Shown: in pieces, positions 1-35,344 of the stretch | Numbering within the stretch: position 1 is the stretch's first letter | Layout of the letters: the number at the start of each line of letters is the position of its first letter | Source: a bacterium | Lineage (GTDB): Bacteria; Auribacterota; UBA6266 | Length of the DNA: 35,344 bases | Assembly: GCA_028717725.1 (NCBI GenBank) | Contig: JAQUNG010000006.1 | Span: 1 to 35,344 of the forward strand | Direction: 5' to 3' | Notes under the pieces: model-generated | The model's database searches: none | What the model saw: only the letters and a program-made list of their open reading frames with translations | Told to the model about the DNA's origin: nothing | Made by a program: the position numbers and the translations under genes

Positions 1-549
1 GTTAATCTTTATTATTTTAAAATCATATTCTTTCCCGACATAATCATCCATATTGAAAATATGTTTTACGTCTATTTGTGAAGCAGGCAGGAACGCTTCC
101 ATCCCGATATCAACCATCAGCCCGCCCTTGACTTTCCTGAATATCTTTCCCCTGAGAATTTTACCTTCCTCACAGGAAGAAATGGTTTTTTCCCAGTTAA
201 GAGACCGGTCAGCTTTCAGTTTTGAAAGCACTATTATGCCGTCCTCGTTCTCTTTTTCTTCTATCATCACATTTATTTTATCGCCGACTTTGACTTTATC
301 GTAATCGCGGAATTCCTCTTTGGCAACAAAACCTTCTGACTTATAACCGACATCGACGATCATCCCTTTTTCGTCTTTACTGATTATAGTCCCTTCAACT
401 ATTTTGCCTTCTTCGAGAACCTTAAAGCTCTGCTCATACAAATTGCTGAGCTCTTCATTAGAAAGCATGCCCTCCTTTCCAACAGGATTCCCGTTCTCTT
501 CATCGGGTATTTCGATTGTTTGTTTGGTTTTAAGTTCTTTTGCTGTCAC
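1..549 (-). CDS. rpsA: 30S ribosomal protein S1, N-terminal part (runs off the window)
   Basis: Ribosomal protein S1 binds mRNA on the 30S subunit and helps translation initiation. The gene opens with GTG at 549-547 and stays open for 183 codons to the window edge, so the 3' part is missing. There is no ATG near the start, and a strong AAGGAGG lies 10 bases upstream of the GTG. Two S1/OB-fold repeats are visible: residues about 35-105 (EEGKIVEGTIISKDEKG, then VDVGYKSEGFV) and about 121-183 (EEGKILRGKIFRKVKGG, then VDIGMEAFLPASQID). An acidic lead segment precedes the first repeat. It lies downstream of aroA-cmk-plsC, a common cmk-rpsA neighbourhood in bacteria, but it has its own promoter. 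Identification is firm; the number of S1 repeats in the full protein cannot be seen. Confidence 0.95.
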   Translation of the reverse strand, partial: MTAKELKTKQTIEIPDEENGNPVGKEGMLSNEELSNLYEQSFKVLEEGKIVEGTIISKDEKGMIVDVGYKSEGFVAKEEFRDYDKVKVGDKINVMIEEKENEDGIIVLSKLKADRSLNWEKTISSCEEGKILRGKIFRKVKGGLMVDIGMEAFLPASQIDVKHIFNMDDYVGKEYDFKIIKIN

Positions 550-559
550 CTTAATGTTT

Positions 560-566
560 CCTCCTT
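560..566 (-). promoter_or_regulatory. Ribosome binding site of rpsA
   Basis: The minus strand reads AAGGAGG here, 10 bases before the GTG at 549. It fixes the start of rpsA at a GTG, since no in-frame ATG exists close by. Confidence 0.8.
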
Positions 567-615
567 TTAATATATTCTTTCCGCCCGAAATAAATCAGAC
601 GAAAAGTGAGTGTGT

Positions 616-645
616 ATAATATTAAATAGGCATAAGAATTGTCAA
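616..645 (-). promoter_or_regulatory. Sigma70-type promoter of rpsA
   Basis: On the minus strand a perfect -35 TTGACA (645-640) is followed after 18 bases by TATTAT (621-616), one mismatch from the consensus -10. The predicted transcript starts near 609, giving a leader of about 60 bases before the GTG of rpsA. This separates rpsA transcriptionally from the winged-helix gene upstream. Confidence 0.75.
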
Positions 646-699
646 GAGAAATAACGGCAAGATTGCGCCTAAGAAAGCATTATAAAGACAAACACGGAA

Positions 700-1020
700 T
701 TAGTTCGAGAGGTTAACCGCTTCTTCGTTCGAAAACCTGGCTTTCAGGATGTTTTCCAGACGTAAAATATCTCTATCCATTTTCGAACAGTTGTAAATGT
801 TGATAAAATAGTTTATCTCCCTCATACGCTCTTTTACCAGAGAATAAAACAATGTCTCTCCTGAAACTCTAGCCTGCACCCACCCGTTTTGCATAAAATC
901 AAACAGGCCTTTTTCGACCGAAGAAAGATTAACGTCAAGTATAGCCGCTATCTCAGTTGAAGACAACTCGACGCTCTCTTTGAAAAGATTCAATAAACGA
1001 ATGCCAAAAGACGGTTCCAT
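700..1020 (-). CDS. Small winged-helix DNA-binding protein, function unknown
   Basis: This 106-residue protein looks like a winged helix-turn-helix regulator. Residues about 18-62 show the pattern: helix LSSTEIAAILDV, a turn, recognition helix NLSSVEKGLFDFMQNGWV, then a wing-like RVSGETLFYSLV. The rest is a helical tail with the two cysteine-free halves separated by INIYNCSKMD. It resembles MarR/ArsR-type or primase-like winged helices, but I cannot name a family. It has its own promoter upstream, sits between plsC and rpsA in the same direction, and ends about 55 bases before the rpsA promoter. A role in controlling its neighbours is possible but is only inference from position. Confidence 0.7.
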   Translation of the reverse strand: MEPSFGIRLLNLFKESVELSSTEIAAILDVNLSSVEKGLFDFMQNGWVQARVSGETLFYSLVKERMREINYFINIYNCSKMDRDILRLENILKARFSNEEAVNLSN

Positions 1021-1057
1021 TAAGCCCCCGAATGGAATTATTTATAACAGATAGATT

Positions 1058-1086
1058 ATTTTAACATACATCCATATTCCTTGCAA
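1058..1086 (-). promoter_or_regulatory. Probable promoter of the winged-helix gene
   Basis: The minus strand has TTGCAA (1086-1081), a 17-base spacer and TAAAAT (1063-1058). The -10 matches 5 of 6 consensus bases and the -35 about 4 of 6. It lies in the 83-base gap between plsC and the winged-helix gene, so that gene is probably not only read from the aro-cmk-plsC transcript. Confidence 0.5.
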
Positions 1087-1103
1087 CAAGTAAAGAGGCA
1101 TTT

Positions 1104-1715
1104 TCAGGAAGCCTTCTCCCGCAGGGCCTCTATCTCTTTCATAATCCGGAGGGATACCTCTTCTATTTCTTCTTTGGAAGGTTTTGCTATCTTGTTGAAT
1201 TGCAGCAGGTTGCCGTAATAGACTTTGACCTTTACGCCAAACTTGGGCGTCTTGGAATCGCGCGGCCAGGCATTGTAGGAATTCTGAATGTAAGCGGGCA
1301 CAACCGGGACACCTGTCTTAAGGACAATGGCGCCAATGCCCAGTTTGGGGTCCTGTATTTTCCCGTCCGTTGACCTTGTCCCCTCAGGAAAGATGACAAT
1401 ACCTTCCCCCTCTTTCAACTTCTTCAAAATCATCTTTAAGGCTCCGACATCCGCGGCTTTATTATCAATCGGCATGGCCTGTATCATTTTAAGATACTTT
1501 CCCATAAACTTATTTCTGAAAAGAGTTTTTCGGGCAACAAACCATAATTTTCTTTTCACACAGCATCCGACAAGCGGAGGATCCATATAGCTGGCGTGAT
1601 TGCCGGCGATGATGACAGCGCCTTTCGCCGGCACGCGGTCTATATCATGCGTTTCGAAAGACCAGAATAACTTCGCGAAAACCCTTATAAGAAACCTGCT
1701 TACTAAATAAGTCAT
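1104..1715 (-). CDS. plsC: 1-acyl-sn-glycerol-3-phosphate acyltransferase
   Basis: PlsC adds the second acyl chain to lysophosphatidate at the inner membrane, giving phosphatidate for phospholipid synthesis. The 203-residue protein has the LPLAT catalytic motif NHASYMD (residues 39-45, HX4D) and the substrate-binding motif FPEGTRS (109-115), plus a hydrophobic N-terminal segment. Length is normal for the short PlsC class. Its ATG overlaps the cmk stop by 3 bases (ATGA arrangement), so it is translationally coupled to cmk. cmk-plsC-rpsA order is common in several phyla. Identification at the family level is firm; acyl-donor preference cannot be read. Confidence 0.9.
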   Translation of the reverse strand: MTYLVSRFLIRVFAKLFWSFETHDIDRVPAKGAVIIAGNHASYMDPPLVGCCVKRKLWFVARKTLFRNKFMGKYLKMIQAMPIDNKAADVGALKMILKKLKEGEGIVIFPEGTRSTDGKIQDPKLGIGAIVLKTGVPVVPAYIQNSYNAWPRDSKTPKFGVKVKVYYGNLLQFNKIAKPSKEEIEEVSLRIMKEIEALREKAS

Positions 1716-2395
1716 CTACCGGTCCGTCCCTTTATATACGAGGTTATCTTTCCCATTACCTGCTCTATCGGCATATCGGTTGTATCAATATAAACAGCAT
1801 CTTCGGCTTTTTTCAGGGGGCTGGTTTTTCTGGTTGAATCCTGATGGTCTCTTTTGGCGATTTCCCGGGATAGAGATTCAACATCCTTTTCCTCGCCCTT
1901 CTCTTTTAACTGGTTATATCGTCTCTTTGCCCTTTCTTCGATACTCGCGTCAAGATAAAATTTGCATTCGGCATCGGGAAATACCACTGTCCCGATATCT
2001 CTTCCCTCGAGCACAACACCGCCCTTTTCCCCCATTTTACGCTGCAGCGCGACCATAGCTTCCCTGACCTCCGGAATTTTTGATACCGTTGAGGCAACCT
2101 TGTCTATTCCGGGCTGGAAAACAAGACGGTTAGATTCAACGCCGTCAATAAAGATTTTTGTTTTGCCGGCGATGTTTTTGAACTCTATTTTTATTGCCTG
2201 CGCGGTTTTAGTTATCGAAACAGTGTCTTCAAGCGATATGCCAGATGACATAACTTTAAGAGCTACCGCCCGATACATCGCTCCGGTATTTATATAGGAA
2301 TAATGTAATTTTTCGGCTAAAAGTTTTGAAATTGTGCTTTTTCCCGAGCCCGCGGGTCCGTCTATGGCAATAATGGGGTTCTTCCTATCGGGCAT
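1712..2395 (-). CDS. cmk: Cytidylate (CMP/dCMP) kinase
   Basis: Cmk phosphorylates CMP and dCMP using ATP in the cytoplasm. The 227-residue protein opens with a P-loop GPAGSGKST (residues 13-21), followed by the NTGAMYRA nucleotide-binding segment. The middle has EGRDIGTVVFPDA and the C-terminal half RDHQDSTRKTSPLKKAEDA, all typical of bacterial CMP kinases. Start ATG at 2395 is preceded by GGAG at a good distance. A 163-base gap with repeat-like DNA separates it from aroA, an unusual break in an otherwise tight operon. It overlaps plsC by 4 bases. Confidence 0.95.
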   Translation of the reverse strand: MPDRKNPIIAIDGPAGSGKSTISKLLAEKLHYSYINTGAMYRAVALKVMSSGISLEDTVSITKTAQAIKIEFKNIAGKTKIFIDGVESNRLVFQPGIDKVASTVSKIPEVREAMVALQRKMGEKGGVVLEGRDIGTVVFPDAECKFYLDASIEERAKRRYNQLKEKGEEKDVESLSREIAKRDHQDSTRKTSPLKKAEDAVYIDTTDMPIEQVMGKITSYIKGRTGR

Positions 2396-2399
2396 TTAT

Positions 2400-2558
2400 G
2401 ATCTCCACAATAAATAAAATCCGAAATTCCAAGCGCGAAAACTCCAAACACTTGCCCGCCTTTGGCGGGAATCCTAAGTCCTAAATTCTAAATACTACAC
2501 AAACACAAAATTCAGAGCACAAAATACAAAACAAATTCGAAATACAAAAAACAAAAAG
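2400..2558 (-). repeat. Low-complexity intergenic repeat element with a GC hairpin
   Basis: This fills the gap between aroA and cmk. Read on the minus strand it is a run of degenerate variants of one unit (for example TGTATTTCGAATTTGTTTTG, then GTATTTTGTGCTCTGAATTT, then TTTAGAATTTAGGACTTAGG). It then has a perfect small hairpin CCCGCC-AAA-GGCGGG (2469-2455) and another degenerate stretch up to the cmk ribosome binding site. It encodes nothing recognisable. The hairpin has no U-run on either side, so it does not look like a terminator. The pattern suggests a dispersed, slippage-prone intergenic element; copy number elsewhere cannot be judged. Confidence 0.5.
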
Positions 2559-3860
2559 TTACCTGGTAATTTTCTTCAGCATTTCTTCAAAACCGGGGAA
2601 TGACGTATTAATAAATTCCGCTCCTTCAATCGAAGAACTTTTATCCGAGGTCAACGCGCCTATTGCCATAGCCATCGCTATCCGGTGGTCTCCCTTGCTG
2701 TCAAATTTGCCCGCTTTGAATTCAGAAGGGCCGTTTATAATCATTCCGTCGTCTGTTTCCTGAATATCCGCTCCGGCGGATCTCAGATTAGCCACAATAT
2801 TCGCTATTCTATCGGTTTCCTTATGCCTTAATTCTCCGGCGTTCTTGATTACAGTTGTGCCTTCCGCAAATGTCGCGAGAAGTGCGGCAACCGGAATTTC
2901 ATCAATGATATTTGGGATTATCTTACCTGAAATTTCAACCGCTCTCAGAGAAGAACTCCTGACAAAAACATCTCCAGCCTGTTCGCTGTAACACCCTGTA
3001 TTATCATAATTAATCTCTATATCCGCTCCCATTTTCTGTATGATTTTCAAAAAACCGGTCCTTGTAGGGTTTAACCCGACATTTTTTATCAGAAGCTCGG
3101 ATTTTTTTGTTACCAGCGCCGCCGCGATTAGAAACGCCGCGCTTGAAAAATCACCGGGAACGATTATATTTGCGCCATGAAGCTTCGCCTCGGGATTGAT
3201 AGCCACCGATTTTTCCGTCGCAAGAATCTTACCGCCCATAAACTCAATAAGTTTTTCGGTGTGATCCCTGCAGGGCAAAAGCGAATTTACTATGGTCGTG
3301 CCATCGGCGTTCAGCCCGGCAATCAATATGCAGGACTTAACCTGAGCGCTTGAAACCGGCATATCATAAAATATGCCTTCAAGCATCCCCCCCTTTATTT
3401 TGAGAGGCGCCGTGATATCATTTTTATCTTTCGCCGGCGCGCCGGATACGTTACACCCCATCATAGAAAGCGGTGTAATGATTCTTGACATCGGCCTCGA
3501 GGAAAGAGATTCATCGCCCGTAAGCACGGCATTTACAGGATACCCGGCGACAGCTCCCGCCGTAAGGCGCATTCCCGTTCCGGAATTTCCGAAATATAAA
3601 TCTTTGCCGGGGGTTTTTAACCCCTTCTTCCCCACGCCTTTTATTTTTATAAGCTTGCCGTCATCTCCTATGTCAACCCCGAGATTACGGAAAACCGATA
3701 CAGTATTCAGACAATCATCACTTCTCAGAAAACCCCTTATTTCGGAATTCCCATCCGCTATAGAAGCAAGTATCACAGACCTGTGGGAAATAGATTTATC
3801 CCCGGGCAATTCGACTTTACCAGAGATTCGGGAAACGGGATTGATATTAAGACTGCTCAT
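2559..3860 (-). CDS. aroA: 3-phosphoshikimate 1-carboxyvinyltransferase (EPSP synthase)
   Basis: AroA joins PEP to shikimate 3-phosphate, the sixth step of the shikimate pathway. The 433-residue protein has the N-terminal LPGDKSISHRS motif (Lys22 binds substrate), the NSGTGMRL motif near residue 92, RHKETDRI near 345 and DHRIAMA near 393. The length and two-lobed layout are standard. Its ATG overlaps the tyrA stop by 4 bases, so the two are translationally coupled. It sits in a pheA-hisC-aroF-tyrA-aroA cluster. Confidence 0.96.
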   Translation of the reverse strand: MSSLNINPVSRISGKVELPGDKSISHRSVILASIADGNSEIRGFLRSDDCLNTVSVFRNLGVDIGDDGKLIKIKGVGKKGLKTPGKDLYFGNSGTGMRLTAGAVAGYPVNAVLTGDESLSSRPMSRIITPLSMMGCNVSGAPAKDKNDITAPLKIKGGMLEGIFYDMPVSSAQVKSCILIAGLNADGTTIVNSLLPCRDHTEKLIEFMGGKILATEKSVAINPEAKLHGANIIVPGDFSSAAFLIAAALVTKKSELLIKNVGLNPTRTGFLKIIQKMGADIEINYDNTGCYSEQAGDVFVRSSSLRAVEISGKIIPNIIDEIPVAALLATFAEGTTVIKNAGELRHKETDRIANIVANLRSAGADIQETDDGMIINGPSEFKAGKFDSKGDHRIAMAMAIGALTSDKSSSIEGAEFINTSFPGFEEMLKKITR

Positions 3861-4726
3861 TTTTTCAGATATTCGATAATTTTATCGCGTTTTGTTTTCG
3901 ACTCTTCCAACAGTTTCTGAAGTGTGTTCTTATCTTCTCTTTTCAAAGCATCGACAATACTGTTTATTTCCCTTATGAATTCTTTTGCCAAAGAAAGAAT
4001 TTCTTCTTTATTATCAACAAATATATCCGCCCATAGATTCGCGGGTGATGATGCTATTCTTGTCGTATCTAAAAATCCCCCTCCAACCAATTTTGCGTTC
4101 ATATCGATATCGGCGCCGGCGGTTACGGCGCGGACAAGCGCATACGCCGCAAGATGGGGAAGATGGCTTATTCTGGCTAAAATTTTATCATGTTTTTCGG
4201 GACTCATCTCGATACACTTAAGTCCAAGTATTTTCCAGAAAGAATGCGCTCTCGCGATAGCGGCGGGCGGCGTTTTACCGGTCGGTGTAAGAACACATAC
4301 CGCGTTATGGAAAAGTCTGTCAGTAGCCGCAGAAACACCCCGTTTTTCCGTACCCGCAATAGGATGAGAGCCGATAAAAAGCGCTTTATTCTCAAAAATC
4401 TTCTCGAGTTTCTGAACTATGCTTTTTTTCGTGCTTCCTACATCGGTTACAAGACATTCTTTTGAAATAAGGTTTTCTATGGAATCAATTTTATCCGCTA
4501 TCACGCTTACAGGTGTGCACAGCACAACGACTTCCGCTCCCGTTAAAGCCAGTTCAAGGTCTAATGTTGCAGAAGTGGCAGCGCCCGCTTTAATAATTTC
4601 GTCCACGGCGCTCTCCCTTCTTACAACCGCCACGATTTTTTCGGAAAGTTTATTCGTCAGCAGAGTTTTTCCGATTGACCCTCCTATAAGGCCAGGACCC
4701 ACAATAACGACTTTTTTCAGCTTCAT
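3857..4726 (-). CDS. tyrA: Prephenate (or arogenate) dehydrogenase
   Basis: TyrA oxidatively decarboxylates prephenate to 4-hydroxyphenylpyruvate (or arogenate to tyrosine). The 289-residue protein begins with a Rossmann NAD(P) motif GPGLIGGSIG (10-19). It has the catalytic-region motif GSHPIAGTEKRG and the ISHLPHLAAYAL helix (catalytic His) in the all-helical C-terminal domain. It has no chorismate mutase fusion and no ACT domain, so tyrosine feedback would have to act elsewhere. It starts 1 base after the aroF stop. The sequence does not settle prephenate versus arogenate specificity. Confidence 0.93.
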   Translation of the reverse strand: MKLKKVVIVGPGLIGGSIGKTLLTNKLSEKIVAVVRRESAVDEIIKAGAATSATLDLELALTGAEVVVLCTPVSVIADKIDSIENLISKECLVTDVGSTKKSIVQKLEKIFENKALFIGSHPIAGTEKRGVSAATDRLFHNAVCVLTPTGKTPPAAIARAHSFWKILGLKCIEMSPEKHDKILARISHLPHLAAYALVRAVTAGADIDMNAKLVGGGFLDTTRIASSPANLWADIFVDNKEEILSLAKEFIREINSIVDALKREDKNTLQKLLEESKTKRDKIIEYLKK

Positions 4727-4727
4727 T

Positions 4728-5741
4728 TTATAATTTTCTCCCGGATGCTTCTATGATGACCCTGATATCCTCGATTAATTTGCTGAATTCCGCAAAATTA
4801 AGCGACTGGGCCCCGTCCGAAGCCGCTTTTTCAGGGTTGGGATGTACTTCTATCATAAGCCCGTCCGCTCCCGCCGCGACTGCGGCTTTGCTCATCGGGA
4901 GAACAAGGCTTCTTTTTCCCGTAGCATGACTCGGGTCTACTATCACCGGCAGATGGCTCAATTCCTTAATCAACGGAACGGCGCTCAAGTCAAGCGTATT
5001 CCTTGTCATATCTTCAAATGTCCTTATGCCGCGTTCACACAGTATGACATCCTTATTCCCTCCGGCAAGAATATATTCCGCGGACATCAGGAATTCCTTT
5101 ATCGTAGAACTCAAACCTCTTTTCAGAAGAACAGGTTTTTTGCAAAGGCCCACCTCTTTTAAAAGGTAAAAATTCTGCATATTCCGCGCGCCTATCTGTA
5201 TAATATCGCTGTATTCTTCCACAAGCCGGACATCGCGTGTATCCATAACTTCCGTAACAATCGGCAAACCGGCTATTTTCCCGGCTTTGGCCATAAATTT
5301 CAGGCCTTTATCCCCCAGTCCCTGAAAACTGTAGGGAGACGTTCTCGGTTTAAAAGCGCCGCCCCTAAGTATATGCGCGCCGGCCTTCTTTATATGCTCA
5401 GCCGTATCTATTATCATCTTTTCATTCTCAATGGCGCACGGCCCCGCCATTATCACTTCCGTGTTTCCCCCTATTTCAACACCGTTAACGTTTATTACGG
5501 TCCTATCGGGTTTAAATTCTTTGCTTACCAGTTTATATGGCTTTAAAATCGGCATAACTTTTTCAACACCCGAAAAAGCCTCAAGAGGGGTATTTCTTAT
5601 AATGTCCTCATCTCCAATTACGCCGATAATAGTCCTTTCCTCTCCTTCGGAAACCATCGGAGTGAGTTTTAACTCTTTTATCTTTGATATAATATGGTCT
5701 TTCTGTTCTTTTGTGATTCCGGGTTTTAAAACAATAATCAT
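4728..5741 (-). CDS. aroF: 3-deoxy-7-phosphoheptulonate (DAHP) synthase, type I beta with N-terminal regulatory domain
   Basis: This enzyme condenses PEP and erythrose 4-phosphate, the first committed step to aromatic amino acids. Residues 1-70 form a small ferredoxin-like domain of the kind that mediates feedback control in Thermotoga-type enzymes. The barrel follows, with the metal-binding GPC at 100-102, RGGAFKPRTSPYSFQGLG, the KRG motif and DPSHATGKR near the C-terminus. It has 337 residues and no fused chorismate mutase, which here is fused to PheA. The ATG directly abuts the hisC stop. It is also called aroG in some annotations. Confidence 0.94.
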   Translation of the reverse strand: MIIVLKPGITKEQKDHIISKIKELKLTPMVSEGEERTIIGVIGDEDIIRNTPLEAFSGVEKVMPILKPYKLVSKEFKPDRTVINVNGVEIGGNTEVIMAGPCAIENEKMIIDTAEHIKKAGAHILRGGAFKPRTSPYSFQGLGDKGLKFMAKAGKIAGLPIVTEVMDTRDVRLVEEYSDIIQIGARNMQNFYLLKEVGLCKKPVLLKRGLSSTIKEFLMSAEYILAGGNKDVILCERGIRTFEDMTRNTLDLSAVPLIKELSHLPVIVDPSHATGKRSLVLPMSKAAVAAGADGLMIEVHPNPEKAASDGAQSLNFAEFSKLIEDIRVIIEASGRKL

Positions 5742-6845
5742 TTATTTTCCTCCGGTTTGAGTCATAGCAATTTTTAAATTTTTAATGAACTTTCTGTTTT
5801 CCGCGGGCAATCCCACAGTAACCCTGATATATTCATTTAACCCGTAAGCCCCCATCGGCCTAACAATAATACCCTTTTCAAGCAGCATATCAAAAAACTT
5901 TTTTGAGTCGCCCGTTTTAATCAGAATGAAATTAGTGGAACTCGGAACAAATTCCAGGCCTATTTCGCGCAGATTCGAAACTATATAATCAATTCCTTCC
6001 TCATTAATCTCCAGTGTCCTTTGCACATGCCTGCGGTCGTCTAACGCGGCCAAAGCGGCGGATTGGGCGACAGAATTGACATTAAAGGGTTGTCTTGCTT
6101 TATTCAATGTCTCGATTATCGACTTATGCCCGACCGCATAACCTGCTCTGAGGCCCGCAAGACCGTACATTTTTGAAAACGTCCTTAATATAATGAGGTT
6201 TTTTCTCTCCGTAGAAGCTTTTACCAAGTCGGGAAAAGTTTTTTTGTCGGCATACTCATAATAGGCTTCATCCATTACAATAAGAACTTTTGACGGCACC
6301 CTTTCTACAAACGCTTCAACCTCATCCCTGCGATTCATTGTTCCCATGGGATTATTGGGATTGCACAGGAAAACGATTTTTGTATGCTCTGTCAAAGAAT
6401 CTGCCAATTTTTCCAGGTCTATCCTGTGATTTTTCAATCCTGTTTCTATAGTTCTAATACCGTAACTGTGCGCTATAATCCGGTAAATAACAAAAGAAGG
6501 GAAACCATATGCTATACTGTCTTCCGGAGATGACGCATACGAATGTATGGCAAGAAGAATTAACTCGTTGGAGCCGTTACCCATACAGATGTTTTCCGGT
6601 TTTACATTAAGATAAGCGGCAAGCTTCATACGCAGATAATACGATCCCGATTCGGGATAGAGATGCGCTTTTTCCAGTGCCCTGCGAGCAGCTTTCAAAG
6701 CAATCGGTGACGGCCCCAGAGGGTTTTCGTTAGATGCCATCTTAATTACTTTTCTCAAACCCAGTTCGCGCTTAACCTCTTCAATCGGTTTACCGGGTAA
6801 ATAAGGGCTCAGTGAAATAATGTGTTTTTTTGGCAGAGGTATCAT
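5742..6845 (-). CDS. hisC: Histidinol-phosphate / aromatic aminotransferase (class I/II, PLP)
   Basis: This is a fold-type I aminotransferase of the HisC family, 367 residues. Visible motifs are SNENPLGPSP (residues 38-47), the NPNNPMGT loop (162-169), DEAYYEYAD (192-200) with the PLP-binding Asp, and TFSKMYGLAGLRAGY with the PLP Lys at 225. By sequence it is a histidinol-phosphate aminotransferase. Its place between pheA and aroF, with no other his genes near, suggests it makes Phe and Tyr from their keto acids, possibly in addition to a histidine role. HisC proteins active on both kinds of substrate are known. Confidence 0.9.
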   Translation of the reverse strand: MIPLPKKHIISLSPYLPGKPIEEVKRELGLRKVIKMASNENPLGPSPIALKAARRALEKAHLYPESGSYYLRMKLAAYLNVKPENICMGNGSNELILLAIHSYASSPEDSIAYGFPSFVIYRIIAHSYGIRTIETGLKNHRIDLEKLADSLTEHTKIVFLCNPNNPMGTMNRRDEVEAFVERVPSKVLIVMDEAYYEYADKKTFPDLVKASTERKNLIILRTFSKMYGLAGLRAGYAVGHKSIIETLNKARQPFNVNSVAQSAALAALDDRRHVQRTLEINEEGIDYIVSNLREIGLEFVPSSTNFILIKTGDSKKFFDMLLEKGIIVRPMGAYGLNEYIRVTVGLPAENRKFIKNLKIAMTQTGGK

Positions 6846-6857
6846 AAAAAAACTATA

Positions 6858-7205
6858 TTAAAGCACCCTTGGATAAGATCCCAGTATCTTGACAAGTTTG
6901 CAGTGACTGGAAATATCCTTTATGCATTTTTTTATTTTTTCATCTTCAACATATCCGTCAAAATCCACAAAAAAATAATACTCCCACGCCCTTTTTTTGG
7001 AAGGCCTGGATTCTATCTTTGTAAGGTTTATTTTCATCTTTTTGAATGGCTGCAACAACTCGTAAAGGGCTCCGACTTTATCTTTTATCATAAGGAGGAC
7101 GGAAGTTTTGTTCTTTTTGCTCCTTTTGCTGTAATTTCGCCCCACAACCAGAAACCTTGTCTCATTATGCGCCGTATCCTGAATAGAACTTGCCAGGATT
7201 TTCAT
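6858..7205 (-). CDS. pheA: Prephenate dehydratase, C-terminal part with ACT domain (3' segment of a pheA split by a stop codon)
   Basis: This is the 3' end of one pheA frame broken by a TAG at 7358-7356. It carries the prephenate dehydratase motif NETRF (T256-R257-F258 in full-length numbering) and an ACT domain. The ACT domain has GALYELL and ESRP, the two phenylalanine-binding motifs of PheA. Homology to the family continues upstream in the same frame through 7355 (QCRLWLEANLPGLEY, then IPTSSTTAA), where no ATG, GTG or TTG is available. ATG 7205 is the first possible restart, has only weak Shine-Dalgarno-like sequence, and would leave out about 50 dehydratase residues. A functional separate protein is therefore unlikely. 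Confidence 0.85.
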   Translation of the reverse strand: MKILASSIQDTAHNETRFLVVGRNYSKRSKKNKTSVLLMIKDKVGALYELLQPFKKMKINLTKIESRPSKKRAWEYYFFVDFDGYVEDEKIKKCIKDISSHCKLVKILGSYPRVL

Positions 7206-7355
7206 ATTATATTTTTCCGCGGCAAGACTGCTGGCGATAGCCGCGGCGTGTTTTTCCCTGGAGGCCCTTATAGTGGCCGCTGTAGTGCTGGAGGTGGGAA
7301 TATACTCAAGCCCGGGAAGATTAGCTTCAAGCCATAACCTGCACTGCCCGAATAC

Positions 7356-7358
7356 CTA
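7356..7358 (-). other. In-frame amber codon interrupting pheA
   Basis: The minus strand reads TCG AAT CCG TAG GTA TTC GGG CAG. In PheA proteins the motif is YS-(H/N)-P-Q-x-x-x-Q-C, so the TAG stands at the conserved Gln and is one C-to-T change from CAG. The frame is otherwise continuous from 7925 to 6858 (189 codons before, 165 after). TAG is also the real stop of three other genes in the window, so it is not an obvious sense codon here. Confidence 0.92.
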
Positions 7359-7925
7359 CGGATTCGAATATATCCTTTTTATGTCACTGATTCGGGATTT
7401 TCCTATAAGAAAATGATTTATTTCCAGATAAATCTCGGCGCAGATCTTGAGGTCCGAGTCAATAAACATATCAAGCGTATGGGTTACTCCGCCTTCTATA
7501 GAATTTTCTATCGGAACAACACCGTAATCGGCGCTCCCCTTATCGACAAGCGTAAAAACATCCGATATGGAAACGGCCGGAATATATTTAACCGAAGAAC
7601 CGAATTTCCTGGAAGCGGCCATCTGGGTAAAAGAGGCCTCGGGTCCCAGAAAAGACACCATAACATCTTTTTCCAGCGCAAGCGAGGCGGACATTATTTC
7701 CCTGTAAATATTTCTGAGCGAATCACTGTCAAGCAGACCTTTGTTGATTCTGGAAATATTACTGTAAACTTCTTCCTCCCTTGAAGCCGAATAGTATTCT
7801 GCATTGTATTTCTTCTTTATTTTGGCGACTTCGTGGACAACTTCGGCACGCTCATTCAACAGCTGGATCATCTTTTTATCAACGGAATTAATCCTCTGTC
7901 TGAGATTTTTTAATTCCTTCATCAT
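7356..7925 (-). CDS. pheA: Chorismate mutase / prephenate dehydratase, N-terminal part (5' segment of interrupted pheA)
   Basis: PheA converts chorismate to prephenate and then to phenylpyruvate. This 189-codon segment holds an AroQ-type chorismate mutase domain (residues about 1-85, with LRQRINSVDKKMIQLLNERA and a later SREEEVYSNI). The first half of the dehydratase follows (VSFLGPEASFTQMAA near 90, YGVVPIENSIEGGVTHTLD near 137). It ends at the TAG at 7358 while homology continues in frame. The mutase domain is complete and could still work. The dehydratase is cut before its TRF catalytic motif and should be inactive unless the stop is read through. The likely start is the second ATG (7922), 5 bases after GGAGG. 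It lies 8 bases after scpB. Confidence 0.9.
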   Translation of the reverse strand: MMKELKNLRQRINSVDKKMIQLLNERAEVVHEVAKIKKKYNAEYYSASREEEVYSNISRINKGLLDSDSLRNIYREIMSASLALEKDVMVSFLGPEASFTQMAASRKFGSSVKYIPAVSISDVFTLVDKGSADYGVVPIENSIEGGVTHTLDMFIDSDLKICAEIYLEINHFLIGKSRISDIKRIYSNP

Positions 7926-7933
7926 ACCCTCCG

Positions 7934-8488
7934 TTATTTTAAAGAAGAGAACTGTTTTAATTCTTCTATCCTGGGCAATCCTTTGATATCGCCAAGCCCG
8001 AAATATTCAAGAAATTTTTCGGTCGTGGAAAATTCAAAAGGACGCCCAGCTACTTCTTTTCTTCCGGATATTTTTATAAGGTTCTTATCCAGAAGGCTTT
8101 TTATAACACCGTCCACATTAACTCCCCTTATGGATTCTATATCGGCTTTAATAATAGGCTGTCTGTAAGCGACAATAGCCAATGTTTCAAGGGCCGGTTT
8201 GGACAATCTGGACGGCTGTGCCTGGTATATCCTTTTTATATAATCGGCATACTCGGGCCTTGTAATCAACCTAAACCCCCCCGCTACTTCTTCGATAAGA
8301 AAAGGTTTTTCCGAATCGGCGTATTCGGAATTGAGGTTATCAATAACTTCCCTGATTTCCTTTTTCGTTATTTTTTCCCCGATTTTAAATGCTTTTGATA
8401 TGTCATTGACAGTCAACGGTTCGGAAGAAGCGAACAGAACAGCTTCTATCGCGTTTCTAAAATTTCCTCTGGGGTTTTCGGCCTGCAT
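7934..8488 (-). CDS. scpB: Segregation and condensation protein B
   Basis: ScpB, a dimeric winged-helix kleisin-associated protein, works with ScpA and SMC to compact and segregate the chromosome. The 184-residue protein shows the family pattern: AIEAVLFASSEPLTV near the start, LNSEYADSEKPFLIEEVAGGFRLITRPEY, then the most conserved stretch LSKPALETLAIVAYRQPI and the second winged helix GVIKSLLDKNLIKISGRKE. Length is normal. It follows scpA after 18 bases. Confidence 0.94.
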   Translation of the reverse strand: MQAENPRGNFRNAIEAVLFASSEPLTVNDISKAFKIGEKITKKEIREVIDNLNSEYADSEKPFLIEEVAGGFRLITRPEYADYIKRIYQAQPSRLSKPALETLAIVAYRQPIIKADIESIRGVNVDGVIKSLLDKNLIKISGRKEVAGRPFEFSTTEKFLEYFGLGDIKGLPRIEELKQFSSLK

Positions 8489-8506
8489 ATTATTTGTTCT
8501 CCGTAA

Positions 8507-9226
8507 TTAACCGGCGGACGCCGTTTCTATAAAAATATCAGCGAAATGTTTCCTCTGCACGGCTTTGATGGCTTTTAACCTTATCAGCTCCAAGACAGCG
8601 AGGAAAGTCACCACAATTTCTCCCTTATTCGCCGTTTTATCAAACAACTCGGTAAATTTAACGTTCTTATTATTTTTTAAAATCCCCGTTATATGGGATA
8701 TTTTATCCGAAACGGTAAATTTATCTTCAAAAATCTCGCGTAAATCTTCCTGTTGGGCGCCCCTTAAAATATCGGAAAACGCGCTGATAAGGTCAAATAT
8801 GCTTACATTCGACAGTTCTGCCTCGTCCGGCCCGGCCACAGCGGATGCAGCCCTGGGAAAAACATTTATTCGTTCTTTTTCTCTTTCTTCAAGATGGTCC
8901 GCCAATTCCTTGAACTGCTTATACTCAAGCAACTGCTTGACAAGGTCCGCTCTCGGATCGATTGCTTCCTCTTCGTCTATGACTCTTTCTTCCGGAGGAA
9001 GAAGCATCATGGATTTAATATACATAAGAGTGGATGCCATCACAAGGAATTCGCCGGCGATATTCAGGTCAAGCATCTTCATCAACCCAAGATATTCCAG
9101 ATACTGTTTTGTTATTTTTTCTACCGGAATATCGTAGATATCCACTTCTTCTTTTTTTATCAGATAAAGCAGCAGATCCAACGGACCTTCAAAAACTTCC
9201 AGCCGGACATTATAATCTTCTCCCAT
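8507..9226 (-). CDS. scpA: Segregation and condensation protein A (kleisin)
   Basis: ScpA is the kleisin that bridges the SMC heads in the bacterial condensin complex. The 239-residue protein begins with the diagnostic VRLEVFEGPLDLLLYLIKK and EVDIYDIPVEKITKQYLEYL segment. It continues with AGEFLVMASTLMYIKSMMLLP and ends in a C-terminal winged helix (VVTFLAVLELIRLKAIKAVQ) that contacts SMC. It lies 20 bases after trpS and 18 before scpB; trpS-scpA-scpB order is seen in several bacterial groups. Confidence 0.95.
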   Translation of the reverse strand: MGEDYNVRLEVFEGPLDLLLYLIKKEEVDIYDIPVEKITKQYLEYLGLMKMLDLNIAGEFLVMASTLMYIKSMMLLPPEERVIDEEEAIDPRADLVKQLLEYKQFKELADHLEEREKERINVFPRAASAVAGPDEAELSNVSIFDLISAFSDILRGAQQEDLREIFEDKFTVSDKISHITGILKNNKNVKFTELFDKTANKGEIVVTFLAVLELIRLKAIKAVQRKHFADIFIETASAG

Positions 9227-9246
9227 AGAAAAACACCCTTTTGAAA

Positions 9247-10233
9247 TTACAGCATTCTTACGCTTAAACCTGTCGCGTCCTTAACGTTTTTCAGCGTTTT
9301 AACCGCCGTTTCTCTGGTTTTATCCGCGCCGGCTCTAAGTATCTTATCGATATAACTTTTATCTTTCAGAATAGTTTCTCTTTTCTCCCTTGCTTCTTTA
9401 AAATAATCCCAGATTATTTCAAACAGTTCCTTTTTCACATCGCCGTATTTCAGTCCGCCGTCCTCATATCTTTTGCGAAGTTTCCTGTCTTCCTCTCCGG
9501 AAATAAACAACTTATAAATATTATACAAGTTGCATCTATCTGGATTTTTGCTTGCTTCCACACTCTGTGAATCCGTCACTATACCCATGACATTCTTTCT
9601 TAAATCATCTTTCGAAGCGAATATTTCAATCGTGTTCCCATAGGATTTCGACATCTTCTGACCGTCAATTCCCGGCACCACCGCGACATTTTTGTCGATC
9701 AGGGGTTCGGGAACTGTAAATATTTCGCCGTAAACCGAATTGAATTTCAAAGCGATATCCCTCGCGACCTCAAGATGCTGTTTCTGGTCTTTTCCAACGG
9801 GAACAAGATCCGATTGAAAAAGCAGTATATCCGCCGCCATAAGTATCGGGTAGATAAAAAGTCCGGCGCTTGGCTTTATACCTTTCGCTATCTTATCTTT
9901 ATACGAATGACATCTCTCCATTAATCCGAGAGGCGTTACGTTGGATAATATCCACGCAAGCTCCGTAACCTCCGGAATATCGGACTGTACCCATAGATGA
10001 GAAATATCGGGATCAATACCCAGGGAAAGCAATGAAACCGCAGCTTCCCGGGTATACTCAACGAGTTTTTCCCCTTCCGAAACAGTCGTTAAGGCATGCA
10101 AATCGACAATAAAACAGAATAATTCGCTTTTATCCTGCGATTCAACCATTTTTTTAATCATAGCAAAATAATTGCCGAGATGGAAACGGCCCGAGGGCTG
10201 GATACCGCTTAAAACCCTTTTTTTCGAAGCCAT
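9247..10233 (-). CDS. trpS: Tryptophanyl-tRNA synthetase
   Basis: TrpS charges tRNA-Trp. The 328-residue class Ic synthetase has the HIGH-equivalent PSGRFHLGN (13-21) and a perfect KMSKS (193-197) after VVPGIDGQ. GKDQKQHLEVARD, the adenylate-site region, lies at about 148-159. Length and layout are standard for bacterial TrpS. The ATG has AAGGAG upstream. It sits 18 bases after the M50 protease gene and opens the trpS-scpA-scpB-pheA part of the operon. Confidence 0.97.
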   Translation of the reverse strand: MASKKRVLSGIQPSGRFHLGNYFAMIKKMVESQDKSELFCFIVDLHALTTVSEGEKLVEYTREAAVSLLSLGIDPDISHLWVQSDIPEVTELAWILSNVTPLGLMERCHSYKDKIAKGIKPSAGLFIYPILMAADILLFQSDLVPVGKDQKQHLEVARDIALKFNSVYGEIFTVPEPLIDKNVAVVPGIDGQKMSKSYGNTIEIFASKDDLRKNVMGIVTDSQSVEASKNPDRCNLYNIYKLFISGEEDRKLRKRYEDGGLKYGDVKKELFEIIWDYFKEAREKRETILKDKSYIDKILRAGADKTRETAVKTLKNVKDATGLSVRML

Positions 10234-10251
10234 CTGAATACTCCTTAATTT

Positions 10252-10920
10252 TTAAAATGAAATCGGAACACCGAAAATAACCGAAAATAGAAACGTAATA
10301 ATGGGCCACAAAAACCTGAATCCGCCGAAAATCAGAATCCCGAATACTATCATTATCCCATAAGGTTCAATACTGAGATAACTCCGAATCTGGTCCGGCC
10401 TCAGGAAAGACACCACTACCCTCGAACCGTCAAGCGGAGGAATGGGAATCATATTGAATACCGCCAGAACAATGTTTATCAGACCCGCGAACGCAAATGC
10501 TTTGGAAAATTGCTCTATCACAAAATCAAGGATGGGCATATCTTTAAAGAACAAAGAGGACAACAACAAAATCCTCAGCAGGAATGAAAGCACAAGCGCG
10601 ATAACAATATTTGTCAGAGGCCCGGCGATACCCGTAATGCCCATTCCTTTTTTCCAGTCGCGGAAATAAGCCGGGTTAATGGGAACAGGTTTAGCCCATC
10701 CTATGACAGGGACAGTGGCTTTAGTAAGAAAATTCATGGCAATTAATATCCCGGGAATTATAATTGTCCCCTGAAGGTCGATATGCGCGAACGGATTTAA
10801 AGTCAGCCTGCCCGCGTTTTTAGCTGTCGGGTCTCCGCATTTATAAGCCGCCCACCCATGCGCAACTTCATGAAATATTATCGACATCAATATTATCGGC
10901 AAACCTATTATAATAAACAT
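10252..10920 (-). CDS. Site-2-protease-like M50 family membrane metallopeptidase
   Basis: This is a polytopic intramembrane zinc protease of the M50B (rhomboid-unrelated, S2P) type, 222 residues with several hydrophobic segments. The zinc site is HEVAH (residues 17-21) at the end of the first membrane segment, followed by GDPTAKNAGRLTLNP. The third ligand region, NMIPIPPLDGSRVV, carries the Asp at 164. No PDZ domain is present, so it belongs to the short standalone group rather than RseP. Such proteins are often found beside trpS-scpAB, and their substrates are mostly unknown. It is the first gene after the promoter at 10994-10966, with AAGGAG before its ATG. Confidence 0.9.
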   Translation of the reverse strand: MFIIIGLPIILMSIIFHEVAHGWAAYKCGDPTAKNAGRLTLNPFAHIDLQGTIIIPGILIAMNFLTKATVPVIGWAKPVPINPAYFRDWKKGMGITGIAGPLTNIVIALVLSFLLRILLLSSLFFKDMPILDFVIEQFSKAFAFAGLINIVLAVFNMIPIPPLDGSRVVVSFLRPDQIRSYLSIEPYGIMIVFGILIFGGFRFLWPIITFLFSVIFGVPISF

Positions 10921-10965
10921 CCTGTCTCCTTCATATATACATCACATTGTAGTCAAACGGATTAC

Positions 10966-10994
10966 AGAATATCAACCGTAAAAATATTTGTCAA
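10966..10994 (-). promoter_or_regulatory. Promoter of the M50-trpS-scpAB-aro operon
   Basis: On the minus strand a perfect -35 TTGACA (10994-10989) is followed by 17 bases and TATTCT (10971-10966). A TG one base before the -10 gives an extended -10. The start would fall near 10959, about 40 bases before the ATG of the M50 gene. I find no T-box, attenuator or leader peptide between it and the gene. Confidence 0.7.
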
Positions 10995-11075
10995 ACACTA
11001 ATATAATAGAACAAGTCTTAAACTAAACTTCTCTAACCGCACCTGCCCCCCCTGATGGAAATTGCTAACCTCCAG

Positions 11076-11121
11076 CAGTTAAATAGTTCAGGAACTGTTC
11101 ATCTGTTCAACTATTTAACTG
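11076..11121. repeat. Perfect 13-base inverted repeat with a 20-base loop
   Basis: The arms CAGTTAAATAGTT (11076-11088) and AACTATTTAACTG (11109-11121) are exact complements; the loop itself contains a near-duplicated TGTTC motif. On the plus strand the right arm is followed by TTTTTATTT, but no plus-strand gene is there to terminate. Downstream (11142-11152) a smaller CGCC-TAA-GGCG hairpin resembles the GC hairpin of the aroA-cmk gap. The 243-base gap 10921-11163 otherwise holds the operon promoter and no gene. It may be a dispersed intergenic repeat or a transcript-end stem for the gene ending at 11164. Confidence 0.55.
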
Positions 11122-11163
11122 TTTTTATTTGTGATTATCCCCGCCTAAGGCGAATAAATGTGG

Positions 11164-13797
11164 TTAAATTTTATTTCTACTTTTACTGCTCTCTTCAAGA
11201 AGTTTTAGAGCGTATTGAAGTTCTTCCTCCTTCGTTATAATTTTACCGTCAAGTTTGGCTTTCAGCGTTTTTTCCAGAACATCCCTGAAACAGGGCGAAG
11301 GCGAAATATTATTTTTTATCAGCGTTTTACCGGTAATATTCAATTTTATATGCCTCAGCCTTTCCATAAAATCGGAAATTCTCCGCTTCGCCGCATCCGT
11401 ATCTGCTTTCGCTAACAGAAAAAGAAGGAACTCAACGGAATAAGTCCGAAGGTTGAAATATATTTCACTGTCAGACATTTTTTCCTTTCGCGACAGATAT
11501 TTTATCTTTGAAGGACCTTCTTTTTTAAATCTCAGGATTTTTTCCTTTGATTTTTTAGATAATTTGAATTTATCGCAAACGGATACTGTTTCCGGAAGTT
11601 TCAGTGAATCTATCAGCCCCATAAAATAAATAATCCACTGGGTAAAAGGTTCTCCCTTATTAAAAGAAAACCATGCTATAGCATTTTCCGTCTTGTTAAA
11701 AATATCCGCGGCTTTCCTGTCGAACTTTATTGACAGATGAATAAACCTCAATTCGTTGAAGTCGGCCATTCTTCTTATGGCGTTAAGCGGCTTTGGTTCG
11801 CTGAGCATTAGGATAATCTCGTTTTTCACCCTGTCATACGCGACTTTATCGAACATCTTCATATCTACCGCGTTTTTTATAAGGTTTTGCGTATGCCTGT
11901 CGATAGCAAACCCCAATCTTTGTTCGAATCTCACTGCCCGAAATATCCTCGTGGGGTCATCCACAAAGCTCAAAGTATGCAGGACCCTTATAACTTTATC
12001 CCTGAGATCTTTTTTCCCGCCGAAAAAATCCACCAGCCTGCCGAACCCGTTTTCATTAATTTTTACCGCCATCGCGTTTATCGTAAAATCGCGCCTGTAT
12101 AAGTCGTTTTTTATGGAACTGTATTCAATTTTCGGCAAGGAGCCGGGGCTTTCGTAATATTCCGTCCTTGCGGTAGCGACATCTATCTTTATCCCGGAGG
12201 GAAGAGAGACTATGGATGTAAGAAACTTTTTATGAGGAACGGAATATCCTCCCAGTTTTTCCGCCAGACGGGACGCGAATTCTATGCCTTTGTCCTCAAC
12301 AACAATATCCACATCATAATTCGGAACTTTTAAAAAGACATCCCTGACAATACCGCCCACAATATAAGCGTCGCAGTTCATGCCGTCCGCGATGCGACCG
12401 GCGGCATAAAGCGCCTTTTTGATGTCGAAAGGCAATACTTCTTCAATCCTGTTTTTAATGTCGCTCAGGGCCGGCGTTGTTCCCGATTCAACGGGCAGAT
12501 GATAACCTGAATCTTCTTCATGCAATATCTTCAGTAATTCGTTTTTCGGTATTAAACCCGAAAGCCGGCGGCCGTTTTTCACGACAGGGATAACCGAATG
12601 CCTGTTTTTGAACATATAATCTTTTATCCGGGGAACGGTATCGTTTTCGCTCACGGCGCAGGTTTCCGGAGTCATGTAGTCGGCAACCGCGCTCTTTTTT
12701 AATCCATGCAATATCACTTTGTCGGCATCATGTCTCGACAGAAAACCGAGAAATCTCCCTTTGCTGACAACGGGAATCTCATCCAAAGAATTCCTCACCA
12801 TTAATTCTTTGGCTTTTTCGATAGTGCAGGACGGATTCGCTTTCTTTATGTATTTCTGCATGATATCTCTTGCTTTTATGGGAAGCTCCAATTCAGCCGC
12901 AAGAGCTTTTTTAAGTTTTTCCCTGGCTTCCACCAGCATAACTTTTTTCAACGTGGCGGAAGCGGCCGTAGGATGGCCTCCCCCTCCCATCCTTTCCAGT
13001 ATCTTCGCGACATTTACCATAGACACGTTGCTTCTCGCGACTATATGTATTCTGTTGTCCATTTCTATAAGAGCGAATATCACATTTATATTCTCGATGT
13101 CGCGAAGTCTGTGCACGACAAGCCCTAAATCCGCCGCATGTTCGTTTATCGAAGCGGATGCGATGCCGACATGAAGATTTCCAAGTATAAATTCTTCGGA
13201 ACCGCTTATAAGCTCTTTTAAAAGCATGGTCTGGACAGAGTCAAGTTCGGAAGCGAGAAAAGAATGCACCATGGATATGTCGGCTCCGCTCGAGAGCAGA
13301 AATGACGCCGCCCGGAAATCTTCGGGGGTTGTGGAAAGATGACCGAAATGTCCGGTATCTTCGTAAATGCCAAGCATCATAGCTGTAGCTTCGGTAATGC
13401 TTAATTTAATTTTTTTTCTCATAATTTCAAGGCAAAGTCCGGTTACGGTGGAACCGTAAGGAAAATAATGGTATTTTTCGTTGCTCTCTTTTTTCTTTAT
13501 TTTATGATGGTCATAAATGACAACAGGTATCTTTTTCCCTTCTATCCAGTTATAAACGTCCCCTATACGGCTCCCCGGCGCGGAGTCAACCAATATAATT
13601 TGTTCGACATCCGAAACATTTATCCCGGATACAATCGGGATACTTAAACTATCCGAACAGACCCTGAAAAACTCTTCAACATTCGCATCCAGGGAAGCCG
13701 GCAGCAATACTTTCGCGGCGGGATATAATTTGGACGCCGCTATCAAAGAAGCAAACGCGTCAAAATCGGCATTCAGATGGGTCGTAATTAACCTCAA
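11164..13797 (-). CDS. DHH / tandem CBS / tRNA nucleotidyltransferase fusion (CCA- or A-adding enzyme)
   Basis: This 877-residue protein builds or repairs tRNA 3' ends and carries extra regulatory-looking domains. Order: a DHH/DHHA1 phosphoesterase (NADFDAFAS at 9-17, DSAPGSR at 71-77, DHH at 96-98, GGGGHPTAAS at 271-280), two CBS domains (about 310-365 and 373-428), and a class II nucleotidyltransferase. That last domain has GGIVRD at 481-486, DVD at 495-497, RRDFTINAMAV, and the RNA-binding DDPTRIFRAVRFEQRLGF. DHH-CBS-nucleotidyltransferase proteins are known, in some species as A-adding enzymes paired with a CC-adding one. The start is TTG at 13797, supported by AAGGGG 6 bases upstream. 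It follows xerD after 2 bases. Confidence 0.92.
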   Translation of the reverse strand: MRLITTHLNADFDAFASLIAASKLYPAAKVLLPASLDANVEEFFRVCSDSLSIPIVSGINVSDVEQIILVDSAPGSRIGDVYNWIEGKKIPVVIYDHHKIKKKESNEKYHYFPYGSTVTGLCLEIMRKKIKLSITEATAMMLGIYEDTGHFGHLSTTPEDFRAASFLLSSGADISMVHSFLASELDSVQTMLLKELISGSEEFILGNLHVGIASASINEHAADLGLVVHRLRDIENINVIFALIEMDNRIHIVARSNVSMVNVAKILERMGGGGHPTAASATLKKVMLVEAREKLKKALAAELELPIKARDIMQKYIKKANPSCTIEKAKELMVRNSLDEIPVVSKGRFLGFLSRHDADKVILHGLKKSAVADYMTPETCAVSENDTVPRIKDYMFKNRHSVIPVVKNGRRLSGLIPKNELLKILHEEDSGYHLPVESGTTPALSDIKNRIEEVLPFDIKKALYAAGRIADGMNCDAYIVGGIVRDVFLKVPNYDVDIVVEDKGIEFASRLAEKLGGYSVPHKKFLTSIVSLPSGIKIDVATARTEYYESPGSLPKIEYSSIKNDLYRRDFTINAMAVKINENGFGRLVDFFGGKKDLRDKVIRVLHTLSFVDDPTRIFRAVRFEQRLGFAIDRHTQNLIKNAVDMKMFDKVAYDRVKNEIILMLSEPKPLNAIRRMADFNELRFIHLSIKFDRKAADIFNKTENAIAWFSFNKGEPFTQWIIYFMGLIDSLKLPETVSVCDKFKLSKKSKEKILRFKKEGPSKIKYLSRKEKMSDSEIYFNLRTYSVEFLLFLLAKADTDAAKRRISDFMERLRHIKLNITGKTLIKNNISPSPCFRDVLEKTLKAKLDGKIITKEEELQYALKLLEESSKSRNKI

Positions 13798-13799
13798 AA

Positions 13800-14753
13800 T
13801 TAACCCCTTGGATGGAATTTTTTGTGAATACTTTTAAGCCTTTCCCTATCGACATGGACATAATTCTGTGTAGTCGATATATCGGCATGCCCCAACATTT
13901 CCTGCACAACCCTTAAATCCGCCCCGTTGGCAAGAAGATGAGTGGCGAAAGAATGCCTAAGTGTGTGAGGTGTTATATTTTTTTTAATACCCGCTTTTTT
14001 CGCGTAAGATTTAATTATTTTCCACAGTCCCTGCCGCGTAAATTTTGCTCCGAATCTGGTTATAAAAAGTTCCGGCGGCGGCAAATTGGAAGAAGACAGA
14101 GCTATCTGGGGCCTGGATTTCTCAATATAGCGCTTAACGGCATCAAGCGCCTTTTGTCCTATAGGGTCAATGCGTTCCTTATTCCCTTTTCCCTTACATC
14201 TTAAAATACCTATCTCAAAATTTATGTCGCTTATTTTTAGGTTCACAACTTCGCTTATGCGAAGGCCCGTAGCATACATCAGTTCAAGAATAGCTTTATC
14301 CCTTAAATCATTAGGGGTATCTTTTCCGGGCGAAGCCAGGAGTTTAGTGACCTCTTTCTCGCTCATTACAGCCGGCAAAGCTCTCCATATCCTGGGAGAC
14401 TCTATAATCTCCGAAACATCCTCCTTCAGATACCTGTCCATCACCAGAAACCTGAACAGCATTTTTATCGATACCAGGGCCCTGGATACGGATAAGGTTG
14501 AGGATCCCCTGTTTTTTTCGGACAATAGAAAATCAACGATTACATCTCTGGGACATGAAGAAAAATCGGAAATCTTTTTACCGTCAAGGAAACCGATAAA
14601 TCTTTTAAGGTCGTTTTTATAAGCTTCGATACTGTTAAGGGCAAGGGATCTTTCAACCAGAAGATAGTTTATAAACTCGTTTACCAGTATGACAAGCGAA
14701 TGCGATTTTTCACTTACAGTATCAACTGGAATTTTTATCTTATTGTCCGCCAT
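13800..14753 (-). CDS. xerD: Tyrosine recombinase of the XerC/XerD type
   Basis: Xer recombinases resolve chromosome dimers at dif. From ATG 14753 the protein has 317 residues: an N-terminal SAM-like core-binding domain (VNEFINYLLVERSLALNSIE, YKNDLKRF) and a catalytic domain. The catalytic set is Arg in ATGLRISEVVNLKISD, Lys in CKGKGNKERIDP, HTLRHSFATHLLANGADLR (His and Arg), the GHADISTTQNYVHV His, and Tyr in NYVH. A longer reading starts at TTG 14771; neither start has a good ribosome site. XerD rather than XerC is a judgement from overall likeness. It sits in a housekeeping cluster with no integrase-type neighbours, so a chromosomal role is likelier than a mobile element. Confidence 0.88.
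   Translation of the reverse strand: MADNKIKIPVDTVSEKSHSLVILVNEFINYLLVERSLALNSIEAYKNDLKRFIGFLDGKKISDFSSCPRDVIVDFLLSEKNRGSSTLSVSRALVSIKMLFRFLVMDRYLKEDVSEIIESPRIWRALPAVMSEKEVTKLLASPGKDTPNDLRDKAILELMYATGLRISEVVNLKISDINFEIGILRCKGKGNKERIDPIGQKALDAVKRYIEKSRPQIALSSSNLPPPELFITRFGAKFTRQGLWKIIKSYAKKAGIKKNITPHTLRHSFATHLLANGADLRVVQEMLGHADISTTQNYVHVDRERLKSIHKKFHPRG
13804..13809 (-). promoter_or_regulatory. Ribosome binding site fixing a TTG start
   Basis: AAGGGG on the minus strand, within the last codons of the xerD-type gene, lies 6 bases before the TTG at 13797-13795. It supports that TTG as the start of the DHH-CBS-nucleotidyltransferase. The resulting N-terminus, MRLITTHLNADFDAF, runs straight into the first DHH motif. 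Confidence 0.6.
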
Positions 14754-14755
14754 AA

Positions 14756-15379
14756 TCAACAAATGTCCCAACCCGAAGTCTTTTCGGCTTTTATCGAGGT
14801 TTTGCAGCCATGTCCGGGATATACCGTTACGTTTTCGGGAAGCGCAAATATCTTTGTTTTTATCGACAATCTCAGGCTTTCAGTATCCCCTCCGGGAAGG
14901 TCTGTCCTGCCTACTCCCGAGGCAAAAAGGGTATCTCCCGAAAAAAGCGTTTGATCCCGGCAATACAGGCAGATACCTCCCGGCGAATGTCCCGGCGTAT
15001 GTATGACATCCATACTTTCACCGCCAAATACGATTTTTTCTCCTTCAGACAAAAGAATATCGGCTGCCGGCGACGATTCGGTTTTAATGCCGTAGATTTC
15101 CAGGATTTTATAACCGGAAACAAGCAGCGCCGCGTCATCCTCATGAATCGCTATGGGGATATTGAAACGCCGTTTCAATGCCCCATTGCCGGCAGTGTGA
15201 TCCGCATGAAAATGGGTATTCACGATAATCTCCGGCTTTAATCCGTTTTTAGCGATAATTTCCTCAACATACATATAGTCAAACGGATCCAGTATTACCG
15301 TCCGCCGGGTATCCGCGCAAAATATCAGGTAGCAATTAGTTTCGAGCGGACCATTTACAATCTTAATGATTTTTATCAT
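14756..15379 (-). CDS. Metallo-beta-lactamase-fold hydrolase, glyoxalase II-like
   Basis: This cytoplasmic zinc hydrolase of 207 residues probably cleaves a thioester or similar small substrate. The metal motifs are THFHADHTAGN (HxHxDH), HTPGHSPGGICLY, FSGDTLFASGVGRTD with the bridging Asp, and the last His in YPGHGCKTS. It is shorter than true GloB and lacks that enzyme's C-terminal glutathione-binding domain, so calling it glyoxalase II would be too strong. The likely start is ATG 15379, giving MIKIIKIVNGPLETNCYL, which matches the family start; a TTG at 15400 overlaps ligA. It lies between ligA and the recombinase. Confidence 0.87.
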   Translation of the reverse strand: MIKIIKIVNGPLETNCYLIFCADTRRTVILDPFDYMYVEEIIAKNGLKPEIIVNTHFHADHTAGNGALKRRFNIPIAIHEDDAALLVSGYKILEIYGIKTESSPAADILLSEGEKIVFGGESMDVIHTPGHSPGGICLYCRDQTLFSGDTLFASGVGRTDLPGGDTESLRLSIKTKIFALPENVTVYPGHGCKTSIKAEKTSGWDIC

Positions 15380-15396
15380 AATAAATCCGCAAAAAA

Positions 15397-17838
<2,442 letters not shown>

Positions 17839-17842
<4 letters not shown>

Positions 17843-18564
17843 TTGCCGAAACCAAGCCTTAATGCCAGCATTTCGGGCAGGCCGGCGTCAAGAATCTTAT
17901 TTTGCGCGGTTTTTATATTATAGCTATGGCGCTGAAATTCCAGAGCGCCGCTCTCCTCGTCGTAAAAAACCATGCAAATCCTCGGATCACCGTCCCTCGG
18001 CTGGCCTATTGAACCCACGTTTATTATGTATTTTCTGTCCTTCTTCAGTTTTTGACCGGGATTAAGCTTATGCTTAATTATTTCATCGGTTATCTCAATA
18101 ACCATCGGAATATGCGAATGCCCGACAAAAATCAACCTGCCGGAAGCGTATTTCGCGGTATTCTCAACCTCCTCAATATCAAAGAGATACCTCCACTCCT
18201 CGGGCTTGGGTAATGAAGCATGCACAAGATATATGTCCTTTTCTTCGTAAATCAGTGGTAAGGAAGATAAAAAAAATTTTTCCTCAAAACTCAGCATCTC
18301 CGAAGTCCAATTTACCGCGTGCGTCGCCTGGGGATTGAAATTCTCGCATCTCTGAATCCCCGCCGCTACATAATCATGATTTCCGGCAATTAAAACGTCG
18401 AAGCTTTCGCGGGCGATTTTTATGCACTCTGAAGGATTCGCGCCGTAACCGACAAGATCCCCCAAAAAAAATACTTTGTCGGGTTTTTCCTCTTTAATTA
18501 TCTCGATACTTTTATTTAAAGCCTCAAGATTGCTGTGAACGTCGCCTATCAGGCATAATCTCAT
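17839..18564 (-). CDS. Calcineurin-like metallophosphoesterase (YfcE/MJ0936-like)
   Basis: This is a cytoplasmic metal-dependent phosphoesterase of 241 residues. The five metal motifs are in order: GDVHSN (7-12), GDLVGYGANP (35-44), GNHD (61-64), a His in VHASLPKPEEW, and GHSHIPM near 147, followed by NVGSIGQPRDGDPR. This set fits the small single-domain phosphodiesterase group related to YfcE and MJ0936; the physiological substrate is unknown. Start ATG at 18564. It has a 4-base overlap with the VanZ-like gene downstream, and it follows the TPR protein gene after 2 bases. Confidence 0.88.
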
Positions 18565-18566
18565 AC

Positions 18567-19307
18567 TTACTTAACCGGCTCGTTTTTAATATTGTTATAA
18601 AATCTCTCAGCAATATTTCTATGGAAAGTTTCCTGAGATTTTAGGGGGGCCTTTTTCTCTTTGGCATTCATTTCATTCATCATCTCTTTCCATGTCTTTT
18701 TGGCGCCTTCGATATCGCCGGATTCATACAGGGCATGCGCATACATTCTCTTTACATACAGTGGACAGTCATAACGCGCCGCGTCTTTGAAATAGCGCGC
18801 GGCGTTTCGATAATCTTTTACTTTATTGAAATAAGTCCATCCCAGCTCAAAATAAAGATTAAAAACATCCGGATTGTGTTCTATCCCCGTTTTCAGGAAA
18901 TCAAGACCTTGCTGAACCCAGAAATACTGGTCTTTTATCCTTTCTTCGATTGTCCTGTAAGGGCTCACACCCGCTTCATAACAGATATTATAGGCCATGT
19001 GCCATCCGCCAATGGACCACACATCCAGAAAATTGGGTTGGAGATAAGCCACCGCTTTATAAAGAGGGAGACATTTATACCATTGCCCGTGATGCCAGTA
19101 TTCGTCTATCTGAATCCACAGTATATCGGCGGCGATACCCCTGAACCCGCCGAGCAAAACACCGGTAACCTGTTCGCCCGGACGCAGATAAATGCGGCTA
19201 TAAAGCTTTTCCTCTTCCCTCATATTTATTATTTTCAACTGGATATAATACAACACCGCCAGCATAAAAATGATAACAAAAATAAATATAACCTTTTTGG
19301 ATCTCAC
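18567..19307 (-). CDS. Membrane-anchored TPR-like protein linked to the ABC transporter genes
   Basis: This 246-residue protein has one N-terminal membrane anchor (residues about 5-25, VIFIFVIIFMLAVLYYIQL) and a soluble helical body with TPR-like repeats. The first conserved block is LGGFRGIAADILWIQIDEYW, followed by GQWYKCLPLYKAVAYLQPNF and GGWHMAYN. TPR units run to the end (NLYFELGWTYFNKVKDY, then AARYFKDAARY). The block of GFRGIAADILW plus YK-LY-LQPNF recurs in TPR proteins I recall from other diderm bacteria next to ABC-2 transporters. The start is GTG 19307, overlapping the permease stop by 4 bases. It is probably a partner of the transporter; its function is not known. Confidence 0.75.
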   Translation of the reverse strand: MRSKKVIFIFVIIFMLAVLYYIQLKIINMREEEKLYSRIYLRPGEQVTGVLLGGFRGIAADILWIQIDEYWHHGQWYKCLPLYKAVAYLQPNFLDVWSIGGWHMAYNICYEAGVSPYRTIEERIKDQYFWVQQGLDFLKTGIEHNPDVFNLYFELGWTYFNKVKDYRNAARYFKDAARYDCPLYVKRMYAHALYESGDIEGAKKTWKEMMNEMNAKEKKAPLKSQETFHRNIAERFYNNIKNEPVK

Positions 19308-20242
19308 AGACGGTCCACTTCCCTTTTTCTGAAAACAAGCATTCCTATCGAAACTATTACCGCGGAATACAGCAAGGCATACCCGAGCAGGTTTATCAGC
19401 GTGTTTATATCTACTGATTGTCCGAGATTAATCATATCCTTGAATTCAAACCTGCTGAAATCGGGGATTATTTTCAAAAATGCGTCCCCCACCCGCTTAA
19501 TCGAATCGGCCTCTACTCTGCCCGTAATATGGATAATCTGCTCTGTCATATGTCCAAGTATAAAAACAATAAAAACAAAAATAAAATTTGAAACGGTGGA
19601 AAGCAGTGTTGAGGTAGTTATGGCTATAGCGACTATCACTATAAACTCCATCATCAAACCGAGGCATGAGTAAAGGAGCATAAGTTCGAATTTTTCAAAC
19701 CCGAAGCGAAACAACAGGGAATTGATAAATATCACGGAAAGAATCCCGGAAAATGCGACTACCGAACCAACATTGCCTATAAATTTTCCCATTACTATTT
19801 CCTGACGGCTCACGGGATAGGAAAGCATCACATATACCGTCTTTTTTTCCATTTCTCTGTATATGGCGGTAGACGCCATAAAAATACCAAAAAGCAGACC
19901 AAACATAGTCATAGCGGACAACCCCAGTTCCGAAACAAAAATATGCTGGTTACCCGGAGCGATTTTGCCGAAAACATGTATCATGCCGAATATCAAGACT
20001 ATGAAAACTACAATGACATAAAGAGTTTTTTTCCTTATCTCTTCTTTCAGCACGGAATAAGCGATTGTCCTTATTCTGCGGTTAAAAAGGGGGAAAACAA
20101 AAACAAGCACTGACAGAGACACCGCTTTGAGATATACCCAATACGGCTGAGCCAACTCAGTTTTGCCCGACAGAAAACAATCAATCAAAAGCAGAAAAAC
20201 GGCCATCGCAATATATATTGTGTGAAATCCGACTTTTTTCAA
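19304..20242 (-). CDS. ABC-2 type permease
   Basis: This is an integral membrane subunit of an ABC-2 (NosY/COG1277-like) exporter, 312 residues with about six hydrophobic segments. After an extra N-terminal pair of segments comes the typical order: NRRIRTIAYSVLKEEIRKKTLYVI, a long periplasmic loop, then IYREMEKKTVYVMLSYPVSRQEIVMGKFIGN (cytoplasmic coupling region). Hydrophobic helices and a loop before the last segment follow. The start is TTG 20242, inside the ATPase stop overlap (4 bases), with GGGGA upstream. With the ATPase and the second permease it would make a heterodimeric transporter; the substrate is unknown. Confidence 0.88.
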   Translation of the reverse strand: MKKVGFHTIYIAMAVFLLLIDCFLSGKTELAQPYWVYLKAVSLSVLVFVFPLFNRRIRTIAYSVLKEEIRKKTLYVIVVFIVLIFGMIHVFGKIAPGNQHIFVSELGLSAMTMFGLLFGIFMASTAIYREMEKKTVYVMLSYPVSRQEIVMGKFIGNVGSVVAFSGILSVIFINSLLFRFGFEKFELMLLYSCLGLMMEFIVIVAIAITTSTLLSTVSNFIFVFIVFILGHMTEQIIHITGRVEADSIKRVGDAFLKIIPDFSRFEFKDMINLGQSVDINTLINLLGYALLYSAVIVSIGMLVFRKREVDRL

Positions 20243-21096
20243 TTATTTTTCCCCGATTTCTCCCTGATAAGTTTAATAAACAGACTTTCTAAAGTTTCGC
20301 TGGGATGATCAACCGATATAAGGTCTCCCCCCGAACCGCTTATAAGTTCTTTAATTTTATCGATATCACCCGTTTTCAAACCGGAAACGATAATTTCCGT
20401 TTTATTGCCCTCTGTTAACAGGTCGTCCACGTTTCCTTCCCTTACAAGTTTCCCGTTGTATAATATGGCTATCCTGTCACATATCGTCTGAACTTCGGCA
20501 AGAAGATGTGAAGATAACAACACGGTTTTGCCGCGGTCTTTGAGCTTTTTAATGATGTTCTTGATTTCTCCGGCGCCGATAGGGTCTAATCCTATCGTGG
20601 GCTCATCAAGAAGAACTAAATCGGGGTCTTTTAGCAGGACCTGCGCAAGCCCTATCCTCCTCGACATTCCTTTGGAATAATCCGCAACCCTCCTTTTTCT
20701 CGCCTCACTAAGGCCTACTATATCCAAAACTTCGTTTATTCTCTTTTTCCTGATTTTTTCCGGCATAGCGTTAAGTTTTCCGTAAAAATCCAGTATTTCA
20801 TCGGCGTTAAGAAACCCGTAGAGATACGACTCTTCGGGCATATAACCGATATTCTTCTTGTTTCCGATATTCTCGGGCGAGGCTCCCATGACTTTTATTG
20901 AACCCGAAGAAGGAAATATAAGACCCAGCAATAATTTTAAAACCGTGGTTTTGCCCGACCCGTTAGGCCCAAGCATTCCGAATATTTCGCCTTTTTTGAC
21001 TGTTAAATCCAATCCGTTTACCGCAGTAACTTTCGGCCTGTTCCAGAAATCCCGGTAGATTTTCTTAAGGGCTTTTATCTCTATCGCATTTTCCAT
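20239..21096 (-). CDS. ABC transporter ATP-binding protein
   Basis: This is the ATPase subunit of the flanking ABC-2 permeases, 285 residues. The nucleotide-binding motifs are Walker A GPNGSGKTT (43-51), Q-loop region YMPEESYLYG, signature DYSKGMSRRIGLAQ (SKGM in place of LSGGQ), Walker B DLVLLDEP, D-loop TIGLDPIGAGE and switch His in LLSSHLLAEV. The CcmA/COG1131 class fits best. A C-terminal extension of about 60 residues follows the core. The gene sits between two different permease genes, so the working unit is probably two permeases plus an ATPase dimer. Confidence 0.94.
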   Translation of the reverse strand: MENAIEIKALKKIYRDFWNRPKVTAVNGLDLTVKKGEIFGMLGPNGSGKTTVLKLLLGLIFPSSGSIKVMGASPENIGNKKNIGYMPEESYLYGFLNADEILDFYGKLNAMPEKIRKKRINEVLDIVGLSEARKRRVADYSKGMSRRIGLAQVLLKDPDLVLLDEPTIGLDPIGAGEIKNIIKKLKDRGKTVLLSSHLLAEVQTICDRIAILYNGKLVREGNVDDLLTEGNKTEIIVSGLKTGDIDKIKELISGSGGDLISVDHPSETLESLFIKLIREKSGKNN

Positions 21097-21097
21097 T

Positions 21098-21913
21098 TTA
21101 CATTTCCTTTTTTTCGAATATGTTTGCCGTAACCAATATCAACATCAAAGAATAAATAATACCGTAGGCACTGACCAATAAAACATACGGCGCGGACACA
21201 TGTTTGCCGACGCTTATATAATCAGAAACATTAAAAAACTCCAGGTTCGGGAAAATATAATAAAAACCGGTCATCAGATATCCGAACACCCTGTTTGCCT
21301 CGGAAGCCATATTTGCGATAAAAGCGGTCAGATGCCCCAGGACATAAATCAGGAAACACATGATAATCGTAAAAGTCTGCTGGAAAAACATACTTAACAA
21401 AAACGCCGATGAAACAATTATAAAACATCTCACAATTATAAGTAATATCCCTTTCGTCAATTCGATATTATGGGCAAAGGTCACAAAACTGAATCTTGCT
21501 TCTTCTCCGAATTTCTGTCCGATAAAATGCGTTTTTATGCCCAGCGCAATGTAAAAAACCATCGACAATATAAATATGGCGAAAATAAGATAACAAAAAA
21601 CACCCAGAGCCCGGCCGTAAATATACTTCTTCCTTGTAACGGGGTATGAAAAGACCGTATAGATGCTCTTTTTCTCTATATCCGTTTGTATACATGAACT
21701 GCCTATGACAAGCGAAATTACAAGCGAAAAGAAAGTAATTCCAGCCATTCCGATATCTTTTAATATTTTTACTTCCTCCCCAAAGGTAAAAAAAGTGAAA
21801 AACTGAGTGGAAAGAACCATCAGAATCGAAAAAATAAAAATGACCTGAAAAATTCTTTTCCGAAAAGCTTCCACAAATGTGTGTTGAGCAATGACGGCTA
21901 TAACATTATTCAT
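21098..21913 (-). CDS. ABC-2 type permease
   Basis: This is the second membrane subunit of the exporter, 271 residues with six hydrophobic segments. It follows the same plan as the other permease: AQHTFVEAFRKRIFQVI at the N-terminus, a short loop, then the coupling region IQTDIEKKSIYTVFSYPVTR. This aligns with the EKKTVYVMLSYPVSR of its partner, so the two probably arose by duplication. It lacks that protein's extra N-terminal pair of segments. It starts 9 bases after the acylphosphatase stop and ends 1 base before the ATPase start. Confidence 0.88.
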   Translation of the reverse strand: MNNVIAVIAQHTFVEAFRKRIFQVIFIFSILMVLSTQFFTFFTFGEEVKILKDIGMAGITFFSLVISLVIGSSCIQTDIEKKSIYTVFSYPVTRKKYIYGRALGVFCYLIFAIFILSMVFYIALGIKTHFIGQKFGEEARFSFVTFAHNIELTKGILLIIVRCFIIVSSAFLLSMFFQQTFTIIMCFLIYVLGHLTAFIANMASEANRVFGYLMTGFYYIFPNLEFFNVSDYISVGKHVSAPYVLLVSAYGIIYSLMLILVTANIFEKKEM

Positions 21914-21922
21914 AAAACACCT

Positions 21923-22201
21923 TTAAAACAACACTTCAAACCGGGTAAATTCTTTTGACGGTTCCAGCCATTGTACTTCCGTGTCCCTTATGCACCCTGA
22001 AAAATGATTATTTTTTATATCATTAATCACAAGGAATATATTTTTTTCTTCCCCCTGAAGCATCATTTCGACTTTTCCGTTCGAGAGATTTCTTACATAT
22101 CCCGACAGGTTATAATGTTTTGCCAGCTTCGAAGCCGTAAACCTGAAACCTACTCCCTGGACGGAACCCGAGTAAAAAATTTGTGCTCTTTTTTCCGGCA
22201 T
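21923..22201 (-). CDS. acyP: Acylphosphatase
   Basis: This small cytoplasmic enzyme hydrolyses carboxyl-phosphate bonds such as those of acetyl phosphate or carbamoyl phosphate. The 92-residue protein has the phosphate-binding loop GSVQGVGFRF with catalytic Arg20, and GYVRNLSNGKVE with catalytic Asn38. It ends in the usual beta strand (FTRFEVLF). Length is standard. It lies 42 bases downstream of malQ and just upstream of the ABC genes; no functional link to either is apparent. Confidence 0.93.
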   Translation of the reverse strand: MPEKRAQIFYSGSVQGVGFRFTASKLAKHYNLSGYVRNLSNGKVEMMLQGEEKNIFLVINDIKNNHFSGCIRDTEVQWLEPSKEFTRFEVLF

Positions 22202-22243
22202 AATATTAAGATTATATACATTTAAAAGCCGCGTTTCAAGGTA

Positions 22244-23764
22244 TCATCTTCCGTAAATAACGCAAAAATCCTTAAGCTTCCCGCTAAGATTATCTTTCAG
22301 CATATCTTTTGTATATCTCCACGCCCAGTTTCCCCGTATAGTCGAAGGCGTATTCATTCTTGCTTCGCCGCCAAGTCCGAGAACATCCTGAAGAGGGAAA
22401 ATGACAAAATCAGCCACCGACACCATCAATGCCCTTATAAAGGCCCAGTTGGGTTCGCTTCCGGCCGCATTAAGATACATTTCCGCTCTCTTTCTCTCTT
22501 CTTCGATTTCGCGCGCGCTTCTTGTGCTGTCATGTTTTCCGCCTTTCCACCATCCGATAACCGTATTATTATCGTGAGTCCCCGTATAAGCCGCAAGATT
22601 CTTTTCGAACATATGGGGCCGAAAAGCGGAATTATTGGAATCCCTGCCGAAAGCGAATTGTAGAATTGCCATGCCCGGAAACCCGAATTTAACACGCAAT
22701 TCCTCGACCTCTTGTGTAATAACACCCAGGTTCTCGGCTATTATAGGCACTTCTCCCAACGCGGATTTGACGGCATTAAAAAAATCGTCTCCCGGCCCAT
22801 TAACCCATTTCCCGTTGACGGCTGTTTCTTCATCCGCGGAAACTTCCCAATAAGCCTCAAACCCGCGAAAATGATCCAGCCTCACTATATCGACCAGCTC
22901 AAACATATTTTTAAACCTGTCAATCCACCACCGATAATTCAAAGTTTTCATTTTTTCCCAATCGTATATCGGATTACCCCATAACTGCCCTGTTGAACAG
23001 AAGTAATCCGGAGGAACTCCCGCGACTACAATAGGATATCCTTCTTCATCAAGCCGAAAGAGCTCGGGATGGGACCACACGTCCGCACTGTCCTGGGATA
23101 CAAAAATGGGGATGTCGCCTATAATACTAATGTCTTTTTCCCTGCAATATTCTTTTATTTTAAGCCATTGCCTGAAAAAAATGTATTGCCGGAATTTCTG
23201 CGATTCTATTTCATAGCGGACAGCTTCGGCTTTTCCGGCCATCGCGGACTTATCCCTGAAAGCAATATTTTTTTCCCATTCATTCCAGTCCAATCCCCCA
23301 AACAGATTCTTAAATGACATAAAAAGCGCGTAATCCTCAAGCCACCAGGCTTTATCAGCGCAAAATAAGTTAAAATTATCGGAAAGTCCGTGATTCTGCG
23401 TTTTTTTAAAATTATCATACGCCTGTTTCAATAAATAATTCTTGAATTTTTTCACCTTTCCGAATTCGACCCTGTCGGTCGCAAAATCCGGAATATCCGT
23501 GATATCATTCTTTTTTAAAAGACCGTCTTCGAAAAGAAGATCGGGGCTTATGAGCATAATGTTCCCCGCAAAAGCGGAATAACACTGGTATGGCGACTCT
23601 CCGTAACCCGGCGGATTCAAAGGCAAAACCTGCCATAGTTTTTGGCCGGAATTATAAAGAAAATCGACAAAATGGTATGCTTCAGGCCCTAAATCTCCTA
23701 TGCCATACCTGCCGCAAATCGATGTAGGATGGAGCAATACACCGCTTTTCCTTCCCATTTTCAT
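22244..23764 (-). CDS. malQ: 4-alpha-glucanotransferase (amylomaltase, GH77)
   Basis: MalQ transfers maltodextrin segments between 1,4-alpha-glucans in the cytoplasm, in glycogen or maltodextrin turnover. The 506-residue protein has family motifs in order: GVLLHPTSICGRYGIGDLG at the N-terminus, QVLPLNPPGYGESPYQ, DIPIFVSQDSADVW, VRLDHFRGFEAYW (catalytic nucleophile Asp), IAENLGVIT (acid/base Glu), and TGTHDNNT (third carboxylate). It is the common short form, without N-terminal starch-binding domains. The start is ATG 23764 (or the third-codon ATG at 23758). No other glycogen genes are in the window. Confidence 0.95.
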   Translation of the reverse strand: MKMGRKSGVLLHPTSICGRYGIGDLGPEAYHFVDFLYNSGQKLWQVLPLNPPGYGESPYQCYSAFAGNIMLISPDLLFEDGLLKKNDITDIPDFATDRVEFGKVKKFKNYLLKQAYDNFKKTQNHGLSDNFNLFCADKAWWLEDYALFMSFKNLFGGLDWNEWEKNIAFRDKSAMAGKAEAVRYEIESQKFRQYIFFRQWLKIKEYCREKDISIIGDIPIFVSQDSADVWSHPELFRLDEEGYPIVVAGVPPDYFCSTGQLWGNPIYDWEKMKTLNYRWWIDRFKNMFELVDIVRLDHFRGFEAYWEVSADEETAVNGKWVNGPGDDFFNAVKSALGEVPIIAENLGVITQEVEELRVKFGFPGMAILQFAFGRDSNNSAFRPHMFEKNLAAYTGTHDNNTVIGWWKGGKHDSTRSAREIEEERKRAEMYLNAAGSEPNWAFIRALMVSVADFVIFPLQDVLGLGGEARMNTPSTIRGNWAWRYTKDMLKDNLSGKLKDFCVIYGR

Positions 23765-23779
23765 ATATTTGTTTTTCTC

Positions 23780-24262
23780 CTAAGACTTAAGTTTTGCCGC
23801 CAGTTCGGCTATTCTCTTACCGAATTTGAATGCATTTTTTTCCGCTTCCGCGTCCGGAGCTCCTACACAGGTAACGCCGTAATGCCCTGTAGCGTCCATC
23901 GGGTCTCCGACAATTATCATACCGTATATAAGCATTGCCTGAATGATGGAAAAAACCGTTGTTTCCTTGCCGCCCGAACTGTCTCCTGAAGTTGCAAATG
24001 CGGCGCCGATTTTATTCTCCATTTGTTTTCTCAGTCCGACAAATCTATCAAAAACATCCTTTAATTCCGCCGCCATAGAACCAAAATACACCGGAGACCC
24101 GGCGACAATCGCGTCGGAACCAAGAAAATCCTCTTTCGTAATCTCTCCGGCCGGTTTTACGACACACTTCACGCCTTTTTGCGACTCGACACCTTTGGCT
24201 ATCTGTTCGGCCAGCAGTTTTGTGTTTCCCGTTTTTGAAAAATACATTATTAATACCTGCAT
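23780..24262 (-). CDS. Flavodoxin / WrbA-like FMN protein
   Basis: This is a flavodoxin-fold electron carrier or NAD(P)H:quinone oxidoreductase-like protein of 160 residues. The FMN phosphate loop is SKTGNTK near the N-terminus. GSPVYFGSMAAELKDVFDRF and TSGDSSGGKETT are characteristic of the WrbA/NADPH-dependent FMN reductase branch. It is shorter than WrbA (about 198). The ATG has AAAGGAG upstream. The stop is TAG at 23782-23780, five codons before the malQ ATG and in the same frame. Its promoter region (24263-24357) is shared back to back with the tRNA promoter; I see no convincing -35 for this direction. Confidence 0.85.
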   Translation of the reverse strand: MQVLIMYFSKTGNTKLLAEQIAKGVESQKGVKCVVKPAGEITKEDFLGSDAIVAGSPVYFGSMAAELKDVFDRFVGLRKQMENKIGAAFATSGDSSGGKETTVFSIIQAMLIYGMIIVGDPMDATGHYGVTCVGAPDAEAEKNAFKFGKRIAELAAKLKS

Positions 24263-24304
24263 ATGAAAAATCTCCTTTCTAAAAAAAGCGCCCGTAAAAG
24301 AAAG

Positions 24305-24333
24305 TTGAAATTAAAAAAATAAATCTATATAAT
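24305..24333 (+). promoter_or_regulatory. Promoter of tRNA-Pro
   Basis: The plus strand has TTGAAA (24305-24310), exactly 17 bases, then a perfect TATAAT (24328-24333). The start would fall about 24340, some 18 bases before the mature tRNA. This is the only clear plus-strand promoter in the window. Confidence 0.8.
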
Positions 24334-24357
24334 TTGTCGTTTAGAAACCAAACCTGT

Positions 24358-24435
24358 CGGAGCGTAGCGCAGCTTGGCTAGCGCGCAGCGTTCGGGACGC
24401 TGAGGTCGGGGGTTCGAATCCCCCCGCTCCGACCA
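24358..24435 (+). tRNA. tRNA-Pro, anticodon CGG, with encoded CCA
   Basis: A full cloverleaf folds by eye: acceptor CGGAGCG (24358-24364) with CGCTCCG (24425-24431), D arm GCGC/GCGC with AGCTTGGCTA loop, and anticodon stem CAGCG/CGCTG. The anticodon loop is TTCGGGA (anticodon CGG, 24393-24395), and the T arm is GGGGG-TTCGAAT-CCCCC. Discriminator A and an encoded CCA finish it. It reads CCG proline codons. It is the only gene on the plus strand and ends 10 bases from the end of the convergent COG2426 gene. Confidence 0.97.
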
Positions 24436-24445
24436 TGCTTCAATC

Positions 24446-25093
24446 TTATACAACGCTTTTCCTTTTTATTTTCAAAATATTAAAAATCACTCTCATAAAC
24501 AAACATCCAAGCACGATTACGGTGATTGCAAAACCTATCCATCCCAGAATCGCAATGACACTCATAATCACACCCGCTATTAAAACACCGGACAGAATTG
24601 AAATAAATGCGTAGAGCGGCTTGACTTTAAAAAGAAACGCCGCCGCGCATCCTGTCCACGCGCCTGTAACAGGAAGCGGTATGGCTACAAATAAAGCAAG
24701 TCCTACGGCTTTATATTTTTCCACCAAAGACGCTTTTGCTTTTGTTCTTTTGAAAAACCAGTCAAAAAACTTTTTCCAGAACGGGAATTTCGCCAGCCAT
24801 CCGGTCAACGGGCCGAGAATAAGTATTATCGGGATTACAGGTATCATATTACCCGCCACAGAAATGAGATACGCCTTAAATGGATCCATTCCCATAAGAT
24901 GGGCCGCTGGTATGGCCCCCCTCAATTCGACAATTGGAAGAGCGGCAATTATCAATACGGCGGATTCTTTAGAGACGCCTCTCTCCCTCAGCCCATCGGC
25001 TATCTTGTACCCTATGCTGTCTTCCTGCGCGTATGACATACCGCAAAAAACCAGAAACAAAACAACCGCTGCGAAAAAATTTATCTTTCCCAA
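24446..25093 (-). CDS. COG2426-type membrane protein (annotated in the family as small multidrug export protein)
   Basis: This is a polytopic membrane protein of unknown function. Family hallmarks are IIAALPIVELRGAIPAAHLM, two glycine/proline-rich re-entrant-like stretches, and LFVAIPLPVTGAWTG, with about five hydrophobic segments. The drug-export name in databases rests on little evidence. I choose TTG 25093 because AGGAG lies 7 bases upstream and the product then begins with a good signal-like segment (MGKINFFAAVVLFLV, then FCGMSYAQ). It overlaps pcm by 13 bases. An ATG at 25132 would add 13 residues and a 52-base overlap and also has a GAGG upstream, so it remains possible. Confidence 0.8.
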   Translation of the reverse strand: MGKINFFAAVVLFLVFCGMSYAQEDSIGYKIADGLRERGVSKESAVLIIAALPIVELRGAIPAAHLMGMDPFKAYLISVAGNMIPVIPIILILGPLTGWLAKFPFWKKFFDWFFKRTKAKASLVEKYKAVGLALFVAIPLPVTGAWTGCAAAFLFKVKPLYAFISILSGVLIAGVIMSVIAILGWIGFAITVIVLGCLFMRVIFNILKIKRKSVV

Positions 25094-25740
25094 GCATCTT
25101 CTCCTATAAGGGGAACAAATCTGCATCCGCATATTTTTTCCTCAACGATATTATTATTTATTTTTCTGACCAATAATAGATCCTGCACCGCCGGATCTCC
25201 CACGGGAATAACTATTCTGCCGTTTTCCTTAATCTGGATCATAAGCTTTTTGGGAATATGAGGAGCGGCAGCGGTAACGATAACTATATCGTAAGGAGCG
25301 TGTTCAGTCCAGCCGAGACTTCCGTCCCCGAGCTTAAATTTAACTTTTGTAAAACCGGCTTTTCGGCAGTTTTGCTCAGCCAGTTCTTTTAATCCCTGTA
25401 TCCTTTCGACGGAATAGACATCCGCTCCCATATATTCCAGTATTGCGGACTGGTAGCCCGAACCCGAACCGATTTCCAATATTTTCGCCCTTTCAAAAAC
25501 ATCGGCCGCCTGTGTCATCAAAGCTACTATGTAAGGCTGGGAGATTGTCTGCCCGAAGCCTATCGAAACAGGAAAATCTTCATAGGCGTATTTGCGAGAG
25601 TCCTCAGGCAAAAAAAGTTCTCTTTTTACCGCCAGAAAAGCGCCTATCACTTTTTCGGAATATATATCCCTGCACATAAGCTGGACATTCACCATTTCTT
25701 TTCTTCTTTCGGAGAAATCATCTGCCGTCAAATTCCGCAT
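25081..25740 (-). CDS. pcm: Protein-L-isoaspartate O-methyltransferase
   Basis: Pcm uses S-adenosylmethionine to methylate isoaspartate in aged proteins, starting their repair. The 219-residue protein has the family start FSERRKEMVNVQLMCRDI, the active-site loop FPVSIGFGQTISQPYIVALM, the SAM-binding motif ILEIGSGSGYQSA, then LGDGSLGWTEHAPYDIVIVT and the IGDPAVQ-like GRIVIPVGDP. Length is standard. It overlaps the glycosyltransferase gene by 23 bases and the COG2426 gene at its end, so it is part of that operon. Confidence 0.94.
   Translation of the reverse strand: MRNLTADDFSERRKEMVNVQLMCRDIYSEKVIGAFLAVKRELFLPEDSRKYAYEDFPVSIGFGQTISQPYIVALMTQAADVFERAKILEIGSGSGYQSAILEYMGADVYSVERIQGLKELAEQNCRKAGFTKVKFKLGDGSLGWTEHAPYDIVIVTAAAPHIPKKLMIQIKENGRIVIPVGDPAVQDLLLVRKINNNIVEEKICGCRFVPLIGEDAWER
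25101..25105 (-). promoter_or_regulatory. Ribosome binding site for the TTG start of the COG2426 gene
   Basis: AGGAG on the minus strand, within the last codons of pcm, stands 7 bases before TTG 25093. It favours this start over the upstream ATG at 25132. Confidence 0.5.
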
Positions 25741-26404
25741 TTTTGGCCTTTCTGACGGATAACATGAATTTTATAAATCTTAGGGTGTCCCTGATGGGCC
25801 GTATTTTGCTTTTTTCCGAACCGTAAATCGTTTTTACCGGAGCTTCGGATATTTTAAATTTTTTTGCGGCAGCGCTGATGATAATTTCAGATTCAATCTC
25901 AAATTTATCGGAATTTAATTGAAGATTATCGATGACTCTTTTCCCGATAAGGCGGAAACCGCACTGCGTATCGCTTAAGCTGATTCCCGTGTATTTCCTC
26001 AGCAGCCAGCTCATAAATTTATTTGTAATGAACCTGACCCTGGGCATACTCCCGGGATTATGCATCCTGGACCCTATTATAATATCGGCGCCGTCTTTTT
26101 CCATCCGCTCAATCAATGCGGGAATATCATCGGAATCATGCTGTGCGTCCCCGTCCATTAAAACAACCGCGTCAAAATTTTTACCGGACAAACTGCTAAA
26201 CCCGGTTATTATGGCCGCTCCTTTACCTCTGTTGACGGCATGCTTCAAAACCGTCGCGCCCGCTGACGCCGCTTCCCATGGGGTTCCATCAACCGAACCG
26301 TCATCCACAACGATTACTTCTCTGCAGTATTTTTTCGCTTTGGCGACCACTTCGGCAATGTATTTTACCTCATTGAAAACGCTTATCAATGCGATTACCA
26401 GCAT
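25718..26404 (-). CDS. Family 2 glycosyltransferase (dolichyl/polyprenyl-phosphate sugar transferase-like)
   Basis: This is a GT-A fold glycosyltransferase of 228 residues. It opens with IALISVFNEVKYIAEVV, then VIVVDDGSVDGT and VLMDGDAQHDSDDIP (the DXD metal site). GFRLIGKRVIDNL and the ending KTIYGSEKSKIRPIRDTLRF follow. This layout matches polyprenyl-phosphate mannose/glucose synthases without the C-terminal membrane helices. The likely product is a sugar on a lipid carrier used in the cell envelope. It lies 3 bases after the LpxL-type acyltransferase and overlaps pcm. Confidence 0.88.
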   Translation of the reverse strand: MLVIALISVFNEVKYIAEVVAKAKKYCREVIVVDDGSVDGTPWEAASAGATVLKHAVNRGKGAAIITGFSSLSGKNFDAVVLMDGDAQHDSDDIPALIERMEKDGADIIIGSRMHNPGSMPRVRFITNKFMSWLLRKYTGISLSDTQCGFRLIGKRVIDNLQLNSDKFEIESEIIISAAAKKFKISEAPVKTIYGSEKSKIRPIRDTLRFIKFMLSVRKAKNAEFDGR

Positions 26405-26407
26405 TTT

Positions 26408-27277
26408 TCAACTCCATAACGGATAAAAAACAAACCATTGATCCGGATATTTCAAAATCAATTCTTCCATTTTTTTGATTATTCTATCCCACAGTTCCTC
26501 GCGTGATACATTACTTTTGTCAAACCCTATCGGGCCGCTTATTTCAAACAGGTATTTGTCATTTGATTTCCTTACAAAAAACCCGAACACTACATTACAA
26601 GCCGTCCGTAACGCAATTTCCACAGGGCCTCTGGGCAAAATGCATTTTTTCCCGAAAAATTTCCGTACCTCGCCGTTTGAAGTCGTATCCCTGTCTCCCA
26701 ACACTGCAACAATTTCATTTTTTCTCAACGCCTCAAAACATCTTCTAATCGCATATCCCACGGGAATAACTTTTACATGTTTGCTTGTCCTTTTTTGAAC
26801 AAACAACCTATCCACTTTATCGTTCTTATGCGGCAGGACAACAACATTTATGGGATACCCGAGTAAAGCAAGAACAATCGCGCCTAATTCCCAGTTTCCG
26901 AGATGCGCCGAAACAATGATACTGCCTTTGTTGTCTTCTATAGTTTTATCCAGCGCGGCTAAATCGTTTATTTCAATCCTCGCGTCTATGAAAACTCTTG
27001 TCAAACTTCCCGCAGCAAAAAAGTCAACAAGATATTTCCCGAAATTTATAAAAGTTTTTCTGGCTATCTTTTTTATCTCCCTGCGCGCGGAAACATCCTC
27101 GAGTCGCCTGCCTTTAAATTCCATTATCACGGACAAATTCGCGATAACACCTCTTCTGCTTGACCTGTTAAAGACAAAATTCAGATTCGCTATGAACCAT
27201 GCTATCGCATAGCTTATTCTTCTGGGCAAATGCAAAGCCAGAAAATGCAACAGAGAAAAATATATTATCTTAACCAT
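26408..27277 (-). CDS. LpxL/HtrB-type acyltransferase (lysophospholipid acyltransferase family)
   Basis: This is a membrane-bound acyltransferase of 289 residues in the lipid A late-acyltransferase group. The catalytic HX4E is HLGNWE (125-130), preceded by SIIVSA. Other family pieces are GDRDTTSNGEVRKFFGKKC and LPRGPVEIALRT, and the closing YPDQWFVFYPLW. An N-terminal membrane anchor is visible at about 4-30. It may acylate lipid A or, given its neighbours, another glycolipid; the sequence does not decide. The ATG overlaps the upstream GT28 gene by 13 bases. Confidence 0.87.
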   Translation of the reverse strand: MVKIIYFSLLHFLALHLPRRISYAIAWFIANLNFVFNRSSRRGVIANLSVIMEFKGRRLEDVSARREIKKIARKTFINFGKYLVDFFAAGSLTRVFIDARIEINDLAALDKTIEDNKGSIIVSAHLGNWELGAIVLALLGYPINVVVLPHKNDKVDRLFVQKRTSKHVKVIPVGYAIRRCFEALRKNEIVAVLGDRDTTSNGEVRKFFGKKCILPRGPVEIALRTACNVVFGFFVRKSNDKYLFEISGPIGFDKSNVSREELWDRIIKKMEELILKYPDQWFVFYPLWS

Positions 27278-28380
27278 AATTCATTTATTCTGCGCGATAT
27301 TATCACAGCGCTTTCCGGATTTCCTATTTTCAGGGCATTCTCGGACAGTTTTTCCCTGTCAATCACACCAGCAAGAAGTTTTTCCGCCAAATCGCCGGCA
27401 TCCCGCGCGTTTTTGGACAGCAGGGCGGCGTTTTTACCGGTTAAATATTTCGCGTTCGACTTCTCCTGTCCGGGCAAAGGAGAATTTATAACCATGGGAA
27501 TACCTTTTGCCATGGTTTCCGCCGAAGTCATTCCGCCGGGTTTGGATATCAGCATATCGGTCGCTTCCATTATGATATTCATTTCATCGGTATATCCCAT
27601 TATCCTGACGTTATCTTTGCTTCCGTAATGCCTGTTGAGAACCTCGTATAGCTTATCGTTACCGCCCGATATGACAAGCAAAAATATTTCCCCGGAAACA
27701 TTGGACAGTTCGGTTATGGCTTCTTCAAGCGAACCTAAACCGTAACCTCCTCCCATAATAGTAATCAACTGTTTGGATGCAGGCAGTCCGAGTTTTATTT
27801 TTGCCCTCGATTTGCCTATGGAACCGCTGAATTTCAGGTCAACCGGTATGCCCGAAACACATATGCGCCCCTCATCGACACCTTCCTTGACAAGGTATTC
27901 CACGGCTTCCCTGGACGGCACGAAATACATATCAACTTCATCGTTTAGCCAATATGAATGAACCACATAATCGGTAATTACCGCGACGACTTTCAGTTTT
28001 TTATCTTTAACCTTCTTATAATGAGAAAACAGACAGCACGGAAGAGCCTGCGTGCAAACCACAATATCGGGATAAAATTCATTCAGCAGTTTATCTATCC
28101 TCGCCATGCTTATTTTATGAAAAAAATCCCTGATTTTAGCCGTTCTCGCTTTTACATTCCTGTTATCATAAAGATATTCCCATATTTCGGGGGTTCTGCG
28201 GATTAAACCCATATATGTCTTCAAAGTCACTCTGGAAAGTATCGGGTTGGTATAATGGAAAGGATTTACAACTTTTACTTTCAGATTCCGTGCTTCCGAT
28301 TTCAGGGCGTTTTCCAAAACAAGAGCGGCTTTATGATGTCCGGACTTTCGGGAAATATAACATAAAAGAAGCTTATTCAT
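27265..28380 (-). CDS. GT28 glycosyltransferase, MGDG-synthase / processive diacylglycerol glycosyltransferase-like
   Basis: This 371-residue GT-B enzyme likely transfers a sugar to a lipid acceptor. The N-terminal MGDG-synthase domain has SRKSGHHKAALVLENALK (acceptor loop), ALPCCLFSHYKK, and TDYVVHSYWLNDEVDMYFV, then VSGIPVDLKFS. The C-terminal UDP-sugar domain has IMGGGYGLGSLEEAI and KPGGMTSAETMAKGIPMV followed by PLPGQEKSNAKYL. It resembles plant MGDG synthase and bacterial UgtP rather than MurG. It is the first gene of its operon, after the lpxA terminator. Acceptor and sugar are unknown. Confidence 0.9.
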   Translation of the reverse strand: MNKLLLCYISRKSGHHKAALVLENALKSEARNLKVKVVNPFHYTNPILSRVTLKTYMGLIRRTPEIWEYLYDNRNVKARTAKIRDFFHKISMARIDKLLNEFYPDIVVCTQALPCCLFSHYKKVKDKKLKVVAVITDYVVHSYWLNDEVDMYFVPSREAVEYLVKEGVDEGRICVSGIPVDLKFSGSIGKSRAKIKLGLPASKQLITIMGGGYGLGSLEEAITELSNVSGEIFLLVISGGNDKLYEVLNRHYGSKDNVRIMGYTDEMNIIMEATDMLISKPGGMTSAETMAKGIPMVINSPLPGQEKSNAKYLTGKNAALLSKNARDAGDLAEKLLAGVIDREKLSENALKIGNPESAVIISRRINELWLR

Positions 28381-28425
28381 ACGCTTTCACTCTTTTTATA
28401 ATAATATAATAATACCAAATAGCAT

Positions 28426-28459
28426 AAAAAAAAGAGCCGGTTATTTCCAGCCCTTTTTT
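28426..28459 (-). terminator. Rho-independent terminator after lpxA
   Basis: Read on the minus strand: AAAAAGGGCTGG, loop AAATAA, CCGGCTCTTTTT, then a total run of eight T. The 12-pair stem has two G-T pairs. It starts 16 bases after the lpxA stop and ends the proB-to-lpxA transcription unit, so the GT28 gene at 28380 must have its own promoter in the next 45 bases; only AT-rich TATTAT-like sequence is visible there. Confidence 0.88.
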
Positions 28460-28475
28460 GATATTCAGAATATAA

Positions 28476-29240
28476 TCAGCAAACCCCTCTTTCTGAATTC
28501 AGGATAAATCCTATAAACTCACCCGCCTCGGGTGTTTTAAATCCTATAGATTTTATCTTGTCGAGAGCATTATGCTTATTTATCCCTCTCTTATAATATA
28601 TCTTATAAATTTCTTTTATTTCATTTATCGTTTCTCTTGGGTATGAATTTCTTTTCATCCCTATACTGTTGATCCCGTAAACCTCATTCCTTTCCGCCAC
28701 CATTATAAAAGGCGGCACATCCTTTGAAATCCTGCTGTTGCCGCTTATCATGCTGCATTTCCCTATCCTGCAAAATTGATGCACAACAACCCCTCCAGAT
28801 ATAAATGCCTGGTCGCAAACCGCAACATGGCCCGCCAGCAGAGCGGCATTGGCCATAACAACATTATTGCCGAGCACACAGTCATACGCGATATGGGAAC
28901 AGGCCATGATAAAATTATTATCGCCGATAATGGTCTTCGATTTTTCCGAAGAACCGAGGTGGATGGTCACCATTTCGCGGATGGTATTATTATTGCCTAT
29001 CTTAAATGAAGATGTTTTCCCGTCGGAATTCAATTCCTGCGGGACATCGCCTATAACGGCTCCCGTATGAATCTCGTTCCCATCTCCTATAACGCCTTTT
29101 CCCTTGATATGCACAAAAGGGTATATTTTATTCTTCCGTCCGATTCTGATATCCCCCTCAATAACCGAGTAAGGGCCGATTTCCACGTCTTCTGCCAGAT
29201 TGACATTTTTATCGATTATCGCAGTTGGATGAATTTTCAT
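28476..29240 (-). CDS. lpxA: UDP-N-acetylglucosamine acyltransferase (LpxA family), catalytic His replaced by Tyr
   Basis: LpxA adds the first hydroxyacyl chain to UDP-GlcNAc in lipid A synthesis. The 254-residue protein has the left-handed beta-helix hexapeptide repeats (VNLAEDVEIGPYSVI onward) and the helical C-terminal tail. Compared with E. coli LpxA, residues matching H122, D126, H144, H160, N198 and R204 are present (H116, D120, H138, H154, then N and R in GINSIGMKR). The catalytic base H125 is Tyr119 (SHIAYDC), codon TAT at 28886-28884. Activity is therefore in doubt. It starts 2 bases after the lipoyl protein gene, not in an lpx cluster. Confidence 0.9.
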   Translation of the reverse strand: MKIHPTAIIDKNVNLAEDVEIGPYSVIEGDIRIGRKNKIYPFVHIKGKGVIGDGNEIHTGAVIGDVPQELNSDGKTSSFKIGNNNTIREMVTIHLGSSEKSKTIIGDNNFIMACSHIAYDCVLGNNVVMANAALLAGHVAVCDQAFISGGVVVHQFCRIGKCSMISGNSRISKDVPPFIMVAERNEVYGINSIGMKRNSYPRETINEIKEIYKIYYKRGINKHNALDKIKSIGFKTPEAGEFIGFILNSERGVC

Positions 29241-29242
29241 GG

Positions 29243-29530
29243 TTAGAAGTTCGTATCTTCCTCTTCTTCGTCTTCAGACAGTTCCAATTCCTCGTTTTCG
29301 TCATCTATGAGAGCGATAACTTCCCCCACTTCAACTTCATCGCCTTCCTCAAAATACAATTCCGTGATTATACCGGTCTCGGGCGCAGGCACATTAAAAG
29401 TGGCTTTATCGGTGGTCAATTCCACGATATCGCTGTTCTTTTCTATTTTATCGCCCTCTTCATAATGCCAAAATGATATCTTTGCTTTCTCAACATCCTC
29501 GCCGAGATCCGGGACAACAATTTCGACCAT
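29243..29530 (-). CDS. Free-standing lipoyl-domain protein
   Basis: This 95-residue protein is a single biotinyl/lipoyl domain. It starts like the first lipoyl domain of a 2-oxoacid dehydrogenase E2 (MVEIVVPDLGEDVEKAKISF). The lipoylation site is TTDKA (Lys42), and the symmetric half FEEGDEVEVGEVIALI follows. Nothing comes after it but an acidic tail (about 20 residues, mostly Glu and Asp). There is no subunit-binding domain and no acyltransferase domain. It is directly downstream of lipA (4 bases), so it is probably a dedicated substrate for LipB-LipA. It may serve as a mobile swinging arm for an E2 or other complex encoded elsewhere. Confidence 0.9.
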   Translation of the reverse strand: MVEIVVPDLGEDVEKAKISFWHYEEGDKIEKNSDIVELTTDKATFNVPAPETGIITELYFEEGDEVEVGEVIALIDDENEELELSEDEEEEDTNF

Positions 29531-29534
29531 AAGA

Positions 29535-30428
29535 TTATACCTCCGTTTTATCCTTGTTTTTTATCTTATCAAAAACCTGGTCCGCATTATAGGAACTGCG
29601 CACAAACGGACCAGACATAACATACAAAAAACCTTTTGCAAAAGCAATATTTTCCAGGTCCTTAAACACGTCAGGATGAACATACTCGGCAACAGGGATG
29701 TTGTTTTTAGATGGGGAAAGATACTGTCCCACAGTCAGGATATCACAGCCGGCTGACCTAAGGTCGTCAAAAACCGATTCCAACTCGCGCCCGGTCTCTC
29801 CCAGCCCGACCATCAGTCCCGATTTTGTATAAATGCCGGAATAATTGGTTTTTATAAACCCCAGAAAATCCAAAGACCTGTAGTAATCGGCCCGGGGCCT
29901 CACATATTCATACAACCTTTTTACTGTTTCAATATTATGGTTAAAAATATCGGGGCCCGATTCCGCGACCCGTTTTATACAGTCAACTTTACCCTGAAAA
30001 TCCGGCGTTAAAACTTCTACAAGAACCTCGGGATACCGCTTCTTGAGCATACTGACTGTACGGGCAAAGTGAGAAGAACCTCCATCCTCCAAATCATCCC
30101 TGGTAACGGATGTTATTACAACATGTTTCAAATTCATCCTGCCTACCGCCTCGGCTATTCCCGCGGATTCTGATTCATCGACATCGCGGGGAACACCCTT
30201 TTTAACAGAACAGAAAGAGCAGTCCCTGCTGCAGATATCCCCGAGAATCATAAATGTAGCGCGGCGCTTTGAAAAACATTCCCACATATTGGGACAGCGG
30301 GCGCTTTCGCAGACGGTATTCAATTTAAGAGATTTTAAAATCTCTTTGGTCTCAAGAGAGGCTTCGTTCCTATAAATCTTCTTAATAAGCCAGTGCGGCA
30401 GCCTTGTCGAAACAGCGTTCAAGCTCAT
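29535..30428 (-). CDS. lipA: Lipoyl synthase (radical SAM)
   Basis: LipA inserts two sulfurs into protein-bound octanoyl groups. Both [4Fe-4S] clusters are marked. The auxiliary cluster is CESARCPNMWEC, and the radical SAM cluster is CSRDCSFC after RATFMILGDI. The C-terminal GPFVRSSYNA carries the conserved Ser ligand. The ATG is 30428; a TTG one codon earlier would also fit. Length 297 is standard. It overlaps lipB by 47 bases, a long overlap that may couple their translation. Confidence 0.96.
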   Translation of the reverse strand: MSLNAVSTRLPHWLIKKIYRNEASLETKEILKSLKLNTVCESARCPNMWECFSKRRATFMILGDICSRDCSFCSVKKGVPRDVDESESAGIAEAVGRMNLKHVVITSVTRDDLEDGGSSHFARTVSMLKKRYPEVLVEVLTPDFQGKVDCIKRVAESGPDIFNHNIETVKRLYEYVRPRADYYRSLDFLGFIKTNYSGIYTKSGLMVGLGETGRELESVFDDLRSAGCDILTVGQYLSPSKNNIPVAEYVHPDVFKDLENIAFAKGFLYVMSGPFVRSSYNADQVFDKIKNKDKTEV

Positions 30429-31023
30429 CAATAATATAACCTTTTAACAATTCGATGTCGAAATCTTTTCCTGTTTCTTTTTTTATTGACGTATATTCCG
30501 CATCTTTAATCCCGCATGGATTCATAATGGAAAAATAATACAGCCTGGGATCGGCATTCAACGAAAACCCGTGGTATGATACCCACTTTGAAAAACCGAC
30601 TCCGATCGATGCTATTTTTTTATCTTTAACCCAGACTCCTGTCAACTGTTTTTTTTTAACAGAAACAACTCCGGCGACGGCCAGGGCTCTGATAATAACG
30701 TTTTCTATGGAACGGATAAAGAGGTTGATATCTTTTTTCCAATAGTTCAGATTAATAACCGGATAACAGACAATCTGTCCGGGCCCGTGATAAGTTATAT
30801 TACCCCCCCTGTCCGCTCCAAAGAGTTTAATCCCCAACGATTTCAGGATATTTTCCGTCACAAGAATATCTCTATCCTTAAAATCTCTTCCCATAGTCAT
30901 TGTGTGGTTAAAATGAGGGAAAAGAATTCTGTTCTCCCCCCCGTTTACTACTTCGGCAACCTCTTTTTTCTGTATATCGAGCATTTCCGCATAATCAACA
31001 TCATAAAAATTTTTAATTTTCAT
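30382..31023 (-). CDS. lipB: Octanoyl-[ACP]:protein N-octanoyltransferase
   Basis: LipB moves an octanoyl group from ACP to the lysine of lipoyl domains. The 213-residue protein has RGGNITYHGPGQIVCYPVI, then the catalytic Lys in KDKKIASIGVGFSKWVSYHG and the catalytic Cys in MNPCGIKDAEYTSI. Length is standard. It starts 8 bases after argS and overlaps lipA. lipB-lipA-lipoyl protein in one run suggests a self-contained lipoate unit. Confidence 0.95.
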   Translation of the reverse strand: MKIKNFYDVDYAEMLDIQKKEVAEVVNGGENRILFPHFNHTMTMGRDFKDRDILVTENILKSLGIKLFGADRGGNITYHGPGQIVCYPVINLNYWKKDINLFIRSIENVIIRALAVAGVVSVKKKQLTGVWVKDKKIASIGVGFSKWVSYHGFSLNADPRLYYFSIMNPCGIKDAEYTSIKKETGKDFDIELLKGYIIDELERCFDKAAALAY

Positions 31024-31031
31024 AAAACATC

Positions 31032-32729
31032 TTACATTTTCTCAGGGGCGGTTATTCCCATCAGATTAAGCCCCGAAGCTATCACGATTTTTACGGCTGA
31101 AACCAGCGCCATCCTGGCCAGAGTAAGGTTGTCTTCTTTTTCCCCGATAATCCTGAATTTCTTCGAATCCTTGTGATAATAGCTGTGAAACAGGGATGCC
31201 AGTTCCGACAGATATATGTGAATCCTGTGCGGCTCAAGCAGGGATGACGACAATTCTACTACCGAAGGAAAAACCGAAATCTTTTTTATCAAATCCTTTT
31301 CTTCCCTGTTTATGAGTTCTCCCAAAATCCCGGTTTCAGGTTCGGGAACATATTTATGCCCGAATTTTTCGCTGTATTTTTCAAGAATACTGCAAATCCT
31401 AGCGTGTGTATATTGAACATAATAGACGGGGTTTTCCGCCGATTTCTTTTTTGCCAGTTCAAGGTCGAAGTCAAGGTGACTATCCGTATTCAGCATAAGA
31501 AAAAAATACCTGGCGGCATCGGCCCCGACTTCATCCATAACTTCTCTGAGAGAAATAAACTCACCCTGTCTCGTTGACATGGAAAGCTTATTCTTACCTT
31601 CATAAAGCGTCGCGAGCTGGATTATAACTACTTTCAGACTTTCATCGTTAAATCCCATAGCCTGAATAGCCGCTTTCATACGCGGAATATAACCATGGTG
31701 GTCGGGTCCCCATAAATCTATTAAGACATCAAATCCTCTGTCCAATTTATCCTTATGATATGCGATATCAGGCGTTATATATGTCCATTCACCGCTGCTT
31801 TTAACTATAACCCTGTCTTTATCATCCCCGTATTTCCGCGAATTAAACCATACGGCTCCGTCTTTTTCATATATGAGCTCTTTCTCTTTTAGTAATTTTA
31901 TGGCTTTTTCGACTTTCCCGGTTCCCGAAAATTCATTTTCGCTGAAATAAGAATCAAATTCAACGCCAAAATCCATGAGGTCTTTTTTAATCCATTCCAG
32001 TATATTTGTTTTCGCATATTCACTCATAAACTCAAGCGTTTTCTCGGGTTCCCCGGCAAAAACGGCTCCTTTTTCGGAATAAAGCTTCTGCGCCAAACCA
32101 TCTATATACAAACCTTTATAACCGTCATCGGGAAAAGGATATTCGCGCCCGCAGAGTTTCATGTATTTTGAATATAAAGATTTCCCGAGAACATCCATCT
32201 GCCTTCCCCTGTCATTAAGATAATATTCCCTGAAAACCTCATACCCTGAATTGGCAAGCAGCCTTGCCAGGGCATCGCCCACCGCTGCCTGTCTGCCGTG
32301 CGCGACCGTTAGAGGGCCCGTGGGGTTAGCGCTGACAAACTCTATTATCACTTTTTTACCTTTGCCTTTTTCGGAAACGGCATATTTCTCGCGCCGCCGC
32401 AGAACATCCATAATAACATCGTAAAAAACATTGTGTTCTAGAAAAATATTAATAAAACCCGGGCCGGCCGGTTCAATCTTCTTCAACCCCTCAATACGCA
32501 AACGCAAAACACAGTCACAAATCATCCGGGAAAATTCAATCGGGCGTTTCCGCGCAAAAGACGCGTATTTCATCGCGAAATTAGTGGTTAAATCGCCATG
32601 CGCCCGGTTTCTGGGAATATCAAATTCAACCGAAACACCCTGCGGCATCTGGCATTTTTCTTCCTCCATAAACTTCCCGTAGCAGGAAATTATGGCATCT
32701 GCTATTTTTTCTTTCAGTTCGATTTTCAT
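31032..32729 (-). CDS. argS: Arginyl-tRNA synthetase
   Basis: ArgS charges tRNA-Arg. The 565-residue protein has an N-terminal Add1 domain, the catalytic core with SANPTGPLTVAHGRQAA (HIGH region, written TVAH here), and the WTYITPDIAYHKDKLDRGFD segment. The KMSKS-region equivalent is KLSMSTRQGEFI. A C-terminal DALR anticodon-binding domain contains YVQYTHARICSILEKY. Start ATG overlaps rsfS by 4 bases. The first His of HIGH is Thr and the KMSK lysine is not in its usual place; ArgS is known to lack the classical KMSKS in many species. Confidence 0.96.
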   Translation of the reverse strand: MKIELKEKIADAIISCYGKFMEEEKCQMPQGVSVEFDIPRNRAHGDLTTNFAMKYASFARKRPIEFSRMICDCVLRLRIEGLKKIEPAGPGFINIFLEHNVFYDVIMDVLRRREKYAVSEKGKGKKVIIEFVSANPTGPLTVAHGRQAAVGDALARLLANSGYEVFREYYLNDRGRQMDVLGKSLYSKYMKLCGREYPFPDDGYKGLYIDGLAQKLYSEKGAVFAGEPEKTLEFMSEYAKTNILEWIKKDLMDFGVEFDSYFSENEFSGTGKVEKAIKLLKEKELIYEKDGAVWFNSRKYGDDKDRVIVKSSGEWTYITPDIAYHKDKLDRGFDVLIDLWGPDHHGYIPRMKAAIQAMGFNDESLKVVIIQLATLYEGKNKLSMSTRQGEFISLREVMDEVGADAARYFFLMLNTDSHLDFDLELAKKKSAENPVYYVQYTHARICSILEKYSEKFGHKYVPEPETGILGELINREEKDLIKKISVFPSVVELSSSLLEPHRIHIYLSELASLFHSYYHKDSKKFRIIGEKEDNLTLARMALVSAVKIVIASGLNLMGITAPEKM

Positions 32730-33100
32730 AAAAATTCAGCATCTCCCCACAGGCGCTCCAGGCTGTAACGCTGTCTTATCTCGTGATAGAAAACATGCAC
32801 TATAACATCCCCGTAATCTTTGACAACCCATCTTGAACTGCCTATACCCTCGCTTCTTATGCAAATGATATTTCTATCCTTAAGTTCTTTTTCTATAGAA
32901 TCCCCTATTGCATCGACATGTTTTTCCGATCTGCCCGAACAGATAACAAAATAGTCCGCAATGGATGAAATATCTTTTATTTTCATTACAGTTATATCAA
33001 AAGCTTTTTTTTCTTCGGCTGTTTTTACGCATAAATTGGCCAGTTCGCGGGAATTGGTTTTTCTTTTTTTAACGGTTTTTGCCAAAGCCATTTTTTTCAA
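32726..33100 (-). CDS. rsfS: Ribosomal silencing factor RsfS (Iojap)
   Basis: RsfS binds ribosomal protein uL14 and blocks subunit joining when nutrients are short. The 124-residue protein has the family core ADYFVICSGRSEKHVDAIGDSIEKEL and WVVKDYGDVIVHVFYHEIRQRYSLERLWGDA at the end. The start is TTG 33100, with GGAG 11 bases upstream; an ATG three codons on (33091) is the alternative. The basic lead (about residues 5-15, KKRK) is slightly longer than usual. It overlaps nadD by 32 bases, a common nadD-rsfS pairing. Confidence 0.94.
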   Translation of the reverse strand: MKKMALAKTVKKRKTNSRELANLCVKTAEEKKAFDITVMKIKDISSIADYFVICSGRSEKHVDAIGDSIEKELKDRNIICIRSEGIGSSRWVVKDYGDVIVHVFYHEIRQRYSLERLWGDAEFL

Positions 33101-33689
33101 TGCCGTAAAGTCTCCTTTCCCTGATATATTTTTTTACGTTTTCGTTCAAATAAGGTATTTTATCAAGCGCCCCTTCTGAAATCTGTCTGCGGATGGCCGA
33201 AGACGACACGTTAATTTCACCGCCTTCCATGAAATTAACCTTAAGCCCCGGAAATTCAACATTAATTTCACTGATTTTTCCGGAATCAGCCCCCTCCCTG
33301 GGATAAACTATAAACTCGCATAACTCGGAAAATTTTCCGGGCTCCTTCCATAACACAAAACCGCTCAGCGAATCAGCTCCCAGAATAAAAAAAATACTGT
33401 TTTCTTTGTTCTTAGATTTGATATACTTCAGTGTATCAACCGTGTAAGACACATTTTTTTTCCCGATTTCATACATGCAGACATTGAAACCCGTTATGCC
33501 TTCAACGGCAATATTAAGCATAGCAACTCTATCTTCGGTATTAGAAGAAGCGCCGCCTTTCACAGGCTGGATATAACACGGGATAAAATAAACTTTCTCC
33601 AGTGAAAATCGTTCTCTCGCTTTTTGGGCAATTTCAATATGGCCGTTATGGACGGAGTCAAAAGAACCGCCGAAAACACCTATTTTCAT
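33069..33689 (-). CDS. nadD: Nicotinate-nucleotide adenylyltransferase
   Basis: NadD makes deamido-NAD+ from nicotinate mononucleotide and ATP. The 206-residue protein has the nucleotidyltransferase motif FGGSFDSVHNGHIEIA at the start, FILGADSLSGFVLWK in the middle, and SSSAIRRQISEG near the end. It lies 5 bases after proA and overlaps rsfS. The proBA-nadD-rsfS order is widespread in bacteria. Confidence 0.95.
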   Translation of the reverse strand: MKIGVFGGSFDSVHNGHIEIAQKARERFSLEKVYFIPCYIQPVKGGASSNTEDRVAMLNIAVEGITGFNVCMYEIGKKNVSYTVDTLKYIKSKNKENSIFFILGADSLSGFVLWKEPGKFSELCEFIVYPREGADSGKISEINVEFPGLKVNFMEGGEINVSSSAIRRQISEGALDKIPYLNENVKKYIRERRLYGIEKNGFGKNR

Positions 33690-33694
33690 AAATA

Positions 33695-34963
33695 CTAATC
33701 TCTAATCTGGCCGTTACCTTTAATTACATACTTATAAGTATTAAGTTCCTCGAGCCCCATAGGTCCCCGGGCATGGATTTTATCGGTGCTAATGCCTATT
33801 TCGGCTCCCATCCCAAACTGTCCCCCATCCGTAAATCTCGTGGACGCATTCAGATATACCGCGGCTGAATCAACCATATTCAGAAATTTCGAAGCCGACG
33901 ACTGGTTTTCGGTAATAATAGCGTCCGAATGCATTGAACCGTATTTATTGATATGCTCTATAGCTTCTTCAACGCCATCCACTACTCTAACAGCCAGAAT
34001 CAAATCAAGGTATTCTTCATACCAATCATTTTTCCCGGCTTTTTTAATCCCTTTTAATATTTTCGCCGTCCGCGGACATCCTCTCATTTCAACTTCCTCT
34101 TTTCTCAGCATATCCGCCGCCAACGGAAGAAATCTGTCCGCTATGGCGCCGTCAACAAGCAATGTTTCTATGGCATTACATACTCCGGGCCTCTGGCATT
34201 TCGCATTGCGGATAATATTCAGGGCTTTATCAAAATCCGCGTCCCTGTCAACAAAAATATGGCAGACACCTTTATAATGTTTGATAACGGGTATTGTCGA
34301 TGCTTCCGTTACCGCTTTTATCAGATTCTCACCGCCCCGCGGTATAACCAAATCAATCAATGAACTCAATTTCAATATTTCTTTTACGGCTTCTCTCTGA
34401 GTGGTTTCCACAAATTGGATAATGTCTTTCGGCCCATGGCAAGCCTCAATGGCATTTCTCATACAGTCTGCAATAGACTTATTGGAATGAAAAGCTTCTT
34501 TGCCGCCTCTCAATATTACGGCGTTGCCGGCTTTAATGCACAGTCCGGCTGAATCGGAAGTAACGTTGGGTCTGGATTCATATATAATGGCTATAACCCC
34601 TATGGGCACGCTGATTTTAAAAATCTCCATTCCGTTCGGTCTTTTTTTCTTATCCAAAACCCTTCCTACGGGATCTTTTAACGCCGCAACCTCTTCCAAT
34701 CCGGCAGCCATTTGTTCTATCCTCTCCTCATTCAACATGAGCCTGTCAATTAACGCTTTCGGCAAACATCCGGTTTCAGCGGCTTGAATATCTTTTTTAT
34801 TCGCATCTATTAAAATTTCCCGGTTTCTTCTTATCGAAGCGGCAATACTTTTCAACAGGCTGTTCTTTTGATCGGCGCTCATCAGTATAAGTTTTCTGGA
34901 AGATTCCTTTGCCCGTTCCGCCAGTTCTTTTACATATTCTTTTATTTTTCCGCTAATTCCCAT
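33695..34963 (-). CDS. proA: Glutamate-5-semialdehyde dehydrogenase (gamma-glutamyl phosphate reductase)
   Basis: ProA reduces gamma-glutamyl phosphate to glutamate semialdehyde, the second step to proline. I take ATG 34963 (422 residues), which matches the family start (ISGKIKEYVKELAERAKESS) and overlaps proB by 11 bases; a longer open frame from TTG 35023 adds 20 unrelated residues. Motifs include IYESRPNVTSDSAGLCIKAG, ILRGGKEAFHSN, the catalytic Cys in KCQRPGVCNAIETLLVD, and STRFTDGGQFGMGAEIGIST. The stop is TAG. Confidence 0.96.
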   Translation of the reverse strand: MGISGKIKEYVKELAERAKESSRKLILMSADQKNSLLKSIAASIRRNREILIDANKKDIQAAETGCLPKALIDRLMLNEERIEQMAAGLEEVAALKDPVGRVLDKKKRPNGMEIFKISVPIGVIAIIYESRPNVTSDSAGLCIKAGNAVILRGGKEAFHSNKSIADCMRNAIEACHGPKDIIQFVETTQREAVKEILKLSSLIDLVIPRGGENLIKAVTEASTIPVIKHYKGVCHIFVDRDADFDKALNIIRNAKCQRPGVCNAIETLLVDGAIADRFLPLAADMLRKEEVEMRGCPRTAKILKGIKKAGKNDWYEEYLDLILAVRVVDGVEEAIEHINKYGSMHSDAIITENQSSASKFLNMVDSAAVYLNASTRFTDGGQFGMGAEIGISTDKIHARGPMGLEELNTYKYVIKGNGQIRD

Positions 34964-35344
34964 TTTGCTTTTCCCGCGTCTCTCCGTATATAACCATATT
35001 GTTTCTGTGGACCACCTCGTCAAAAACTTTTCCGGATAGCACTGTTTTAATCTGTGATGTTTTCAGTCCTATTATCTTTTTTATATCCGAAGATGAATAG
35101 TTCGTCTGGCCTTTTCCTATGTCATTTTCTTTCTTATCCCGCAAAATTATCATATCTCCCGCGGAAAAATCTCCTCTTACGGAAATAATTCCGGACGCAA
35201 GCAGACTTTTGCCGTTTTCCGACAAAGCAATAACAGCACCTTCTTCTATGACAATAAACCCTTTAGAGCGTTTAAAATGCGCTATCCAGCGCTTTTTCCC
35301 TCTCATCCTGTGTTTTGAAGGCAGAAAAAGGGTTCCTTCGTCTT
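34953..35344 (-). CDS. proB: Glutamate 5-kinase, C-terminal PUA part (runs off the window)
   Basis: ProB phosphorylates glutamate, the first step to proline. Only the last 130 codons are in the window. They start in the linker GTLFLPSKHRMRGKKRWIA and continue through the PUA domain, with VIEEGAVIALSENGKSLLASGI, then VRGDFSAGDMIILRD and IGKGQTNYSSSDIKKIIGLK. The open frame continues upstream of the first internal ATG at 35306, so the gene is cut by the window edge, not truncated. The kinase domain is outside the window. The stop is TAG, overlapping proA. Confidence 0.93.
   Translation of the reverse strand, partial: DEGTLFLPSKHRMRGKKRWIAHFKRSKGFIVIEEGAVIALSENGKSLLASGIISVRGDFSAGDMIILRDKKENDIGKGQTNYSSSDIKKIIGLKTSQIKTVLSGKVFDEVVHRNNMVIYGETREKQNGN

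Follow-up and report, generated by a model that had tools for sequence, protein, structure and literature searches.

An in-frame TAG codon in the only prephenate dehydratase gene of a draft genome near Auribacterota, and its probable origin in the assembly

Background

In Escherichia coli, the P-protein PheA carries chorismate mutase in residues 1-109, prephenate dehydratase (PDT) in residues 101-285 and the ACT domain in residues 286-386 (PMC8192741). Deleting pheLA in an engineered E. coli gave a slightly higher titre of a tyrosine product (PMC4945936). Assembly errors, tied to the assembler, the platform and the coverage, account for many internal stops in bacterial drafts (PMC11017572).

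The gene studied here lies on a contig of 35 kb (35,344 nucleotides, called the window below), which belongs to a draft genome of 1.75 Mb in 136 contigs with a completeness estimate of 96%. The source is an uncultured bacterium near Auribacterota, and the named records nearest to the draft carry the labels UBP3 and Candidatus Auribacterota. Compared with the bifunctional chorismate mutase/prephenate dehydratase (PMC8192741), the window gene has the same domain order and the same gene company, but differs by an in-frame TAG in the PDT part. It is like pheA1 of Bacillus subtilis JH642 (PMC2474695) in that one base change would remove prephenate dehydratase; pheA1, however, is a missense allele whose phenotype was tested, whereas the window allele is a nonsense one and a predicted null.

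Results and discussion

The pheA locus

A preliminary description of this DNA had proposed that a single frame encodes an AroQ chorismate mutase, a PDT and an ACT domain and is broken only by one TAG, and both translation and Pfam agree with it. The features are as follows.

6858..7925, minus strand: pheA (aroQ-pheA, P-protein) frame with one internal stop (translation, Pfam)
7668..7904, minus strand: AroQ chorismate mutase domain CM_2, complete, before the stop (Pfam PF01817, 75.5 bits, residues 8-86)
7359..7658, minus strand: first part of PDT, profile positions 1-102 of 181 (Pfam PF00800, 115 bits)
7356..7358, minus strand: in-frame TAG codon (translation; relatives' codons)
7134..7352, minus strand: remainder of PDT, profile positions 105-179, after the stop (Pfam PF00800, 76.7 bits)
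7203..7205, minus strand: first in-frame ATG past the stop, giving a 115-codon remnant without most of PDT (frame scan)
about 7160-7152, minus strand: Thr-Arg-Phe motif, inside the PDT remainder (motif coordinates)
6912..7103, minus strand: ACT regulatory domain, after the stop (Pfam PF01842, 38.6 bits)
7013-7002, minus strand: ESRP motif, in the ACT region (motif coordinates)

By translation, the frame from 7925 to 6858 holds 356 codons with a single internal stop and ends with a terminal TAA. CM_2, PDT and ACT all lie in it in the order of a P-protein, and what it lacks of an AroQ-PheA is the uninterrupted frame, which is lost at 7358-7356. Solved PDT structures compared with the product confirmed the family and gave no information on the stop. 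This is an ordinary aroQ-pheA locus in a run of aromatic amino-acid genes that goes from scpA and scpB through pheA to EPSP synthase. Upstream stand scpB, scpA and a gene for a class I tRNA synthetase, and downstream come genes for an aminotransferase, DAHP synthase, prephenate dehydrogenase and EPSP synthase. The TAG sits 7 kb inside the contig, away from the edge. From base composition, the chance of an open stretch of 165 codons following a random stop is about 1e-5, a figure that is irrelevant for the downstream half because of its homology.

Age of the stop

The half of pheA past the stop is, in the sequence comparison, as conserved as the half preceding it. Against the same-genus relative G001, dN/dS is about 0.07 for the part preceding the stop and 0.05 for the part following it, and the corresponding values against the second same-genus relative, G002, are 0.07 and 0.04. 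Counting the residues unique to this lineage where G001 and G002 agree, we found 16 in 151 before the stop and 4 in 164 after it, the latter being fewer than in either sister. A downstream half free of constraint over the entire branch should have gathered 130 to 200 replacements, so the 4 seen make the stop no older than about 5 to 7% of the branch, which is a rough estimate with dS near 1. For a real lesion, the preliminary suggestion of a recent origin is thereby upheld. Past the TAG we found neither a second lesion nor relaxed constraint of the kind that marks a pseudogene, and a very recent pseudogene would, as judged from sequence, show the same pattern of constraint as that observed.

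The codon in relatives

Among 109 relative loci, which include a few duplicates from the same genome, the position of the TAG is held by Gln in 69, by Glu in 28 and by Ile, Met, Val, Asn, Tyr or His in 12. The proposal of a conserved Gln changed by one C-to-T substitution is therefore not supported as it stands: Gln is indeed the commonest residue, but both same-genus relatives have Glu (GAA in G001, GAG in G002), while the same-family relative G003 has CAG, so that a C-to-T and a G-to-T origin are equally parsimonious and a single C-to-T origin is not established. None of the 109 loci has a stop within pheA, and a PDT match occurs in 42 of 43 same-phylum genomes, in no case with an internal stop.

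These comparisons also bear on the idea of a split enzyme whose halves are made separately and then assemble. The conservation of both halves is the sole point in its favour. As had been noticed before, no ATG, GTG or TTG follows the stop for 50 codons, the first being the ATG at 7205, and a start there would drop much of the downstream PDT; moreover, no relative is split at the TAG point, neither among the 109 loci nor among the 43 same-phylum genomes. We regard a split enzyme as the least credible of the explanations considered here.

Whether TAG is read as an amino acid

Another explanation is that a suppressor or near-cognate tRNA reads the TAG and a low level of full-length PheA results. 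The fully conserved downstream half would agree with this, as would two further TAGs that lie in frame within genes otherwise sound, namely rseP and a ComEA-like gene. Against it, RF1 is present in the genome above its cut-off, and no CUA anticodon occurs among the 39 tRNAs found, in a draft set that has no tRNAs for Ile, His, Asn and Trp, so that a suppressor might be missing from it as well. PylS is absent from the genome, by which pyrrolysine is rejected. Genes ended by TAG behave like those with the other terminators: 36 of 41 stop at most 5 residues from the ends of their relatives, compared with 142 of 151 for TAA and 110 of 122 for TGA, which indicates that TAG is a true terminator in this genome. 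Shuffles of the RNA around the stop fold as well as the RNA itself (z 1.1, 0.0 and 0.3), giving no sign of a recoding signal, and the in-frame TAG is absent from the same-genus species. In sum, none of the marks of amber suppression (a CUA tRNA, PylS, loss of RF1, TAG unused as a terminator) was found, and read-through, which the preliminary description had listed among the possible meanings, is left unsupported and very improbable. A broader form of it, in which the lineage tolerates in-frame TAGs in several working genes (pheA, rseP, ComEA-like) through a weak, unrecognised amber reading with RF1 retained, appears slightly more improbable still.

A real nonsense allele

If the TAG is real, it would be a very recent nonsense allele with a product of 189 residues, consisting of the whole mutase and half of the dehydratase. 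The step from prephenate to phenylpyruvate would be lost and external phenylalanine would be needed. Since the Thr-Arg-Phe part of PDT and the ACT domain both lie past the stop, the stub should, as far as its sequence tells, have no dehydratase activity, and mutase activity is possible. The earlier call for a second pheA or a separate dehydratase was followed up, and no other PDT gene was found in the 1.75 Mb draft, so that the stop lies in the sole PDT gene of a genome estimated as 96% complete. A protein of the cyclohexadienyl-dehydratase type (PF00497) is absent from the genome and nothing in it scored above the cut-off for the alpha chain of indolepyruvate oxidoreductase, so there is no obvious bypass of PDT. 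Phenylalanine-requiring point mutations in pheA are also known, for example in B. subtilis JH642 (PMC2474695).

On the other side, only 4 lineage-specific replacements in 164 residues are seen downstream, which confines the stop to about the last 5% of the branch; 42 of the 43 same-phylum genomes retain a PDT gene; and the draft has further lesions, including one in coaD. A real null allele is a serious possibility, though less probable than an error or a minor-strain allele. Were it correct, the gene would represent a recent auxotrophy allele of an ordinary kind, in an uncultured phylum which otherwise keeps phenylalanine synthesis. A bias of flux to tyrosine likewise presupposes a real lesion.

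Other lesions in the draft and the preferred explanation

We compared 800 kb of the draft genome with same-genus contigs over about 98,000 aligned residues, using best-frame filtering. This filtering replaced an unfiltered comparative stop test, which was swamped by shadow frames; an intrinsic search for in-frame stops by hexamer score was dropped, as it mostly returned tandem genes sharing one frame.

The genome has a single coaD, and a 1-base deletion at a T run splits it (G000:C16:11936-12393). Since bacteria need CoaD for coenzyme A, the frameshift is very probably an assembly error. The gene rseP has an in-frame TAG in its middle (G000:C14:16110), and no strong rseP match other than its two halves occurs in the genome; the family search shows no stop inside either stretch, as the TAG falls between them. 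The relative has Gly at the position of this stop, which stands in the context TAG GGT ATG, with an ATG two codons on; in principle, re-initiation at this ATG might yield RseP in two pieces. In E. coli, RseP is essential. Two further stops were found: a TGA in a large subunit of the complex I or hydrogenase type (G000:C38:521-523), where G001 has TGC, and a TAG in the ComEA-like helix-hairpin-helix gene (G000:C34:28-30), which lies 30 bases from the contig end and where the relative has GAG. Selenocysteine was considered for the hydrogenase-type TGA and rejected, neither SelB nor tRNA-Sec being above cut-off in the genome.

Thus lesions occur in genes that cells cannot normally lose, a frameshift in the sole coaD and a TAG in the sole rseP, and at least some lesions of the draft are not real in living cells. 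RseP is possibly dispensable outside E. coli, which leaves coaD alone as a firm sign of error; as a cell without CoaD should not live, the draft contains base errors. The drafts of relatives carry such lesions too, for G001 has an in-frame TAA in an mfd-like gene (12747-16019) where this genome has TTT, and G001 has frameshifts as well. In its isolated stops and a frameshift across conserved single-copy genes, the draft resembles the spurious pseudogenes described in other bacterial drafts (PMC11017572).

With these lesions, above all that of the sole coaD, assembly error, which had been only one option in the preliminary description, becomes the best one. The assembly contains the TAG, pheA is otherwise normally constrained, and other conserved single-copy genes including coaD are broken; from this we infer that the TAG in pheA is itself among the errors of the draft. 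On the sequence evidence the TAG is probably a base error of the draft consensus, or else a minor-strain allele chosen by the assembler, and pheA would then probably be intact in most living cells of the population. Against a base error, pheA lies well inside its contig, an isolated substitution is less typical of error than an indel, and natural one-base nonsense mutations in biosynthetic genes are also common. The stop is ordinary in kind whether it comes from the assembly or is a real null allele. A single stop in a draft that is apparently without an intact coaD is a poor ground for claiming auxotrophy or tyrosine-biased flux.

If the ancestral codon of pheA was GAG, 3 of the 4 substitutions in the draft are G:C to T:A, which are too few cases for any inference. 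As a separate observation, a release-factor homologue at G000:C26:3639-4655 has one internal TGA; this is expected for prfB (RF2), which has a known programmed frameshift.
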